Positions 1-64,000 of a stretch of 64,000 bases of DNA are shown in pieces. Source of the stretch: Planctomycetota bacterium. GTDB taxonomy: Bacteria; Planctomycetota; UBA1135; UBA2386. The position numbers and the translations under genes were made by a program. The DNA is taken from assembly GCA_019636245.1 (NCBI GenBank), contig JAHBXX010000024.1:1-64000 (forward strand), given 5' to 3'. The notes under the pieces were generated by a model. The model saw nothing but the letters and a program-made list of their open reading frames with translations. It did no database searches and had not been told where the DNA came from. The first letter of the stretch is position 1; each line of letters opens with the position of its first letter.

Positions 1-444
1 ACGTCCGCCGGCCCGGTCGTGGACGCGGCCGACCTGCGGGCGCGCACGCTGGCCCGCCTGCAGGACCGCGCCCTGCTGCAGGCCTCGGTCGAGCAGTGCC
101 GCTTCGACGGTCCCGATGCCCAGCGCCGCGTGACGGTGACCCTGCACAGCGACCGCAAGATGCACCAGGACAGGCTGCGCTCGCCGGTGATCCAGCAGGA
201 GCTGACCCAGGTCGTGCGGGCGGTCGCCGGCGGCGACGTGCAGGTCGAGTTCCGCTTCGCCACGGCCGACGCCGCGGCGCCCGCGGCCGCGCCGGCCGAG
301 CCCGGACCGACGGCGAAGCGGGTGATCGGTCGCTTCGCCGGCCGCGTGGTGCAGGTCGACCCCGAGGAGCGCCGGCGCGCGCCGCCATCGGCCGGCGGCG
401 ACGAACCGGCGGCACCGGAACCGCCGCCCGAACCGGGCGACTGA
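1..444 (+). CDS. dnaX: DNA polymerase III subunit gamma/tau, C-terminal fragment
   Basis: The frame is open from the first base to a TGA at 442-444, so only the C-terminal 147 residues are seen. They hold a helix-rich stretch (LARLQDRALLQASVEQCRF), a beta/helix segment ending in VQVEFRF, and a short motif VIGRFAGRVVQVDP. This matches my memory of the C-terminal region of DnaX proteins, which often end in a segment like ALELFGGEVVDV, followed here by a disordered Pro/Ala/Glu tail. Context supports it: ybaB and recR, the classic dnaX partners, lie 4.2 kb downstream on the same strand. The ATPase part lies outside the window, so the call depends on context as much as on sequence. Confidence 0.62.
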   Translation, partial: TSAGPVVDAADLRARTLARLQDRALLQASVEQCRFDGPDAQRRVTVTLHSDRKMHQDRLRSPVIQQELTQVVRAVAGGDVQVEFRFATADAAAPAAAPAEPGPTAKRVIGRFAGRVVQVDPEERRRAPPSAGGDEPAAPEPPPEPGD

Positions 445-526
445 TCGCGGACGCGCGCTCCCGCAGACTCCCGGGACCGCCGGCCCGGCCGGCCGGTGCG
501 CAGCGCCCGGGCGTGCCGTCTTGGGC

Positions 527-532
527 TAGACT
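527..532 (+). promoter_or_regulatory. -10-like box TAGACT before the radical SAM gene
   Basis: TAGACT ends 11 nt before the ATG at 544. A start point about 7 nt after the box would leave a 5' leader of only a few bases. No clear -35 is visible. The same hexamer recurs before phoH. Confidence 0.5.
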
Positions 533-543
533 GCGTCACCTGC

Positions 544-1758
544 ATGACGATCGCCCCTGCCGACCCGCGCGTGCTCGAGTCGTGGCCCGCCGAGCTCGCG
601 TCCCTCCCGTTCGGCAGCCCCGAGTTCAAGGCCGCCAATGCCCGGCTGGCCGCCGAGGACGAGGCGCGCTGCGCGCCGTTCGTGCGGGCGATGCCGACCT
701 GGATCAACCTGACCAGCACCACGGTCTGCAACCTGCAGTGCTTCATGTGCAACCAGTTCCTCGACCCGAACTCGCCGAAGTTCGTCATGGACGAGGACGT
801 CTACGCGAAGGTCGTGCGCGAACTCTATCCCTACGCGCAGACCATGCAGCTGTCGGCGTTCGGCGAGCCGCTGATGACGCCGAAGATGGCGCAGAAGCTG
901 GATGACCTCGAGCGCTACGGCATGAAGCTCGAGATGGTCACCAACGCGACGCTGATGATGAAGGAGTCGCGGTTCCGCGAGCAGCTGCTGCGCTGCCTCG
1001 AGCTGGTGACCTTCTCGATGGACGGCGCGACCAAGGCCACCTACGAGTCGGTGCGACAGGGAGCCAGCTACGACGAGGTGGTGGGGAACATCACGCGCTT
1101 CTGCGAGAAGCGGCTCGAGCTGCCGCCCGCGCGCCGGCCGCGCATGAACTTCAACTACATCCTGATGAAGCGCACGCTGCGCGAGGCGCCGCGCTTCGTC
1201 GAGATGGTGCACCAGTGGGGCGGCGACCAGATCGTGTTCAACCATCTGGTGACGTTCCACCCGAGCCTCGTCGGCGAGTCGCTGAACTACATGCGCGCCG
1301 AGGCGAACGAGTGGCAGGACCGCATCCGCGAGGTGGCCAAGGCCCTCGGCGTCCAGGTGACCCTGCCGGCGAACTTCGGCGACACGAGTTCGCCCGCGCT
1401 GCCGGCGGCGACCGAGCCGGCGACGCCGGCCGATGGCGGCCACGAACACACGCCCGCTGCGACTCCCGGCGCGCTGCCGAAGGCGGAGCGGCCCTGTTCG
1501 CCGCCGCCGATCAAGTGCTGGTTCCTGTGGCGGCGCGTCTACTTCACGCCGTTCGGCGACGTCGTGCCGTGCTGCCTCGCCGGCATGCCGCACTTCGGCC
1601 AGATCCGCGACCACTCGTTCTGGGAGGTGTGGAACTCGCCCACCTACCAGCAGTACCGCAAGCACGTGTTCACCGAGCGGCCGCTCGGCAAGTGCCGGAC
1701 CTGCTACCTGATCTACCCGAACGCCGAACTCGCCGGGGCGGAGGGATTCGAGTACTGA
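544..1758 (+). CDS. Radical SAM/SPASM domain protein
   Basis: A 404-residue radical SAM enzyme. The CxxxCxxC motif that binds the [4Fe-4S] cluster is CNLQCFMC near residue 60, inside the typical context TSTTVCNLQC. It is followed by the GEPLM strand and the SMDGA strand of the TIM barrel. The C-terminal 80 residues hold a SPASM-like auxiliary cluster region (CWFLWRR, PCCLAG, GKCRTCYLIYP). Between the two lies an Ala/Pro-rich insert at about residues 285-320. The ATG at 544 is preferred over an in-frame GTG at 496 because TAGACT sits 11 nt upstream. Substrate is unknown; SPASM proteins modify peptides, proteins or sugars. It interrupts the dnaX-ybaB-recR order. Confidence 0.88.
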   Translation: MTIAPADPRVLESWPAELASLPFGSPEFKAANARLAAEDEARCAPFVRAMPTWINLTSTTVCNLQCFMCNQFLDPNSPKFVMDEDVYAKVVRELYPYAQTMQLSAFGEPLMTPKMAQKLDDLERYGMKLEMVTNATLMMKESRFREQLLRCLELVTFSMDGATKATYESVRQGASYDEVVGNITRFCEKRLELPPARRPRMNFNYILMKRTLREAPRFVEMVHQWGGDQIVFNHLVTFHPSLVGESLNYMRAEANEWQDRIREVAKALGVQVTLPANFGDTSSPALPAATEPATPADGGHEHTPAATPGALPKAERPCSPPPIKCWFLWRRVYFTPFGDVVPCCLAGMPHFGQIRDHSFWEVWNSPTYQQYRKHVFTERPLGKCRTCYLIYPNAELAGAEGFEY

Positions 1759-1854
1759 CCGGACCGCCCGCCGGCGGGACCGGTCGTCGATCCGCGGCCT
1801 GGATTGCGGCCCGGCCGCTGGACCGCGAGACTGCCGGTCGGGAACCTCGTCACC

Positions 1855-4626
1855 ATGCTCCCTCGCTGCGCCCGCCTCGTCCCCGCCCTGGCCTTCGCCG
1901 CCGGCCTCGCCGCCCAGTCGGTCGCCAACTTCGAGAGCGGGCCGGTCCAGCCGCTGCGCCTGTCGGCCGACGGCACCCGGCTGTTCGTCGCCGACACCGT
2001 CGGCGGGCGGCTGTGCGTGTTCGACCTGCGGCAGCCGTCGGCGCCGTTCCTGCTGGCGGAGATCCCGGTCGGCCTGGACCCCGTGTCGGTGCAGCCGCGC
2101 ACGCGGGACGAGGTCTGGGTGGTCAACCAGCTGTCGGACAGCGTCAGCATCGTCAGCGTGCCGGAGCGCCGCGTCGTGCACACGCTGCGCGTCGTCGACG
2201 AACCGAGCGACGTGGTGTTCGCCGGCGGCAAGGCCTTCGTCAGTGCGGCGACGACCGACGAGGTCGAGGTCTTCGACGCCGCGACGCGCGCGCCGCTCGG
2301 CGTCATCCCGCTGTTCGGCAAGGACCCGCGGGCGCTCGCGGTCAGCCCCGACGGCACCCGGGTCTATGCCGTGATCCAGCGTTCGGGCAACGGCACCACC
2401 GTGCTGCCGGCGGGCGTGCAGGCGCCGCCGCCGTCGCAGAACGGCGTGCCGGCGCCGGCGCAGGGCATCCTGGTGCGCGCGAACGACCCGGCCTGGGCGG
2501 CGCAGATCCCCTACACCCTGCCCGACAACGACGTCGCGCAGATCGACGTCGCGACCCAGACGGTCACCCGCTATTTCCGCGGCGTCGGCACGACCAACAC
2601 CGCGATCGCCGTGCACCCCGTGACCGGCGACCTGTGGGTGGCGAACACCGAGGCGCGCAACCTCGTGCGCTTCGAACCGCAACTGCGCGGCCACGCGATC
2701 GACAGCCGCGTGACCAGGATCACGACCGGAGCCGTGCCGACGGTGACGCCGTTCGATCTGAACCCCGGGCTCGACTACGGCGTGCTGCCGAACGCGGCGG
2801 CGCTGGCGACCGCGCTCAGCGAGCCGTTCGGCACGGCCGTCGACGCCGCCGCCGGCCTGGTCTACGTCGCCGCGCACGGCACCGACCGCATCGGCGTGCT
2901 CGATCTCGCCGGCAACGTGGTCGGCCGCATCGAGGTCGGCAGCACGCCCGGCGCCATCGTCGACACGCGCCGCAAGCGCGGCCCGCGCGCGCTGGCACTG
3001 CACCCGACGCAGGGGCTGCTCTACGTGCTGAACAGGCTCAGCGACACGCTCGCGGTCGTCGATCGCGCGTCGTGGACGGTGCTGGGTGAGCAGCCGATCG
3101 CCACCTGGGACCCCCTGCCGGCCTCCTGGCGCGAGGGTCGCAACTTCCTCTACGACGCCAAGCTGTCGGGCAACGGCACGATGTCGTGCGCGGCCTGCCA
3201 CGTCGACGGCGACATCGACGGCATCGCCTGGGACCTCGGCGATCCGGCCGGGCCGATGGAGAGCCCGCCGGCGCAGCCGTTCCCGTTCAGCCTGCTGAGC
3301 CTGTCGGCGTTCCACCCGATGAAGGGGCCGATGACGACGCAGACCCTGCGTGGTCTCGCCGGCACCGGCGTGCTGCACTGGCGCGGGGACCGCACGGACT
3401 TCCAGGCCTTCAACGGCGCGTTCGACAAGCTGATGGGCGGGTCGCTGCTGCCGGCGGCCGACATGAACGACTACGCCGCCTTCGTCGCCACGCTGCGCCA
3501 TCCGCCGAACCCGAACCAGCTGCTCGACCGCTCGCTGCGCACGGCTCCGGCCGGCAACAACGAGGCGGCGGGGCTGGCCGCCTTCCAGCAGAACATCGGC
3601 AGCTTCCCGTTGCCCGGCGGCGCGTCGTGCGCCACCTGCCACGCGCTTCCGAGCGGCACCAACGGCATCGTGTTCCCGGCCAACATCCTGCAGGAGCCGC
3701 AGCAGATGAAGGTGCCGCAGCTGCGCAACCTCTACCGCAAGGTCGGCTTCCAGCGCACCGCGGCGCCGCAGAAGATCGGCTTCGGCTTCACCCATGACGG
3801 CGCCGTCGACACGCTGACGACGTTCTTCGCCCTGCCGGTGTTCAACCCCTGGCCGGCCGCGACCAAGGACGACCTCGTCACCTTCATGCTGGCGTTCGAC
3901 ACCGGCACCGCGCCGCTCACCGGCTACCAGTTCCACCTCGACCGGGCCACCGCCGGCAGCCCGGGCTACGCCGCCAACCTCGCGCTGGCGACGGCGCGCG
4001 CCGCGGCCGGCGACGTCGAACTGACCGCGCACGGGCGCCTCGACGGCGAGCTGCGTGGGCTGCTCTACCAGTCCGCCAGCGGCCAGTTCGTCACCGACCG
4101 CACCGGCGTCGGGCCGTTCACGGCCGCGCAGCTGCAGGCGAAGGCCCAGGCCGGCACCGCCAGCCTCGTGTTCACCGCCGTGCCGCCGGGCACCGGCCAA
4201 CGTCTCGCGCTCGACCGCGACCTCGACGGCGTGCGCAACGGCGACGAGGCCGCCGTGGTCTACGGCGTCGCCGTGCCGGGCTGCGACGGCGAGCCGTCGC
4301 TGCGCGTCAACTCCGAGCCGCGCCGCGGCAACCTGCAGTTCGGCCACGTCATGGAGTCGGCGCCGGCGCAGTCGCTCGGCATCCTCGGCCTCGCGCTCGG
4401 CGCCAGCGCCTTCCCGGCGATCGGCGTCACGATCCAGATCGACCCGACGACGGCGGTGCTGCTCGGCGTCGCCAGCGACGCCTTCGGCAGCAGCTGGATG
4501 CCGTTCCCCGTCGCCGCCACCGAGACCCTGGGGCTGCAGGTGTTCGGCCAGGTCGTCTGGCTCGACCTGTGCGGACCGGAGCTGTTCAGCAGCAGCCGCG
4601 GCCTGCACTTCACCGTCGGCCCGTGA
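1855..4626 (+). CDS. Exported beta-propeller/di-haem cytochrome c protein
   Basis: A 923-residue secreted protein. The start at 1855 gives a signal peptide ending GLAA|Q. Residues about 25-430 carry YVTN-type propeller blades (VADTVGGRLCVFD, VNQLSDSVSIVS, VAHGTDRIGVLD-like segments). Two c-type haem motifs follow: CAACH near residue 445 and CATCH near residue 588, with surrounding sequence like the cytochrome c peroxidase/MauG group (MKGPMTTQTLRGLAG, HDGAVDTL). Some such proteins are peroxidases and others have no known activity. A final 115-residue beta-rich module beginning VPGCDGEPSL resembles the tail of the repeat protein at 51536. Periplasmic or surface location is likely. Confidence 0.85.
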   Translation: MLPRCARLVPALAFAAGLAAQSVANFESGPVQPLRLSADGTRLFVADTVGGRLCVFDLRQPSAPFLLAEIPVGLDPVSVQPRTRDEVWVVNQLSDSVSIVSVPERRVVHTLRVVDEPSDVVFAGGKAFVSAATTDEVEVFDAATRAPLGVIPLFGKDPRALAVSPDGTRVYAVIQRSGNGTTVLPAGVQAPPPSQNGVPAPAQGILVRANDPAWAAQIPYTLPDNDVAQIDVATQTVTRYFRGVGTTNTAIAVHPVTGDLWVANTEARNLVRFEPQLRGHAIDSRVTRITTGAVPTVTPFDLNPGLDYGVLPNAAALATALSEPFGTAVDAAAGLVYVAAHGTDRIGVLDLAGNVVGRIEVGSTPGAIVDTRRKRGPRALALHPTQGLLYVLNRLSDTLAVVDRASWTVLGEQPIATWDPLPASWREGRNFLYDAKLSGNGTMSCAACHVDGDIDGIAWDLGDPAGPMESPPAQPFPFSLLSLSAFHPMKGPMTTQTLRGLAGTGVLHWRGDRTDFQAFNGAFDKLMGGSLLPAADMNDYAAFVATLRHPPNPNQLLDRSLRTAPAGNNEAAGLAAFQQNIGSFPLPGGASCATCHALPSGTNGIVFPANILQEPQQMKVPQLRNLYRKVGFQRTAAPQKIGFGFTHDGAVDTLTTFFALPVFNPWPAATKDDLVTFMLAFDTGTAPLTGYQFHLDRATAGSPGYAANLALATARAAAGDVELTAHGRLDGELRGLLYQSASGQFVTDRTGVGPFTAAQLQAKAQAGTASLVFTAVPPGTGQRLALDRDLDGVRNGDEAAVVYGVAVPGCDGEPSLRVNSEPRRGNLQFGHVMESAPAQSLGILGLALGASAFPAIGVTIQIDPTTAVLLGVASDAFGSSWMPFPVAATETLGLQVFGQVVWLDLCGPELFSSSRGLHFTVGP

Positions 4627-4645
4627 AGACGCGGCGGCGCAGTGG

Positions 4646-4668
4646 ATGCCGGCCGTGGCGGCCGGCAT
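4646..4668 (+). terminator. 9-bp perfect hairpin between the cytochrome gene and ybaB
   Basis: ATGCCGGCC and GGCCGGCAT pair perfectly around a GTGGC loop, 19 nt after the upstream stop codon. There is no U-tract, so it may be a factor-dependent terminator or an mRNA end stabiliser. Confidence 0.45.
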
Positions 4669-4691
4669 GATGCGGGCTTTGCGAGGCGACC

Positions 4692-5015
4692 ATGGCCGGT
4701 TTCGGTGACATGCAGAGCCTGCTGAAGCAGGCGCAGGACATGCAGCGGCGCATGCAGGAGGCGCAGCGCTCGCTGGGCGAACGCATCCTCGAGGGCTCGG
4801 CCGGCGGCGGCGCCGTCAAGGCCTACGTCAACGGCAACCAGGAGCTGCAGGCGGTCAAGATCGACAAGGCCGCCGTCGACCCCGACGACGTCGAGACGCT
4901 CGAGGACCTGGTCACCGGCGCGCTGCGCCAGGCGCTGCAGGCGGCGAAGGAACTGCGCGAGCGCGAGATGGCCAAGGTCACCGGCGGCATGAACCTGCCC
5001 GGGATGGGCTTCTGA
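4692..5015 (+). CDS. ybaB: YbaB/EbfC family nucleoid-associated protein
   Basis: A 107-residue protein of the usual length for the YbaB/EbfC family, small dimeric DNA-binding proteins. Typical features are the N-terminal MAGFGDMQSLLKQAQDMQRR helix with a Gly/Phe start, the GGGAVKAYVNGNQELQAVKID strand pair, the acidic DPDDVETLEDLVTGALRQAL helix and the GGMNLPGM tail. It is followed 54 nt later by recR, the standard pairing. A candidate -10 CATGAT at 4666-4671 overlaps the end of the preceding hairpin. Confidence 0.95.
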   Translation: MAGFGDMQSLLKQAQDMQRRMQEAQRSLGERILEGSAGGGAVKAYVNGNQELQAVKIDKAAVDPDDVETLEDLVTGALRQALQAAKELREREMAKVTGGMNLPGMGF

Positions 5016-5069
5016 GCCGGTGCGGCAGGCGTCCCCTGCCCGGCTCCCGAACGAGGCGGTGACACGGCC

Positions 5070-5672
5070 GTGGCCACGCGCGAGCGCACGATCGAGAACC
5101 TGATCGAACGGCTGCGTCGCCTGCCGGGCATCGGCCCGAAGACGGCGGAGCGACTGGCGTTCCACCTGCTGCGCGTCGACGCCGCCGAGGCGCTCGAACT
5201 GGCGCGGGCGATCGAGGCGGCGCGCGCGGCGGTCAAGACCTGCCGTCGCTGCTGCAACCTCGACGCGCAGGATCCGTGCGCCATCTGCGCCGATCCGGCC
5301 CGCGACGCGTCGATGCTGCTGGTGGTCGAGGATCCGCGCGAGGTGGCGCGCTTCGAGGACGTCGGCTACCGCGGCCGCTACCACGTGCTGCAGGGGCGGC
5401 TGTCGCAACTCGAGGGCATCCGCCCGGACGACCTGACCACGGACCTGCTGCTGCGGCGCGTCGCCGAGGAGCATCCAGCCGAGGTTTGCCTGGCCACCAA
5501 CCCCGACCTCGAGGGCGAGGGCACCGCGCGGGTGCTCGCCGAGCGGCTCGGGCCGCTCGGCGTCAAGGTGACGCGGCTGGCGCGCGGCCTGCCGGCCGGC
5601 GCGTCGATCGCCCAGGTCAGCGCCTCGATCCTGGCCGATGCGATCGAAGGCCGGCGGCCGCTGCCGTCGTGA
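5070..5672 (+). CDS. recR: Recombination mediator protein RecR
   Basis: A 200-residue RecR. It helps RecF/RecO load RecA at gaps. The N-terminal helix-hairpin-helix reads LRRLPGIGPKTAERLAFHLL, the four-cysteine zinc site CRRCCNLDAQDPCAIC lies at about residues 57-72, and a Toprim domain follows (VVEDPREV, YHVLQG, ATNPDLEGEGTA). The start is GTG with a GAGGCGG stretch upstream. Its stop overlaps the GTG start of hrpB, so the two are probably translationally coupled. Confidence 0.97.
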   Translation: MATRERTIENLIERLRRLPGIGPKTAERLAFHLLRVDAAEALELARAIEAARAAVKTCRRCCNLDAQDPCAICADPARDASMLLVVEDPREVARFEDVGYRGRYHVLQGRLSQLEGIRPDDLTTDLLLRRVAEEHPAEVCLATNPDLEGEGTARVLAERLGPLGVKVTRLARGLPAGASIAQVSASILADAIEGRRPLPS

Positions 5673-8167
5673 CGGAACCGCTGCCGATCGACGCGGTGCT
5701 GCCCGCGGTGCAGCAGGCCCTGCGCGCCGCCGGCACCCTGCTGCTGCTGGCGCCCCCGGGTTCGGGCAAGACCACGCGCGTGCCGCCGGCCTTGCTGCCG
5801 CTGCTCGGCGAGCGCGGCGGCGAGGTTGTCGTGCTCGAGCCGCGACGGCTGGCGGCGCGCGCGGCCGCGGCGCGGGTCGCCGAGGAGGCGGGCGACGCCA
5901 TAGGCGGCCTCGTCGGCTACCAGGTGCGCGGCGACGTGCGCGCCAGCCGGCGCACGCGGATCCGCTTCGTCACCGAGGGCGTGCTGGTGCGCCAGCTGGT
6001 TCGCGACCCGTTCCTGGACGGGGTCGGCGCGGTCTGCCTCGACGAGTTCCACGAACGCCACCTGGAAGGCGACCTGGCGCTGGCGATGCTCGCCGAGTCG
6101 CGCGCGACCGTGCGGCCCGACCTGAAGCTGTGCGTGATGTCGGCGACGCTCGATCCGGCGCCGCTGCGCCGGTTCCTGCCCGGCAGCGAGGTGATCGAAG
6201 CCGACGGTCGGCTGCATCCGGTGCGGATCGTGCACCTCGATCGCGCCGCGGCCGACGCGCTCGAGCTCACGGCCCGCAACGCGATCGATCGCGCGCTCGA
6301 CGAGACCAGCGGCGACGTGCTGGTGTTCCTGCCCGGCGCCGGCGAGATCGCCCGCTGCGAGGACGCGCTGCAGAACCTCGCCCGGCGGCGCGGCGTGCTG
6401 GTGCTGCCCCTGCACGGCCGGCTCGAGCCGGCGGCGCAGGATCGCGCGATCCGGCCGCAGGCGCAGCGCAAGATCGTGCTGTCGACCAACGTCGCCGAGA
6501 GCTCGCTGACGATCGCCGGCGTGACCGCCGTCGTCGACTCGGGGCTGGCGCGCGAACTGCGCTTCGACCGCGGCCGCGGGGTCGACGTGCTGCAGCTGGA
6601 GCGCATCAGCCTCGCCTCGGCGACCCAGCGCGCCGGCCGCGCCGGCCGTACCGGCCCCGGCGTCTGCTACCGGCTGTGGACCGCGGCCGAGGAACGCGGC
6701 CTGCCCGCCCGCGCGCTGCCCGAAGTGCAGCGCGTCGACCTCACCGGGCCGGCGCTGCTGGTCCGCGCCTTCGCCGGCCGCGACCCGGGCGAGTTCGGCT
6801 GGTTCGAGGCGCCGCCGGCCGAGGCGTTGGCGGCCGCCGATCGGCTGCTCGCCGACCTCGGCGCGATCGCTCCCGCTGGCGGCACGCTGACGCCGTTCGG
6901 CCGCGAACTGCTCGACCTGCCGCTGCACCCGCGGCTCGGTGCGGTCGTGCTCGCGGGCCGGGCGCTGCGGTGCGCCAAGGCCGCGGCGACGGCGGCCGTG
7001 CTGCTCAGCGACGTCGAAGCGCTAGGCCGCGGCGACGGCGCCGACCTGCTGGCCGCGGTCGAGGCGTTCCTGCTCGCCGAGCCGCGCGGCTTCCCGGACG
7101 CGCTCTGCCGCGAGTTCGGCTCCAGCGGCGGCCAGGCGCGGCAGCTGCTGGCCGCGCGCGAACGGTTGCTCGGCGGGGCGCGCGACCGCGGCCCCGACAC
7201 GGCGCTGCTGGCGCGCTGCCTGCTGCGCGGCTTCCCCGACCGGGTCGCGCGGCGGGCCCCGGGCGGCGAGCCGCGCCACGCGACCATGGTCGGCGGCCGC
7301 GGCCTCGTGCTGCCGGCGGCGGCCGATGGCCACGAACTGGTCGTGGCGCTGCGTCTGCTCGAGACCGGGCGCCAGCAGCGGTCGCGGGCGACGCTGGTCG
7401 CGGCGATCGAGCCCGCCGACCTCGAGGCCGTGGAACCGCACGCCCTGCGCGATGTCGTCACCGCCGAACTCGACGCGGCGATCGGCCGCGTCGTCGCGGT
7501 GCGCGAACGCCGCTACCGCGACCTGCCGCTGCGGTCGGCGCGCGGCGGCGAACTGCCGCCGGGGCGCGCGGCCGAGCTGCTGCTGCCGGTCGTCGCCGCC
7601 GAGCCGTGGCGCTGGCTCGGCGAGCAGCAGGACCTGCGGCGGCTGCTCGGCCGCGCGCGCTGGCTGGCCGAGCGCATGCCCGACCTCGGCCTGCCGGTCT
7701 GGGACGACGGCGCCGTCGCGGCCGCGGCGGTGGCCTTGCTCGGCGACCGCAGCGACCTGCGGGTCCTGCGCGACGCCGACGTCGCGACGCCGCTGCTCGC
7801 GCAGCTGTCGCCGCCGCAGCGCCGCGCGCTGCAGCAGTTCGCCCCCGACCGCATCGAGTTGCCGTCCGGCCGCGCGGCGGTCGTCGACTATGCCGCCGCC
7901 GCAGGACCGACGATCGCCGCCAGGCTGCAGGAGTTCTTCGGCCTGCCGGCGGTCGGGGCCCTCGCCGGCGGTCGCGTGCCGGTCGTGCTCGAGCTGCTGG
8001 CGCCGAACCACCGTCCCGTGCAGGTGACGACCGACCTGCCGAGCTTCTGGCGCAACGTCTACCCGCAGGTGCGGCGCGAGCTGAGCCGGCGCTACCCGCG
8101 GCACAGCTGGCCGGAAGATCCGCTGGCGGCGCGGCCCGAGGCCCGGCCGCGGCGGCGTCGGGACTGA
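5669..8167 (+). CDS. hrpB: ATP-dependent helicase HrpB
   Basis: An 832-residue DEAH-type helicase close to the usual HrpB length. Motifs in order: Walker A APPGSGKTTR near residue 30, the DEFHER box near 125, SATL near 158, then STNVAESSLTIAGV and QRAGRAGRTGPG. The C-terminal half has the HrpB-specific domain ending PQVRRELSRRYPRHSWPEDP. The start is the GTG at 5669, overlapping the recR stop (GTGA), which gives VTEPLPIDAVLPAV, a normal HrpB N-terminus. Cellular role is poorly defined in this family; RNA remodelling is generally assumed. Confidence 0.95.
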   Translation: MTEPLPIDAVLPAVQQALRAAGTLLLLAPPGSGKTTRVPPALLPLLGERGGEVVVLEPRRLAARAAAARVAEEAGDAIGGLVGYQVRGDVRASRRTRIRFVTEGVLVRQLVRDPFLDGVGAVCLDEFHERHLEGDLALAMLAESRATVRPDLKLCVMSATLDPAPLRRFLPGSEVIEADGRLHPVRIVHLDRAAADALELTARNAIDRALDETSGDVLVFLPGAGEIARCEDALQNLARRRGVLVLPLHGRLEPAAQDRAIRPQAQRKIVLSTNVAESSLTIAGVTAVVDSGLARELRFDRGRGVDVLQLERISLASATQRAGRAGRTGPGVCYRLWTAAEERGLPARALPEVQRVDLTGPALLVRAFAGRDPGEFGWFEAPPAEALAAADRLLADLGAIAPAGGTLTPFGRELLDLPLHPRLGAVVLAGRALRCAKAAATAAVLLSDVEALGRGDGADLLAAVEAFLLAEPRGFPDALCREFGSSGGQARQLLAARERLLGGARDRGPDTALLARCLLRGFPDRVARRAPGGEPRHATMVGGRGLVLPAAADGHELVVALRLLETGRQQRSRATLVAAIEPADLEAVEPHALRDVVTAELDAAIGRVVAVRERRYRDLPLRSARGGELPPGRAAELLLPVVAAEPWRWLGEQQDLRRLLGRARWLAERMPDLGLPVWDDGAVAAAAVALLGDRSDLRVLRDADVATPLLAQLSPPQRRALQQFAPDRIELPSGRAAVVDYAAAAGPTIAARLQEFFGLPAVGALAGGRVPVVLELLAPNHRPVQVTTDLPSFWRNVYPQVRRELSRRYPRHSWPEDPLAARPEARPRRRRD

Positions 8168-8260
8168 CGCAGCGTCATGCGTTTCCGGCTTCGGATTCGG
8201 GTACAAGGAGCGATCCGCCGCGGGATGGGCCCGCGGCCGGACAGACACTGGAGAACCACG

Positions 8261-9313
8261 ATGAAGTCCGATCTGTTGCTCTGCGCCGCCGTCGCGGCGA
8301 TGTCCTGCCTCCGGGCCCAGGACGAGACGCCGAAGCCCATGCCGCAGCCGGCGAAGGTGGCGGCGCACGAGGCCCTGGCGATGTTCGCCGGTTCCTGGTC
8401 GAGCGTCTGCGAACTGCAGGCGATGCCCGGGGTCCCTGGCCACGAGGAGGCCCAGAAGTCGACCGGCACCGAACGGGCCGAGCTGGTCTGCGACGGTCTG
8501 TGGCTGAAGACCAGCTTCCGCGGCGAGCACGATGGTCAACCGTTCGAGGGCCTGTGGCTGGTCGGCTACGACCCGCAGCAGCAGAAGTACCGCGGCATCT
8601 GGGTCAGCAGCATGGACGAGCCGCCGATGGAGTGCGACGGCGGCTACGACGCGGCGACGAAGACCTGGACCTTCACCGGCGCGACGCCGCACGGACCGAT
8701 GCGCAGCGTCACCACGTTCGCCGATGCCGACCACTTCACCGAGGTCTGCTACCTGGAGGCCGACGGCAAGGAGGTCGAGTGCATGCGCATGGTGCGCACG
8801 CGCCAGCCCGGTGCCGGGCGGGCGATCGAAGCCGGCACGCCGCCGAAGAAGTGGCCTTCGGCCGAGCACGCGTTGCTGGCAAAGGGCCTCGGCGAGTGGA
8901 CCGCGACCGTGACCAGTACGGCGCCCGGCGGCGAGTCCGCCGTCGAGCAGGGCCGCGAGCGCGTCATGCCGATCTGCGGCGGCAAGTGGTTCTGGTCGGA
9001 CTTCGAGGGGACCATGATGGGCGCGCCGTTCCGCGGCCATGCGCTGACCGGCTACGACCCGAACGCCAAGCGCTACGTCAACTTCTGGATCGACTCGATG
9101 TCGCCGACCCACTCCCGCTGCGAGGGCACCCACGGGGCGGAGGAGAAGGCCTGGACCTACACCGGCGTCTGCACCGACATGGCGGGCAAGCCGGCGAAGA
9201 TCCACCAGACGCTCGTGCAGAAGGACGACGACACGCGCGACCTCCAGATGAAGTTCGAGACCGACGACGGCGTGCACCAGATGCGGATCCAGTACCGCCG
9301 CAAGCGGTCCTGA
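8261..9313 (+). CDS. Exported protein with two DUF1579 domains
   Basis: A 350-residue exported protein. The signal peptide runs from MKSDLLLCAAV to CLRA|Q. Two copies of a DUF1579-like beta-barrel follow. The first spans about residues 45-180 (FAGSWSS, GLWLVGYDPQQQKYRGIWVSS, TFTGATPHG). The second spans about 205-348 (LGEWTATV, HALTGYDPNAKRYVNFWIDS, TYTGVCTDM). The paired GYDP..KY/RY..W.DS strands show the internal duplication. A GGAGA element 8 nt before the ATG supports the start. Function of DUF1579 is unknown. A TACAAG box lies at 8202-8207. Confidence 0.8.
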   Translation: MKSDLLLCAAVAAMSCLRAQDETPKPMPQPAKVAAHEALAMFAGSWSSVCELQAMPGVPGHEEAQKSTGTERAELVCDGLWLKTSFRGEHDGQPFEGLWLVGYDPQQQKYRGIWVSSMDEPPMECDGGYDAATKTWTFTGATPHGPMRSVTTFADADHFTEVCYLEADGKEVECMRMVRTRQPGAGRAIEAGTPPKKWPSAEHALLAKGLGEWTATVTSTAPGGESAVEQGRERVMPICGGKWFWSDFEGTMMGAPFRGHALTGYDPNAKRYVNFWIDSMSPTHSRCEGTHGAEEKAWTYTGVCTDMAGKPAKIHQTLVQKDDDTRDLQMKFETDDGVHQMRIQYRRKRS

Positions 9314-9399
9314 CCCGGTCGGCCGGCCGGCCGCGCGCGGCCACTGCCGCATTCCAGGACGGGCCGCGCGCGACCGCTCAAGATTCCATCGCCTGGCGT

Positions 9400-9427
9400 C
9401 GAAAGTCCCCTGCGGAGCGGACTTTCG
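9400..9427 (+). promoter_or_regulatory. Hairpin carrying the rpoN ribosome-binding site in its loop
   Basis: CGAAAGTCC at 9400-9408 pairs perfectly with GGACTTTCG at 9419-9427. The 10-nt loop contains TGCGGAG, the only Shine-Dalgarno-like sequence before the ATG at 9431. This could modulate sigma-54 translation. Confidence 0.55.
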
Positions 9428-9430
9428 CGC

Positions 9431-10801
9431 ATGAGCCTCGAAGCACGCCTCGGCCAACGCCAGGAACAGCGTCTCGCGCTGCTGCCGCAGATGCTGCAGT
9501 CGATCGAGGTGCTGCAGCTCGCGACCGCCGACCTGCTGCAGTTCCTCGAACAGGAGGCCCAGCAGAACGAGACGCTCGAGCTGCAGCCGCCGGCGGCGGT
9601 CGAGCCGGAGGCCGTGCCGGAACGCGAACGCGAGGACTCGGGCTGGGAGGAGTGGCGCCGGGGGCCGGTCGGCGACGACGGCGACGCCCGGCAGGCGCTG
9701 TTCGACAACCTGCCCGCCTCCGGCGACTCGCTGGTCGGGTTCGTGCGCCAGCAGCTCGCGTTCCGCGGCGTGCCGGACCTGCTGGCCGACGCCGTCGTGC
9801 AGATCGCGCAGCGCCTCGACGACCGCGGCCTGCTGCCGTTCGCGCTGGCCGACGTGGCGGCGGAACTCGGCGCGCCGCTGGACCTGATCGAGCAGGCGCA
9901 CGCGCTGCTGTGCACGCTCGAGCCGCGTGGCATCGGCGCCCGCGATCCGATCGAGGCGATGCTGCTGCAGGCCGCCGGGGACCCGGATCTGCCGCGCATC
10001 GAACGCCTGCTGCGCGAACACCTCGATGCCCTCGGGCGCAACAAGCTGCCCGAGGTGGCGCGGGCGATGCAGGTGTCGGTGGACGAACTGGCGGACCTGC
10101 TCGCGCGCATGCGCGAACTCGATCCGCGACCGGGCGCCGCCTTCCGCGACACGGCGGCCGCACCGCTGCGGGCCGACGCGTTCGCCTGGCTGCGGGACGG
10201 CGTCGTGCAGGTGGCGCTCGACGAGGCCGCGGTGCCGGAGCTGGCCGTCAACAGCGACTACGCGGCGATGGCCAGCGATCGCGGCACCGCGCGGGAGGTT
10301 CGCGACTACCTGCGGCCGAAGCTGCGCTCCGCACGGGACCTGATCGAGGCCGTGCAGCAGCGGCAGGAGACGCTGCTGCGCGTGGTGCGCGCGGTGCTGC
10401 AGGAGCAGCCGGAGTTCCTCGCCCGCGGGCGCAGCGGCATCCGGCCGCTGCGCATGAGCGAGATCGCCGACCGCCTCGGCCTGCACACGTCGACCGTGAG
10501 CCGCGCGATCGCCGGCAAGCACGTGCAGACCGATCGCGGCGTGTTCCGGTTGCGCGATTTCTTCGACGGCGGCCGCATCGATGCGGTCCCCGCCGCCGGG
10601 CAGGGACGCATGGCGGTCGCGCAGCAGATCGCCGACCTGGTCGCCGCCGAGGACAAGCGCGCGCCGCTCAGCGACGACGACCTCGTCGCGGCCCTGCAGC
10701 GCCGCGGCGTGCAGGCGGCACGGCGCACGGTGACGAAGTACCGCCGGGATCTCGGCATTCCGTCGAGCTACCGGCGACGAAGGTTCGGAGACCAGCCATG
10801 A
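9431..10801 (+). CDS. rpoN: RNA polymerase sigma-54 factor
   Basis: A 456-residue sigma-54. Region I is the Gln/Leu-rich activator-contact segment (LALLPQMLQSIEVLQLATADLL) at residues 16-50. A short acidic linker and the core-binding domain follow. The helix-turn-helix (MSEIADRLGLHTSTVSRAIAGKHVQT) is near residue 342. The C-terminal RpoN box that reads the -24 element is ARRTVTKYRRDLGIPSS. Sigma-54 needs an AAA+ activator, and one is encoded at 34685. I found no convincing -24/-12 promoter inside the window. The stop overlaps the ATG of the next gene (ATGA). Confidence 0.96.
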   Translation: MSLEARLGQRQEQRLALLPQMLQSIEVLQLATADLLQFLEQEAQQNETLELQPPAAVEPEAVPEREREDSGWEEWRRGPVGDDGDARQALFDNLPASGDSLVGFVRQQLAFRGVPDLLADAVVQIAQRLDDRGLLPFALADVAAELGAPLDLIEQAHALLCTLEPRGIGARDPIEAMLLQAAGDPDLPRIERLLREHLDALGRNKLPEVARAMQVSVDELADLLARMRELDPRPGAAFRDTAAAPLRADAFAWLRDGVVQVALDEAAVPELAVNSDYAAMASDRGTAREVRDYLRPKLRSARDLIEAVQQRQETLLRVVRAVLQEQPEFLARGRSGIRPLRMSEIADRLGLHTSTVSRAIAGKHVQTDRGVFRLRDFFDGGRIDAVPAAGQGRMAVAQQIADLVAAEDKRAPLSDDDLVAALQRRGVQAARRTVTKYRRDLGIPSSYRRRRFGDQP

Positions 10802-11407
10802 CCGGTTACGACCCGTTCTCCTACGGCCAGGTGCGCATGGGCGGCGGCGATCCCGCCGCCGCGGATGCCCCCGACGAGCTGCTGTTCGCGAAGCCGGCGA
10901 ACGGTCCCGCCCCGGACGAGTGCTGGGCCGGGCCGGCGGAGTTCCGCGACGGGCCGGCCGCGGACGCCGACGGCGAGTTCGGCGATCTGCTGGCGCCGCC
11001 GCCGCCGCGGCCGGTGCCGGCGCCCGAGCCGGCGCCCGCGCCGCACAAGGCCCGCCCGGCGGCGGTGCCGCGCCCGGCGATGCCGGCGACGGGCATGCCG
11101 TTGGCCGACAAGATGGCCGCCGGTCGCATCGGCCCGGCTGCCGGGTGGCGCGGCGGCGCCGGCGGGCGGCCTGCCCGCCAGCGGCGCGCCGGCGCCGGCG
11201 CCGGCGCCCATGCGGCGACCACTGCGCCCCGAGGCTTCGGCGACCATGCGGATCGCCGGCCTCGTCGTGCCGCCGTCCGTCTTCGTCGCCGGCGGCACGG
11301 CGGCGGCGTGGTTGTGGGCCTTCGAGCAGAACCACGTGCTCGGTGGCATCGTCGCCGGTCTCTCGGTCATCGCCGCGGCGTTCGCCTGGGTGTTCCTGCG
11401 CCGCTGA
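10798..11407 (+). pseudogene. Pro/Ala-rich protein with C-terminal membrane helices, apparently frameshifted
   Basis: The ATG at 10798 overlaps the rpoN stop and opens an acidic, Pro-rich segment (DPFSYGQVRMGGGDPAAADA) that looks coding to about 11120. Beyond that, the same frame turns Arg-rich. The plausible protein continues in the next frame: Ala/Pro-rich linker, then two hydrophobic stretches (IAGLVVPPSVFVAGG and VLGGIVAGLSVIAAAFAW) ending at the TGA at 11405-11407. Removing one base between about 11120 and 11150 would fuse them. It could be a true frameshift mutation, a sequencing error in a GC run, programmed shifting, or two genes (a 53-residue membrane protein could start at ATG 11246). 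Function unknown. Confidence 0.5.
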
Positions 11408-11423
11408 TCGTCAGGCCGCGCTG

Positions 11424-11429
11424 CATTAT
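11424..11429 (+). promoter_or_regulatory. -10-like box CATTAT before truA
   Basis: CATTAT ends 9 nt before the GTG start at 11439; an overlapping TATCGT at 11427-11432 is an alternative. Either leaves almost no 5' leader. Confidence 0.4.
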
Positions 11430-11438
11430 CGTGCGGCC

Positions 11439-12248
11439 GTGCCGACCTACCTGCTGACGATCGCCTACGACGGCACGTGCTTCCACGGCTGGCAGCGCCA
11501 GGCCGGCTTCCGCAGCGTGCAGGAGGAACTCGAGAACGCCTTCGCGGCGATCGGCTGCGGCACGCCGCACGTCGAGGGCGCCGGGCGGACGGACGCCGGC
11601 GTGCACGCGATGGGGCAGGCGGCGCACGTCGAACTCGAGCGGGCGTTCCCCCTGGACCGCCTGCCGCTGGCGCTGAACGCGAACCTGCCCGCCGACGTCG
11701 CCGTGCAGGCGGCGCGGCTGGCGCCGCCGGGCTTCCACGCCAGGTTCCATGCCCGCGGCAAGCGCTACGCCTACCGCTGCCTCACGAGTCCCGTGCGGCC
11801 GGCGATCGGTCGCAGCCTCTACCACTGGGTGCGCCGGCCCGTGGACCTCGCGGCGATGCGGCAGGCCGCGGCGTGCCTGCGCGGGCGCCACGACTTCGCG
11901 GCGTTCGCGACCAACCCGGGCTACCCGCGCCGGCGCGGCACCGTGCGCACCCTGCACCACGTGCACCTGCTGCACCGACCGGGCGGGTTCGACTTCGTCG
12001 TGCAGGGCTCGGGCTTCCTCTACAACATGGTGCGCAACCTGGTCGGTTCCCTGCTCGAGATCGGCTACGGCAACCGGCCGGTCGAATGGCTGGAGCAGGT
12101 CCTGCGCGGCCGCGACCGCCGGGCGGCGGGCGCCACGGCGCCGGCGGCGGGGCTCTACCTGGTCGGGGTGTTGTACGCCGCCGACCTGCGTCCGGCCGGG
12201 GTCGAGCCGGGAACCGGGGCCGAGGACGCGGCCGGGCTGGCACAATAG
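11439..12248 (+). CDS. truA: tRNA pseudouridine synthase A
   Basis: A 269-residue TruA, which converts U38-U40 of the tRNA anticodon arm to pseudouridine. The catalytic Asp is residue 52 in GRTDAGVHA. Also present are YDGTCFHGWQRQ at the N-terminus, FHARFHARGKRYAYR, the RHDFAAF strand and QGSGFLYNMVRNLVGSLLEIG near the C-terminus. The GTG start gives VPTYLLTIAYDG, a normal N-terminus. The C-terminal 20 residues are an Ala/Gly tail. Confidence 0.96.
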   Translation: MPTYLLTIAYDGTCFHGWQRQAGFRSVQEELENAFAAIGCGTPHVEGAGRTDAGVHAMGQAAHVELERAFPLDRLPLALNANLPADVAVQAARLAPPGFHARFHARGKRYAYRCLTSPVRPAIGRSLYHWVRRPVDLAAMRQAAACLRGRHDFAAFATNPGYPRRRGTVRTLHHVHLLHRPGGFDFVVQGSGFLYNMVRNLVGSLLEIGYGNRPVEWLEQVLRGRDRRAAGATAPAAGLYLVGVLYAADLRPAGVEPGTGAEDAAGLAQ

Positions 12249-12301
12249 TGTCGGTCGTGGTGCGTTCTCCCGCGCCCGTGTCCCTTCCCACGAGAACCCC
12301 G

Positions 12302-14071
12302 ATGCTCGCCCGCCCCCTCGCCGTGCTCGCCCTCGGCGGCAGCCTGTTCGCCCAGACCGGGTCTGCCACCCCGCGCCCGCTCCCCGAACTGCTGCCGGCC
12401 TCGACCCATGTCCTGCTGCAGTTCGGCGGCCTCGCCGCCTGTACGGCCGGTGCCCACGAGCTGCCGCTGGCCGCGCTGCTGCGCGACGTCCTCGGCCGGC
12501 TGCCCGACGACGCGCGCCGCGAGCGCCTCGAAGGACCGCTCGACGGAGCGGCCAGGGGCGCGCGGCGAGCGCTGCAGCGGCTCGGCCTCGATGCCGCCGA
12601 CCTGCGGGCGGTCCTGCAACGCCCGGCGGCGGTGGCGGTCGGCCGCCCGACCCTCGAGGGCATGGGGCCATCCGTGTGCCTGGCGATCGACCTCGGCGAC
12701 GCCGAGGCGGCGCTGCGGCGATGCCTCGCGGCGGGGCGCACGGTGCTGCGCCAGCACGGGGTCACGCCGGGCGAGCCGCTGCGGCTCGCCGGGACCGAGT
12801 TCGAATCGCTGCAGCTGCCCGGCGGGCCGCCGCTCTGGCTCGGGATCGCCGGCGGCGTCTTCGTCGCCAGCAACAGCCGCGGCTACCTGCACGAGCTCGG
12901 CGCCGTGGTCGCGGGCGGGGCGCCGTCGCTGGCCGCGGCCCTCGCCGCCGGTGCGGCGGCGATGCCGGCGGTCGCGCCACTCGGCTCGTTGTTCGTCGAT
13001 GGCCAGCCGCTGGTGGCCGCCTGCGCTCCCCTGCTGCCCTACGAGGCCCAGGCGCTCGCCGATGCGCTCGGCTTCGGCGCCCCGCGCTCGCTGCACGCCG
13101 TCGTCGCTCCGGGCGCGGATGCGCTGCGGGTCGCCGTCGGCGGCCGGGCCAGCGGCCTCGCCAAGGTCCTGCTGGCGGCGCCGGCGCCGCTCGACTTCGC
13201 GCGCGCCTGTTCGCCGAACACGGTCGTCTTCGGCGCCGGCAGCATCGACCTCGCCGGGGCCCTGGACGCGTGGCAGGCGCTGGCCGCGGTGCTGCCCGCC
13301 GCCGTGCGCGCCGAAGCCGGCCGCGAGGCGGCCCGGGCGATGGCGCGGCTGGTGCGCCGGGCCGGCGCGACACCGGCGGGAGCCGCGGCCCTGGTCCGCG
13401 CGCTGGCGCCGCAGGTGGCGTTCGCGCTGTCGCTCGAGCGCGGGGCGGTGCCGCGGCCCGAACTGCTGCTGCGCCTGTCGGTGCGCGACGCCGACGTGGT
13501 CGCTGCGGCGCTGCAGCGGCTGGAGGCGGCGGCCGGCGGCGATGGCGTCGAGTGGCGATCGCGCCAGGCCGGCGGGCACACGATCCGCTTCTGCAACCTG
13601 CGCCTCGGCGGCGACGGTCCGCAGGTCGCGCCGAGCTACCTGCTGCGGCCCGACGGGCTGTGGTTGGCGGCGGACCCCGGCACGCTGGTGCGGGCCCTGC
13701 GCCGCACCGACGACGGCGAACCGGGCCTCGCCGCCGAGGCGGACTTCGCGGCGGCGACCGGCCTCGCCGGCGGGGCCAGCGGCATGCTGCACCTGCGCTG
13801 GTCGCGCGCGGCGGAGCTCGGCTGGCGGGCGGTCGAGACCTGGGGCTACCCGCAGCTGGATGCGCAGCGCGACCAGCTCGGCTTCGGCCGCGAGGTCCTG
13901 CCCGATGCCGACGAAGTCGCGGCTGCGGTCGGGGCCGAGACGATCTGCTACCGGATCGACGACGACGGCCTGACCCTGCGCCACCACGGCGCGCTGGCCC
14001 TCGGATCCATGCTGGCCGCGCTGGGCGTGCTGGCCGACGAGATGCTGGCGCGCGCCGCGACCGGCCGCTGA
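12302..14071 (+). CDS. Exported protein of unknown function, 589 aa
   Basis: The ATG at 12302 gives the signal peptide MLARPLAVLALGGSLFA|Q. The rest is soluble and Ala/Leu-rich, with repeated alpha/beta units: a SVCLAIDLGDAEAALRRCL segment, then PLWLGIAGGVFVASNSRGYL, and later SYLLRPDGLWLAADPGTLVRAL. The pattern of a value, a check and a display-like strand resembles DUF3352-type proteins and the exported protein at 41005, which looks paralogous in layout. A TAGTGT box at 12246-12251 overlaps the truA stop codon. The gene ends exactly where the convergent methyltransferase ends: the two stop codons form TGATCA. I do not recognise a function. Confidence 0.75.
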   Translation: MLARPLAVLALGGSLFAQTGSATPRPLPELLPASTHVLLQFGGLAACTAGAHELPLAALLRDVLGRLPDDARRERLEGPLDGAARGARRALQRLGLDAADLRAVLQRPAAVAVGRPTLEGMGPSVCLAIDLGDAEAALRRCLAAGRTVLRQHGVTPGEPLRLAGTEFESLQLPGGPPLWLGIAGGVFVASNSRGYLHELGAVVAGGAPSLAAALAAGAAAMPAVAPLGSLFVDGQPLVAACAPLLPYEAQALADALGFGAPRSLHAVVAPGADALRVAVGGRASGLAKVLLAAPAPLDFARACSPNTVVFGAGSIDLAGALDAWQALAAVLPAAVRAEAGREAARAMARLVRRAGATPAGAAALVRALAPQVAFALSLERGAVPRPELLLRLSVRDADVVAAALQRLEAAAGGDGVEWRSRQAGGHTIRFCNLRLGGDGPQVAPSYLLRPDGLWLAADPGTLVRALRRTDDGEPGLAAEADFAAATGLAGGASGMLHLRWSRAAELGWRAVETWGYPQLDAQRDQLGFGREVLPDADEVAAAVGAETICYRIDDDGLTLRHHGALALGSMLAALGVLADEMLARAATGR

Positions 14072-15079
14072 TCACGCCGTCGCCAGCACCATCTTCAAGG
14101 GCGGGCGGCCGTCGAACGACGGGAAGTCCGCGTCGACCGGCACGGCGGTGAGCGAGCGCAGCGGTCGCCCGGCCTTCGCCGCGCTGCGCGCGAGCGTGTC
14201 GTGCCAGGCCGCGGCGTCGACCTCGGGCACGTGGTTGGTCGCCAGCACGGCGCCGCCCGGGGCCAGCGCCAACAGGGCCGGCTTCCACAGCGAGGGATAG
14301 TCGCGCACCACGTCGACGGCGCCGAAGCGGCTCTTCGCGAACCGCGGCGGATCGAGCACGATCAGGTCGAAGCGCCGCGGCGCGAGGGGCACGAACGGCA
14401 CCCGCCGGCCGCGTCGCTGCACCGGCTGGCCGGCGAGCTGGCGCAGCACCGGCAGGCAGTCGGCCTGCAGGGTCGTGCAGCGCGTCGCATCGAGACCGTT
14501 GCGGGCGATGTTGCGAGCGCCGACCTCGAGCGCGCTGCGGGCGAAGTCGACGTTCTGCACCTCGGTGGCCCCTGCCGCCGCGGCGGCGATGCCGACGCCG
14601 CACGTGTAGGCGAACAGGTTCAGCACCGAGCGGCCGCGCGCGAGGTCGCGCACCGCCCGGCGCCCCGCGCGCAGGTCGAGGAACAGCCAGGGATCCCGGC
14701 CGCGGTGCCGGGCGCTGACCAGGAAGCGCACCCCGGCCTCGCGGCACTCGTGCTCGGCGAGCGCGGTGGGGCTCGGTTCGTGCGGCACCCAGTCGACCGG
14801 CGGCGCCGCGCCGCGGTGGTTGTGCACGATCTCCAGGTCGAGCCGCAGCGCCGCCCGCGCGGCGTCGCCCAGGGCCGACACCGACGCGGCTGGCAGGGGC
14901 GCGCGGAACGTCTGCAGCAGCAGCAGCGGGCCGTAGCGGTCGAGGGTGATCCCGGCCGCGCCCTCGGCGACGCCGTGCAGCAGGCGGTAGCAGTCGGTGC
15001 CTTCGCCGTGCAGCCTGGCCAGCAGGTCGGCGCGCCGTTCGAGGGCGCCGCGCAGGAGATCGACCAGCGGATCCGCCAT
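14072..15079 (-). CDS. Class I SAM-dependent rRNA methyltransferase (RlmI/RlmK type)
   Basis: A 335-residue methyltransferase. The N-terminal part has the RlmI-like substrate region (TDCYRLLHGVAEGAAGITLDRYG). SAM-binding motif I is VLNLFAYTCGVGIAAAAAGA near residue 165, followed by the acidic VQNVDFA and the catalytic-region motif DLIVLDPPRFAK near residue 245. These are hallmarks of the 5-methylcytosine/guanine-N2 23S rRNA methyltransferase group, without telling which base. The start MADPLVDLL at 15079 fits a TTGCGG-N17-CATCAT promoter placed 11 nt upstream. It abuts the convergent exported gene with no spacer. Confidence 0.85.
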   Translation of the reverse strand: MADPLVDLLRGALERRADLLARLHGEGTDCYRLLHGVAEGAAGITLDRYGPLLLLQTFRAPLPAASVSALGDAARAALRLDLEIVHNHRGAAPPVDWVPHEPSPTALAEHECREAGVRFLVSARHRGRDPWLFLDLRAGRRAVRDLARGRSVLNLFAYTCGVGIAAAAAGATEVQNVDFARSALEVGARNIARNGLDATRCTTLQADCLPVLRQLAGQPVQRRGRRVPFVPLAPRRFDLIVLDPPRFAKSRFGAVDVVRDYPSLWKPALLALAPGGAVLATNHVPEVDAAAWHDTLARSAAKAGRPLRSLTAVPVDADFPSFDGRPPLKMVLATA

Positions 15080-15090
15080 CGGCGGGGCCG

Positions 15091-15119
15091 ATGATGGCCG
15101 CCGGTGGACCGCGCCGCAA
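15091..15119 (-). promoter_or_regulatory. Promoter TTGCGG-N17-CATCAT for the rRNA methyltransferase
   Basis: Read on the minus strand, TTGCGG (15119-15114) and CATCAT (15096-15091) are separated by 17 bp, and the -10 ends 11 nt before the ATG. Confidence 0.6.
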
Positions 15120-15208
15120 ACGGTCAGGGCGCAGCCGGGGCGCGCGAAGCGCAGGGAATCGGCCACCGCGGGCTTGTGCCGGCGCCCCGGCGCAGTACGG
15201 CAGAGGCC

Positions 15209-15436
15209 ATGTCCCATGCCCACGACCTCGGCGCCCTGCGCAAGGCCCTGCGGGGGCGGCTCGAAGCCGCCGCCGACGTGACGCTGGCGCCGGGCGAACT
15301 GCGGCTCCTGCTCGACGAAGTCGGCCGCCTGCAGCAGAGCAACGACCGGCTGCGGCGGCAGAACCGCCGGCTGCGGCTCAAGCTGCAGCGGGCCGGCCTG
15401 ACCGACGACGCGGCGGCGGCCGACGACGCGGTTTGA
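15209..15436 (+). CDS. Small coiled-coil protein, 75 aa
   Basis: The ATG at 15209 opens 75 codons of coding-like sequence: MSHAHDLGALRKALRGRLEA, then a heptad-rich segment (LRLLLDEVGRLQQSNDRLRR) ending in RLRLKLQRAGL and a short acidic tail. The Leu/Arg heptads with an Asn core residue suggest a dimeric coiled coil, perhaps nucleic-acid binding given the Arg content. A longer frame upstream to 15104 looks non-coding. No family recognised. Confidence 0.5.
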   Translation: MSHAHDLGALRKALRGRLEAAADVTLAPGELRLLLDEVGRLQQSNDRLRRQNRRLRLKLQRAGLTDDAAAADDAV

Positions 15437-15502
15437 CGGTGGGCGGTCGGCGGCGCCGGCGACTGTCCACGGCCGCGGTCTGGCGGCCGGCGTGGACGGC
15501 GT

Positions 15503-15508
15503 TATCCT
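15503..15508 (+). promoter_or_regulatory. -10-like box TATCCT
   Basis: TATCCT with a weak CTGGCG 17 bp upstream lies 37 nt before the ATG at 15546, which also has a GCGGAGG ribosome-binding site. Confidence 0.45.
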
Positions 15509-15545
15509 GCGCCTCTCGCCACATCGCGACCTTCGCGGAGGTGCC

Positions 15546-16427
15546 ATGCCGATCGTACGCCGTCTGCTCGCCGTGCTCTGGACTGTCGCGGTGTTCGTCC
15601 TGCCTGCCGGCCTGCCGGCGCAGGACATCCGCTACGTGCACCCGGAGAAGTACGAGCGAGCCACCAAGGCCGACGACCATGGTCTGCTGCAGTGGGCGGA
15701 GCACGCGCCGCCCAAGTGCACGACCTGCTCGGGCACCGGCAAGACGAAGTGCTCGACGTGCGAACGGTTCTTCGACGACGCCAAGGTCTGCATCGAATGC
15801 AAGCGCACCAAGGAGGCCGTCTGCCGCGCTTGCGCCGGCCTCGGCCACTTCGCCGATCCACTCGAGAAGGCGCTGTGCCCAGGCTGCCAGGGGGCCGGGT
15901 TCCTGCTCTGCCACCTCTGCAATGGCGGCGGCCGCATCCGCGGCGAGGACGGCGATCGCTGGAGCAGCTGCCCGGTGTGCCGCGGCGACGGCGGCTGGAA
16001 GTGCGGCGGCTGCAACGGCAACCGGCTGGTCGAGGTGGCGCAGGTCAAGCCCTCGCTGCGCGACGCCCAGGCCGCGGCGCTGCAGAAGGCGCTGACGACC
16101 ACGGACGAGGCGCTCGAGGGACTGGCGAAGTTCGCGCCGGCGAACCTGCCGGCCCGCAAGGCGGTCAAGGAACTGGTCAAGCAGCTGCAGATCGCGCAGC
16201 AGGTCTATCCGCCGCTGAAGAGGCTCCAGAAGCCGTTCGAGGACGCCATGAACAAGACCGCCGGCGGCGCCCAGTACCAGGGCCAGGCGGAGCGCGAGGG
16301 CGCGTTGCTCGGCGGCGTCAAGGGCAGCGCCGAGTACTACCTCAAGCACCAGCGGCGCATGCTCGAACTGGCCCTGAAGCGGGCCGAGGCGAACGCCAAG
16401 GTGCTCGAGGAGAACAAGGGCAAGTGA
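15546..16427 (+). CDS. Exported DnaJ-type zinc-finger protein without a J domain
   Basis: A 293-residue protein with a signal peptide ending PAGLPA|Q. Residues about 55-165 carry a run of CxxC pairs: CTTCSGTG, CSTC, CIEC, CRACAGLG, CPGCQGAG, CHLCNGGG, CPVCRGDG and CGGC. Several match the CxxCxGxG repeat of the DnaJ zinc domain. There is no HPD-containing J domain. The C-terminal 130 residues are helical and Lys/Glu/Ala-rich, likely coiled coil. In DnaJ this zinc domain binds unfolded protein and has thiol-redox activity; export suggests a periplasmic counterpart, which is inference. Start chosen from the signal peptide and a GCGGAGG site 5 nt upstream. Confidence 0.85.
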   Translation: MPIVRRLLAVLWTVAVFVLPAGLPAQDIRYVHPEKYERATKADDHGLLQWAEHAPPKCTTCSGTGKTKCSTCERFFDDAKVCIECKRTKEAVCRACAGLGHFADPLEKALCPGCQGAGFLLCHLCNGGGRIRGEDGDRWSSCPVCRGDGGWKCGGCNGNRLVEVAQVKPSLRDAQAAALQKALTTTDEALEGLAKFAPANLPARKAVKELVKQLQIAQQVYPPLKRLQKPFEDAMNKTAGGAQYQGQAEREGALLGGVKGSAEYYLKHQRRMLELALKRAEANAKVLEENKGK

Positions 16428-16453
16428 CCCTGCCGGCGCCGCGGCGGCGGCGC

Positions 16454-16459
16454 TAACCT
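16454..16459 (+). promoter_or_regulatory. -10-like box TAACCT before the HtrA-like gene
   Basis: TAACCT ends 7 nt before the ATG at 16467, with TGCCGG 17 bp upstream. The transcript would be effectively leaderless. Confidence 0.5.
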
Positions 16460-16466
16460 GCCACGC

Positions 16467-19367
16467 ATGCGTTCGCGCCCCGTTGCCGCCGCCGCGGCCC
16501 TGCTCTTCGGCTCCGCCCTGTCCGCGCAGGGGCACGTCAATCCGTCGGTGCTGCGCGCGCCCGCCGAGTCTGCGGCGGGACTGTCGCCGTCGGCAGGCGT
16601 CGTCGCCCGGGCGCGCGCGGCCGTGGTGCACGTCGTGGTGGAGGTCGACGGCCCGCGCGGCAAGTTCGCGATCGAGCGACCCAGTTCCGGCGTGCTCGTC
16701 GACGCGAGCGGGCTGGTGCTGACCTGGCGGCGCCTCGTCGCCGAGGTGACCGGGGCCGCCGACAAACGGCTGTTCGTGCAGCTCGACGACGCCGGCAACA
16801 GCCGCCTGCCGGCCGCCATCGAGCAAATCGACGAGGCGACCGGGCTCGCCCTGCTGCGCGTCACGGCGCCCGGGCGCCCGCTGCCATGCCTCGAACTGGG
16901 CGCCGACCGGCCGCGCACCGGCGAGCCCCTGGTCGTGGTGGCGCGTCCCGAGGGCAAGGACATGCTCGCGTTCGGCGGCGTTGCCAGCGCGGCGCTGGCG
17001 GCGGTGCCGCTGGACGGGCGGCCTTGCGCCGCGGACGACCTGTTCCTGACCGACTCGCGCCACGACGAACGCTGCGACGGCGCGCCGGTGGTCGACCTGC
17101 AGGGTCGCCTGCTGGGCCTCTACGCCGCCGAGCACGTGCAGCGCGACAAGAGCGAACCGTCGCTCGAGGAACTGAAGCGCCCCAGCTTCGGCGTCGTGGT
17201 GCCCGCCGGCGTGGTGCGCCGGGTGTTCGCGCCGGCGCTGGCGAACGCCGGCAATGCGACGCTGCGCGCGGCGCCGGCTGCCGCGGCCTCGCCGTTCGCC
17301 GACGCGGTCGAACGGATCGCTCCCGCCGTGGTGTCGGTCTACGCCGGCGCCGGCGACTGGCCTCGGTGCGGCGCCGACGATCCGGGCGGCGTGCAGCGCC
17401 GCGACGGGCTCGGTTCGGGCGTGGTGCTGAGCCGGCAGGGCCTGGTGGTCACCAACCTGCATGTCTGCCAGGGGCGCACGCCCCAGGTGCGCATGCTGGA
17501 CGGTCGCACCTTCCCGGCCCGGCAGGTCAAGGCGCACCCGGCGACCAACCTCGCGCTGCTGCAGGTGGAGCTGCCGGCGGGCGTCGTGCTGGCCGCCGCC
17601 GACTGCAACCCCGACGACGACGCGATCCTCGGCGAGACCGTGCTCGCGGTCGGCAATCCGGTCGGCACCCGGGTGGTCGCGTCCGCCGGCGTGGTCTCGG
17701 CGCGGCGTGACCGCGAAGGCGGGCGGATCCAGGCCGACGCCAACCTCGGCAACCAGAACGGCGGCGGGGCCGTGGTCGACGCGCTGGGGCGCCTGCTCGG
17801 CATCGGCGACGCCGGCGCGGTCGACGCGATCGACATGCAGTACGCGATGCGCGGCGACCGCGTGACGACGGAGACCAACCTGTCGACGTTCGTCGGCATC
17901 GCCCGCGTGCGCAAGGTGTTCGCCGCCGAACTGCGGGCCGGCGCCGCCGCCGACGAACCGATCCTGGCGCCGGCCGCGGTCACGCCAGCCGATCGTGCGC
18001 GCCGCGAGAACGCGCTGACGGCGATGGTGCAGAAGGCGAGCGGCGCGATGCTGAACGTCTACGTGGCCAGGAACGTCGCCAAGGTCGACGAGGACGACCC
18101 GTTCGCGTCGATGAAGGAGCCCGAGCTGGTGACCCTGGGCCTCGGCTCCGGGGTCGTCATCGATCGCTCCGGCCTGGCGATCAGCAACTGGCACGTCGTC
18201 GCCGACGCGGTGCGACCGGACGGCTCGATGAAGCCCGACCACGCCGTGACCGTGCGCGTGTTCGGCGGCAAGACCTGTCCGGCCAAGGTGCTCAGCATCT
18301 CGCGCGAGGACGACCTGTCGCTGCTGCAGCTGCAGCTCGAGCCGGGCGAGGAGGCGCAGGCGGTCGAACTCGGCGACTCCGGCGCGCTGGCGATCGGCGA
18401 GAACGTCGCCGCGATCGGCAACCCGCACGGGCGGGCCAACACCATCACCTTCGGTCTGGTCACGGCGAAGGAGCAGGGCATCCGCGTGCGCGGCCGCTGG
18501 GCCAAGCTCGAGCACCTGATCGAGACCGACGCGGCGATCAACGGCGGCAACAGCGGCGGCGCGTTGCTCGACATGCACGGTCGCCTGGTGGGCATCAACA
18601 GCGCCGGCGGCGGCACCTTCAACAACAAGGGCTACGCGATCGCCGTCGACCACGTGCGCCAGCAGGTGCTCGGCCTCCTGTTCGCCGCCTACAAGCTGCG
18701 CAGCCCCGACCTCGGCCTGCGCGTGCTCGACGACGAGCGCGGCGTCGTGGTCATGGACGTCGACGGCCGCGGTCCCGCGGCCAAGGCCGGGGTGCGGTCG
18801 GGGGACCGCGTCGTGGCGCTCGCCGGCGTGCCGATCACCTGGAGTCCCGGCTTCGCGATGACGCTGCTGCAGCAGCCGGCGGGCGTCGAGCTGGAACTCC
18901 GCGTCGAGCGGAACGGCGCGGCGCAGGCGTTCCGCGTCGCGCCGCTGCCGGCGCCGATCTGGGCCCTGATCCGCCAGGCGGGTCTCGCCTGCCGCGACTT
19001 CGACTACGCGGAGGGACCGGAGGCCGTGCGGACGGCGGCGATCGCGATGCACCGGCAGATGACCGGCGATCCGCACGGCGAGCCGGTGCGGATCCCGACC
19101 TCGTTGGTGGTCGTCGAGCACGTCTTCCCGGGCGAACAGCCCGAGGGCACCGACCTGCAGCCGGGCGACTTCGTACTCGCCTGCGAACTGCACCGGCGCG
19201 ACAACGGCGCACCGGTGTTCGTGCCGATCGAGGACACGACGAAGCTGCGCGATCTGTTCAACGATCGCGAGATCGGCAGCTACGACGGCGCCGGGTTCCC
19301 GCTGTGGGTGGCCCGCGCCGGCGCGGTGCGCCGCGTGGAGGCGCGCGCCAGGCGCCTGTTCTGGTGA
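16467..19367 (+). CDS. Exported HtrA/DegP-like protease with three trypsin-like domains
   Basis: A 966-residue exported protein (signal peptide ends GSALSA|Q) with three tandem trypsin-like domains and a PDZ domain. Domain 3 (about 515-740) has an intact triad: His576 in SNWHVV, Asp616 in EDDLSLL and Ser696 in GGNSGGALL. Domain 2 (about 275-500) keeps His332 in TNLHVC but has Asn361 at the Asp site and GNQNGGG, with Gly at the Ser site. Domain 1 (about 41-260) has lost all three (TWRRLV, TGLALL, ERCDGAPVV). The PDZ domain is at about 745-835 (AKAGVRSGDRVVAL). Probably a periplasmic quality-control protease with two pseudo-protease modules for substrate binding or regulation. Confidence 0.92.
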   Translation: MRSRPVAAAAALLFGSALSAQGHVNPSVLRAPAESAAGLSPSAGVVARARAAVVHVVVEVDGPRGKFAIERPSSGVLVDASGLVLTWRRLVAEVTGAADKRLFVQLDDAGNSRLPAAIEQIDEATGLALLRVTAPGRPLPCLELGADRPRTGEPLVVVARPEGKDMLAFGGVASAALAAVPLDGRPCAADDLFLTDSRHDERCDGAPVVDLQGRLLGLYAAEHVQRDKSEPSLEELKRPSFGVVVPAGVVRRVFAPALANAGNATLRAAPAAAASPFADAVERIAPAVVSVYAGAGDWPRCGADDPGGVQRRDGLGSGVVLSRQGLVVTNLHVCQGRTPQVRMLDGRTFPARQVKAHPATNLALLQVELPAGVVLAAADCNPDDDAILGETVLAVGNPVGTRVVASAGVVSARRDREGGRIQADANLGNQNGGGAVVDALGRLLGIGDAGAVDAIDMQYAMRGDRVTTETNLSTFVGIARVRKVFAAELRAGAAADEPILAPAAVTPADRARRENALTAMVQKASGAMLNVYVARNVAKVDEDDPFASMKEPELVTLGLGSGVVIDRSGLAISNWHVVADAVRPDGSMKPDHAVTVRVFGGKTCPAKVLSISREDDLSLLQLQLEPGEEAQAVELGDSGALAIGENVAAIGNPHGRANTITFGLVTAKEQGIRVRGRWAKLEHLIETDAAINGGNSGGALLDMHGRLVGINSAGGGTFNNKGYAIAVDHVRQQVLGLLFAAYKLRSPDLGLRVLDDERGVVVMDVDGRGPAAKAGVRSGDRVVALAGVPITWSPGFAMTLLQQPAGVELELRVERNGAAQAFRVAPLPAPIWALIRQAGLACRDFDYAEGPEAVRTAAIAMHRQMTGDPHGEPVRIPTSLVVVEHVFPGEQPEGTDLQPGDFVLACELHRRDNGAPVFVPIEDTTKLRDLFNDREIGSYDGAGFPLWVARAGAVRRVEARARRLFW

Positions 19368-19369
19368 AC

Positions 19370-19388
19370 GGCGCCGGCCGCCGGCGCC
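19370..19388. terminator. GC hairpin between two convergent genes
   Basis: GGCGCCGG and CCGGCGCC pair around a CCG loop in the 33-bp gap between the protease stop (19367) and the opposing stop (19401). There is no U-tract on either side. Confidence 0.45.
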
Positions 19389-19400
19389 GCGCCGCCGGGC

Positions 19401-21671
19401 TCACTTCGCGAAGAACGAGCCGCGCGCGACCTGCTGCGTGCCGTTGCCCATCCAGCTCCACACGAAGCTGATCTTGCCCTTCGGCAGCGGATCGAGCGGC
19501 CAGAAGGTGACCATGCCGGGCGCCGTCGTGGTCCGGATCTGGCCCTCGTCGAACACCAGGACGCCCTCGATCTTGTCGCCCTTGGGGCCGGTGACCGTGC
19601 AGGTCAGCGAGCCGCGGATGCCGACGCCGCCGGTGCCGCCGCTGTGCAGCGTCAGCGGGAAGCCGATCACCTTCTTGCCGTCGCGGCCGTGCTTGCGCAG
19701 GATCGCCTCCGCCTCCGGTCCGAGGTCGGCGACCTTGACCTCGCCTTCGAACATGTCCTGCGCGTCGTGGGCCTTGGGGTAGCTGCGGATGCCCGCGTTG
19801 GCCGCGCTCGGCGTGCCGACGCCGCTGAGCACGTTCAGCACCAGCACGTCGCCTTCCAGGTAGGCGCCGACCGTCAGGATGGTGTTGTTGACCAGCGCGT
19901 CGCGGTAGCCGGGCAGGTAGACCCAGCGTTCGAACATCTTCTTCGCGTTGCCGAGGTTCGCCGGCGCGACGACGACCGCCATCTGCGCGAACAGGCTGCC
20001 GTTGTAGCTGCCGCCGAGATCGACGGTCTGCGTGTGCGTCGACGCGGGGTCGCGCAGGTCCTTGTTCTTGCGCAGGTACTCGGCGTGGTCCTTGCACCGC
20101 GCCGACAGGTTGGCCGACCACTTGACCGGCGTCGCGTCGTACTCCTTGCGCGCGGCGTTGAACGCCTCGAGCCACTTGTCGACGCCCTTGCTGATCGCCG
20201 CCAGGGGCGGCGTGTTGTTCTGGATCGCCTTCAGCACCGGCGAGGCGCCGGTCCAGAAGTCCTCCCATTCCTTGTCGAGCTGCGGCAGCGAGACCTCCGG
20301 GTGCTTCTCGGCGAAGCGGCGCTCGAACTCCGCCGGCTGCTTGATGCGCTGCTTCTTCAGCTCCTGCGCGATCTGGTCCAGCGTGCGCAGCAGCTCCGGA
20401 TCGCGACGCATCAGGTAGTCGGAGAACGACCACGCCTTGATGCGTTCCTCGTTGGGGAAGTTCGACGCGTCGCAGAACGCCAGCACGTTCGCCGGCACGC
20501 CGCCGCTGCTCTTCCACGCCAGCTCGAGGCTCAGGTTCTTCCAGACGTCGAAGTCCGGCGACTGGAACTCGCGGTCCTCCTCGCTCGCCGAGGTGCCTTC
20601 CTGCCGCTTGCGGTCGATCGCGAACAGCCGGTTGTTGTTGAACATCATGCCGACGAACGTGTGGCCGATGCCCTCGACGAAGCCCGTCGAGCGGAAGCCG
20701 GCGTAGCCCTGCGCGACGTTGCGCACGCAGGCGTCGAACAGGGTCTGCACGCCGTTGGTGTTGGTGATCTCGGTGTTGCCGATCACGTCGGAGGCGCCGT
20801 GCTCGAGCTTCCACGCCAGGTCCGGGACCTGGTTCGCCTTCAGGATCTGGTGGTAGGTCTCCTTGGCGAACAGGCAGGCCCATTCCTGCGGCCACTTGCC
20901 GTCCTGGTACTGCCACGGGAACGCGACCTTGCACACCTGCAGCGCGCGCTCGGCCCAGCGCAGCGCCGTCAGCAGGTTGTCGGCCTGGTCGGGATCGCCG
21001 TGCAGCGTGAAGTGCTCCGACTGCACCGACACGTACTTGACCTGCGCCCGGTCGAGCGGCTCGCACTGCAGGCCGTCGACGCGCTTCACCTCGTAGTCGG
21101 TCTTGCTCTGCTCCTCGATCGCCTTCTCGATCGCCTTGCTGCGTTCGTACAGCGTCTTCTCCAGATCGGTGCCGCTCAGCGCCCCGACCTCGACGTGCGC
21201 CAGCGCCTTCTTCGCCTCGGCGTCGTCGTCGACCCAGCGCAGGACCATGCTCCAGTGGTGGTTGGCCCGGTCGGTGCGGCCGGCCTTGCTCCACTTCTGG
21301 GCCTGCTGGCGATGCTGGTTGGCGAGCTCCTTCTTGAGCGCCTCGTACTGGCGTTGCAGGGGCTGGCCCTCGGCGCCGGAGCCGGTGTCCTGCGTCGGAT
21401 AGGGGCGCTTGGGGTCGGGGTTCCAGCTGTTGCCGATCCTGACGTAGCCGAGGGCCTTCCAGGCCTCCTCGTTGTCGATGTCGTACAGCTTGTGGACCTG
21501 CATCCACACCACCTTGGCGATGCGCGGGAAGCCCTTGTCGAAGGCCTTCTTCGCGAAGGCGTTCAGCGCCTTCGCCTGGCGCTGGTTGAACTCGGCCTCC
21601 TCGTTCTGCGCGGCGGCGGTGGCGAGCAACGTGAGGGCGGAGATGCCGAACGGCAGCAGGCGATGCTTCAT
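19401..21671 (-). CDS. Large exported protein with a CAP-like C-terminal region
   Basis: A 756-residue exported protein; the signal peptide ends ATAAA|Q. The N-terminal half is helical and charged (FNQRQAKALNAFAKKAFDKG) with a SEHFTLHGDPDQADNLLTAL segment, of the kind followed by peptidase-like folds in other planctomycete proteins. An HTFVG segment is the nearest thing to a metal motif. From about residue 500 a CAP/SCP-like domain may be present: WLEAFNAARKEYDATPVKWS, then LSARCKDHAEYL and THTQTVDLGG. The final 100 residues are beta-rich. No enzyme activity can be assigned. Start set by the signal peptide; a TACACT -10 lies 33 nt upstream. Confidence 0.75.
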   Translation of the reverse strand: MKHRLLPFGISALTLLATAAAQNEEAEFNQRQAKALNAFAKKAFDKGFPRIAKVVWMQVHKLYDIDNEEAWKALGYVRIGNSWNPDPKRPYPTQDTGSGAEGQPLQRQYEALKKELANQHRQQAQKWSKAGRTDRANHHWSMVLRWVDDDAEAKKALAHVEVGALSGTDLEKTLYERSKAIEKAIEEQSKTDYEVKRVDGLQCEPLDRAQVKYVSVQSEHFTLHGDPDQADNLLTALRWAERALQVCKVAFPWQYQDGKWPQEWACLFAKETYHQILKANQVPDLAWKLEHGASDVIGNTEITNTNGVQTLFDACVRNVAQGYAGFRSTGFVEGIGHTFVGMMFNNNRLFAIDRKRQEGTSASEEDREFQSPDFDVWKNLSLELAWKSSGGVPANVLAFCDASNFPNEERIKAWSFSDYLMRRDPELLRTLDQIAQELKKQRIKQPAEFERRFAEKHPEVSLPQLDKEWEDFWTGASPVLKAIQNNTPPLAAISKGVDKWLEAFNAARKEYDATPVKWSANLSARCKDHAEYLRKNKDLRDPASTHTQTVDLGGSYNGSLFAQMAVVVAPANLGNAKKMFERWVYLPGYRDALVNNTILTVGAYLEGDVLVLNVLSGVGTPSAANAGIRSYPKAHDAQDMFEGEVKVADLGPEAEAILRKHGRDGKKVIGFPLTLHSGGTGGVGIRGSLTCTVTGPKGDKIEGVLVFDEGQIRTTTAPGMVTFWPLDPLPKGKISFVWSWMGNGTQQVARGSFFAK

Positions 21672-21704
21672 GGGGTGGCGGTGGGGCCGACTCGAAGGCC
21701 CCGC

Positions 21705-21710
21705 AGTGTA
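21705..21710 (-). promoter_or_regulatory. -10-like box TACACT for the exported CAP-like gene
   Basis: TACACT on the minus strand with GTGCGG 17 bp upstream, 33 nt before the ATG at 21671. It faces the divergent dehydrogenase promoter at 21798. Confidence 0.45.
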
Positions 21711-21797
21711 GCGAGGGCGTCGTGGTCCCGCACCCGGCCGTGCGGGGGCGTCGCGCCGGGCGGCATTCGTGGTTGGCCCCTGCGCCGGCCGCCGCCA

Positions 21798-21803
21798 TAC
21801 TGT
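21798..21803 (+). promoter_or_regulatory. -10-like box TACTGT for the dehydrogenase gene
   Basis: TACTGT with TTGGCC 19 bp upstream, 52 nt before the ATG at 21856. Confidence 0.4.
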
Positions 21804-21855
21804 TCGCCCCCCACGGTCGACCGACCGCAACCCCACGAGGCAACCGCAGCATCGG

Positions 21856-22947
21856 ATGAGCAAGGTCTACGACATCGGCGTTCTACCCGGCGACGGCATC
21901 GGCGAGGAGGTCGTGCGCGAAGCCCTCAAGGTGCTGGACGCGATCCAGTCCATCCACGGCTTCCAGACGCGGCGCGAGGTCATGCCCTACGGCGCCGAGC
22001 ACTTCCTCGCCACCGGTGAGACGATGCCGGAGGCGGCGTTCGACCGCATCCGCCAGCTGCACGCGGTGCTGTTCGGCGCGATCGGCGACCCGCGCATCGA
22101 GGTCGGCAAGCTGGAGTTCGCGATCATCGCCGGCATGCGGCACAAGCTCGACCTCTACGTGAACCTGCGGCCGGTCAAGCTCTACCACGAAGCGCTGTGC
22201 CCGCTGAAGGGCAAGACCCCCGCCGACATCGACATCCTGTTCCTGCGCGAGAACACCGAGGACGCCTACGCCGGCGTCTACGGCCACACCAAGAAGGGGA
22301 CCGAGCACGAGATCGCGCTGCAGGAGATGATCTACACGCGGCGCGGCACCGAACGCATCGTGCGGCACGCGTTCGAGTTGGCGCGCAAGCGGGGGCCGAA
22401 GCCGGGCAAGGACAAGCCCCAGGTCACGCTGATCGACAAGGCGAACGCGGTGCGCGCCCAGGATCTCTGGACCCGCACCTTCGCCGAGGTCGCGCGCGAG
22501 TATCCCGACGTCGCCACCGACCACGCCTACATCGACGCGGCGTGCATGTGGATGATCAAGAACCCCGAGTGGTTCGACGTGGCGGTGACGACCAACCTGT
22601 TCGGCGACATCATCACCGACCTCGGTGCGATGCTGATCGGCGGCATGGGCATCGCCGCCTCGGGCAACATCCACCCGGGCAGGGTGTCGATGTTCGAGGG
22701 CATCCACGGCTCGGCGCCGAAGTACAAGGGCACCGACAAGGCGAGCCCGCTGGCGACCATCCTGGCGATGGGGTTGATGCTCGACCACATCGGCGAGGCC
22801 GAGGCCGGTCGCGAGCTGGAGGCGACCGTGGCCGAGCTGATCCGCACCGGGCGGATCCGCAGCCTGCGGGCCGGCGAGCACCGTTGCAGCGAACTCGGCA
22901 GCATGGTGCGCGACGCGCTGCTCGAGCGGGCCCGCGCCCACCGCTGA
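21856..22947 (+). CDS. Isocitrate/isopropylmalate dehydrogenase family protein (LeuB-like)
   Basis: A 363-residue NAD(P)-dependent beta-decarboxylating dehydrogenase. Motifs: GVLPGDGIGEEVV at the N-terminus, NLRPVKLY (substrate-binding Arg), ENTEDAYAGV, the IDKANAVRA lysine region near residue 195, TNLFGDIITDLGAMLIGGMG (Asp ligands of the catalytic metal) and GIHGSAPKYKGTDKASP. The length and LRP motif favour 3-isopropylmalate dehydrogenase, the third step of leucine synthesis. No other leu genes are nearby and the family also acts on tartrate, homoisocitrate and methylmalate analogues, so the substrate is uncertain. The gene stands alone. Confidence 0.85.
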   Translation: MSKVYDIGVLPGDGIGEEVVREALKVLDAIQSIHGFQTRREVMPYGAEHFLATGETMPEAAFDRIRQLHAVLFGAIGDPRIEVGKLEFAIIAGMRHKLDLYVNLRPVKLYHEALCPLKGKTPADIDILFLRENTEDAYAGVYGHTKKGTEHEIALQEMIYTRRGTERIVRHAFELARKRGPKPGKDKPQVTLIDKANAVRAQDLWTRTFAEVAREYPDVATDHAYIDAACMWMIKNPEWFDVAVTTNLFGDIITDLGAMLIGGMGIAASGNIHPGRVSMFEGIHGSAPKYKGTDKASPLATILAMGLMLDHIGEAEAGRELEATVAELIRTGRIRSLRAGEHRCSELGSMVRDALLERARAHR

Positions 22948-22952
22948 ACGCC

Positions 22953-23153
22953 TCACACCGGCGGCGGGTCGGTGGGGATCCGCCAGCGCGGCCGGGCCCG
23001 GTGCCCCGCCTCGGCCTCGGCGGGCGGCGCCCGTCCATCGAGGCCGTCGCCGGCCGGGGGGATGGCCGGCCGGGCGCATGCGGGGGGCGGCGATTCCTCG
23101 GCACCGCCAGCGGGACCGGGACGAGGCACAGGGGCGATCGGGATGGCGCGCAT
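22953..23153 (-). CDS. Small proline-rich ORF, 66 aa
   Basis: This lies in an otherwise gene-free gap (22948-23324). On the minus strand, GCAGGAGGGC precedes ATG at 23153, and the frame has a high share of G/C third positions. The product starts MRAIPIAPVPRPGPAGG, is Pro/Ala/Gly-rich with no predicted helix, and ends RPRWRIPTDPPPV. It is convergent with the dehydrogenase, leaving 5 bp between stops. No family recognised; could be spurious in such GC-rich DNA. Confidence 0.35.
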   Translation of the reverse strand: MRAIPIAPVPRPGPAGGAEESPPPACARPAIPPAGDGLDGRAPPAEAEAGHRARPRWRIPTDPPPV

Positions 23154-23246
23154 GCCCTCCTGCTGCGCGACCGGGGGCAGGCCGGGCCGTCGGCGTTGCG
23201 GCGCTTCGCCCCAAGCGACCAAAGCGTTACGTGGGTGGGGAAGGCC

Positions 23247-23270
23247 GGCGCCGTTACCGGCGCCTATCGT
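23247..23270 (+). promoter_or_regulatory. Palindrome abutting a -10 box (TATCGT)
   Basis: GGCGCCG (23247-23253) and CGGCGCC (23258-23264) form a 7-bp inverted repeat with a TTAC centre. TATCGT follows immediately at 23265-23270, 54 nt before the ATG at 23325. The repeat occupies the spacer where an operator would sit. Confidence 0.45.
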
Positions 23271-23324
23271 GCCGGCGCTTCGGCTTCGGCACCTGGAGTC
23301 GATCCCCACCCGCAGGAGAACCCG

Positions 23325-24173
23325 ATGAAGACCCGTTTCGCCACTGTTCTGCTCGCCCTGGCCTTGCCGCTGGCCGCCCAGGGCGCCTCGCCCTCGACCA
23401 CCGAGGCCATCTTCTACAAGGCCTTCTACCTCGAGAAGGGACAGCTCGACTACGCCGGCGCGATGGTGCTCTACGAGCAGTTCCTCGCCCAGGCGCCCGA
23501 CCATGCCCTGGCCGCGCAGGCGGCGAAGCAGCAGTTCCAGCTGCTCGACAAGACCGGCAAGACCAAGGAGCGCGACGCCTTCAAGGCCAAGTACGAGAAG
23601 CTGATCGGCGAGGTCGCCGTCGGCGGTCCGGCGCGCGCCGACGCGGAGGTCGCCGGTCGTCGCCCCGAGGCCCCGGGCCGCGGCGCCGGCCGCCCCGATC
23701 CGGCCGCCCGCCTGGCGGAACTGGAGAAGGAACTCGCCGCCGCCAAGGCCGCCGGCGACGCCGAGCGCCAGAAGCAGCTCGAGGAGCAGATCGCGCGCCA
23801 GCGGCAGATGGGCGAGCGCGCCCGCGCCGGCCAGGCGGGCCGCGGTCCGATGCTGACCGAGAAGAAGCTCGCCGAGATGAGCGCCGACGAACTGCAGGAG
23901 GTCAAGGGCGGCCTCGACCGCATGGAGGGCATGCTCGACCGCATGCGCGAGCGCCTGGGCGACGACCAGGTCGACAAGCTCGAAGCCAGCTTGCGCACGC
24001 TGCGGCAGAGCCTCGACGCCAACAAGCTGGACGAGGCGCAGAAGGCGCTGGACGCGATCCGCGAGGCGATGCCGCGCCGCGGTCGCCCCGGCGAGGGCGG
24101 GCGTCCGGGCGAGGGCGGTGGTCCCGGTGCCGGCGGCCGCCCGCGCGGCGGCGAGGGCGGCAACGGCCGCTGA
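23325..24173 (+). CDS. Exported coiled-coil protein with Gly-rich tail
   Basis: A 282-residue exported protein; signal peptide ends LPLAA|Q. Residues 25-90 resemble a TPR-like helical hairpin set (FYKAFYLEKGQLDYAGAMVL, then HALAAQAAKQQFQLLDKTGK). A long charged coiled coil follows from about 125 to 160 (RLAELEKELAAAKAAGDAER), then a second helical region (LEASLRTLRQSLDANKLDEA). The end is a repetitive GRPGEGG tail. A GCAGGAG site lies 6 nt before the ATG. The monocistronic unit ends in a strong terminator. No known family; a structural or scaffolding role is possible. Confidence 0.8.
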   Translation: MKTRFATVLLALALPLAAQGASPSTTEAIFYKAFYLEKGQLDYAGAMVLYEQFLAQAPDHALAAQAAKQQFQLLDKTGKTKERDAFKAKYEKLIGEVAVGGPARADAEVAGRRPEAPGRGAGRPDPAARLAELEKELAAAKAAGDAERQKQLEEQIARQRQMGERARAGQAGRGPMLTEKKLAEMSADELQEVKGGLDRMEGMLDRMRERLGDDQVDKLEASLRTLRQSLDANKLDEAQKALDAIREAMPRRGRPGEGGRPGEGGGPGAGGRPRGGEGGNGR

Positions 24174-24198
24174 GGCCGTCCCCGCGCGACGGATCCTG

Positions 24199-24234
24199 CC
24201 GCGGCCGCGTGGTCGACGCGGCCGCGGTCATTTT
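24199..24234 (+). terminator. Rho-independent terminator
   Basis: CCGCGGCCGCGT (24199-24210) and ACGCGGCCGCGG (24216-24227) form a perfect 12-bp stem with a GGTCG loop, followed by TCATTTT. It lies 25 nt after the preceding stop and is the clearest intrinsic terminator in the window. Confidence 0.85.
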
Positions 24235-24245
24235 GGCGCCGCCCG

Positions 24246-24274
24246 TTGCCCGCCATCGCGCCGCCGCCAACACT
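24246..24274 (+). promoter_or_regulatory. Promoter TTGCCC-N17-AACACT before the hydantoinase gene
   Basis: The -10 ends 7 nt before the ATG at 24282 and the spacer is exactly 17 bp. It starts 12 nt after the terminator. Confidence 0.6.
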
Positions 24275-24281
24275 GCCGCGC

Positions 24282-25853
24282 ATGCCAGCGGCGCCCTGCG
24301 ATCCGGTCCGGCTCGAGGTGTTCCACCACCTCGTCAGCGCCTTCTGCGAGGAGGCCGGCGTGCGGCTGGCGCGCAGCGCCGCCAGCCCCAACATCCGCGA
24401 ACGGCGGGACTTCTCGGTGGCGATCTTCGACGCCGACGGTCGGCTCGTGGCGCAGGCGGCGCACATCCCGGTGCACCTCGGCAGCGCCGGCGACGCGGTA
24501 GCGGCCGTGCGCGCCGCGCTCGACCTCGCGCCCGGCGACGTCGCCATCCTCAACGACCCCTACGCCGGCGGCACCCACCTGCCGGACCTGACGATGGTGC
24601 GGCCCGTGTTCCTGGGCGACCGCCGCCGGCCACGCTGGTTCCTGGTCAACCGCGCCCACCACGCCGACATCGGCGGGGCCGTCCCGGGGTCGATGGGCAT
24701 CGCCGCCGACCTGCACGCCGAAGGCCTCGTGCTGCCCCCCGTGCGGCTGCGGCGCGGCGGCCGCCTGCAGCACGACCTGCTGCGCCTCTTCGCCCGCAAC
24801 GTGCGCGGCGCCGACGAGCGGCTGCTCGACCTGCGCGCCCAGGAGGCCAGCCTGGTGCAGCTCGAGCAGCGGTTGCGCCAGTTCGCGCAGGAGCGCGGGC
24901 TCCGCTTCGTCGCCGCGGCGACCGAGCAGCTGCTCGACTACTCGGAGCGTTCCGCGCGGGCCGTGCTCCGTGGCCTGCGGCGCGGCGTCTTCACCGCGCA
25001 CGACCACCTCGACGACGACGGCTTCGGCAGCGGTCGGCTGCGCCTCCACCTGGCGTTGCGGGTCGCGCCGGGCGGGCTCGAGTTCGACTGGCGCGCCACC
25101 TGCGACCAGGCCCGCGGCGGCGTCAACGCCAACCGCAGCATCGTGCTGGCTGCGTGCGTCTACGCGCTGCGCTGCCTCTGCCCGCACCGTCTGCCGACCA
25201 ACGACGGCCTGTTCCGCCTGGTCGCCGTGCGCACCCGCCCGGGCAGTCTGTGTGCGCCGCTCTCGCCGGCGCCGGTCGCGGGGGGCAACGTCGAGACCAG
25301 CCAGCGCCTGGTCGACATCGCCTTCGCCGCGCTCGCCCAGGCGGCGCCGGCGCGCCTGCCGGCGGCATCGGCCGGAACGATGAGCAACCTGTCGTTCGGC
25401 GGCCGGCGCGCCGACGGCAGCACGTTCACCAGCTACGAGACGCTGCCCGGCGGCGCCGGGGCGGGCCCGCACCGCGCTGGGCGGGCGGCGATCCAGACGC
25501 ACATGACCAACACGCGCAACACGCCGATCGAGGAACTCGAGCACCACGCACCGGTCGTGGTCGCCGCGTTGTCGGTGCGCCGCGGCAGCGGCGGGCGCGG
25601 CGCGCGGCGCGGCGGCGACGGCCTCGTCAAGTCGCTGGTCGCCCGGGTGCCGCTGCAGGTGTCGTTCCTCGGCGAACGGCACGCCAGCGGCCCGCCGGGC
25701 GCGCAGGGCGGCGGCGCCGGTCGTCCCGGCCGGCTGTGGCGGCGGCGCGGGCGCGGCCGCGAACGGCTGCCGGCGAAGGCCACCCTGACGCTGCTGCCGG
25801 GGGAGATCCTGACCGTCGAGACGCCGGGCGGCGGCGGGCACGGCCGTGCGTGA
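24282..25853 (+). CDS. Hydantoinase B/oxoprolinase family protein
   Basis: A 523-residue HyuB-type subunit. Family motifs: NIRERRDFSVAIFDADGRLVAQAAHIPVH-type N-terminal segment, GDVAILNDPYAGGTHLPDL near residue 90, NRAHHADIGG (metal-binding type histidines) near 125, GGVNANRS and GGNVETSQR. The C-terminus ends in a PGGGG loop. HyuB normally works with an ATP-dependent HyuA subunit to hydrolyse hydantoins or 5-oxoproline. No HyuA is in this window, so either the partner is elsewhere or this is an orphan. The start follows the promoter spacing. The stop overlaps the downstream lipoprotein start. Confidence 0.9.
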   Translation: MPAAPCDPVRLEVFHHLVSAFCEEAGVRLARSAASPNIRERRDFSVAIFDADGRLVAQAAHIPVHLGSAGDAVAAVRAALDLAPGDVAILNDPYAGGTHLPDLTMVRPVFLGDRRRPRWFLVNRAHHADIGGAVPGSMGIAADLHAEGLVLPPVRLRRGGRLQHDLLRLFARNVRGADERLLDLRAQEASLVQLEQRLRQFAQERGLRFVAAATEQLLDYSERSARAVLRGLRRGVFTAHDHLDDDGFGSGRLRLHLALRVAPGGLEFDWRATCDQARGGVNANRSIVLAACVYALRCLCPHRLPTNDGLFRLVAVRTRPGSLCAPLSPAPVAGGNVETSQRLVDIAFAALAQAAPARLPAASAGTMSNLSFGGRRADGSTFTSYETLPGGAGAGPHRAGRAAIQTHMTNTRNTPIEELEHHAPVVVAALSVRRGSGGRGARRGGDGLVKSLVARVPLQVSFLGERHASGPPGAQGGGAGRPGRLWRRRGRGRERLPAKATLTLLPGEILTVETPGGGGHGRA

Positions 25854-26256
25854 GGGGCGACCGCGGCCGGGCGCGGTGGCCGCCGCCGTGCTCGCCGCGG
25901 CGTGCACGACGCCGAGCTACAGCGCCTGCCCGGTCGACCTGGTCGGGGGGGTGCCGGCCGGCGCCTTCGAGGTCTGCCGCGACGCGCTGCAGCAGCGCTA
26001 CGGCCCGCTGCTCGTCGCCGACGAGGTCGCGTTCCTGCTGCAGACCGACTGGGTGCCGAGTCCGGACGCGCCGGACGAGCGCCGCGCCTCGGTGTTCCGG
26101 CAGGAACACGGCGCCACCGCGGACCTCGCCGTCGTCGTCGAGGTGCGCCGCCTCGGCATGCCGCTTTGGGGGCTGCCGCGGTGGACGCCGGCGCGCGGCG
26201 ATGCGGCCGCCGAGCGCGAACTCGCCGGCGTGCTGCGCGCGCTGCTCAATCCGTGA
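25846..26256 (+). CDS. Small lipoprotein, 136 aa
   Basis: The GTG at 25846 overlaps the end of the hydantoinase gene. The N-terminus MREGRPRPGAVAAAVLAAAC is a lipoprotein signal with lipobox LAAAC. The mature part has a VDLVGGVPAGAFEVCRDALQ segment and a VFRQEHGATADLAVVVEVRR strand region, suggesting a small alpha/beta fold. No family recognised. It overlaps the convergent gene by 11 nt. Confidence 0.65.
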   Translation: MREGRPRPGAVAAAVLAAACTTPSYSACPVDLVGGVPAGAFEVCRDALQQRYGPLLVADEVAFLLQTDWVPSPDAPDERRASVFRQEHGATADLAVVVEVRRLGMPLWGLPRWTPARGDAAAERELAGVLRALLNP

Positions 26257-27238
26257 TGCGCGCCAGCGCCTGCCGCAGGCGCCCTTCGTGCGGCCAGCGG
26301 TGGGCGGCGCGGCGCAGGAGCCGCACCGCCGCCGACCAGCGCCCGCGCGCCTCGAGCACGCGGGCGCGCAGCAGCACGGCGCGTCCGCGCGGCGGCACGC
26401 CGAGCCGGCGGTGGGACCGGACCGCGGCGAGGGCGCCGCGCAGGTCGCCTTCGCCGAGGCAGGCCTCGGCGAGCCACAGCCAGGCGACCGAGCTCGCCGG
26501 CCACAGCTGCACGGCATCCTCGAGCAGCCGAAGGGGCGCCGCTGCGGCGTCGAGGTGCGCGGCCTGCGTCCAGCGGCGCACCGCCCGGCGGACGTCGATC
26601 GTCGACGGCCGGACGTGGAACCGGCGCCGCAGCGCCCGCAGGCGGCGCAGGCGCCGCTGGCGCGCCGGCGGCGTCAGGTCGTACAGCACGTGCAGGCCGC
26701 CGCGCTCCTGCAGCAGGTCGGCGGCGAGCCCGGCGAGCGCCTCGGCGAGGCGGGCGCGCCAGAACCCGTCGTCGCCGCCGAGCTGGCTGGCCAGTTGCTC
26801 CAGCTGCCGCTGCATCGCGCCCAGCGGCCGCCCCTCGCGCACGGCGCTCGCGGTGAGGTTCCAGCGGCCGTTGCCGAGCCGCACGCCGCCGGGCACCTCC
26901 GGCAGCGCCGTCTCCTCGCCGTTCCCGATCGGCGCCGGCAGCCCGGCGGGGCGCGCCGGCGGAATGCGCGGTCGCACGCGTTGCCGGTAGACCCAGCGCT
27001 CCGCGAGCCGCATCCACCGCGCGTGGCGTGCGGTCGCCGGCAGCGCCCGCACGACCGCCGCGTGCTGCAGGCAGTCGAGCGCCAGCTCCTGCCGCACGTC
27101 CTCGGCGAGTTCCGGCAGCTCGCCGCGGCCGAGCTGCTTCCAGGTGGCGATGCGGCGCAGCAGCCCCGGCAGGAGGCGGCGGCAGAACAGGTCCAGCAGC
27201 GCCAGTGCCTCGGCGCGATCGGGCTCGCCATCGTGCAT
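26246..27238 (-). CDS. Arg-rich helical protein with C-terminal TPR-like repeats
   Basis: A 330-residue cytoplasmic protein, highly Arg/Ala/Leu-rich. The N-terminal 80 residues (LLDLFCRRLLPGLLRRIATW, then ELPELAEDVRQELALDCLQH) vaguely recall sigma-factor region 2, where a DxxQExxL motif is typical, but no region 4 is present. The C-terminal 110 residues look like TPR helices (PASSVAWLWLAEACLGEGDL; GRAVLLRARVLEARGRWSAA). Start at 27238 chosen for the GGAGG within the upstream hairpin; an in-frame GTG at 27328 would add 30 residues and overlap the purA promoter. Function unknown. Confidence 0.65.
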   Translation of the reverse strand: MHDGEPDRAEALALLDLFCRRLLPGLLRRIATWKQLGRGELPELAEDVRQELALDCLQHAAVVRALPATARHARWMRLAERWVYRQRVRPRIPPARPAGLPAPIGNGEETALPEVPGGVRLGNGRWNLTASAVREGRPLGAMQRQLEQLASQLGGDDGFWRARLAEALAGLAADLLQERGGLHVLYDLTPPARQRRLRRLRALRRRFHVRPSTIDVRRAVRRWTQAAHLDAAAAPLRLLEDAVQLWPASSVAWLWLAEACLGEGDLRGALAAVRSHRRLGVPPRGRAVLLRARVLEARGRWSAAVRLLRRAAHRWPHEGRLRQALARITD

Positions 27239-27242
27239 GGGT

Positions 27243-27260
27243 CTCGCCTCCGCAGGCGAG
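27243..27260 (-). promoter_or_regulatory. Hairpin containing the ribosome-binding site of the TPR-like gene
   Basis: On the minus strand CTCGCCT-GCGG-AGGCGAG forms a 7-bp stem just 4 nt before the ATG at 27238. The TGCGGAGG ribosome-binding site spans the loop, as in the rpoN leader. Confidence 0.45.
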
Positions 27261-27284
27261 TCGTCGACCGGGGGCAGGCGAGGC

Positions 27285-27313
27285 TTCGGCGCGGTCGGGT
27301 CCGGTGCTATGCT
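27285..27313 (+). promoter_or_regulatory. purA promoter TTCGGC-N17-TATGCT
   Basis: Spacer of exactly 17 bp; the -10 ends 26 nt before the purA ATG at 27340. Confidence 0.6.
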
Positions 27314-27339
27314 CCGGCGCTTTTTCACGGCGCCGATCC

Positions 27340-28611
27340 ATGCCCACCACCTGTGTCGTAGGCATCCTCTGGGGTGACGAAGGCAAGGGCAAAGTCATCG
27401 ACTACCTCGCCGCCGAGGCCGACTTCGTCGTGCGCTACGGCGGCGGCCACAACGCGGGCCACACGCTGATCCTGCCGTCCGGCAAGCTCGTGTTGCACCT
27501 GATCCCCTCGGGCATCGTGCACCCGCACACGCGGAACGTGATCGGCAACGGCGTCGTCGTCGATCCCCTGCACCTGTGCACCGAGATCGACACGCTGCGG
27601 GCCCGCGGCCTCGCCGTCGAACCCGGCGGCAACCTGCTGATCAGCGAGCGGGCGCACGTGATCCTCGACGCCCATCGCCGCCAGGACCACTGGGCGGAAG
27701 GCGTGCGCCGCGGCGGCCGGCTCGGCACCACGGGCCGCGGCATCGGCCCGGCCTACAGCGACCGTTGCAGCCGCATCGGGCTGCGCCTGGGGGACCTGCT
27801 GCGGCCGGACCACCTGCGCCGCGCCGTGCAGGGCCTCGCCGAGCAGAAGAACGCCTGGTTCGCGCCGGTCGGTCTCGAGCCGATCGACGTCGAAGCCGCG
27901 GTTGCGCAGCTGCTCGCGGCCGGAGACCGCCTGCGGGCCGGCATCGTCGACTGCGGCGCGGTGCTGCGCCGGGCCCACGCCCAGGGCCAGCGCATCCTGC
28001 TCGAGGGCGCGCAGGGCTGCCTGCTCGACCTCGAGCACGGCACCTATCCGTTCGTCACCAGCTCGCACGCGAGCACCGGCGGCGCCTTCAGCGGCACCGG
28101 CCTGCCGCCGCACGCGATGCGGGTGGTCGGCATCGCCAAGGCCTACGCGACGCGCGTCGGCGAGGGGCCGTTCCCGACCGAACTGCGCGAGGCGACCGGC
28201 GACCGGCTGCGCGAAGCCGGTCGCGAGTACGGTTCGACCACCGGGCGGCCACGGCGCTGCGGCTGGTTCGACACCGTCGCCGTGCGCTATGCCGGCGCCG
28301 TCTCGGGCGCCGGCGAACTCGTGCTGACCAACCTCGACGTGCTGCGCGGCTTCGCACCTCTGCGCCTCGCCGTCGCCTACCGTCTCGCCGACGGCACCCG
28401 CACCACGGAGTTCCCGGCGTTCGACCTCGACGCCGCGGTGCCGGAGTTCGAGGATCTGCCCGGGTTCACCGAGGACGTGCGCGAGGTGCGCCGGTTCGAC
28501 GACCTGCCGCCGGCGGCCAGGGCCTACGTGCAGGCGATCGAGCGCCACACCGGCCTGCCGATCCGCACGATCTCGGTCGGCCCCGGCCGCGACCAGATCA
28601 TCCTGCGGTGA
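27340..28611 (+). CDS. purA: Adenylosuccinate synthetase
   Basis: A 423-residue PurA, which condenses IMP and aspartate with GTP to adenylosuccinate. The P-loop/catalytic segment GILWGDEGKGKVIDYLA at residues 8-24 and the catalytic His in GGGHNAGHT are intact. Also present: GNGVVVDP, TTGRGIGPAYSDR, LLEGAQGCLLDLEHGTYPFVTSS and GRPRRCGWFD. Cytoplasmic, purine synthesis. The GTP-binding TNLDVL region is also normal. Monocistronic judging from its own promoter and the promoter downstream. Confidence 0.98.
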   Translation: MPTTCVVGILWGDEGKGKVIDYLAAEADFVVRYGGGHNAGHTLILPSGKLVLHLIPSGIVHPHTRNVIGNGVVVDPLHLCTEIDTLRARGLAVEPGGNLLISERAHVILDAHRRQDHWAEGVRRGGRLGTTGRGIGPAYSDRCSRIGLRLGDLLRPDHLRRAVQGLAEQKNAWFAPVGLEPIDVEAAVAQLLAAGDRLRAGIVDCGAVLRRAHAQGQRILLEGAQGCLLDLEHGTYPFVTSSHASTGGAFSGTGLPPHAMRVVGIAKAYATRVGEGPFPTELREATGDRLREAGREYGSTTGRPRRCGWFDTVAVRYAGAVSGAGELVLTNLDVLRGFAPLRLAVAYRLADGTRTTEFPAFDLDAAVPEFEDLPGFTEDVREVRRFDDLPPAARAYVQAIERHTGLPIRTISVGPGRDQIILR

Positions 28612-28652
28612 CGGGGCGGCAGGAATTGCGCCACCTTCCGGCGGCCCGGCGG

Positions 28653-28658
28653 TAGCTT
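28653..28658 (+). promoter_or_regulatory. -10-like box TAGCTT of the uppS-cdsA unit
   Basis: TAGCTT ends 11 nt before the ATG of a short leader ORF at 28670; TTGCGC lies 21 bp upstream. Confidence 0.45.
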
Positions 28659-28669
28659 CCGGGCCAGCG

Positions 28670-28747
28670 ATGCGCAGCCGTTCGAGCAGCAGGAACAGGT
28701 GCAGGAGGGCCGCCACGGGCCCCGCGCCGGAGGGCGGCAGGCGATGA
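28670..28747 (+). CDS. Arg-rich leader mini-ORF, 25 aa, overlapping uppS
   Basis: ATG at 28670 begins MRSRSSSRNRCRRAATGPAP and stops at 28745-28747, overlapping the uppS ATG at 28744 (ATGA). It contains eight Arg residues. Its ATG sits 11 nt after a -10 box, the same spacing as leaderless genes here. It could be a translated leader coupling or controlling uppS, or just a chance frame. Confidence 0.35.
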   Translation: MRSRSSSRNRCRRAATGPAPEGGRR

Positions 28748-29472
28748 GCCGCAGCGTCCCGGCCCCCGAACCGGTGGTGCCGCGCAGCGTCGCGGTCATC
28801 ATGGACGGCAACGGCCGCTGGGCCCGCCGCGCCGGACTCGAACGCATCCGCGGCCACGAGCGCGGCATCGACGCCGTGCGCACCACGGTCACCGAGTGCG
28901 CGCGGCTCGGCGTCGAGGCGCTGACGCTGTACGCGTTCTCCGAGGAGAACTGGCAGCGCCCGCAGCGCGAGATCGACCTGTTGTTCAAGCTGCTGCAGCG
29001 GTTCCTGGTCGAGGAGCGGCCGACGCTGATGCAGAACAGGGTGCGCCTCCTGCACGCCGGCCGGCGCGAGCGCCTGCCGCCGCCGGTGCTCGCCCTGATC
29101 GACGAGACCGTGGCGCTGACCAGGGACAACGCGGGCATGCAGCTGTGCCTGGCGATCAGCTACGGCGGTCGCCAGGAGCTGGTCGACGCGATGCGCTCGC
29201 TCGCGCGGCGGGTGGCCAGCGGCGAGCTGTCGCCCGGCCAGATCGGCGAGGCGACGATCCGCGGCGCGCTCTACCAGCCGGGCGTGCCGGATCCCGACCT
29301 GCTGATCCGCACCGCCGGCGAGCAGCGGCTCAGCAACTTCCTGCTGTGGCAGATCAGCTACGCCGAGATCCACGTCAGCGACGTCTGCTGGCCGGAGTTC
29401 GGCCGGGAACAGCTGGAGGCCGCGTTCCGCGACTACGGTCGCCGGGTGCGCAAGTTCGGCAAGGTGCTGTAG
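28744..29472 (+). CDS. uppS: Isoprenyl transferase (undecaprenyl diphosphate synthase)
   Basis: A 242-residue cis-prenyltransferase making the undecaprenyl carrier for peptidoglycan and glycan synthesis. Motifs: VAVIMDGNGRWARR at residues 16-30 (catalytic Asp, pyrophosphate-binding Gly/Arg), RGHERGIDAV, TLYAFSEENWQRP, and the C-terminal DPDLLIRTAGEQRLSNFLLWQ region. The usual RTSGE is RTAGE here. A GGAGGGCGG site precedes the ATG. Its stop is separated from the cdsA start by one base, so the two form an operon. Confidence 0.97.
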   Translation: MSRSVPAPEPVVPRSVAVIMDGNGRWARRAGLERIRGHERGIDAVRTTVTECARLGVEALTLYAFSEENWQRPQREIDLLFKLLQRFLVEERPTLMQNRVRLLHAGRRERLPPPVLALIDETVALTRDNAGMQLCLAISYGGRQELVDAMRSLARRVASGELSPGQIGEATIRGALYQPGVPDPDLLIRTAGEQRLSNFLLWQISYAEIHVSDVCWPEFGREQLEAAFRDYGRRVRKFGKVL

Positions 29473-29473
29473 C

Positions 29474-30328
29474 GTGCCCGACCGCGACCTGCGCACCCGC
29501 GCCGTGCTGGCGCCGACGATGCTGGCGCTGGTGGGCGGCGTCTACTGGGCCGACCTCGCCGGCGTCACCGGACTGCCGCGCGGCACGCTGGCGGCGGGCG
29601 TGCTGTGGCTGCTCGGCGTCGGCGGCGCCTGGGAATACGGCCACCTGCTGCGGGGGGCTGGCTTCGCGGTGGCGCGCAAGACGCTGCTGTGCTTCACCGC
29701 GGCCCTGCTGGCCAGCGGCCTCTGGTTCGGCTGGCAGACGATCGACCGCGAGCTCTATCCGCTGGTGGCGGGCACCCTGCTGCTGGTGTTCCCGCTGGCC
29801 GTGCGCTCGCTGCGCAAGCAGGACATGAAGGTCGGCCTGGAACTGCAGGGTGCGACCCTGCTCGGCTTCGTGTTCGTCGCCTGGCCGGTCTACCTGGCGA
29901 TCGGCACCAGCTTCCGGCACCTCCCGTCGGTGCTGTTCGTCGTGCTGGTCTGCAAGGGCGGCGACATCGGCGGTTACTGCGTCGGGCGCCTCCTGGGCCG
30001 CACGCGCCTGATCCCGCACATCAGCCCCGGCAAGACCGTCGAGGGCGCCCTGGGCAGCCTGGCCGCGTCGATGGCCGTCGCGGCGCTGGCACGCGGCAGC
30101 CTGCTCGAACCCGAGGTGCAGCTGCCGCTGTGGGGGGCGCTGGCGGTCGGCCTGGTGCTGAACTTCACCACCCAGGCCGGCGACCTGATCGAATCGCTGC
30201 TGAAGCGGCGCTGCAACGCCAAGGACTCGTCGAACCTGCTGCCGGCCCACGGCGGCGTGCTGGACCTGATCGACAGCCTGCTGTTCTCGTTCGGCGCCTG
30301 GTTCCTGGTGCTCGTCTGGCTCACGTGA
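29474..30328 (+). CDS. cdsA: Phosphatidate cytidylyltransferase
   Basis: A 284-residue integral membrane enzyme converting phosphatidate and CTP to CDP-diacylglycerol. About seven hydrophobic helices are visible. The C-terminal signature reads LKRRCNAKDSSNLLPAHGGVLD, with the metal-binding Lys-Asp and the GG-x-x-D end; an upstream KGGDIGGYCVGRLLGRT and ISPGKTVEG complete the family pattern. GTG start one base after uppS. Confidence 0.95.
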   Translation: MPDRDLRTRAVLAPTMLALVGGVYWADLAGVTGLPRGTLAAGVLWLLGVGGAWEYGHLLRGAGFAVARKTLLCFTAALLASGLWFGWQTIDRELYPLVAGTLLLVFPLAVRSLRKQDMKVGLELQGATLLGFVFVAWPVYLAIGTSFRHLPSVLFVVLVCKGGDIGGYCVGRLLGRTRLIPHISPGKTVEGALGSLAASMAVAALARGSLLEPEVQLPLWGALAVGLVLNFTTQAGDLIESLLKRRCNAKDSSNLLPAHGGVLDLIDSLLFSFGAWFLVLVWLT

Positions 30329-30332
30329 ACGG

Positions 30333-30338
30333 TAGACT
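30333..30338 (+). promoter_or_regulatory. -10-like box TAGACT before phoH
   Basis: TAGACT ends 9 nt before the ATG at 30348 and lies only 4 nt after the cdsA stop, giving phoH-ybeY their own near-leaderless promoter. Confidence 0.5.
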
Positions 30339-30347
30339 GCGCCGCCG

Positions 30348-31316
30348 ATGACCGACGCCGACGTCCAGATCCCCGTGCAGTCCGTCGACGAGGCTCGGAC
30401 GCTGCTCGGGCCGCTGGACAGCAACGCGCGGCTGGTGCGCGAACTGCACGGCATCAGCGTGCTCGCGCGCGATGGCAGCCTGCGCCTGCTGGGCGACGCG
30501 GCGCACGTGACGGTCGTGCAGCAGGTGTTCGAGGACAGCCTGGCGACGATGCGCGCCGGCCGCCGGTTGTCGACCCAGGACGTCGCCGCCCGCCTGCGGC
30601 AGACGCTCGACGGCGAGGTCTCCACCGACGCCGGCGCCGCCGAACGCGCGGGGCGGCCGCCGTCGTCGCCGGCGGTGCGGCCGCGGACCGCCGGCCAGCA
30701 GGCCTACCTCGACAGCATGGACCGGCACGACGTGGTGTTCGCCGTCGGCCCGGCGGGCACCGGCAAGACCTACCTCGCCGTCGCCAAGGCGATCGAGGCG
30801 ATGAAGCGCGGCACCGTGCGACGCATCGTGCTGGTGCGCCCGGCGGTCGAGGCCGGCGAGAAGCTCGGCTTCCTGCCCGGCGACTTCCAGGCCAAGATCG
30901 ACCCCTACCTGCGGCCGATGTACGACGCGCTGCAGGACCTGCTGGACGCGCGCACCCGGGCCCGCTGGCTCGACAGCGACGTCGTCGAGGTGTGCCCGCT
31001 GGCCTACATGCGCGGCCGCACCCTGAACAGGGCGTTCGTCATCCTCGACGAGGCGCAGAACACCACCGTGCCGCAGATGCTGATGTTCCTGACCAGGCTC
31101 GGCGAAGGCTCGCGCATGGTGGTGACCGGCGATCCGTCGCAGGTCGACCTGCCCGGCAACGTGGTCTCCGGCCTCGCCGATGCGGTGCGCAAGCTCGGCC
31201 ACGTCGACGGCATCGGCCTCGTGCGGCTCGACGCCGGCGACGTCGTGCGGCATCCGGTGGTGAGCCGCATCGTCACCGCCTACGAAGAGCGGGAGTCCGG
31301 CCCGCCGCGGCGATGA
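30348..31316 (+). CDS. phoH: PhoH family ATPase
   Basis: A 322-residue PhoH-like (YbeZ-type) ATPase. N-terminal KH-like region to about residue 85, then Walker [13 protein letters not shown] near residue 135, [21 protein letters not shown], Walker [13 protein letters not shown] near 228 and [13 protein letters not shown]. The protein is an RNA-associated ATPase in systems where it was studied and pairs with the endoribonuclease YbeY; here ybeY follows with an ATGA overlap, the conserved order. Confidence 0.96.
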
Positions 31317-31777
31317 AGCGCGCCGCCGGCCGTGGCCCGGCTCGGCGGGCGGCGTTGCAGTTCGCCTGCGTCGATCGTGGCCGGCCGCGCACCGACCGCG
31401 CCTTCCTGCGCCGCGTCGTGCGCACGGCGCTCGAGTTCGCCGGCCGCCCGGACCTGCCGGTCTCGCTGCTGCTCACCGACGACGCCGAGATCGCCGACCT
31501 GCACGCCCGCCACCTCGGCGACGCCGCGCCGACCGACGTGATCTCGTTCGGGATCGACGGCGGCGCCGAACTGGTGGTCAGCGTGGAGACGGCGAGGCGT
31601 TGCGCGCGCGAACACGGACACACGCTGCGCGCCGAGCTGGCGCTGTACGTCGTGCACGGCATCCTGCACACGGTCGGCTACGACGACCTGCGCGCGCGCG
31701 ATCGCGTGCGCATGCGCGCCGCGGAGCACGAGGTGCTGCGCCGGCTTCGCCTGCGCGTGCGACCCGTCGATGCGTGA
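31313..31777 (+). CDS. ybeY: Endoribonuclease YbeY
   Basis: A 154-residue YbeY involved in 16S rRNA maturation and ribosome quality control. The zinc motif reads HGILHTVGYDD near residue 115; the usual third ligand His (HGxLHLxGYDH) is Asp here. The PTDVISFG motif is present and the MRAAEHEVL C-terminus is typical. ATG at 31313 overlaps the phoH stop. The Arg-rich first 14 residues are an extension. Confidence 0.93.
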   Translation: MKRAAGRGPARRAALQFACVDRGRPRTDRAFLRRVVRTALEFAGRPDLPVSLLLTDDAEIADLHARHLGDAAPTDVISFGIDGGAELVVSVETARRCAREHGHTLRAELALYVVHGILHTVGYDDLRARDRVRMRAAEHEVLRRLRLRVRPVDA

Positions 31778-31834
31778 GGCGTGGCTCGCACGACGACGTC
31801 GTGGCACGCGGCGATGGAACTGGCGCACTCGCGG

Positions 31835-31864
31835 TTGCACCGCGCCCGCAGGATGTGCTAGCCT
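31835..31864 (+). promoter_or_regulatory. Promoter TTGCAC-N18-TAGCCT upstream of the sigma factor unit
   Basis: The best-matching promoter in the window. It drives a transcript of which about 30 nt precede a leader ORF and about 100 nt precede the sigma factor start. Confidence 0.6.
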
Positions 31865-31901
31865 CTGCACGTCGTTGGCGCCTCGGCCGACGCACGACGC
31901 G

Positions 31902-31979
31902 ATGGTCTCGATCGCGCCGTGCACCGCGAGCGCGACGGCGACCTGCTTGGTCCCGATGGGTGTGGGTGGCACATGGTGA
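31902..31979 (+). CDS. Leader ORF, 25 aa, overlapping the sigma factor start
   Basis: ATG at 31902 encodes MVSIAPCTASATATCLVPMG and ends GVGGTW with TGA at 31977-31979. The stop overlaps the ATG (31973) and GTG (31976) start candidates of the sigma gene. The composition (Ala/Thr/Val, two Cys) is unlike the Arg-rich chance frames common here. A coupling or attenuation role is possible. Confidence 0.4.
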   Translation: MVSIAPCTASATATCLVPMGVGGTW

Positions 31980-32791
31980 GCAACTCCGTTGGTGCAGCGG
32001 TCCGCCGCGCGCGCGGTGCTTCCGCCGCCGAACCAGCGCCGGCCGCGGCTTCGCGGCGCCGCGCCGGGGCGGACGAGTCGACCGAGGATCTGCTGCGGCG
32101 CTACCGCCTGCGCGGCACCGCGTCGCTGCGCGACCGCGTCGTCGAACGGCACCGTGACGTCGTCGAGTCGATGGCGCACGGTCTGGCGACCAGGCTGCCG
32201 CGCAGCGTCGACGCGCAGGACCTCGTGCACGCCGGCATGTGGGGCCTGATGCAGGCCATCGCCAGCTACGAGCCCGACCGCTGCGACCAGTTCCAGGCGT
32301 TCATGCGCATCCGCGTGCGCGGGGCCATGTTGGACGAGCTGCGCACGCTCGACTTCGTGCCGCGGCTGCTGCGCCGCCGCCTGCGCGAGCGCAACGAGAT
32401 GCGGGCGCGGCTGTGCATGGAGCTGGAGCGCGAGCCCACCGACAGCGAGCTGGCCGCGGCATTGGGCATCACCGAAGCCGCGCTGCTGCGCCGCTGCGAG
32501 CCGCTGGTCTGGCGCATCGTGCGCGGCGGCGAGGGCGACCCCGACGAGGAGCGCTGCGAGTCGCTGGCCGACGCCGCCGCCGAGTCGCCGATCGAGGCCT
32601 TGTCGCGGCAGGACCTGCTGGAGCTGATCCGCGGCAGCCTCGACCGGGTCGAGTGGCGGGTGCTGCAGCTGCACTACCTCGAGGGGCTGAACGGCAAGCA
32701 GATCGCCCGCCGGCTGCGGCTGTCGCCCTCGCGCATCTGCCAGATCCACGGCCGCGTGCTCGCCAAGCTGAAGGAGCGGTTCGAGGCGTGA
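31973..32791 (+). CDS. RNA polymerase sigma-70 family factor, FliA/WhiG-like
   Basis: About 272 residues. Region 2 is at residues 60-130: SVDAQDLVHAGMWGLMQAIA, then IRVRGAMLDELRTLDFVPR, the signature of the FliA (sigma-28) group. Region 3 is partly present (LERE...SELAAALGI). Region 4 near the C-terminus reads LHYLEGLNGKQIARRLRLSP followed by SRICQIHGRVLAKLKERF. No flagellar gene is in the window, so targets are unknown; in actinobacteria such factors control development. Start could be ATG 31973 or the next codon, GTG 31976. Confidence 0.88.
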   Translation: MVSNSVGAAVRRARGASAAEPAPAAASRRRAGADESTEDLLRRYRLRGTASLRDRVVERHRDVVESMAHGLATRLPRSVDAQDLVHAGMWGLMQAIASYEPDRCDQFQAFMRIRVRGAMLDELRTLDFVPRLLRRRLRERNEMRARLCMELEREPTDSELAAALGITEAALLRRCEPLVWRIVRGGEGDPDEERCESLADAAAESPIEALSRQDLLELIRGSLDRVEWRVLQLHYLEGLNGKQIARRLRLSPSRICQIHGRVLAKLKERFEA

Positions 32792-32843
32792 GGCCTGGCG
32801 CCGGCGGCTGGGCGCACCGGCTCCGCCGCCGGTCCGGGTGCGG

Positions 32844-32849
32844 CATGCT
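32844..32849 (+). promoter_or_regulatory. -10-like box CATGCT before lysA
   Basis: CATGCT ends 6 nt before the ATG at 32856; no -35 recognised. Weak alone, but fits the spacing seen at other leaderless-type starts. Confidence 0.35.
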
Positions 32850-32855
32850 GCCGGC

Positions 32856-34145
32856 ATGACCGCGCCGCCGTCGGCACCCTGTGTTGGCTCCGGCTCGCCC
32901 GCCTTCCATCGCCGCGCCGGCGAACTGTGGTGCGAGGGCGTGCCCGTGCGCGAGCTGGCGCGGCGCCACGGCACGCCGCTCTACGTCTACAGCGCGGCGG
33001 TGCTGCGCGAGCGATACCTCGCCCTACGGTCGGCGTTCGGCGCCGGCGCGCACATCTGCTACGCGGTCAAGGCGAACCCGAACCTGACGCTGCTCGCGCG
33101 CCTGCACGCGCTCGGCGCCGGGTTCGATCTGGTCAGCGGCGGCGAACTGATGCGCCTCCAGGCGGCGGGACTGCCCACCCGCGGCGCGGTGTTCGCGGGC
33201 GTCGGCAAGGAGCCGTGGGAGATCGCCGCCGCGGTGGCCGCCGGCATCCTGTTCTTCAACGTCGAGTCGCCGCACGAACTGCCGCTGCTCGCCGAAGCGG
33301 CCGCGGCCGCCGGCCGGTCGGTGCGCGTGGCGCTGCGCCTCAATCCCGGCGTCGACGCCGGCGGCCACCGCTACATCCGCACCGCCGGCGGCGACACCAA
33401 GTTCGGCATCGGGCTGGCGGCGGCCGGCGGCGTCGTCGAGGCGATCGCCGGCACGCCGGGCCTCGAGTTGTGCGGCTACCACGTGCACCTGGGCAGCCAG
33501 GTGCAGTCGGCCGAGCCGTACCGGCTGGCGCTCGACCGCGTGCTCGAGTTCGTCGACGGCGCCGCCGTCCGCGGCGACGGTGTGACCCACTACGACCTCG
33601 GCGGCGGGTTCGCGATCGGCTACGGGCGCGGCCCTGCGCTCGACGTGGCCGCCGTCGCCGCGGGGGTGCTGCCGGCGCTGGCGGCGCGCGGCTGGCGCGC
33701 GGTGCTGGAACCGGGCCGCTACCTGGTCGGCGACGCCGGCATCCTGCTGACCGCGGTGCTGGGCGAGAAGCAGCAGGACCACACCACGTTCCTCCTGGTC
33801 GACGCGGCGATGAACGACCTGCTGCGGCCGGCCCTGTACCAGGCCGAACACCCGATCGTGCCGGTGGTGGAGGGGGCCACCGGCGAACGCCTGGTCGACG
33901 TCGTCGGCCCGGTGTGCGAGACCGGCGACTTCCTCGGTCGGCAGCGGCCGTTGCCGCCGTGCCGGCGGGGCGACCTGCTGGCGGTGCTGGCCGCGGGCGC
34001 GTACGGTGCCAGCATGGCCTCGAACTACAACAGCCGCCGCCGCCCGGCCGAGGTGCTGGTCGACGGCGACACGGCGCAGCTGGTGCGCCGGCGCGAGGCC
34101 AGCCGCCAACTGTTCGCCGACGAGGTCGACCTCGATGAAGTCTGA
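32856..34145 (+). CDS. lysA: Diaminopimelate decarboxylase
   Basis: A 429-residue PLP enzyme converting meso-diaminopimelate to lysine. The PLP lysine is Lys72 in ICYAVKANPN. Further motifs: GAGFDLVSGGEL, NPGVDAGGHRYIRTAGGDTKFG, the HVHLGSQV strand, LEPGRYLVGDAG, GPVCETGDF (catalytic Cys from the second subunit) and GAYGASMASNYNSR. All key residues are present. It overlaps the next gene by 11 nt. Confidence 0.97.
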   Translation: MTAPPSAPCVGSGSPAFHRRAGELWCEGVPVRELARRHGTPLYVYSAAVLRERYLALRSAFGAGAHICYAVKANPNLTLLARLHALGAGFDLVSGGELMRLQAAGLPTRGAVFAGVGKEPWEIAAAVAAGILFFNVESPHELPLLAEAAAAAGRSVRVALRLNPGVDAGGHRYIRTAGGDTKFGIGLAAAGGVVEAIAGTPGLELCGYHVHLGSQVQSAEPYRLALDRVLEFVDGAAVRGDGVTHYDLGGGFAIGYGRGPALDVAAVAAGVLPALAARGWRAVLEPGRYLVGDAGILLTAVLGEKQQDHTTFLLVDAAMNDLLRPALYQAEHPIVPVVEGATGERLVDVVGPVCETGDFLGRQRPLPPCRRGDLLAVLAAGAYGASMASNYNSRRRPAEVLVDGDTAQLVRRREASRQLFADEVDLDEV

Positions 34146-34326
34146 CTCCCCGCGCCCGTCGGTGCCGCCGTCGCGCCGCGCCGGCCTGGTGCTGGCGCTG
34201 CTCGCCGCCGCCTCGCTGGGGGGCTGCCGGTTCCTGGCCGACGAGTTCGCGTGGTTCGATCGCCCGGCGCCGGGCGCCTGCCGGGCGCCCGACGCCGCGG
34301 TCTCCGGCCTCGCCACGCAGCCGTGA
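34135..34326 (+). CDS. Small lipoprotein, 63 aa
   Basis: Begins inside the end of lysA (ATG 34135). MKSDSPRPSVPPSRRAGLVL leads into a hydrophobic stretch and the lipobox LGGC, then a short acidic/aromatic segment FLADEFAWFDRPAPG. In gammaproteobacteria a small lipoprotein (LptM/LppL type) is commonly encoded beside lysA; whether this is an equivalent is inference, since little sequence is shared. Confidence 0.65.
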   Translation: MKSDSPRPSVPPSRRAGLVLALLAAASLGGCRFLADEFAWFDRPAPGACRAPDAAVSGLATQP

Positions 34327-34333
34327 GCCGGGC

Positions 34334-34681
34334 ATGGTGTCGGCGCGCCTCCGCCAGCTGCTGCTCGCCGCCGAGGGTGGCGGCGCGCTCGACGGCGACG
34401 ACGTGCGCCGCGGCGTCGCCGACCACCCCGTCTGCGGCGACCGGGTCGAGCTGAGCCTGCGGCTCGACGCGGGGCGGATCGAGTCGCTGCGCTGGCGGGC
34501 GCAGGGCTGCCCGGCGGCGATGGCCGTGGCGGCGCTGGCGGCGAAGGTCCTGCCCGGCGCCGCCCTGGCCGCGGCGCCGGCGACCCTGCATGCCGCGATC
34601 GCCGACCACGGCGGGCTCGAGCCGGCCGAGCGGCACGCCGAAGGCCTGGTCGTGCGGGCCCTGCAGGCGGCGGGACGCTGA
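34334..34681 (+). CDS. NifU/IscU-like iron-sulfur scaffold protein, degenerate
   Basis: A 115-residue IscU/NifU N-domain-like protein. The DHPVCGDRVELSLRLDAGRI segment matches the NPxCGDxxxL motif with the first Cys and Asp, and RAQGCPAAMAVAAL carries the second Cys. The third cluster-binding Cys, normally in LPPVKxHC, is lost: the matching segment is LEPAERHAEGLVVRAL, with Ala in place of Cys. It may bind a cluster weakly, or serve another role. It lies between a lipoprotein gene and the sigma-54 activator, with spacing of 7 and 3 nt, so the cluster is probably one transcript from lysA. Confidence 0.7.
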   Translation: MVSARLRQLLLAAEGGGALDGDDVRRGVADHPVCGDRVELSLRLDAGRIESLRWRAQGCPAAMAVAALAAKVLPGAALAAAPATLHAAIADHGGLEPAERHAEGLVVRALQAAGR

Positions 34682-34684
34682 ACG

Positions 34685-36280
34685 ATGCCGCGCTGGACGG
34701 ATTTCCTGCACCGCCTGCGCGGCGAGAGCCGGGCCGAGGACCGCGACCGCATGCGGGCTGTCCTGGCGCTGAACCGCCAGCTCGCGGCCGCGGCGGGGCG
34801 GCAGCAGGTGCTCACCGTGCTGGTCGACGAGGCGGTGCGTCTGTTCGGCGCCGAGCGCGGCTTCCTCGTCACGCCGGCCGGGGCGGCGCCGGGCTTCCAG
34901 GTCGAAGTGGCGCGCAACCTCGACCGCGAGGCCGTGCCCAACGCCGCCCGCAAGGTGTCGCGCACGATCCTGGCGCGGGCCCTGGAGCAGGGCGAAGGAC
35001 TGTTCAGCGACGACGCGCAGGCCGACGAACTCGGCGCGGCCGCAAGCGTCGCCGACCTGCGCCTGCGCTCGGTGCTCAGCATGCCGCTGCGCGTCGGCGA
35101 CCGCATCCTCGGCTGCCTGTACCTCGACCACCGGTTCCACGCCGGCGTCTTCTCGGAGCGCGACCTGCCGTGGCTGATGGCGTTCGCCGACCAGGGCGCG
35201 ATCGTGCTGCACCTGCACGAACTGCTGGCGCAGAACCGCGCCCAGGCCGAGGCATTGGCCGCGCACAACCGCTCGCTGCAGGCCGCGGTCGCGGCGCAGG
35301 CCGAGGCCCTGGCGGCGCCGGCGCCGCTGGCGCGCGAGACCCTCAAGCATGCGTTCCCCGGCCTGCTCGGCGAGGCGCCGGCGTTCCTGCGCGCGCTGCA
35401 GGTGCTCGACCGGGTCGCCGCCACCGACCTGCCGGTGCTGCTCACCGGCGAAAGCGGCACCGGCAAGGAGCTGGCGGCGCGCGCTCTGCATGCCGCCGGA
35501 CCCCGCCGCCGCGGCGAGTTCGTCGCCCTCAACACCGCGGCCATCGCCGAGGGCCTGCTCGAGAGCGAGCTGTTCGGCCACAGCCGCGGCGCGTTCACCG
35601 GCGCCGAGCGCGATCGCCCCGGCCTGTTGCGCCAGGCGGCCGGCGGCACGCTGTTCCTCGACGAGGTCACCGAGATGGACTTCGACCTGCAGGCCAAGCT
35701 GCTGCGGGCGCTCGAGGCCGGCGTGGTGCGGCCGGTCGGCGGCGACCGCGAGTTCGGCATCGACGTGCGGCTGGTCGCGGCGACCAACCGCGAGCCGCGG
35801 CAGGCGATCGCCGACGGCCGCCTGCGCGAGGACCTCTACTTCCGGCTGGCGGTCGTCACCGTGCACCTGCCGTCGCTGCGCGAGCGACCCGAGGACGTCG
35901 TGCCGCTGGCCCAGCACTTCCTCGCCGCGGTCGCGCGCGAGCAGGGCGCCGCGCCGCCGGCGATCGCCGCCGACCTCGGCGCGGCGCTGCGGGCGCGGCC
36001 GTGGCCTGGCAACGTGCGCCAGTTGCGCAACGAGATGCAGCGGCTGTGGGCGCTGGCGGCCGGCGGCCCGCTGTCCCCGGCGCTGCTGTCGCCGGCCGAC
36101 CCCGAGCCGGCGGTCGGGCCGCGGCCCGATCTGCTCGATCTCGCCCAGCTCGAGCGCTGGGCCATCGAGCGCGCGCTGGCGGCGGCGAAGGGCAACAAGG
36201 CCGAAGCCGCGCGCCTGCTCGGCATCGGCCGTCGGACGCTCTACAGCAAGCTCGGGCAGCGGCCGGCGCCGGACGGCTGA
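34685..36280 (+). CDS. Sigma-54-dependent transcriptional activator (GAF-AAA+-Fis)
   Basis: A 531-residue enhancer-binding protein. The N-terminal GAF domain (about 20-180) suggests a small-ligand or redox signal. After a coiled linker, the AAA+ domain has Walker [14 protein letters not shown] near residue 257, the sigma-54 contact loop GAFTGA near 302, Walker [10 protein letters not shown] near 325 and the [12 protein letters not shown] sensor region. The C-terminal Fis-type helix-turn-helix is at about 490-525 ([20 protein letters not shown]). It can work with RpoN encoded at 9431. There is no receiver domain, so it is not a classical response regulator. Confidence 0.95.
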
Positions 36281-36336
36281 AGCGGCCGGTCGGCGGTCGT
36301 GGCCGCCAGGGCGTCGGCGCCTGCGCGCGGCCGGGC

Positions 36337-36342
36337 TATGGT
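36337..36342 (+). promoter_or_regulatory. -10-like box TATGGT of the ECF sigma/kinase unit
   Basis: TATGGT lies 42 nt before the ATG at 36385, which has a GAGGAG ribosome-binding site. Confidence 0.4.
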
Positions 36343-36384
36343 GTCACCGCGGCCCACCGCCGCCGCGACCGAGGAGACGAGCCG

Positions 36385-36939
36385 ATGCGCGAGGACAGCC
36401 GCAACTTGACCCAGATGCTGCAGCGCGGGGCGCCCAGCGAGGAACTGCTGCCGCTGGTCTACGACGAATTGCGGGCCATTGCCCGGCGGCGCATGGGCGG
36501 CGAACGGCCCGAGCACACGCTGCAGGCCACGGCCCTGGTGCACGAGGCCTGGTTGCGCCTGGTGCCCGGCGAGGGAATGGCCTGGCGCGATCGGCGCCAC
36601 TTCTTCGGCGCGGCGGCGGAGGCGATGCGCCGCGTGCTCGTCGACCATGCCCGCCGCGTGCGCAGCGACAAGCGCGGCGGCGACCAGCAGCGGCTCTCGA
36701 TCACCCTCGACGGGCTCGCGCGCGAGGACGATCCCGACTTGCTGCTGGCGCTCGACGAGGCGCTGACGGCGCTGGCCGCCGAGGACCCACGGGCCGCCGA
36801 GGTCGCTCGGTTACGGTTCTTCGCCGGCCTCTCCGTCGACGAGGTCGGCCGCCTGCTGGAGCTGGCGCCGCGCACGGCGGCGCGCGACTGGGCCTACGCG
36901 CGCGCGCGGCTGACGCAGCTGCTGGCAGCGGAGGGGTGA
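36385..36939 (+). CDS. ECF-type sigma factor of the planctomycete kind
   Basis: A 184-residue ECF sigma factor. Region 2: LLPLVYDELRAIARRRMGGE, then HTLQATALVHEAWLRLV, typical of the ECF group abundant in Planctomycetes. Region 4: LRFFAGLSVDEVGRLLELAP followed by RTAARDWAYARARL. No anti-sigma gene is adjacent; instead the kinase follows after 9 nt, an arrangement in which the kinase often regulates the factor. That link is inference from family context. Confidence 0.94.
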   Translation: MREDSRNLTQMLQRGAPSEELLPLVYDELRAIARRRMGGERPEHTLQATALVHEAWLRLVPGEGMAWRDRRHFFGAAAEAMRRVLVDHARRVRSDKRGGDQQRLSITLDGLAREDDPDLLLALDEALTALAAEDPRAAEVARLRFFAGLSVDEVGRLLELAPRTAARDWAYARARLTQLLAAEG

Positions 36940-36948
36940 GGGCTGATC

Positions 36949-39942
36949 ATGGCCGGACCGCTGCCGCCCGAGGTGAAGGAACTGTTCGGCGAGGCGCTCG
37001 AACAGCCGGCGGACGCCCGCGCGGCCTTCCTGGCCGAACGCTGCGCGGGTTCGCCGTCGCGGCGCGCGCAGGTCGAGGCCCTGCTGGCGGCCCATGCCCA
37101 CGCCGCGACGTGGCTCGGTGTCGAGCGCACCGTTCCTTGCCTCCCAGGGGTGGGCGGCGTGCTGGCGGCGACGGCGGGCGAACTGCGCCCCGGCGACACG
37201 CTCGGTCCGTACCGGGTGTGCGGTACGGCGGGTGCCGGCAGCTTCGGCACCGTCTACACCGCCGAGCAGAGCGAGCCCGTCTCGCGCCGGGTGGCGCTCA
37301 AGGTGATGCACCGCGGCCTCGACTCGAGTGCGGCGCGGGCGCGGTTCGAGGCCGAGCAGCAGGCCCTGGCCCGCATGGAGCACCCGGCGATCGCGCGGGT
37401 GTACGACGCCGGCACGACGCCGGACGGGCGGCCGTTCTTCGTCATGGAGTTCGTCGATGGGCTGCCGATCACCGAGCACTGCCAGCGGCGCGCGCTCGAC
37501 ACGGCGGCCCGCCTGCAGATCTTCCGGGCCGTCTGCCTGGCGGTGCAGCACGCCCACCAGAAGGGGGTCGTGCACCGCGACCTGAAGCCGAGCAACGTGC
37601 TGGTGACCGAGGTCGACGGGCAGGCTCTGCCGAAGGTCATCGACTTCGGGGTCGCCAAGGCCATCGACGGACCGCTGACCGACCTGGCGCTGGTCTCGCT
37701 CGATGGCCAGCTGATCGGCACGCCGGCCTACATGAGCCCCGAGCAGGCCGCCGGCGAGGTCGACGTCGATACGCGGTCCGACGTCTACGGACTCGGGGCG
37801 CTGCTGTACGAACTGCTGGCGGGCTCGCCGCCCTTCGACGTGCGCGAACTCGGCTTCGCCGGTCTGCTGGATGCGATCTCGCACGTGGAGCCGCAGCTGC
37901 CCGGTCGGCGCGCGCTCGCGGCGCCCGCCGGACGGGTGCCGCAGCGCGTGCCCGAGGACCTCGACTGGATCACGATGCGGTGCCTGGAGAAGGAGCGCTC
38001 CCGCCGCTATCCGAGCGCCGGCGCGCTGGCGCTCGATCTCGAGCGTTTCCTCGACGGGCGGCCCGTCGAGGCGGCGCCGCCCAGCACCTGGTACCGGTTG
38101 CGCAAGCTCACCAGCCGCCACCGACTCGCGGTCGCAGCCGCGGCCGCCCTGGTGCTGGTGTTCGCCGCCGGCTCGATCGGCACGCTGCTCGGCCTGGTAC
38201 GCGCCGAGCGGGCCAACGCCGGCCTGGCCGCGGCGCTCCACCGGGCGGCTCGGGAGGCCGAGCGCGCGCAACAGGCCGAGCGCAGCGCGGCGAGCGAGGC
38301 CGAGTTCGCGCGCCGTCAGGCGGCGATTGCCGCGGTGGTCAACGACTTCCTGCTCCAGGACCTGCTCGGCGCCGCATTGCCGTCGCACGAGGACGGACGC
38401 GGTCGGGACGTGCCGTTGCGCGTCGTCGTCGACGCGGCCTCGACGCAGATCGAGGGGGCCGGCCAACCCGGCGGGCGCTTCGCCGACCTGCCCGAGGTCG
38501 AGTCGGCGTTGTGCTTCATGCTCGGCTCGATCCACGCCAAGTTGGGCGAAGCGGAGCCTGCCCTGCGGCACCTGCGGCGCGCCGCGGAACTCGACCGACG
38601 CCTGCTCGGGCCCGAGCATGCGAACTCGCTGCGGTCGGGCAGCGCCCTGGGCAACGAATTGCGGCGCCAAGGCGACCTTGCCGCCGCCGAGAGTCTGCTG
38701 GTGCCGGCGCTGGCGGCACAACGCCGGCAACTCGGCGAGGCGGCCGCGCCGACCCTGCTGACCCAGTACTACCTGGGTCTGCTGCGCTGGCGGCAGGGCC
38801 GCAGCGAAGAGGCCCTGGCGCTGCTGCGCGACGGGCTGGCGCTTGCAGCCGGCGCGCTCGGCGACCGGCACCGCATCTGCCTGTGGCTCCAGGGCGCGCT
38901 CGGCATGGTCGCCCAGGCGTCGGGGCGCGATGCCGAGGCCGAGGCGGCGCTGCGGGCCACGCTGGCCGGCTGCCAGCAGACGCTCGGCGCGCAGCACGTC
39001 GACACCACGAGCGCGATGGCGAACCTGGCCGCGTTCCTGCGCGCCCAAGGCCGCACCGACGAGGCCCAGGAGCTGCTCGTCGTCGCGCGCGCCCAGTTCG
39101 AGCTGACGCTCGGTCGCGACCACCCGACGACGCTCGGGGTGCTGTACAACCTCGGCGCGATCGCCGTCGAGCGCGGCCAGGGCGCCGAGGCCGAGGCGCT
39201 GCTGGCCGAGGCTCTCGCCGGCATGCGCGCGCGGCTGGGGCCGCACCACGAGCACACCCTGCTTGCCGCCGGCGCGCTGGCGCGCAGCCTGGAACTGCTG
39301 GGGCGACGGGACGAAGCCGAACGACTGCACCGTGAGGCGCTCGCGGCGGCCGAGGCGGAGCTGGGACCCGACCATGTGGTCACCAACGCGCGCCGGCAGG
39401 CCCTGGCCGGCTTCCTGTTCGACCAGCCCGGCAGCGTGGCCGAGGTCGGCGAGCTGTTCGCGGCCAGCCTCGCCTCCCAGCGCCGGATCGCCGGACCGAC
39501 GCACCCGGCCACGCTGCGGGCGGCGGCGAACCTGGCCCGGTTCCACCAGCAGCACCAGGACCTCGACCGCGCCGAGGAACTGCTCCGCGAGGCGCTGGTC
39601 GGCACGCGCGAGCGGCTCGGTGCCGAACACCCGGCGGTGCTCGAACTCGAGAGCGACCTGGCCGGCGTGCTGCTCGACACCAGCCGGCCCGCGGAGGCCG
39701 AAGCGCTGGCGCGGCATGCCACCGAGGCCGGCGCGCGGGTGCTGCCGGCCGATTCGCCGGCGCTGGCGCGCCATCGCCTGCGGCTGGGCCTCGCCCTGCG
39801 GAATCTGGGCCGGGTGACCGAGGGCCGCGCCGAGTTCGCCGCGGCCCACGCGGTGCTGGTGGCGAGCCGCGGCGCCGCCGACCCGCTCGTCGTCTACGCG
39901 GCGGGCGAACTCGCCACCTGGGACGACCACGCCCCACGCTGA
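36949..39942 (+). CDS. Membrane-anchored Ser/Thr protein kinase with TPR domain
   Basis: A 997-residue protein. Kinase domain about 85-365: GAGSFGTVYTAEQ (Gly loop), VALKVMHRGL (ATP Lys), HRDLKPSNVLV (catalytic loop near residue 210), DFGVAK and GTPAYMSPEQ. One transmembrane helix near 393-418 (AVAAAAALVLVFAAGSIGTL). The outer half, about 520-985, is a run of TPR-type repeats of roughly 42 residues with recurring LG..HP.TL and A..LLREAL motifs. An N-terminal 80-residue segment with LFGEALEQPADARAAFL is typical for planctomycete kinases. Likely senses a protein partner through the TPR part. Confidence 0.95.
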   Translation: MAGPLPPEVKELFGEALEQPADARAAFLAERCAGSPSRRAQVEALLAAHAHAATWLGVERTVPCLPGVGGVLAATAGELRPGDTLGPYRVCGTAGAGSFGTVYTAEQSEPVSRRVALKVMHRGLDSSAARARFEAEQQALARMEHPAIARVYDAGTTPDGRPFFVMEFVDGLPITEHCQRRALDTAARLQIFRAVCLAVQHAHQKGVVHRDLKPSNVLVTEVDGQALPKVIDFGVAKAIDGPLTDLALVSLDGQLIGTPAYMSPEQAAGEVDVDTRSDVYGLGALLYELLAGSPPFDVRELGFAGLLDAISHVEPQLPGRRALAAPAGRVPQRVPEDLDWITMRCLEKERSRRYPSAGALALDLERFLDGRPVEAAPPSTWYRLRKLTSRHRLAVAAAAALVLVFAAGSIGTLLGLVRAERANAGLAAALHRAAREAERAQQAERSAASEAEFARRQAAIAAVVNDFLLQDLLGAALPSHEDGRGRDVPLRVVVDAASTQIEGAGQPGGRFADLPEVESALCFMLGSIHAKLGEAEPALRHLRRAAELDRRLLGPEHANSLRSGSALGNELRRQGDLAAAESLLVPALAAQRRQLGEAAAPTLLTQYYLGLLRWRQGRSEEALALLRDGLALAAGALGDRHRICLWLQGALGMVAQASGRDAEAEAALRATLAGCQQTLGAQHVDTTSAMANLAAFLRAQGRTDEAQELLVVARAQFELTLGRDHPTTLGVLYNLGAIAVERGQGAEAEALLAEALAGMRARLGPHHEHTLLAAGALARSLELLGRRDEAERLHREALAAAEAELGPDHVVTNARRQALAGFLFDQPGSVAEVGELFAASLASQRRIAGPTHPATLRAAANLARFHQQHQDLDRAEELLREALVGTRERLGAEHPAVLELESDLAGVLLDTSRPAEAEALARHATEAGARVLPADSPALARHRLRLGLALRNLGRVTEGRAEFAAAHAVLVASRGAADPLVVYAAGELATWDDHAPR

Positions 39943-39970
39943 ACGCGGCGACGCCGACGGGATGCGTGCG

Positions 39971-39990
39971 GTCGCCCTGTCGGCGACTTT
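39971..39990 (+). terminator. Weak hairpin plus TTT after the kinase gene
   Basis: GTCGCC-CTGTC-GGCGAC followed by TTT, 28 nt after the kinase stop. The 6-bp stem and short U-run make it a weak terminator, or the first stem of the mddA leader. Confidence 0.4.
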
Positions 39991-40047
39991 CCGTGGCAGC
40001 GCCGAGGCGGCGGTTGCGCCACGGGGAGGGGGAGCCCGTCGGCTCCC
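39991..40047 (+). ncRNA. Candidate structured leader RNA before the methanethiol methyltransferase gene
   Basis: Two stems follow each other. CCGTGGC (39991-39997) pairs with GCCACGG (40018-40024) and encloses a small CGCC/GGCG stem. GGGAGCC (40030-40036) pairs with GGCTCCC (40041-40047) around CGTC. The second stem ends 30 nt before the ATG at 40078. No obvious SAM or SAH riboswitch consensus was recognised. A regulatory role is inference. Confidence 0.4.
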
Positions 40048-40077
40048 GAACCCACAACCCATCCAGCGCCCACTGTC

Positions 40078-40863
40078 ATGACCTCTCTGCTCTCGAACGC
40101 GGCCGACTTGGCCGCCCCGGCCCAGCCCTCGGTGGCCAGCCGGGTCCTCACGTTGCTCTACGGCACCGCGGTCTACACGCTGTTCCTCGGCACGTTCCTC
40201 TACATGATCGGCTTCGTCGCCGGCGTGCTCGTGCCCAAGCACATCGACTCCGGTCCCGCTGGTCCGCTGGGCACGGCGCTGCTGGTCAACGGCGGCCTGC
40301 TGGCGGCCTTCGCCCTGCAGCACGCCATCATGGCGCGGCCGGGGTTCAAGCGGCGCTGGACCCGCCTGGTGCCGCCCGCAGCCGAGCGCAGCACGTTCGT
40401 GCTCGCGACGTGCACCGTGCTGGCGACGATGGTCTGGCAGTGGCGGCCGATGCCCGACGTCGTCTGGCAGGTCGAAGGCACCGCGGCCATCGCGATGCAG
40501 GCGGCCTCGGGCGCCGGCTGGCTGCTCGTGCTGGTCGCCACGTTCCTGATCGACCACTTCGAGCTGTTCGGCCTGCGGCAGGTGGTGCTGCACTTCCAGG
40601 GTCGCAATCCGCGTGCGGCGGCCTTCCGCGAACGCTCGCTCTACCGGTGGGTGCGCCACCCGATCATGCTCGGCTTCCTGATCGCCTTCTGGGCCACGCC
40701 GGTGATGACGGTTGGCCACCTGTTCTTCGCGCTGATGTGCACCGGCTACATCCTGGTCGGCGTCCGCATGGAGGAGGCCGACCTGGTGCGGGCGCACGGC
40801 GACGCCTACCTCGACTACCGGCGTCGTGTGCCGGGGCTGCTGCCGCTGCCCCGCCGCCGCTGA
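40078..40863 (+). CDS. mddA: Methanethiol S-methyltransferase (MddA-like)
   Basis: A 261-residue membrane methyltransferase of the NnrU/isoprenylcysteine methyltransferase-like group. It has about five hydrophobic helices. The sequence pattern closely matches what I know of MddA: TLLYGTAVYTLFLGTFLYMI, VPKHIDSGPAGPLGTALLVN, FALQHAIMARPGFKRRWTRL, then IDHFELFGLRQVVLHF, YRWVRHPIMLGFLIAFWATP and the terminal EEADLVRAHGDAYLDYRRRV. MddA methylates methanethiol to dimethyl sulfide with SAM. Activity in this organism is inference from similarity. Start at 40078 is the first Met; the ribosome-binding site is not obvious. Confidence 0.85.
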   Translation: MTSLLSNAADLAAPAQPSVASRVLTLLYGTAVYTLFLGTFLYMIGFVAGVLVPKHIDSGPAGPLGTALLVNGGLLAAFALQHAIMARPGFKRRWTRLVPPAAERSTFVLATCTVLATMVWQWRPMPDVVWQVEGTAAIAMQAASGAGWLLVLVATFLIDHFELFGLRQVVLHFQGRNPRAAAFRERSLYRWVRHPIMLGFLIAFWATPVMTVGHLFFALMCTGYILVGVRMEEADLVRAHGDAYLDYRRRVPGLLPLPRRR

Positions 40864-41004
40864 CCGTTCGCGGCCCGGGCGTGCCAGATCGGCACAGCTG
40901 GGCGGGCCCGGCACGCTCCGCCGCCGCCCCGAACGTCCGCGGGCCCGGGCACCGGCGGACCGGCGGCGAGCGTCGCGCGGCACCACAGTTGCGCAGCGGG
41001 CCGT

Positions 41005-42633
41005 GTGGTGCTGCGCCTCCTGCCCCTGGTCTCGCTGCTGGCGACCTCGCCCGCCCAGGGGCTGCGGCTGGTCGACCGGGTCGAGGCGCCGATCGCCTAC
41101 GTGCGCTACGACGCTGCGGGCGGGGCGGCGCCGGCGGGACCCGGCGCCGTGGCGCGTCTGCTCGCCGACCCCGGCCTCGAGGCGTTCGTGGCCAGCGGCG
41201 ATGGGGCGGCGGCGCCGGCGTGGGGCCTCGTGCGCGGCATGCTGGCCCGTCGTTGCGTCGACTTCGAACTGGCCTTGACCGGCGTCGTGCCCGGCGCCGG
41301 CCGCCCGCTGCTGCTGCTGCGGTTGCAGCTGCCGCCGGCCGAAGCCGAACGGTTGCAGGGCCTGCTCGGCGAGGGCGGCGTGGCGACGGCGCACCGCGCG
41401 ATCGACGGCCGGCAGACCTACCGCCTGCACGATCGCCTCGCCGCCCCGGCGGCCGCGCCCGCCGGGCCTGGCGGGCTGGTCGAACTGGCGCTGGTGGGCA
41501 ACGACCTGCTGGTCGGCAACGACGACCTCGGCATGCAGGAACTGCTCGGCCCGGCGCCGACCACCTCGTCGGCGCTGCGGCGGGTGCTGGCCGCCGATCC
41601 CGAGTTCCTGGCGTTGCGCCAACGGCTCGAACTGCCCGCCGGCTCGCTGGTCGCCTACGGCGACTGGCAGCGGCTGGGCCATCGGCTGCAGGACGACCTG
41701 CGCGGCGTGCCCGGCGCCCTGCTCGACTGGTCGGGCGTCGGCGGCGCGCGGCGCGTCCTGCTGTCGCTGGCGCCGGCCTCGGCCGGCGTCGCCGCCACGC
41801 TGCTGTTGTCGTTCGGACCGGCCACGGCCGCGGCGCCGGGGGGCGCGATCGACGGCTGGCTGGCCGCGGTGCAGCACGTGCCGGCCCGGCAGCTGCAGCC
41901 GGAGCTGCCGGCCGCGGGCCTCGGCGGCGTCGTCGTCGCCGTCGACCTTGCCGGGCTGGCGCAGCGTTCGCCGCGCGCGGCCCACCTGGTGCGCGACCTG
42001 CGCCATTCGCTCGACGACTACGGCCTCGACTTCGACCGCCACGTGCTCGGTCGGCTCAGCGCGCTCGGCACGGTGCAGCTGCTGCTGCGCGACGGCAGCG
42101 ACGGCGTGGCGCAGGAAGTCGTCGCCGTCTACGCCGTGCGGGCGCGCAGTCGCGCCGCGGCCGCGGACCTGTTCACCGACCTGCGGCGCGCCGCCGAGGC
42201 GCACGGCATCGGTCGGCTGACCGGCAACCGGGACCGGCGCGGGCCCGACGTGCTGGAACTGCGGCCGATGCGGGATCCGGATGCGGGCGCGCAGGCGCCG
42301 TTCTGCGTCGCCGTGGTCGAGGACACGGTGCTGGTCGCCCTCGACGCGGCGACCCTGCAGCGCGTGCACGACGACTACCGGCGTGCCGGCCGGTCGCGTG
42401 GTCGCCGAGATGCGGTGGTGACCGGGGCCATGCAGCGCATAGGACCTACCCCCGTGTGCGGCCTGTTCGACCTCGAACTCGGGGGCTTGTTCGCCAGCCT
42501 GGCGCGGCCGAACGATGGCGTGCGCGCGGCCTGGGATCTCTCCTCCGTGCCCGCGCGGCACGTCGGCAGTCTGGCTTGCGAGCCCGGCGCCGACGGGGCG
42601 GTGGTGCGGATCTGTGTGTTGTCGATGCAGTAG
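41005..42633 (+). CDS. Exported protein of unknown function, 542 aa
   Basis: Signal peptide MVLRLLPLVSLLATSPA|Q from a GTG start. The mature part alternates hydrophobic strands and Arg-rich helices: RPLLLLRLQLPPAEAERLQG, LVELALVGNDLLVGNDDLGM, LGGVVVAVDLAGLAQRSPRA, FCVAVVEDTVLVALDAATLQ. The recurring strand-display pattern and length resemble the exported protein at 12302, and DUF3352-like proteins. No catalytic motif seen. A neighbouring in-frame GTG at 41008 is an equally possible start. The 40864-41004 gap has GC palindromes including GTGCC-AGATC-GGCAC. Confidence 0.7.
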   Translation: MVLRLLPLVSLLATSPAQGLRLVDRVEAPIAYVRYDAAGGAAPAGPGAVARLLADPGLEAFVASGDGAAAPAWGLVRGMLARRCVDFELALTGVVPGAGRPLLLLRLQLPPAEAERLQGLLGEGGVATAHRAIDGRQTYRLHDRLAAPAAAPAGPGGLVELALVGNDLLVGNDDLGMQELLGPAPTTSSALRRVLAADPEFLALRQRLELPAGSLVAYGDWQRLGHRLQDDLRGVPGALLDWSGVGGARRVLLSLAPASAGVAATLLLSFGPATAAAPGGAIDGWLAAVQHVPARQLQPELPAAGLGGVVVAVDLAGLAQRSPRAAHLVRDLRHSLDDYGLDFDRHVLGRLSALGTVQLLLRDGSDGVAQEVVAVYAVRARSRAAAADLFTDLRRAAEAHGIGRLTGNRDRRGPDVLELRPMRDPDAGAQAPFCVAVVEDTVLVALDAATLQRVHDDYRRAGRSRGRRDAVVTGAMQRIGPTPVCGLFDLELGGLFASLARPNDGVRAAWDLSSVPARHVGSLACEPGADGAVVRICVLSMQ

Positions 42634-43035
42634 TGCGTTGTGCGGCCCGCGCCGCGGTTCTTTGGCTTGTTGCTGATCCGTCCGTGCCGCCCTGCGGGGC
42701 GGTGACCGTATTCGGCGGCGTCCGCGGCTTCGTGCCGCGGCCGTCGCCACGGATGCATGGACCTCGACGTCGGTCTGCCCATGACAGTTGGGGCAGGTAG
42801 GGCCGGCCGCCGTCCTCCGCGTGTGTTGCGCGGGCCATGCATCCGCTGCTTCCACGGGCGCATGGCTGGTTCGACCCGTTCGCCGTTCCGAATGTTGGGG
42901 CAGGCAGGAACGACGGGCGGGACTCCGCGCGACGTAGCGCGGCAGCCATGCGCCCGGACCTTCTTCCTCCGCGCCGCGCCGCGCCGCGCTGCTGCGGCCG
43001 TGGCGTCTGGTCGGCCGCGGCCGCAGAATGCGGCC
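42634..43035. other. Unexplained 402-bp intergenic element
   Basis: No convincing gene on either strand: readings are Arg-rich or change frame. It contains an 11-bp inverted repeat (CGGATGCATGG at 42750-42760 and CCATGCATCCG at 42835-42845) and a direct repeat GTTGGGGCAGG at 42787-42797 and 42894-42904, 107 bp apart. The part near 42650-42680 (GGTTCTTTGGCTTGTTGCTG) is lower in GC than its surroundings. It may be an interspersed repeat, a decayed gene or a structured RNA. Confidence 0.5.
42750..42845. repeat. Inverted repeat, 11-bp arms
   Basis: CGGATGCATGG and its exact reverse complement CCATGCATCCG, 74 bp apart. Each arm contains ATGCAT. Confidence 0.7.
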
Positions 43036-44505
43036 ATGTTCCTCGCCCTCGATCAGGGCACGACCAGCAGCCGGGCGATCGCCTTCGACCGCGACGGTGC
43101 CGTGCTGGGCACCGGCCAGCGCGAGTTCCCGCAGCACTTCCCGGCGCCGGGGTGGGTCGAACACGACCCCGAACGGATCCTGCAGAGCCAGACCGATGCC
43201 GCGCTGGCGGCGGTCGCCGCGGCCGGCGGCGGGCCCGTCGAGGCCGTGGGCCTCGCCAACCAACGGGAGACGGTGGTGGTGTTCGACCGCCGCACCGGCC
43301 GGCCGATCCACCGTGCGATCGTCTGGCAGGATCGGCGGACCGCGGACCGGCTCGAGGCGCTGCGCGCGGCGGGGCACGAGGACTTCGTGCGCGAGCGCAC
43401 GGGACTGCCCCTGGATCCCTACTTCAGCGCCGCGAAGATCGCCTGGATCCTCGACCACGTGCCCGGCGCGCGCGCGGCGGCCGCGCGCGGCGAACTCGGC
43501 GCCGGCACCATCGACACCTGGCTGCTGTTCCGCCTGACCGGCGGGGCGGTGTTCGCCACCGACGCCAGCAATGCCGCGCGCACGAGCCTCTACGACCTGC
43601 GGCGCGGCGCCTTCGACGACGAACTCTGCCGGTTGTTCGACGTGCCGCGTGCGTGCCTGCCCGAGGTGCGCCCCTCGGCCGGCGACTTCGGCGTCTGGCA
43701 GCCGCACGGCTGGCCGCTCCGCGCGGTGCTCGGCGACCAGCAGGCGGCGCTGTTCGCGCACGGCTGCCTCTCGCCCGGCCAGGCGAAGTGCACCTACGGC
43801 ACCGGCGCGTTCGTGCTGCAGAACGCCGGCAGCACGCCGCCGGCCCCGGCGCCGGGCGTGCTGGCGACCGTCGCCTGGCGGCTCGGCGGCGCGACCACGT
43901 TCGCGCACGAGGGCAGCGTGCTGGTCTGCGGCGCCGCGATCCAGTGGCTGCGCGACCAGCTCGGCATCGTGCGCACGTCGGCCGAGGTGGAGGCGCTGGC
44001 GCGCTCGGTCGCCGACAGCGGCGACGTGGTGTTCGTGCCGGCGTTCGCGGGGCTCGGCACGCCGCACTGGGATCCGCGGGCGCGCGGGTTGCTGATCGGG
44101 CTGTCGCGCGGCACCTCGCGCGCGCACGTGGTGCGCGCCGCGGTCGAGGCGATGGCGCTGCAGGTCGACGACGTGCTGGCGGCGATGCGCGGCGGGCCCG
44201 CCGCGGCCGCGGCCGCGGCCGCGCCGCTCGCCGTCGACGGCGGCGCGGCGGCGAACGGCCTGCTGCTGGAGATCCAGGCCTCGCTGCGCGGCGGACCCGT
44301 GGTGCGTCCCGCCCTGCTCGAAGCGACCGCGTTCGGCGCCTTCCGCATGGGCCTCCTGGGTGCCGGCGTGGTGGCGGACCCGACCCGGCTGCCGGCCCTG
44401 CCGGGCACGCCGCTGGTGGTGTCGCCGACGCTGTCCGCGGCGGCGGTCGACGGCCTGCGCCGCCGCTGGCGCGCGGCGGTGGAGCGCGCCCGCGGCTGGG
44501 CCTGA
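43036..44505 (+). CDS. glpK: Glycerol kinase
   Basis: A 489-residue FGGY-family kinase phosphorylating glycerol to glycerol 3-phosphate. Motifs: LALDQGTTSSRAIAFD at the N-terminus, GWVEHDPERI, VGLANQRETVVVFDR (substrate Arg-Glu), IVWQDRRT, SAAKIAWILD, GTIDTWLLFRLTGG, LGDQQAALFAHGC (catalytic Asp), GTGAFVLQN and VDGGAAANGLLLEIQA. No glycerol-3-phosphate dehydrogenase or transporter is adjacent. A frame extension upstream to 42757 is Arg-rich and rejected; ATG 43036 gives a normal N-terminus. Confidence 0.96.
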   Translation: MFLALDQGTTSSRAIAFDRDGAVLGTGQREFPQHFPAPGWVEHDPERILQSQTDAALAAVAAAGGGPVEAVGLANQRETVVVFDRRTGRPIHRAIVWQDRRTADRLEALRAAGHEDFVRERTGLPLDPYFSAAKIAWILDHVPGARAAAARGELGAGTIDTWLLFRLTGGAVFATDASNAARTSLYDLRRGAFDDELCRLFDVPRACLPEVRPSAGDFGVWQPHGWPLRAVLGDQQAALFAHGCLSPGQAKCTYGTGAFVLQNAGSTPPAPAPGVLATVAWRLGGATTFAHEGSVLVCGAAIQWLRDQLGIVRTSAEVEALARSVADSGDVVFVPAFAGLGTPHWDPRARGLLIGLSRGTSRAHVVRAAVEAMALQVDDVLAAMRGGPAAAAAAAAPLAVDGGAAANGLLLEIQASLRGGPVVRPALLEATAFGAFRMGLLGAGVVADPTRLPALPGTPLVVSPTLSAAAVDGLRRRWRAAVERARGWA

Positions 44506-44534
44506 CCGCCCGGCGGCGGTGGCCGGAGGTTCCC

Positions 44535-44563
44535 TTTCGCGTCCCTGGCCTTGGCTCTACAAG
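44535..44563 (+). promoter_or_regulatory. lon promoter TTTCGC-N17-TACAAG
   Basis: Spacer of 17 bp; the -10-like box ends 7 nt before the lon ATG. No CIRCE-like heat-shock operator seen. Confidence 0.5.
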
Positions 44564-44570
44564 GGCCGTC

Positions 44571-47126
44571 ATGCGCGCCGACGACCCCGTACCGCCCGAC
44601 GATCCGGCTGCCCCCCAGGACCCGGCCGACGACGCGAACGCGACGGCGGGCGAACGGCGCGGCGCGGCGCTCGTCGTCGAGGACGGCGGCGCCGGCGCCG
44701 TCGTGCGCCAGGACCAGCTGCCCGACACGATGTTCGTGTTCCCGCTGCGCACGGCGGTGCCGTTCCCGCACCTGATGATGCCGCTGCTGCTCGACTCGTC
44801 CGTGGCGCGCGACATCGTCGCCAAGGCCGAGGCGCACAACGGGCACCTGTTCCTGGTGCTGCAGCGTGATCCCGAGCGTGAACCGCAGGGCGCCGCCGAC
44901 CTGCACGAGGTCGGCGTGGTCACGCGCATCCTGCGCACGCTGAAGCTGCCGGACGGCGGCATGTCGGCGATGACGCAGGGCCTGCGGCGCGCCCGCCTGG
45001 TGAAGGTCGTGCGCGAGAAGCCGCACCTCGTCGCGCGCGTCAGGGAGGTCGTCGAGGTGCCGGCGACCGGTGCCCGGGCCGAGTCGCTGGTGCGGCTCCT
45101 GCGCCAGCAGCTGCGCCACCTGGCGGAGATGCAGGAGCAGCTCGACACCGGCTTCGCCACGGCGCTGCTCAACGTCGACGACGCCAGCCAGCTCGCCGAC
45201 TTCAGCGGCGGCGTCGTGCGCCGGGTCGCCGACCGGCAGCGGCTGCTCGACGAGGCGGACGTCGAACGCCGGCTCGACCTCGCCCTGCAGCTGGCGATGG
45301 CCGAGACCGAGCTCGTCGAGCTGGACAAGAAGATCCAGCACGAGATCCGCGAGAAGGCCGAGAAGGCGCAGAAGGACTACTTCCTGCGCGAGCAGCTGAA
45401 GATCATCCGCCGCGAACTCGGCGAGGAGAAGGACCCGCGCACGATGGAGCTGCAGCGGCTCGAGGAGGCGATCGCCAGGGCGAACCTGCCCGAGGCCGCC
45501 CGCCAGCGTGCGAAGGAGGAGCTGACCCGGCTGCAGACCACGCCGGTCGAGTCCGGCGAATACGGCGTGATCCGCAACTACCTCGACTGGCTGACCGGCC
45601 TGCCGTGGTCGCGCGCGACCGTCGACGACACCGACCTCGGCCGCGCCGCGCGCGTGCTGGCCGACGACCACTACGGGCTCGACGAGATCAAGGACCGCAT
45701 CCTCGAGTTCCTGGCGGTGCGCCGGCTGCGGCCAGGCCACCAGGGTTCGATCCTGTGCCTGTCGGGACCGCCCGGCGTGGGCAAGACCAGCCTCGGCCGC
45801 AGCATCGCGCGGGCGATGGGGCGCAAGTTCTGGCGGTTCTCGCTCGGCGGCCTGCGCGACGAGGCCGAGATCAAGGGCCATCGGCGCACCTACATCGGCG
45901 CGCTGCCGGGGCGGATCCTGCAGGGACTGAAGGCCTGCGGCACCAACAACCCGGTGCTCCTGCTCGACGAGGTCGACAAGCTCGGCAGCGACTTCCGCGG
46001 CGATCCGAGTTCGGCGCTGCTCGAGGTGCTCGATCCCGAGCAGAACCACGCCTTCCTCGACCACTACCTCGACGTGCCGTTCGACCTGTCGAAGGTGATG
46101 TTCCTGGCCACGGCCAACGTGCTGTCGCAGATCCCCGAGCCGCTGCGCGACCGCATGGAGGTGATCGAGATCCCCGGCTACCTGCTCGAGGAGAAGGTCG
46201 AGATCGCGCGCCGCCACCTGCTGCCGAGGCAGCTGACGAACCACGGCCTGCAGCCGCGGCACCTGTCGGTGCCGGTGACGGTGTGGCGGCGCCTCGTGCG
46301 CGACTACACGCGGGAGGCCGGGGTGCGCGGGCTCGACAAGGTGGTGCAGCGGCTGTGCCGCAAGACGGCGCTCGAAGTCGGCCGCGGCGGCAAGGGGCCG
46401 GGCAAGCTGAGCCTCGCCGAGATGGAGCAGATGCTCGGCCGGGCGAGGTTCAAGGCCGACGAACGGCGCCAGCAGGCCGAGCCGGGCGTGGTGCTCGGAC
46501 TCGCCTGGACGCCGTTCGGCGGCGACGTGCTGCACGTCGAAGCGGTGGCGAGTCCGGGCAAGGGCGCGCTGCAGCTCACCGGCAGCCTCGGCGACGTGAT
46601 GGCCGAATCGGCGCGCCTGGCGCTCAGCTACCTGCGCAGCCGTGCCGCGCGCTACGGCATCGACCTGCAACGGCTCGCCGAACTGGACCTGCACCTGCAC
46701 TTCCCGGCCGGCGCGATCAAGAAGGACGGTCCGTCGGCGGGCATCGCGATCGCCTCGGCCTTCCTCGGCTGCCTGCTCGGTCGCTGCGCCGCGATGGACG
46801 TGGCGATGACCGGCGAGCTGACCGTCGTCGGCGAAGTGCTGCCGATCGGCGGCGTGCGGGAGAAGGTGCTGGCGGCGAAGAACTTCGGTCTGTCGCGGGT
46901 CATCCTGCCGAAGGGCAACGAGCCCGACGTGCTCGAGCTGAAGCCGGAGCTCGTGGCCGGACTGCGCATCGACTACGTCGCCTCGTTCGACGAGGTCGCG
47001 CCCCTGGTGTTCCAGGGTCTCGCGCTGCGGCCGCAGCCGCGGGCCGTCGCCGACTGCGGGCCGATGCCCCGGCCGAAGCGCCGCGCCGGTACGAAGCGCG
47101 CGTCAGCGCGGCCGCGCCGGCGGTAG
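44571..47126 (+). CDS. lon: ATP-dependent protease Lon
   Basis: An 851-residue LonA. N-terminal substrate domain ([20 protein letters not shown] at about 55-75), long coiled coil ([20 protein letters not shown]), Walker [13 protein letters not shown] near residue 400, Walker [11 protein letters not shown] near 465, and the peptidase domain with the Ser722-Lys765 dyad ([20 protein letters not shown]), separated by 43 residues as in E. coli Lon. The first 45 residues are an acidic Pro/Asp-rich extension and the C-terminal 30 residues are a basic tail. The last 24 nt overlap the convergent nth gene. Confidence 0.98.
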
Positions 47127-47780
47127 GGAGCGGCGGCGCCGCTCGATCGCCCGCCGCGTGCGGCTCATCGCCCAAGTGCAGATCGGGCAGACCTCCGGAT
47201 CGTGCCGCCGGGCCGGGCAGAAGCGGCGGCCGAACCAGATGAACTGCAGGTGCAGCGTGCTCCACCGCTCGCGCGGGAAGGTGCGCACCAGGTCGCGCTC
47301 GGTCTGCGCCACGCTGCGGCCCGAGCTGAGGCCCCAGCGCCACGCCAGTCGGTGGATGTGCGTGTCGACCGGGAACGCCGGCACGCCGAACGCCTGCGCC
47401 AGCACGACGCCGGCCGTCTTGTGGCCGACGCCGGGCAGCGCCTCGAGCGCGTCGAGGTCGCGCGGCACGGCGCCGCCGTGCTCGACGACCAGCCGTTCGG
47501 CCAGCGCGCGCAACGCCTTCGCCTTCTGCGGCGCGAGGCCGCACGAGCGGATGTGGTGCCGGATGCGCGGCACCGTCAGCTGGCGCAGGTGGTGCGGCGT
47601 CGGCGCCTCGGCGAACAGCGCCGGCGTCACCTGGTTGACGCGTTCGTCGGTGCACTGCGCCGACAGCACGACCGCGACCAGCAGCGTGAACGGATCGCGA
47701 TGCTCGAGCGGGATCGGTGGGTCGCCGATGTGCGCGTCGAGGATCGCCTGGATGCGCGCTGCGCGTTCGTGCCGCCGCAT
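47103..47780 (-). CDS. nth: Endonuclease III (DNA glycosylase/AP lyase) with altered cluster site
   Basis: A 225-residue Nth that removes oxidised pyrimidines. The helix-hairpin-helix with the catalytic Lys (LPGVGHKTAGVVLAQA) and the catalytic Asp in FPVDTHIHRL are intact. The C-terminal [4Fe-4S] loop is unusual: only three Cys remain, in FCPARRHDPEVCPICTW, with spacing C-x9-C-x2-C instead of C-x6-C-x2-C-x5-C. It may bind a cluster with a non-Cys ligand or have lost it. It overlaps the end of lon by 24 nt tail to tail. Confidence 0.93.
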   Translation of the reverse strand: MRRHERAARIQAILDAHIGDPPIPLEHRDPFTLLVAVVLSAQCTDERVNQVTPALFAEAPTPHHLRQLTVPRIRHHIRSCGLAPQKAKALRALAERLVVEHGGAVPRDLDALEALPGVGHKTAGVVLAQAFGVPAFPVDTHIHRLAWRWGLSSGRSVAQTERDLVRTFPRERWSTLHLQFIWFGRRFCPARRHDPEVCPICTWAMSRTRRAIERRRRSLPPARPR

Positions 47781-47867
47781 GCCGGCGGTCTAGCCGCCGG
47801 AGCCCGGCCTCGCCAGCGCCGGCCGGTTTCGCCGCGAAACGCGACGCCGCGACCGGCGCACGCGTGG

Positions 47868-47873
47868 TAGCCT
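47868..47873 (+). promoter_or_regulatory. -10-like box TAGCCT before the SUFU gene
   Basis: TAGCCT ends 10 nt before the ATG at 47884; the same hexamer drives the sigma factor unit. Confidence 0.5.
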
Positions 47874-47883
47874 GCGCGGCCCG

Positions 47884-48552
47884 ATGAGCGAGGCCGAGTT
47901 CGCGCAGTGGTTCGAAGGCGTGTGGAGCGACCGCGAGGATCGTGTCTACCGGACGTGGTTCACCGACCTCGGCGCCGGCGTCTACACCGCCGGCGATTCG
48001 GTCTACCGGCGCTTCGGCAAGGACCCGCATCCCGGCTGGTGCAACCACGGCGTGTTCGCCTGCCCGCCGCACCCCGGCCGTGCCACCTGGGCCTACGTCA
48101 CCTCGGGCCTCAGCAACCCGTGGAACCTCGACCGCATCGGCAAGGACCCGTCGGGTCTGTCCGGCCTCGGCTTCGAACTGCTGCTCGAGACGCCGGCCGC
48201 CGCCGACTGGGCGGTGCCGCTGCTGCACAACCTGATGGCCTACGAACTGCTCGTGGCGGTCGGCGCCTACGCGGGGGCGGAGCTGCTCGAATACGGCAAC
48301 CGCGTGCCGCTCGGCGGCTCGGTGACGCCGTCGTTCGACAGCGCGATCCGCTGGCTCCTGGTCGAGACGCCGACGCACGTGCCGGCGTCGTTCGAGCTGG
48401 CGTCCGGCCGCGTCGATCTGTTCCAGCTCGTGGGCGTCACCGACGGCGAGGTCGAGTTCGCGCGGCAGACCAGCCAGGACCTGCTGGTCGCGCTGCTGCA
48501 GAAGGAGGGCGCGTTCCCGGCCACCGACGCGGGGCGCCAGAGCCTGCGGTGA
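47884..48552 (+). CDS. Suppressor-of-fused (SUFU) domain protein
   Basis: A 222-residue protein with a bacterial SUFU-type fold: HPGWCNHGVFACPPHPGRAT, WAYVTSGLSNPWN, then SGLGFELLLETPAAADWAVP and LGGSVTPSFDSAIRWLLVE, ending with the LFQLVGVTDGEVEFAR strand. In bacteria SUFU proteins are often immunity factors for secreted toxins or of unknown role; no toxin gene is recognised beside it. Its stop overlaps the GTG of the following DUF1289 gene. Confidence 0.85.
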   Translation: MSEAEFAQWFEGVWSDREDRVYRTWFTDLGAGVYTAGDSVYRRFGKDPHPGWCNHGVFACPPHPGRATWAYVTSGLSNPWNLDRIGKDPSGLSGLGFELLLETPAAADWAVPLLHNLMAYELLVAVGAYAGAELLEYGNRVPLGGSVTPSFDSAIRWLLVETPTHVPASFELASGRVDLFQLVGVTDGEVEFARQTSQDLLVALLQKEGAFPATDAGRQSLR

Positions 48553-48770
48553 AGCCCGGTCCGACCACGGACGGCGGCGCTGGCGAAGGCCCTTCGCCGC
48601 CGGCGGCGCCGCCGCTGTCGCCGTGCGTGCGCATCTGCGTGCTCGACGCCTCGCGGCGGTCGTGCACGGGCTGCGGCCGCACCGTCGACGAGATCGCCCG
48701 GTGGTGGAGCCTGAGCGACGCCGAGAAGCGCGCCGTGCTGGCGCGCCTCGCGGCCGCGCGCGGCTGCTGA
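48549..48770 (+). CDS. DUF1289 small cysteine-rich protein
   Basis: A 73-residue protein from a GTG overlapping the SUFU stop. After a Pro-rich start, the DUF1289 pattern is complete: SPCVRICVLDASRRSCTGCG then RTVDEIARWWSLSDAEKRAV. Four Cys in a CxxxC-x8-CxxC layout probably bind zinc or an iron-sulfur cluster. Family function is unknown. Confidence 0.85.
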   Translation: MKPGPTTDGGAGEGPSPPAAPPLSPCVRICVLDASRRSCTGCGRTVDEIARWWSLSDAEKRAVLARLAAARGC

Positions 48771-48857
48771 CCGGCCGCCGCGGCGCGGCCCCGGGTGCTC
48801 CCGGACTGGCGACGCTGGACCGGCGCCGCGCGTTCTTGCACGATGCCCTGGCCGCGC

Positions 48858-49829
48858 ATGCCCGACCCGAACCCGACGCCCGCCGCCGCGCCGCGCCCGC
48901 TGCGCATCCGCCCGCTCGCCGAGCGCAGGAACCTCGTGCAGAAGGGGGACTTCGCCAAGGTGCTGCCGCCGGTCGACGGCTTCCTGCGCTGGTTCGAGTC
49001 GCTGCCGGACATCTACGGCAGCAAGTCGCTGAAGCGGGTCGTCGACGCCATCGTGACCGCGCGCCAGCAGGGCAGGGAGGTCGGCGTGTCGCTCGGCGCG
49101 CACGTGCTGAAGGTCGGCCTGTCGCCGCTGCTGATCGACCTGATGCGGCGCGGCTTCGTGACCCACGTCGCCACCAACGGCGCCTCGGCGATCCACGACT
49201 GGGAGACCGCCTACCAGGGCGCGACCAGCGAGGACGTCGCCGCGAACCTGCCGGACGGCTCGTTCGGCTTCTGGCGCGAGACGCTGGACGCGCTGAACGG
49301 CGCCGCGGTGCGCGCGCAGCGGCAGGGCGAGGGGCTCGGCCTCGCCATCGGCCGCACGATCCTCGACGCCGACCTGCCGTACCGGCACCTGTCGGTGTTC
49401 GCCGAGGCGGCGCGGCTGTCGATCCCGGCGACCGTGCACGTCGCGTTCGGCTGCGACATCACGCACATGGATCCGGACCTCGACGGCGCGGCGCTCGGCG
49501 CGGCGACGCAGCGCGACTTCTGGCTGCTGGCCGACAGCGTGGGCCGCCTCGACCACGGCGTCTGGTGCAACATCGGCTCGGCCGTGATCATGCCGGAGGT
49601 GTTCCTGAAGGCCGTGTCGGTGGCGCGCAACCGCGGCCAGCTCGGCGCCGACTTCCTGACCTGCAACTTCGACATGATCTCGCACTACCGCGCGGTGACC
49701 AACGTCGTGCAGCGCCCGCCGAAGGAGGGCCGCTCGGTGATCGCGATGCACGAGATCGTGCTGCCGCTCCTGCACCAGGCCATCCTGTGCACGGCCGAGG
49801 CGCGCGGCTGCCTGCCGGAGCTGCGCTGA
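48858..49829 (+). CDS. Deoxyhypusine synthase-like protein
   Basis: About 323 residues. The core GVSLGAHVLKVGLSPLLIDL, then GFVTHVATNGASAIHDWETA with TSEDVAANLPDGSFG, matches my memory of a bacterial family related to deoxyhypusine synthase (NAD-dependent, Rossmann-like). Later segments HVAFGCDITHMDPDLDGAAL and WCNIGSAVIMPEVFLKAVSV are well conserved-looking. Bacteria lack hypusine, so the true reaction is unknown; homospermidine-type chemistry is one possibility. The stop overlaps the hldE ATG (TGATG), so the two are co-translated. An in-frame ATG at 48843 is an alternative start. Confidence 0.65.
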   Translation: MPDPNPTPAAAPRPLRIRPLAERRNLVQKGDFAKVLPPVDGFLRWFESLPDIYGSKSLKRVVDAIVTARQQGREVGVSLGAHVLKVGLSPLLIDLMRRGFVTHVATNGASAIHDWETAYQGATSEDVAANLPDGSFGFWRETLDALNGAAVRAQRQGEGLGLAIGRTILDADLPYRHLSVFAEAARLSIPATVHVAFGCDITHMDPDLDGAALGAATQRDFWLLADSVGRLDHGVWCNIGSAVIMPEVFLKAVSVARNRGQLGADFLTCNFDMISHYRAVTNVVQRPPKEGRSVIAMHEIVLPLLHQAILCTAEARGCLPELR

Positions 49830-51358
49830 TGGTCGACCCGGCCCCGACCAGCCAGGCGACCGCGACCCCGACGACCGCGACCCCGCCGGCCGAGAACCAC
49901 CGGCTCGCCGGCATCCTCGCCGGCCTGCCGCCGACGCGCATCCTGGTGGTCGGCGACCTGATCCTCGACCGCTACGCCGACGGCAAGGCGAGCCGCGTCT
50001 CGCCGGAGGCGCCGGTGCTGGTGTTCGACCTCGACAGCGAACGCTACCTGCTCGGCGGCGCCTGCAACGTGGCCGCGAACCTGCGCGCGCTGGGCGCCTC
50101 GGCGTCGGTGCTCGGCGTCGTCGGCGACGACGAGGGCGGGCGCCGGCTGCGCGCGCTCTTGCAGGACGCCGACATCGACACCCAGGCGCTGGTCACCGAC
50201 CCGACGCGACCGACGACCCGCAAGACGCGCTACGTCGCCAAGACGTTGCAGGTGCTGCGCGTCGACGAGGAGAGCCGCGCGCCGGTGTCCGGGCCGGCCG
50301 AGCAGGCGATGCTGGCGATCCTCGAGCAGCGGCCGTTCCCCTGGAGGAGCGTGCTGCTGTCCGACTACGGCAAGGGCGTGCTGACGCCGAGGGTGATCGC
50401 GGCGGCGATCGCCGCGGCGCGCTCGCAGGGCGGCGTCACCGTCGTCGACCCCAAGGGCAAGGACTACTCGATCTACCGCGGCGTCGACCTGCTGACGCCC
50501 AACCGCGAGGAGGCCGAGGCGGCGACCGGCGTGACGATCCGCACGACCGACGACCTGCACCACGCGGCGCAGCGGTTGCGCGAGATCACCGGCATCCGCA
50601 CGGCGGTGGTCACGCTCGGCAAGGACGGCATCTTCTTCGAGACGGAGGACGGCAGCCACCGCATCATCCCGACCGAGGCCAGGCAGGTGTTCGACGTCAC
50701 CGGCGCCGGCGACACGGTGGTCGCGGCGCTGACGTTCTGTCGCGCCGCCGGCGTCTCGCTCGAGGACAGCCTGCGGCTCGCCAACCACGCCGCCGGCATC
50801 ACGGTCGGCAAGCTCGGCACCTGGGCGCCGTCGCGGCGCGAGGTGCTGGCAAGGCTCGGCGAGACCGCCGGCGCGCCGGCCGGCAAGGTGCTGACGCGCG
50901 AGCAGGCGGTCGAGATCGGGAGCCGCCTGCGCGCCGAGGGCCGGCGGCTGGTGTTCACCAACGGCTGTTTCGACATCCTGCACGCCGGCCACTGCGACTA
51001 CCTCGGCAAGGCGCGGTCCTACGGCGACGCGCTGATGGTCGGCATCAACACCGATGCGTCGGTGCGGCGGCAGAACAAGGCTCCCGGCCGACCGATCAAC
51101 GGCCTCGAGGACCGCGCCGCGGTGCTCGCCGCGCTGCAGGCGGTCGACTTCGTGGTGCCCTTCGACGACGACACGCCCAAGGGCCTGATCGAGGCGGTGA
51201 CGCCGCACGTGCTGTGCAAGGGCGAGGACTGGCGCGACAAGGGCGTCGTCGGCCGCGAGTGGGTCGAGGCGCACGGCGGGCAGGTCGTGCTGGTGCCGCT
51301 GGTGCCGGGGCGGTCGACGACCGGGGTGGTGGAGCGGATCCGGCAGCAGGGGGGCTGA
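49829..51358 (+). CDS. hldE: Bifunctional heptose-7-phosphate kinase/heptose-1-phosphate adenylyltransferase
   Basis: A 509-residue HldE (RfaE). The N-terminal ribokinase-type domain (about 30-345) has ILVVGDLILDRY, GGACNVAANLRALG and FDVTGAGDTVVAAL. The C-terminal nucleotidyltransferase domain (about 370-505) has LVFTNGCFDILHAGHCDYLG with the HxGH motif and PGRSTTGVVERI. It makes ADP-D-glycero-beta-D-manno-heptose, a precursor of lipopolysaccharide-type inner core, implying an outer membrane. The first 28 residues are a Thr/Pro/Ala linker of no obvious function. Confidence 0.95.
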   Translation: MVDPAPTSQATATPTTATPPAENHRLAGILAGLPPTRILVVGDLILDRYADGKASRVSPEAPVLVFDLDSERYLLGGACNVAANLRALGASASVLGVVGDDEGGRRLRALLQDADIDTQALVTDPTRPTTRKTRYVAKTLQVLRVDEESRAPVSGPAEQAMLAILEQRPFPWRSVLLSDYGKGVLTPRVIAAAIAAARSQGGVTVVDPKGKDYSIYRGVDLLTPNREEAEAATGVTIRTTDDLHHAAQRLREITGIRTAVVTLGKDGIFFETEDGSHRIIPTEARQVFDVTGAGDTVVAALTFCRAAGVSLEDSLRLANHAAGITVGKLGTWAPSRREVLARLGETAGAPAGKVLTREQAVEIGSRLRAEGRRLVFTNGCFDILHAGHCDYLGKARSYGDALMVGINTDASVRRQNKAPGRPINGLEDRAAVLAALQAVDFVVPFDDDTPKGLIEAVTPHVLCKGEDWRDKGVVGREWVEAHGGQVVLVPLVPGRSTTGVVERIRQQGG

Positions 51359-51446
51359 AGCGGCGGCCGTTCGCCGCGCGCCCTACGGCGTCTCGGCCCC
51401 CTTCCGTGCGCACGAAGGCCATCCCGATCGGGCGTCGAGGGTCGCC

Positions 51447-51452
51447 TAAACT
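51447..51452 (+). promoter_or_regulatory. -10-like box TAAACT before the repeat protein gene
   Basis: TAAACT ends 8 nt before an in-frame ATG at 51461; the favoured start is 51536, which has its own GGAGG site. Confidence 0.5.
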
Positions 51453-51535
51453 GCGGTCCGATGCTCCGGGCCGGGGCTCGCCACCAGGGCTCCGAAGCGG
51501 CGCGTCTCCTTTCCACTTCCACCAGGAGGCGGGCG

Positions 51536-54055
51536 ATGGGAACCGTGGGATCCTGCATCGGGTCGTTCTTCGGATCGGTAATCCTGCTCGGCGCGGCGCC
51601 GCTCCCGGCGCAGTGCAGCAACGTGTGGTCGCCCGGCGACGGCGTGCCGGGAGCCGTGGGCGGGACGGTCTTCGCCGCCACCCTGTGGGATCCCGACGGG
51701 GCCGGGCCGGTTCCGGCGCGCCTGGTGGTCGCCGGTGGCTTCACGGTGGTGGGCGACGTCGCCGCCAGCCGCATCGCCGCCTGGGATCCCGTGGCGGCGG
51801 CGTGGTCGGCGCTCGGCACGGGCCTCGTCGGCACCGTCTTCGCCCTCGCGGCGCTGCCGAACGGCGACCTGGTGGCGGGCGGCGGCTTCACGTCGGCGGG
51901 CGGTGCGCCCGGGAACGGGATCGCGCGCTGGGATGGCTCCCAGTGGTCGGCGTTGGGCACGGGCCTCGGCGGCACGGTCTACGCCCTCGCGACGCTGCCG
52001 AACGGCGACCTGGTGGCGGCCGGCGACTTCACGTCGGCTGGCGGCGGGCCCGCGAGCCGGATCGCGCGCTGGGATGGAGCCGTCTGGTCGGCGCTGGGCA
52101 CGGGCATGGATGGCGAGGTCCGGGCGCTGGCGGCGCTGCCGAACGGCGACCTGGTGGCGGGCGGCTGGTTCGCCACGGCGGGCGGCGTGGCCGCGGGTTC
52201 GATCGCGCGCTGGGATGGTGCCAGCTGGTCGGGTCTGGGCGCGGGCGTGAACGCCGGGGTCTCGGCGCTGACGACGCTGCCGAATGGCGACCTGGTGGCG
52301 GGGGGCAGCTTCTCCACGGCGGGCGGCGTGCCCGCGAACCGCATCGCCCGGTGGAATGGCAGCGGTTGGTCGGCGCTGGGCTTCGGGATCGGCAACACGG
52401 TGCTGGCCGTGACGGCGCTGCCGAACGGCGACCTCGTGGCGGGCGGCGCCTTCGTCTCCGCGGGCGGCGTGGCGGCCAACTTCGTCGCCCGCTGGGACGG
52501 TGGCGCCTGGTCGCCGCTGGGCGCAGGCCTGGACGGCGCGGTCTACACCACGGCGGCGTTGCCGAACGGGCATCTCTTCGCCGGTGGGGTCTTCGCCACG
52601 GCAGGCGGATTGGCGGCGCTCCGGCTCGCCCGCTGGGACGGCGCCAGCTGGTCGCCGCTGGCCACGGGGACGAGCGCCGGGGTCAACGCCGTCACGGCGC
52701 TGGCGAACGGCGATCTCGTGGCCGGCGGGGGCTTCACCACCGTGGGCGGCGTGCCCGCGAACCGGGTCGCGCGTTGGGATGGCACCAGTTGGTCCGCGCT
52801 GGGCACGGGCCTGGACGGCCCCGTCCACGCGCTGGCGGGGTTGGCGACGGGCGAGCTCGTGGCGGGCGGCAACTTCGCCACGGCGGGCGGTGTGGCCGCG
52901 GCCCGGATCGCGCGCTGGGACGGCGTGGCCTGGTCGGCCCTGGGCGCGGGCATGGACGGCGGGGTCCTCGCCCTGGCCGTGTTGCCGAACGGCGACCTCG
53001 TGGCGGGCGGCGACTTCACCGCGGCCGGCGGCGTGGCGGCCAGCTGCCTCGCCCGTTGGGACGGGGTCGGCTGGTCCGCGCTCGGCGCGGGTGCCAGCGG
53101 CACGGTCCATGCCCTCTCGACGCTGCCGAACGGCGACCTCGTGGCGGGGGGAGTGTTCCTCGCGGCAGGCGGCGCGGCCGCGAACCGGATCGCGCGCTGG
53201 GATGGCGCCAGCTGGTCGCCGCTCGGGTCGGGCCTGAACGGCGCGGTCTTCGCGCTCGCGACGCTGCCGAACGGTGACCTCGTGGCGGGCGGCAACTTCA
53301 CCACGGCGGGTGGCGTCGCCGCGAACCGGATCGCGCGCTGGGACGGCAGCAGTTGGTCTCTGCTGGGCGCGGGCGTGAGCGGCATCGTCGATGCCGTGAC
53401 GGCCTTGCCGAACGGCGATGTCGTGGCGGGTGGTGCGTTCCTCACGGCGGGCGGCGCGGCCACGAACCGGATCGCGCGCTGGACGGGCACGAGCTGGTCG
53501 GCATTCGGCGCCGGCATGAACGACGAAGTGCGCGCGCTGACGATGCTGCCGGACGGGAACCTCGTGGCCGGCGGCAACTTCACCACCGCGGGCGGTGGCG
53601 TGTCGGCCTACGTGGCCCGCCTGACGACGACCTGCCCTGCGACCGCGGTGCCCACGGGCGGCGGGTGCGCGAGCAGCGGCGGCAGCAACACCCTGGCGGC
53701 GACGACGTTGCCCTGGGTCGACGCGACGTTCCGCGCGACCGGCACCGGCCTGCCGTCGCGGGCGTGGGTGGTCGCGGTGACCAGCCTGACGCCGATCCCG
53801 CCCGGCGTGCTGCCGCTGACGTCGCTGTTCCCCCAGGGCGTCGCCGGCTGCGACGTGCTCGTCGATGGCGACATCCTGCAGGCGATCCACACGACCACGG
53901 GCTCGGCGCAGTCGCAGCTGTACCTGCCGAACGTGCCACCGCTGGTCGGCGTGACCTTCCACCAGCAGATGATCCCGATCGAGGTCGACGCGCAGGGGCG
54001 CTTCCTCGCGGTCACGGCGACGAACGCGCTGCGGCTCAGGGCGGGCGCCTTCTGA
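51536..54055 (+). CDS. Exported 47-residue-repeat protein with C-terminal module
   Basis: An 839-residue exported protein (signal peptide ends APLPA|Q). It contains 14 tandem units of exactly 47 residues, about residues 60-695, each with the pattern LPNGDLVAGGxFxxAGG, then xxIARWDGxxWSALGxGxxG. This resembles delta-60/kelch-like beta-propeller blades. A 130-residue beta-rich C-terminal module (CASSGGSNTLAATTLPWVDA, ending LRLRAGAF) follows. Start chosen by the CCAGGAGG site 7 nt upstream and the signal peptide; an upstream in-frame ATG at 51461 lies just 8 nt after TAAACT and would give a 25-residue basic extension. Probably a surface or secreted protein, possibly adhesive. Confidence 0.85.
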   Translation: MGTVGSCIGSFFGSVILLGAAPLPAQCSNVWSPGDGVPGAVGGTVFAATLWDPDGAGPVPARLVVAGGFTVVGDVAASRIAAWDPVAAAWSALGTGLVGTVFALAALPNGDLVAGGGFTSAGGAPGNGIARWDGSQWSALGTGLGGTVYALATLPNGDLVAAGDFTSAGGGPASRIARWDGAVWSALGTGMDGEVRALAALPNGDLVAGGWFATAGGVAAGSIARWDGASWSGLGAGVNAGVSALTTLPNGDLVAGGSFSTAGGVPANRIARWNGSGWSALGFGIGNTVLAVTALPNGDLVAGGAFVSAGGVAANFVARWDGGAWSPLGAGLDGAVYTTAALPNGHLFAGGVFATAGGLAALRLARWDGASWSPLATGTSAGVNAVTALANGDLVAGGGFTTVGGVPANRVARWDGTSWSALGTGLDGPVHALAGLATGELVAGGNFATAGGVAAARIARWDGVAWSALGAGMDGGVLALAVLPNGDLVAGGDFTAAGGVAASCLARWDGVGWSALGAGASGTVHALSTLPNGDLVAGGVFLAAGGAAANRIARWDGASWSPLGSGLNGAVFALATLPNGDLVAGGNFTTAGGVAANRIARWDGSSWSLLGAGVSGIVDAVTALPNGDVVAGGAFLTAGGAATNRIARWTGTSWSAFGAGMNDEVRALTMLPDGNLVAGGNFTTAGGGVSAYVARLTTTCPATAVPTGGGCASSGGSNTLAATTLPWVDATFRATGTGLPSRAWVVAVTSLTPIPPGVLPLTSLFPQGVAGCDVLVDGDILQAIHTTTGSAQSQLYLPNVPPLVGVTFHQQMIPIEVDAQGRFLAVTATNALRLRAGAF
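51713..53620 (+). repeat. Tandem coding repeat, period 141 bp, about 14 units
   Basis: The CTGCCGAACGG (or near-match) landmark recurs at 51854, 51995, 52136, 52277 and on to 53546, always 141 bp apart. The first unit (from about 51713) and the last are divergent. Confidence 0.9.
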
Positions 54056-54096
54056 CGTTCGCGCCGACCGCCTGCCCGCGGCGGCCTCTGGATGCG

Positions 54097-54111
54097 GGCG
54101 CCCCGGGCGCC
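54097..54111. terminator. GC hairpin between convergent genes
   Basis: GGCGCC-CCG-GGCGCC in the 55-bp gap between the repeat protein and the opposing peptidase gene, touching the latter's stop codon. No U-tract. Confidence 0.35.
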
Positions 54112-55523
54112 TACCGCACGAACCCGACCGGCACGTCGACGACGCTGCGCTCGCGCATCAGCGCCTCGATCGCGTCCGGCGCCGACGGCAGGTGCCCGGA
54201 CAGGTTCTCGTGCCCGTCGGCGGTCACCAGCACGGTGTCCTCGATCCGGCAGCCCATGCCCTGGTTGCGCAGGTAGGCGCCCGGTTCGACCGTGATCACC
54301 ATGCCGGGCTCGAGCACGTCGACCGATGGATCGTGCACCGCCAGCCCGACGTGGTGGCACGGCCCGTGGTCGCTGCGGTAGCCGCGCTCGCGCAACAGCC
54401 GCGCGCACTTGCCGCCGAGCGCGCTGAGCCGCGCGCCGGGCTTCACGTCGGCGAGCAGCGCCTGCTGGATCTCGTGCACGTCCTGCACCAGCTTGCGCTG
54501 CGCGTCCGTGAAGCGGCCCGAAGCCGGGAACGTGCGCGTCACGTCGCTGGCGTAGCCGTGCAGCACGGGCGCGTAGTCCATGACGATCAGGTCGTCCTCC
54601 TGCAGCTGCCGCGACAGGGCGCTGTAGTGCAGGATGCAGCCGTTGGGGCCGGCGCCGACGATCGCCGCGTAGGCGTCGGGCCCGGCGCCGCGCAGCGAGA
54701 ACACGTAGCGCGCGACGGCGGCGAGGTGGTACTCGTAGCGGCCGGGCCGGGCGGCGCGCATCGCCTCGGCGATGCCCTCGGCGGCGATCTGCGCCGAGCA
54801 GCGCAGCAGTTCGATCTCGCCCGGCGACTTGTGCGGCCGCAGCGGGTGCAGCACGCGCTCGAGGCTCTGCACCTCCAGGTCGGGGAAGCGCTCGCGCAGC
54901 CGGGCCACCAACGCCGCCTCGCGGCTCGGGCGGCCGTCGAAGCGGTCGCCGGCGATCGCCTTGCCCGCCTCCTCGGCCTTGCCCGGGGTGCTGCCGAGCC
55001 GCGCCGCCGGCTCGGTCAGGGTGAACAGCACCGGCCGCCGGCCCTCGCGCGGCGCCAGCAGTTCGTCGAGCAGGCCCTGCAGCCCGCGCACGTTGCCGGC
55101 CGCGGCGAAGCCGGTGCGCTGCGCGGTCGCCTCGCCCGGGGCCAGGAAGTTGCCGTCCCAGGTGGCCGCGAAGCGCGAGAACGGCGGCACCAGCAGTTCG
55201 TCGCGCGCCAGCGCGCCGGCTTCGCCGGGCACCAGCAGCAGCGCGAGGTCCGGTTCGGCTATGCCGCTGAGGTAGAGGAAGTCCTGATCCTGCACGAACG
55301 GCCCCATGTCCGCCTGCTTGCCGGCGCCGCGCACCAGCACCACCGCCTCCGGGGCGAGCGCCCGGACGCGCCGCGCCAGCTCGGCGCGCCGGGCGCGGAA
55401 CTCCTCGCCGGCGAGCGGAGCCGGCGGCGCCGGCAGCGGCGCGGGCGCAGGGGTCGGGGCCGCCTGCGCGGTCAGGGCCGCGGCGAGGAGGACGAACAGG
55501 CAGGCAGGAGCGGTGCGACGCAT
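54111..55523 (-). CDS. Exported M24 family aminopeptidase (Xaa-Pro type)
   Basis: A 470-residue metallopeptidase with signal peptide MRRTAPACLFVLLAAALTA|Q and a Pro/Ala linker. The N-terminal creatinase-like domain includes VQDQDFLYLSGIAEPDLALL. The pita-bread catalytic domain carries the five metal ligands: Asp in VMDYAPVLHGY, Asp in ASDVTRTFPASG, His in HHVGLAVHDPS, Glu in VITVEPGAYLRN and Glu in RIEDTVLVTADG. It should remove N-terminal residues next to proline, here outside the cytoplasm. Convergent with the repeat protein. Confidence 0.93.
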   Translation of the reverse strand: MRRTAPACLFVLLAAALTAQAAPTPAPAPLPAPPAPLAGEEFRARRAELARRVRALAPEAVVLVRGAGKQADMGPFVQDQDFLYLSGIAEPDLALLLVPGEAGALARDELLVPPFSRFAATWDGNFLAPGEATAQRTGFAAAGNVRGLQGLLDELLAPREGRRPVLFTLTEPAARLGSTPGKAEEAGKAIAGDRFDGRPSREAALVARLRERFPDLEVQSLERVLHPLRPHKSPGEIELLRCSAQIAAEGIAEAMRAARPGRYEYHLAAVARYVFSLRGAGPDAYAAIVGAGPNGCILHYSALSRQLQEDDLIVMDYAPVLHGYASDVTRTFPASGRFTDAQRKLVQDVHEIQQALLADVKPGARLSALGGKCARLLRERGYRSDHGPCHHVGLAVHDPSVDVLEPGMVITVEPGAYLRNQGMGCRIEDTVLVTADGHENLSGHLPSAPDAIEALMRERSVVDVPVGFVR

Positions 55524-55529
55524 GGTCGC

Positions 55530-55539
55530 ACGATACGCT
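55530..55539. promoter_or_regulatory. Overlapping divergent -10 boxes (TATCGT minus, TACGCT plus)
   Basis: ACGATACGCT contains TATCGT on the minus strand, 6 nt before the peptidase ATG, and TACGCT on the plus strand, 32 nt before the ATG at 55572. The two boxes share the central TA. Confidence 0.45.
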
Positions 55540-55571
55540 CGCCGCGCCGCGGCGGTGAGTCGACGGCGTGC

Positions 55572-56033
55572 ATGCCCCGCTACAGCCACACGCAGTCGAG
55601 CCCGCTGGGCCCGGTGTTCGCCGTCGCCTCCGCCGCCTGCCTCGGGGGTTGGGCGTTCGCCGGCGAACCGGTGGTCCGGGCGATCTGCCTGACGATGGCC
55701 GTGGTCGGCGGCCTGTTCGCGGCGATGTTCGCGCAGCTGCGGTTCGAGGAACGCGACGACCACCTGCGCGTGCGCTTCGGGCCGCTGCCGTGGGGTGGCA
55801 CCCGGGTGCCGTATGCGCGCGTGCGGGCGGTGCGGCGGGCGCGGTCGACGGTTCTCGACGGCTGGGGCATCCACTGGTTCCCCGGCCGCGGCTGGACGTT
55901 CAACCTGTGGGGGTTCGACTGCGTCGAGGTGACGACCGACGACGGGCTCGTCCGGCTCGGCACCGACGACGCCGACGGACTGGCGCGGCACCTCGGGGAG
56001 CGCAGCGGCGCCGTGGTCGGGGCGCACGGCTAG
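55572..56033 (+). CDS. Two-helix membrane protein with bacterial PH-like domain
   Basis: A 153-residue protein. Two hydrophobic segments at about 11-50 (GPVFAVASAACLGGWAFAG; ICLTMAVVGGLFAAMFAQL) form a hairpin anchor. The rest, RFEERDDHLRVRFGPLPWGG then WGIHWFPGRGWTFNLWGFDC and LVRLGTDDADGLARHL, matches the bPH-type pattern (WGI..G..GFD.VEV...DG..LGTDD). Function is unknown. It is followed 10 nt later by an acyltransferase gene. Confidence 0.7.
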   Translation: MPRYSHTQSSPLGPVFAVASAACLGGWAFAGEPVVRAICLTMAVVGGLFAAMFAQLRFEERDDHLRVRFGPLPWGGTRVPYARVRAVRRARSTVLDGWGIHWFPGRGWTFNLWGFDCVEVTTDDGLVRLGTDDADGLARHLGERSGAVVGAHG

Positions 56034-56043
56034 CACCGGAACC

Positions 56044-57129
56044 ATGCCGCCACGCCACCTCCCCGTGCTCGACGGCCTGCGGGCGATCGCCGTGCTGCTG
56101 GTGCTCTGGAACCACGTGCCGAAGGCGGTGCCGGGCTACCCGGAGGCGCTGAAGGTCGCCGACATGCTGGTCGGGCCCGGCGGCTTCGGCGTCGAGCTGT
56201 TCTTCGTGCTCAGCGGCTTCCTGATCACGCGCATCCTGATCGGCGAACGGGAGCGCCACGTGCCGGTGCGCTGGTTCCTGGCGCGGCGGTTCCTGCGCAT
56301 CTTCCCGATCTACTACCTGCTGCTGCTGGTCCTGCTGCCGTTCCGGCCGGCGGCGGAGATCGGCTGGTGCGCCGCCTACCTCTACAACCTGAAGTCGATC
56401 CTCTGGGGGGCGGGCGGGCCGCTGGCGCACACGTGGTCGCTGTGCATCGAGGAGCACTTCTACCTGCTCTGGCCGTTGGCGGTCGCGTTCCTGCCGCGCG
56501 GCTGCGCGCCGCGGCTGCTGGTGTTCGTGGTCCTGCCGGCCGCCGTCGGCGGGGCCTGGCTGGTCTGCGAACTCGTCGACGGCGAACGGGCGCTGACCGC
56601 GGTCCAGCACGGCTCGCCGTTCCGGTTCCTGACGCTCGGCACCGGCTCCCTGCTCGCGTTCGCCGAAGGGCGCCTGCTCGCCGCACCGCGGCGCGCGGCG
56701 GCGCTCGGCCTCGGGCTGGTCGCGGTCGGGGTCGCGCTGCATCCGTGGTTCCTGTTCCTCGGACCGATGCTGCGCGAGGCTCCGCCGCTGGTCGATCTGC
56801 GCCTGGGGCCGCTGGCCTGGCTGCTGCAGAGCGGTTCGCTGGCGACGGGGCTCGTGCTGCTGGCCGTGCTGCTCGGCGAGGCGTGGCCGCGCAACCCGCT
56901 GGCGGCGGCGCCGCTGCGGGCGATCGGCCGCATCAGCTATGCCCTCTACCTGTACCACTACCCGCTCTTCCACTACGTGCTGCATCCGGCGCCGACCGCG
57001 GCGAACACCGCGATCGCCGTGACGGCGACGTTCGCGGCGGCGACGGCGTCGTGGTACGCGCTCGAGCGGCCGCTGCTGCGCATCGCGGCGCGGTTCCGCG
57101 GGCGCGGCGCCGGGGGGCCGGCGGGGTGA
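56044..57129 (+). CDS. Acyltransferase 3 family membrane protein (OafA-like)
   Basis: A 361-residue polytopic enzyme with about ten hydrophobic helices. The N-terminus LPVLDGLRAIAVLLVLWNHV carries the conserved DGLRAIA motif and the catalytic-type His in WNH. GVELFFVLSGFLITRIL, RRFLRIFPIYYLLLL, HTWSLCIEEHFYLLWPLAV and ISYALYLYHYPL are all typical. The family transfers acyl groups to envelope sugars such as O-antigen. Acceptor unknown; the nearby heptose genes make a glycan target plausible. Confidence 0.93.
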   Translation: MPPRHLPVLDGLRAIAVLLVLWNHVPKAVPGYPEALKVADMLVGPGGFGVELFFVLSGFLITRILIGERERHVPVRWFLARRFLRIFPIYYLLLLVLLPFRPAAEIGWCAAYLYNLKSILWGAGGPLAHTWSLCIEEHFYLLWPLAVAFLPRGCAPRLLVFVVLPAAVGGAWLVCELVDGERALTAVQHGSPFRFLTLGTGSLLAFAEGRLLAAPRRAAALGLGLVAVGVALHPWFLFLGPMLREAPPLVDLRLGPLAWLLQSGSLATGLVLLAVLLGEAWPRNPLAAAPLRAIGRISYALYLYHYPLFHYVLHPAPTAANTAIAVTATFAAATASWYALERPLLRIAARFRGRGAGGPAG

Positions 57130-57175
57130 CGTGGCGGCGCCGCCGGAGCCGCGCGGATCGCCCGCACCGCCCGGA

Positions 57176-57181
57176 TAGCAT
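57176..57181 (+). promoter_or_regulatory. -10-like box TAGCAT
   Basis: TAGCAT ends 7 nt before the ATG at 57189, giving a leaderless-type start. Confidence 0.5.
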
Positions 57182-57188
57182 CGCCGCG

Positions 57189-59558
57189 ATGCGCCGCCTC
57201 GCCGTCGTCAGCCTGTTCGCCGCCGTCCTGTCCGCCCAGGCCCCAGACGACCGCCACGGCCGCTCGCGCCACGGCAACGCCTTCGACGAGGGCCCCCGCC
57301 AGGCCGCCTACCTGATGCCGGGCATGAGCGCGGCGGTGCACCTGCCGGTCGCGGACCTGTCGGGCGAGGCGCAGGCGTTCTTCGACCAGGGCGTCACCCA
57401 GCTGCACGGCTTCTGGTACTTCGAGGCGGAGCGCAGCTTCCGTCAGGTGGCGCGGCTGCAGCCGGACTGCGCGATGGCCTACTGGGGCATGGCGATGGCC
57501 AACGTCGAGCAGGCCCCGCGCGCCGCGGGCCTGATCGCCGAGGCGGTGCGCCACAGCGCCCACGTGCCGCGCGCCGAGCAGCTGTGGATCGACGCGTGGG
57601 CGAACTACTACCAGATCGACGCCGCCTGCCGCGACGAGCTGCGCGCGGACGACCCGGTGCGCGTGGCGCAGGCGGTGCAGGCGCTGGCCGCGAAGAACGC
57701 CAGCCGCGACGCCGCGGCGCTGCGCAAGCGGCTGATCAAGGACCTCGAGACGCTGGTCTACGAGTGTCCCGCCGACCTCGAGGCGAAGGCGTTCCTGGCG
57801 CTGCAGCACTGGCACAACGACGACTGGGGCCGCGGCATCCCGATCGGCGCGCACGCCGCCGTCGACGCGCTGCTGGAACTGGTGTTCCAGCGCGCGCCCG
57901 ACCATCCCGCGCACCACTACCGGATCCACCTCTGGGACGCCGAGCAGGCCGAGCGCGCGCTGCGGTCGGCGGCGGCGATCGGGCAGAGCGCGCCCGGCAT
58001 CGCCCACCAGTGGCACATGGCCAGCCACGTCTACCGGCGCCTGCACCGCCACGGCGCGGCGGCATGGCAGCAGGAGGCCAGCGCGCGCGTCGACCATGCC
58101 CACATGCAGCGCGACCGCGTGCTGCCGTTCCTGATCCACAACTACGGCCACAACCAGGCCTGGCTGTGCAGCAGCCTGTCGTGGCGCGGCGCCGTGACCG
58201 CGGCGCTCGCGGTCGCCCGCAACCTCGCCGAACTGCCGCGCCATCCGCGCTGGAACACGCTCGACGACGAGCAGCACATCGCCGCCGTGGCCCGCAGGCA
58301 GCTGGTGCAGATCTGCGAGGACCACGCGCTGTGGGCGATGGCCCGGCAGCTCGAGCGGGAGGGGTACCTGGAGCCGCAGGCGTCGGTGCGCGGCGAAGTG
58401 GCCCGCCTCGGCCTGCTCGGGCGCGCGGCGCTCCGCTGCGGCGACCGCGACGCCGGGGACCGCATCGCGGCCGAGGTCGAGGCGCTGCTGGCGAAGGCCC
58501 GGGCCGCGCGCGCCGCCGCCGTCGACGCCGCCGAGGCGGACGCGCTGGCGAAGCCGGACGCCAAGGCCAGGGTGCAGGAGGCGATGGCCGAAGCCGGCCG
58601 GGAGCCGACCGACCTGGTGCGCGCCGTGCTCGACCTGCAGCGCGAGCTGCGCGGCGAACGGCTGCTGGCCTGCGGCGAGGCGTCGGCGGCGGTGGCGCAG
58701 TTCGCGGCGATCGACGGCTTCCCGAAGACGCTGCTGGCCGACGCCTGGGTCGCGGCCGGCGAGCCGGGCAAGGCGATCGAACTGCTGGAACACGAGGTGG
58801 CGGAGCGGCCGTACCGGCTGCCGACGGCGGCACGGCTGCTGCTCGCCTGCCGGGCGGCCGCGTCGCCCGAGCCCGCCGCCCGCGCGGCCGAACTGGCGGC
58901 GCTGCTGCGCAGCGACCGGTTCGAGCTCCAGGCGCCGCCAAGCGGCGGGCTGGCCGCCGCGGCGGGCCTGCTCGCGCCGCCGCCGGCCGACGACGAGTCG
59001 TCGTCGGCGGGGACGGAGGCGGCGCGGCTGGCCACGTTCGGCCCGGACTTCGGCCCGCGGCCGCCGCTCGCCACGCTGGGGCCGGCCGCGTGGCGGCCGT
59101 TCGCCGCGCCCGACTTCGACCTGCCGTGCGCGAGCGGCGGTCGCCGTTCGCTCGCCGGCCAGCGTGGCCGTCCGGTGCTGATCGTCTGCTACCTGGGCTT
59201 CGGCTGCCTGCACTGCGTGCAGCAGCTGGAGGCGCTGTCGCCGCGGGCGGACGATTTCGCCGCCGCCGGCATCGACGTGCTGGCGATCGGCAACGAGCCG
59301 GTGGCAGCGGTCGCCGGACACCTCGCCGGGCCGGACGCGGCCGCGTTCGCGTTCCCGCTGCTCGCCGACCCCGACCTCGCTTCATTCCGCGCTTTCGGCT
59401 GCCACGACGACTTCGAGGCGATCCCCCTGCACGGCACCTTCCTGGTCGACGCCGCCGGCCGCGTGCGCTGGCAGGACATCGGCGCCGAGCCGTTCACCCG
59501 GTTCGACTGGCTGCTGGCCGAGGCTCGCCGACTGCTGGCGCTGCCGGCGGCCGACTGA
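57189..59558 (+). CDS. Exported TPR-like protein fused to a thioredoxin-fold redoxin domain
   Basis: A 789-residue exported protein (signal peptide ends AAVLSA|Q). The N-terminal part has a TPR-like block: AQAFFDQGVTQLHGFWYFEA, then ERSFRQVARLQPDCAMAYWG, and a His-rich QHWHNDDWGRGIPIGAHAAV region. A Glu/Ala helical middle follows. The C-terminal 150 residues are an AhpC/TSA or TlpA-like redoxin: FDLPCASGGRRSL, then VCYLGFGCLHCVQQLEALSP with a CxxC, and GTFLVDAAGRVRWQDIGAEP. It could act as a periplasmic thiol oxidoreductase. Its last 65 nt overlap the convergent gene. Confidence 0.85.
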   Translation: MRRLAVVSLFAAVLSAQAPDDRHGRSRHGNAFDEGPRQAAYLMPGMSAAVHLPVADLSGEAQAFFDQGVTQLHGFWYFEAERSFRQVARLQPDCAMAYWGMAMANVEQAPRAAGLIAEAVRHSAHVPRAEQLWIDAWANYYQIDAACRDELRADDPVRVAQAVQALAAKNASRDAAALRKRLIKDLETLVYECPADLEAKAFLALQHWHNDDWGRGIPIGAHAAVDALLELVFQRAPDHPAHHYRIHLWDAEQAERALRSAAAIGQSAPGIAHQWHMASHVYRRLHRHGAAAWQQEASARVDHAHMQRDRVLPFLIHNYGHNQAWLCSSLSWRGAVTAALAVARNLAELPRHPRWNTLDDEQHIAAVARRQLVQICEDHALWAMARQLEREGYLEPQASVRGEVARLGLLGRAALRCGDRDAGDRIAAEVEALLAKARAARAAAVDAAEADALAKPDAKARVQEAMAEAGREPTDLVRAVLDLQRELRGERLLACGEASAAVAQFAAIDGFPKTLLADAWVAAGEPGKAIELLEHEVAERPYRLPTAARLLLACRAAASPEPAARAAELAALLRSDRFELQAPPSGGLAAAAGLLAPPPADDESSSAGTEAARLATFGPDFGPRPPLATLGPAAWRPFAAPDFDLPCASGGRRSLAGQRGRPVLIVCYLGFGCLHCVQQLEALSPRADDFAAAGIDVLAIGNEPVAAVAGHLAGPDAAAFAFPLLADPDLASFRAFGCHDDFEAIPLHGTFLVDAAGRVRWQDIGAEPFTRFDWLLAEARRLLALPAAD

Positions 59559-61029
59559 GCGTGGCCGCGCGGGCGATGCCGCGCAGCATGCCGGCGAACA
59601 CATAGGCGTGCAGCGGCAGCACCGCGTACCAGTAGGCCAGGCCGAGCAGGCCGCGGGGTCGGAAGCGCGCCGTCTGCACCAGCAGGGCCGCGTCGGGGCC
59701 CTGCGCGTGCACTTCGAACTCGAGCGTGGCCTGGCCTGGCAGCTTCATCTCGGCGACCAGACGCAGCCGGTGCGGCGGGGACGCCTCGAGCACGCGCCAG
59801 AAGTCGAGCGCATCGCCGAAGCGCAGCTCCTCCGGATCCCGGCGACCGCGCCGCGAGCCGGGGCCGCCGACCAGCTTGTCGAGCGCGCCGCGCAGCCGCC
59901 ACAGCCAGTCGCCGGCATGCCAGCCGTTGGCGCCGCCGAGGCGGCTCACCGCCGCGAACACCGCCGCGGCCGGCGCCGCGACCCGGACGGAGCGAGCGTC
60001 CTCGAACACCTTGCCGCCGGCCCAGGCCGGGTCGCCGGGCACCGCGCCGGCGTCGTGCCACGACGTCTCGGGCCGGGCAGCCACCGCCCGGGCGATGGCC
60101 TCCTCGACCGGCAGCAGGCGTTGCGGCAGCAGTCGCTGCGCGTCGTCGTTGCGGCAGACCATGCGGTTGCGCAGGCCCTCGGCCAGCGGCCGGGCGATGC
60201 GGGCGCCGACGGGGGTCACCAGGTGCACCCAGAACGAACTCAGCCGCGGGGTCAGCACCGGCACGGGCACGATCCGGCGCCGCCGCAGGCCGAGCGCGCG
60301 GGCGGTCGCCTGCAGCAGGTCGCGGTAGCTGACGACGTCCGGGCCGCCGATGTCGAGCGTCCGGCCGCAGGTGCGCGGCTCGTCGAGGCAGGCGACCAGG
60401 TAGTGCAGCACGTTCTCGATCGCGATCGGCTGCGACTCGGTCTCGACCCAGCGCGGCGTCACCATGCACGGCAACCGCTCCACGAGGTAGCGCAGGATCT
60501 CGAACGAGGCCGAACCGGAGCCGATCAGCATCGCGGCGCGGAACGTCGTCACCGGCACGCCGCCGGCGGCGAGGCTGTGCTCGACCTCGCGCCGCGAGCG
60601 CAGATGGGGGCTGAGGTCGGGGCCGAGTTCGCCGAGGCCGCCGAGGTAGACGATGCGCTGCACGCCCGTTGCCGCCGCCGCCCGGCCGAACGACTCGGCC
60701 AGCGCGTGGTCGCGCGCGGCGAAGCCCCTGCCGGCCACCGCCATGCTGTGGATCAGGTAGTAGGCGACTTCGGCGCCGGCCAGCGCCGCGCCTAGCGCCT
60801 CTGCGTCGCTGCCGTCCCACGCCCAGGCAGTGACGGCGGGCGCCGGCGGCAGGCCGCGCCCCGCCAGCTTGCGCGGGTCGCGCACGAGGCACCGCACCTG
60901 GTGGCCGGCCGCGGCCAGCCGCCGCACCAGCCGGCCGCCGACGTAGCCGGTCGCGCCGGCGATGGCGATCGGGCGCGCCCGCGGCGCGGGCGTGGCCGCG
61001 GCAGCCGTCGTCCTCGCATCGACCGACAT
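59494..61029 (-). CDS. NAD(P)-binding SDR-like protein with DUF2867 domain
   Basis: A 511-residue two-domain protein. The N-terminal Rossmann domain (about 20-310) has the atypical-SDR motif IAGATGYVGGRLVRRLAAAG, YYLIHSMAVAGRGF, IVYLGGLGE and FRAAMLIGSGSASFEILRYL. The C-terminal DUF2867 domain (about 325-490) holds ANGWHAGDWLWRLRGALDKL, LRLVAEMKLPGQATLEFEV and RPRGLLGLAYWYAVLPLH, where a hydrophobic patch suggests membrane or ligand contact. Function of this common fusion is unknown. It runs 65 nt into the opposing gene. Divergent from the nucleotidyltransferase at 61158. Confidence 0.85.
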   Translation of the reverse strand: MSVDARTTAAAATPAPRARPIAIAGATGYVGGRLVRRLAAAGHQVRCLVRDPRKLAGRGLPPAPAVTAWAWDGSDAEALGAALAGAEVAYYLIHSMAVAGRGFAARDHALAESFGRAAAATGVQRIVYLGGLGELGPDLSPHLRSRREVEHSLAAGGVPVTTFRAAMLIGSGSASFEILRYLVERLPCMVTPRWVETESQPIAIENVLHYLVACLDEPRTCGRTLDIGGPDVVSYRDLLQATARALGLRRRRIVPVPVLTPRLSSFWVHLVTPVGARIARPLAEGLRNRMVCRNDDAQRLLPQRLLPVEEAIARAVAARPETSWHDAGAVPGDPAWAGGKVFEDARSVRVAAPAAAVFAAVSRLGGANGWHAGDWLWRLRGALDKLVGGPGSRRGRRDPEELRFGDALDFWRVLEASPPHRLRLVAEMKLPGQATLEFEVHAQGPDAALLVQTARFRPRGLLGLAYWYAVLPLHAYVFAGMLRGIARAATLSRPPAAPAVGEPRPAASRTG

Positions 61030-61089
61030 GGCCGGGTCTTCGCTGCGGCGCCGCCGCAGATGCAACGTGGCGAAGTGTCCGAACGTCCG

Positions 61090-61118
61090 TTGCCGCCGGC
61101 ACCTCCGCGTGGCATCCT
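61090..61118 (+). promoter_or_regulatory. Promoter TTGCCG-N17-CATCCT
   Basis: Clean 17-bp spacing, 39 nt before the TTG start at 61158, in the divergent region. Confidence 0.6.
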
Positions 61119-61157
61119 TCGCCGCCTTCCGCTTCCCGCGACTCCCGGAGGTCCCAT

Positions 61158-61670
61158 TTGGTCGTCGTTCCGCGCCGCCAGCGATCCAAGGACAAGGTCG
61201 TCACCGACCGGCGCAGCCTCGCCGCGATCCTTTCCGGTCTGCGCGCCAGCGGCAAGGTCGTGGTGCTCACCAATGGCGTCTTCGACCTGCTGCACGTCGG
61301 CCACACCCGATGCCTCGAGGATGCCCGTTCGCGCGGCGACCTGCTGGTGGTCGCGCTCAACACCGACAAGTCGGCCGAGGCGCTGAAGGGCAAGGGCCAC
61401 CCGGTGGTGCCGCTGGAGGAGCGCATGGAGGTGCTCGCGGCGCTGGCGTTCGTCGACTACGTGACCGCCTTCGAGGAGGCGACCGCCGACGCGCTGCTCG
61501 AGCAGCTCAAGCCCTCGCTCTACGCCAAGGGCACCGACTACACGCTGAAGACGCTGCCCGAGAAGGACACGCTGAAGCAGCACGACATCAAGGCCGTGTT
61601 CGTCGGTGACAAGAAGTCGCACTCGTCGAGCAAGCTCATCCAGCGCATCCGCAAGCGCAAGTTCGACTGA
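61158..61670 (+). CDS. Heptose-1-phosphate adenylyltransferase-like nucleotidyltransferase
   Basis: A 170-residue stand-alone RfaE domain-II-like enzyme. LTNGVFDLLHVGHTRCLEDA carries the HxGH nucleotidyltransferase motif; VVALNTDKSAEALKGKGHPV and FVDYVTAFEEATADALLEQL follow the family closely. The C-terminal STT-type motif is replaced by SHSSSKLIQRI. No ATG is available; a TTG at 61158 is placed 5 nt after GGAGGT. It may duplicate the HldE C-terminal activity or act on another sugar or glycerol phosphate. Confidence 0.85.
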   Translation: MVVVPRRQRSKDKVVTDRRSLAAILSGLRASGKVVVLTNGVFDLLHVGHTRCLEDARSRGDLLVVALNTDKSAEALKGKGHPVVPLEERMEVLAALAFVDYVTAFEEATADALLEQLKPSLYAKGTDYTLKTLPEKDTLKQHDIKAVFVGDKKSHSSSKLIQRIRKRKFD

Positions 61671-61686
61671 TGCCCTGGCGTCCGGG

Positions 61687-62349
61687 TCAGGCGACCTCGA
61701 CCCCGAACGCGCCCCAGTAGCCGTCGGCGCCCTCGCGCCGCAGCGCCGCGGGCTCGCCGTAGCCGAACAGGCAGGCGATCGTGCGCAGGCCGGCCGCCTT
61801 CGCCGCGCGCAGGTCCTGCACGCCGTCGCCGACCATCGTGGCGCCGGCCGCCGCTCCGCCGCAGCGCTGCAGCGCCAGCCGCAGCGGGGCCGGGTCGGGC
61901 TTCCTCTGCGGCAGCGTGTCGCCGCCGACGACCACCGGCAGCAGGTCGGCGAGGCCGAGGTGGCGCACGATCGGCACCGCGAACCGTTCCGGCTTGTTGG
62001 TGACGACGGCCAGCGGGTGGGCCGCGGCGTGCAGCCGCTCGAGGTGCTCGCGCACGCCGGGGAAGGCCCGCACGTGCACGATGCACTGCGTCCGGTGGTG
62101 TTCGACGTAGGCCGCGAACGCCGCCGCGAGGGCGCGCTCGCGCGCGGCGGCGTCCGCGGGCAGCACGTCGCCGAGCGCGCGCTCGACCAGCTTGCGCGCG
62201 CCGTCGCCGATGAAGGCGCGCACGGTGGCGTCGGGCAGCGGTGCGAGGCCGTGCCGGCTGCGCACGTGGTTCGTGCTGGCGGCGAGGTCCGCCAGCGTGT
62301 CGGCGAGGGTGCCGTCGAGGTCGAACAGGAACGGAGGCGGTGCTGGCAC
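61687..62349 (-). CDS. HAD-superfamily phosphatase (phosphoglycolate phosphatase-like)
   Basis: A 220-residue HAD hydrolase. Motif I is FLFDLDGTLADT at residues 7-18, motif II AVVTNKP near 112, motif III Lys in LPQRKPDP near 146, and motif IV MVGDGVQDLRAAKAAG near 168. The cap with FIGDGARKLVERALG is typical of Gph. It would hydrolyse 2-phosphoglycolate or a sugar phosphate. GTG start, 6 nt after a TATACC box shared with the divergent lipoprotein gene. Confidence 0.9.
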   Translation of the reverse strand: MPAPPPFLFDLDGTLADTLADLAASTNHVRSRHGLAPLPDATVRAFIGDGARKLVERALGDVLPADAAARERALAAAFAAYVEHHRTQCIVHVRAFPGVREHLERLHAAAHPLAVVTNKPERFAVPIVRHLGLADLLPVVVGGDTLPQRKPDPAPLRLALQRCGGAAAGATMVGDGVQDLRAAKAAGLRTIACLFGYGEPAALRREGADGYWGAFGVEVA

Positions 62350-62355
62350 GGCGTC

Positions 62356-62363
62356 GGTATACT
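62356..62363. promoter_or_regulatory. Shared TATA core: overlapping divergent -10 boxes
   Basis: GGTATACT reads TATACT on the plus strand (10 nt before ATG 62374) and TATACC on the minus strand (6 nt before GTG 62349). The whole intergenic space is 24 bp. Confidence 0.6.
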
Positions 62364-62373
62364 CCCGCCCCCG

Positions 62374-62820
62374 ATGAAGTCCGCCGCCCGCGTCGTGCCC
62401 CTGCTGCTGTCGTTCGCCGCCTGCGGCACGATCACCGACTGGCGGGAGCTGCGTTCGGCGCCGATGAAGTACGCCGACTGCTACGACGGCCTGGTGTTCA
62501 TCGCCCAGCGGGACGGCTTCAGCGCCGATTCGCTCGCCTGCGACCGCGGGCTCGGGACCTGGCAGTCGCGCTGGCGCGAGCGGCAGATCGGCCTCGGCCG
62601 TCCCGGCCGCTACCGGTTGCGCGCCGAGGTGCTGATCGACGAGGGCTCCGACCAGGCCGGGTGGCCGATCCGCTACGTCATCGAGCAGCAGAAGGTGAAG
62701 GACCTGCGCCAGTCGCTGCAGCCCCAGGAGGGGGACTGGTCGCCCGACGGCCAGGATCGCGAGCGCGAGGCGATCCTCGGCGAGAAGCTGGTGCGACGTC
62801 TGGCGCCGAAGTCGACGTGA
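62374..62820 (+). CDS. Small lipoprotein, 148 aa
   Basis: MKSAARVVPLLLSFAAC is a lipoprotein signal with Cys17. The mature part reads GTITDWRELRSAPMKYADCY, DRGLGTWQSRWRERQIGLGR and a YRLRAEVLIDEGSDQAGWPI beta segment, ending in a charged helix. No family recognised. Transcribed from the shared divergent -10. Confidence 0.7.
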   Translation: MKSAARVVPLLLSFAACGTITDWRELRSAPMKYADCYDGLVFIAQRDGFSADSLACDRGLGTWQSRWRERQIGLGRPGRYRLRAEVLIDEGSDQAGWPIRYVIEQQKVKDLRQSLQPQEGDWSPDGQDREREAILGEKLVRRLAPKST

Positions 62821-62898
62821 CCGCGAGGCCCGCGGCGGGCAGCGTGGCGCCGGTGGCACCGGCGGACTCGAACCCTGCCTGTCGGCGCCGTTCGGGCT

Positions 62899-62927
62899 TT
62901 GCTTGCCGGCCCGCCTTCGCCGATCCT
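62899..62927 (+). promoter_or_regulatory. Candidate promoter TTGCTT-N17-GATCCT
   Basis: 17-bp spacing, 35 nt before the glycosyltransferase ATG at 62963. Confidence 0.4.
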
Positions 62928-62962
62928 CTGCCGGGAGCCCACCCGCGGCGCCGGGTGTCCGC

Positions 62963-64000
62963 ATGGCCGAGCTGTCCGTACTGATCGTCAACTACAACAC
63001 CTGGCGCGAGTGCGCGGCGGCGATCGCCTCGCTGCGCCAGCACCGGCCGACGCGCGCCGACGGCACGCCGATGCCGTTCGAGTGCATCGTCGTCGACAAC
63101 CTGTCGCCGCGGCGCAGCGACGCCGAGATCGCCGCCGTCGAGCGCGAGCTGCGCCTCTGCGGCGAGCAGCAGGGCGACCCGGCGGCCGGCCGGCTGGTGC
63201 TGCACACCGAGAACGGCGGCTACAGCAAGGGCATGAACCTGGCGTTCGGCCACAGCCGCGGCCGCTGGATCCTGGTCAGCAACCCCGACGTGGTCTTCAC
63301 CGCGGGCCTGATCGACGCGCTGCTGCGGCACCTCGAGCGCAACCCGGGGACCGGCTGCGCGGTACCGAAGGGGTTCTGGGATCCCGGCCTCGAGGGCCAC
63401 CTGCCGCCGAACACGCTGCCGACCTTGCGGGACGTGGCGCTGACGACGCTCGGCGAGTTCTCGCCGCGGCTGTCGCACTGGTACCGGCGCCGGCTGCAGA
63501 AGTCCTGGGTGCGGGTGTGGACGGCGCAGCGGCCGGTGCCCCTGCCGATGATGTCGGGCTGCCTGTTCCTGATCGGCCGCGACTTCTTCGATGCGGTCGG
63601 CCGGTTCGACGAGCGCTACCCGCTCTACTACGAGGACACCGACCTGTCGCTGACGATCCGTCGGGCGGGTCGGGCCGTCGTGCAGGTGCCCGACGCCCAC
63701 TTCGTGCACCTCGTCAACCGCTCGGGCATGACCGACGTCGGCACGATGACGTCGCGCCACGACGTGAGCCGCGCGCTCTACTACCGCAAGTGGTACGGCC
63801 GCCTCGGCGCCTGGACGCTGGCGTGGTCGCGCTGGCTGCTGCGCGACCCGCGGCTCGCGCGCTGGAAGCGGCCGCCGTCGCCGGGCCCGGTCGAGGACCT
63901 CGGCGAGAGCGTCGAGCGGCCGGTGATCCGGCTGCCGCGGCACTGCGACCGCTACCTGCTGCTGCTGTCGCTGGATGCGCGCGGCTACCTGTCCGGCGGC
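62963..64000 (+). CDS. Family 2 glycosyltransferase, C-terminus cut by the window end
   Basis: 346 codons are visible and the frame runs off the window. The GT-A fold is clear: SVLIVNYNTWRECAAAIASL at the N-terminus, ECIVVDNLSPRRSDAEI, the NGGYSKGMNLAFGHSRGRWI strand, the Asp-containing LVSNPDVVFT metal site, and LYYEDTDLSLTIRRAGRAVV with the catalytic-type ED-x-D. The pattern fits rhamnosyl- or other envelope/O-antigen transferases. It may start an envelope-glycan cluster continuing beyond the window. Confidence 0.93.
   Translation, partial: MAELSVLIVNYNTWRECAAAIASLRQHRPTRADGTPMPFECIVVDNLSPRRSDAEIAAVERELRLCGEQQGDPAAGRLVLHTENGGYSKGMNLAFGHSRGRWILVSNPDVVFTAGLIDALLRHLERNPGTGCAVPKGFWDPGLEGHLPPNTLPTLRDVALTTLGEFSPRLSHWYRRRLQKSWVRVWTAQRPVPLPMMSGCLFLIGRDFFDAVGRFDERYPLYYEDTDLSLTIRRAGRAVVQVPDAHFVHLVNRSGMTDVGTMTSRHDVSRALYYRKWYGRLGAWTLAWSRWLLRDPRLARWKRPPSPGPVEDLGESVERPVIRLPRHCDRYLLLLSLDARGYLSGG

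Follow-up and report, generated by a model that had tools for sequence, protein, structure and literature searches.

A 24-bp intergenic region with a single TATA core as a probable minimal bidirectional promoter of two divergent planctomycete genes

In a 64,000-nt stretch of a planctomycete genome (hereafter, the window), the start codons of two divergent genes are separated by a 24-bp intergenic region (GGCGTCGGTATACTCCCGCCCCCG, positions 62350-62373). An earlier note on this locus proposed that one TATA core serves the two, and the measurements on which this proposal was built are exact: the gap lies between a GTG on the minus strand (62347-62349, read from 62349) and an ATG on the plus strand (62374-62376), the hexamer TATACT (62358-62363, plus strand) ends 10 nt before the ATG, and TATACC (62361-62356, minus strand) ends 6 nt before the GTG. 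Together, these putative -10 elements occupy GGTATACT (62356-62363), inside the gap, and overlap by four bases, TATA. The plus-strand hexamer is of the form TANNNT and matches TATAAT at 5 of 6 positions. The -11A is present in both directions, whereas -7T, the second most important base of the -10 element, is present in the plus direction only. We consider it probable that this gap is a minimal bidirectional promoter, with both genes transcribed from the one TATA core.

The minus-strand gene (61687-62349) encodes a HAD_2 family phosphatase (Pfam E 3e-36) that is phosphoglycolate-phosphatase-like and scores below the NCBIfam equivalog cut-offs. The plus-strand gene (62374-62820) encodes a lipoprotein of 148 aa, with a lipobox at the N-terminus, in which Cys17 is invariant in 16 relatives; searches of Pfam and NCBIfam returned no match for this protein. 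A Foldseek search with its AlphaFold model (mean pLDDT 88.7) found the N-terminal domain of BamC at E-values of 6e-4 to 1.5e-3, with a probability of 1.00 and a TM of ~0.5, and the predicted fold is best described as BamC-N-like. This lipoprotein is restricted to the family to which the genome belongs.

The distances between the two hexamers and the start codons acquire meaning against the genome at large. The genome (G000) is metagenome-assembled, and for genome-wide counts 1.62 Mb of it was sampled by stretches, in which genes were called with a home-made codon-usage caller whose choice of starts respects neighboring genes. For 726 genes that come first in their transcription units, the distance from the end of an upstream TANNNT hexamer to the start codon peaks at 6-12 nt, with 21, 23, 18, 10, 13, 10 and 4 sites at 6, 7, 8, 9, 10, 11 and 12 nt, respectively, compared to a background of 1.36 per position at 40-140 nt upstream; for operon-internal genes, the distribution is flat, without this peak. 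GTG starts have the hexamer mostly at exactly 6 nt, as in the case of the HAD gene, and ATG starts have it at 6-8 and 10-11 nt. Moreover, across 99 such TANNNT sites, TTG is enriched 21-23 nt upstream of the hexamer, that is, at the -35 position with a 17-nt spacer, and this signal is independent because the -35 region played no part in choosing the sites. The TANNNT peak, together with the TTG signal, indicates that transcription from an adjacent -10 element, with no leader or almost none, is probably common in this genome. Both genes of the divergent pair match the genome-wide leaderless spacing. For the lipoprotein gene, TATACT at 10 nt falls within the 6-12 nt range of TANNNT; for the HAD gene, the 6-nt spacing is ideal and conserved, but the hexamer, TATACC, is not a TANNNT. 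At 5-8 nt from the start, TANNNC is enriched only 2.9-fold, compared to 11.6-fold for TANNNT, so that hexamers of this kind may work, but weakly.

The earlier note further placed the -35 element of each gene within the coding sequence of its neighbor, and this part of the proposal found no support. At a spacing of 15-19 nt, no hexamer resembling the sigma-70 -35 element was found, the best candidates in this genome matching at 2 of 6 positions in the plus direction and at 3 of 6 in the minus direction, and in the relatives the resemblance is at the level of random positions in both directions. A generic promoter scan of the sequence likewise found nothing, as expected of a scan that demands a -35 element. 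As neither direction has a -35 match, the HAD/lipoprotein gap seems to hold a -10-only promoter.

The divergent HAD/lipoprotein pair is found throughout the family, and the TATA core is kept in the intergenic region of 25 of the 30 HAD loci, although these relatives share ancestry and the conservation counts are not independent events. In the loci with a TATA core, the gap is usually 22-32 bp. On the lipoprotein side, the hexamer is nearly always TATACT, replaced by TATAGT in three relatives that keep the pair (G007, G014 and G023), and lies 8-15 nt from the start. On the HAD side, the spacing in the 24 measurable loci is 6 nt in 8, 7 nt in 8, 8 nt in 5, 9 nt in one and 10 nt in two. Among the TATA-core genomes, only G011 has -7T in the hexamer on this side, the last two bases of which vary. 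In G011 and G029, where the cores are ACTATACACT and ACGGTATGCT, respectively, TANNNT hexamers, with the key bases -11A and -7T, are present in both directions. Because TATA is its own reverse complement, its conservation alone does not prove use in the minus direction. In three loci, the two sides have come apart: in G012 (gap of 71 bp) and G023, the lipoprotein start is distant and the HAD start is still 7-8 nt from the core, and in G018, the HAD start is distant and the lipoprotein start is still 11 nt from the core (starts in G023 and G018 were assigned by reading the sequences). Such uncoupling suggests that each gene has its own tie to the core.

We weighed three other explanations of the motif. 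That it arose by chance in a compact gap and has no promoter function is highly improbable; the shortness of the motif is all that speaks for it, and its rarity and conservation speak against it. In the window, with a GC content of ~74%, TATA occurs once, at 62358-62361, in the 1.62 Mb sampled it occurs 23 times, and the probability of TATA in a simulated noncoding 24-mer is 0.002; the complete GGTATACT is present once in the window, where 0.01 occurrences are expected. Furthermore, retention of the core in the great majority of the family loci contradicts chance. Being nearly absent from this genome, TATA is useful as a promoter flag there. The 23 TATA tetramers of the sampled portion are mostly noncoding. 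We also regard as quite unlikely the possibility that GTATAC, a perfect 6-bp palindrome that is conserved in about half of the relatives, is the operator of a dimeric regulator, instead of or besides a polymerase site. In other relatives, GATATACT, CCTATACT, CTTATACT and GGTATAGT substitute for it, whereas TATACT or TATAGT stays; by eye, the gap in this genome contains no longer flanking inverted repeat, and GGTATACT occurs only four times in the 4.64-Mb genome, at least once inside a coding region. We rejected the operator on the grounds that the symmetry is not conserved among relatives.

The most serious competitor, if still an unlikely one, is a one-way promoter, in which TATACT drives the lipoprotein gene only, transcription of the HAD gene begins farther upstream, at a promoter within the lipoprotein gene that gives it an ordinary leader, and TATACC is a mere mirror of TATA. 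The lack of -7T in TATACC is consistent with this scheme, and so is the free variation of positions 5-6 of the minus-strand hexamer (CC, TC, GG, AG, GC), as predicted by selection in the plus direction only. However, a distance of 6-8 nt between the HAD start and the hexamer is maintained in 21 of 24 measurable relatives, two of which have a displaced lipoprotein start, and no Shine-Dalgarno-like motif was seen by eye at a suitable distance before the GTG, either in this genome or in the sequences of the relatives. In addition, several relatives that lack the TATA core have a separate TANNNT for the HAD gene at leaderless distance, namely, TACCCT at 7 nt in G015, TACACT at 11 nt in G013 and TACCGT at 9 nt in G029.

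Under the bidirectional reading that we favor, RNA polymerase with the housekeeping sigma factor would bind the single TATA-centered core in either orientation. From TATACT, it would produce a near-leaderless lipoprotein mRNA that should begin 0-4 nt upstream of the ATG; from TATACC, on the minus strand, the HAD mRNA would be leaderless and begin with the G of the GTG itself. By this geometry, the opposing starts are expected ~21-25 bp apart. Only one polymerase at a time could occupy the core, which would entail mutual exclusion and competition. The two directions appear to be unequal because TATACT has the key -7T, which TATACC lacks: the case for the direction toward the lipoprotein gene, expected to be the stronger one, is strong, and transcription toward the HAD gene is likely, if weaker. 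The interpretation in the earlier note is supported in part: that a single core serves both genes best accounts for the locus, the core and both spacings being conserved and the spacings matching the genome geometry, with the qualification that the directions are not equivalent.

Four further divergent pairs of this genome, among those with the shortest divergent gaps, share a single core of the form ANNNTANNNT, that is, two TANNNT hexamers overlapping by the self-complementary TA, with -11A and -7T present in both directions in all four. The probability of ANNNTANNNT in a simulated noncoding gap of the respective length is 0.002-0.004. Between ruvC and ispD (L067:3492-3518, corresponding to C45:43492-43518 of G000), the core AGTGTAAGGT is 7 and 8 nt from the starts in a gap of 25 bp; between a response regulator and an S41 peptidase (L068:14-38, corresponding to C45:60014-60038), the core AGGATACGAT is at 9 and 6 nt; and between a symporter gene and pgi, the core AGACTACCAT is at 6 and 20 nt, with GGAGG before the start on the 20-nt side. 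The fourth pair, an M24 peptidase and a hypothetical protein, lies in the window and has the core ACGATACGCT at 55530-55539, between a minus-strand start at 55523 and a plus-strand start at 55572, with TATCGT 6 nt before the start of the M24-like peptidase and TACGCT 32 nt before the plus-strand gene. All these gene names come from reading the translations, without a family search.

The ANNNTANNNT cores of the four pairs are conserved across genera. At ruvC/ispD, the A...TA...T pattern is kept in 14 genomes of the family, the gap being 25 bp in all of them except one, and the bases after TA (before or including the final T) vary among AGG, CGG, TGG, GTG, ATG, CGC and CGT. At regulator/S41, five different cores (AGGATACGAT, ACAATACGAT, ACAATACGCT, ACCATACGCT and ACTCTACGAT) occur in 8 genomes, and all retain the same pattern. 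The symporter/pgi core is identical in 10 genomes, and the M24 core is kept in four, namely, G000-G002 and G011, the last with one change. Invariant outer A and T around freely varying inner bases are the pattern that selection in both directions would predict. The ruvC/ispD and regulator/S41 cores are cleaner cases than the HAD/lipoprotein gap, and ruvC/ispD is the clearest example of what may be a doubly leaderless bidirectional promoter. Whether such promoters are recurrent in the family, each with 22-36 bp between the starts, one TA core (ANNNTANNNT or TATA) and cross-genus conservation, so that the transcription of two unrelated genes from one polymerase site is obligatorily mutually exclusive, is in our estimate an evenly balanced proposition.

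Bidirectional promoters with a shared symmetric -10 element were reportedly described by Warman and colleagues in Nat Microbiol in 2021. In promoters of this type, one -10 region is read on both strands, with opposing starts ~18-25 bp apart, 18 bp being the commonest distance and 10 and 23 bp also preferred (Warman et al. 2026, PMC12825309; Middlemiss et al. 2023, PMC10268837); only one polymerase is accommodated at once, by steric exclusion, and interference is slight when basal activity is low (Warman et al. 2026, PMC12825309). Such exclusion makes the polymerase competition that the earlier note envisaged at the HAD/lipoprotein core plausible. Most likely, the gap is a compact bidirectional promoter of this Warman/Grainger type, asymmetric and with leaderless or near-leaderless transcripts: the opposite-strand -10 hexamers overlap, and the ANNNTANNNT pairs would belong to the 23-bp class by geometry (our own derivation, assuming 7 bp from the -10 element to the start). 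The difference is that here both transcripts are expected to be leaderless or nearly so, and that the HAD/lipoprotein core shares TATA, with one strand lacking -7T. Leaderless transcription on both sides would restrict the start-to-start region to only 22-36 bp, and the gap looks like an extra-compact form of the known bacterial two-way promoters.

Leaderless expression from an adjacent TANNNT is known from Deinococcus-Thermus and Actinobacteria (Zheng et al. 2011, PMC3160421; Cortes et al. 2013, PMC3898074; Zhong et al. 2025, PMC12340547), and shares with the present case the position of TANNNT 6-12 nt before the start, the high GC content and the uninformative middle three bases. In contrast to the present case, these reports treat single genes rather than divergent pairs, and the words "divergent" and "bidirectional" are absent from the text of PMC12340547. 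For Planctomycetota, leaderless and/or RPS1 initiation has been put forward by inference only (PMC5397173), and a literature search yielded no start-site data for the phylum. The conjugation switch of pLS20 (PMC4207663) also produces two divergent transcripts from overlapping promoters, but it is regulated, with DNA looping, and there is no sign of such regulation at the HAD/lipoprotein locus. We found no description of a bidirectional promoter that is leaderless on both sides in the open-licence literature, where a search on this combination yielded one paper, on an archaeal genome; this argues for novelty only weakly.

Most of what is known about bidirectional promoters comes from start-site maps of model bacteria, and the cross-genus conservation observed here suggests that selection keeps both directions of a single core in some divergent pairs. 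If the transcripts are confirmed, a divergent promoter could hardly be smaller, a single polymerase site being flanked by start codons, and the locus would offer a clean natural test of whether two genes that are forced to exclude each other become coupled in expression or are quieted.

Across 35 genomes, the exact pattern CAY-N6-ANNNTANNNT-N6-RTG is mildly above the reversed control, and not in this family, the weakness of the signal reflecting the variation of spacing among real cores. The analysis suggests that the shared-core design extends beyond this planctomycete family. In families f5 and f7 of the order (G037, G039, G041 and G043), the exact pattern was found 21 times, compared to 6 for the reversed control.
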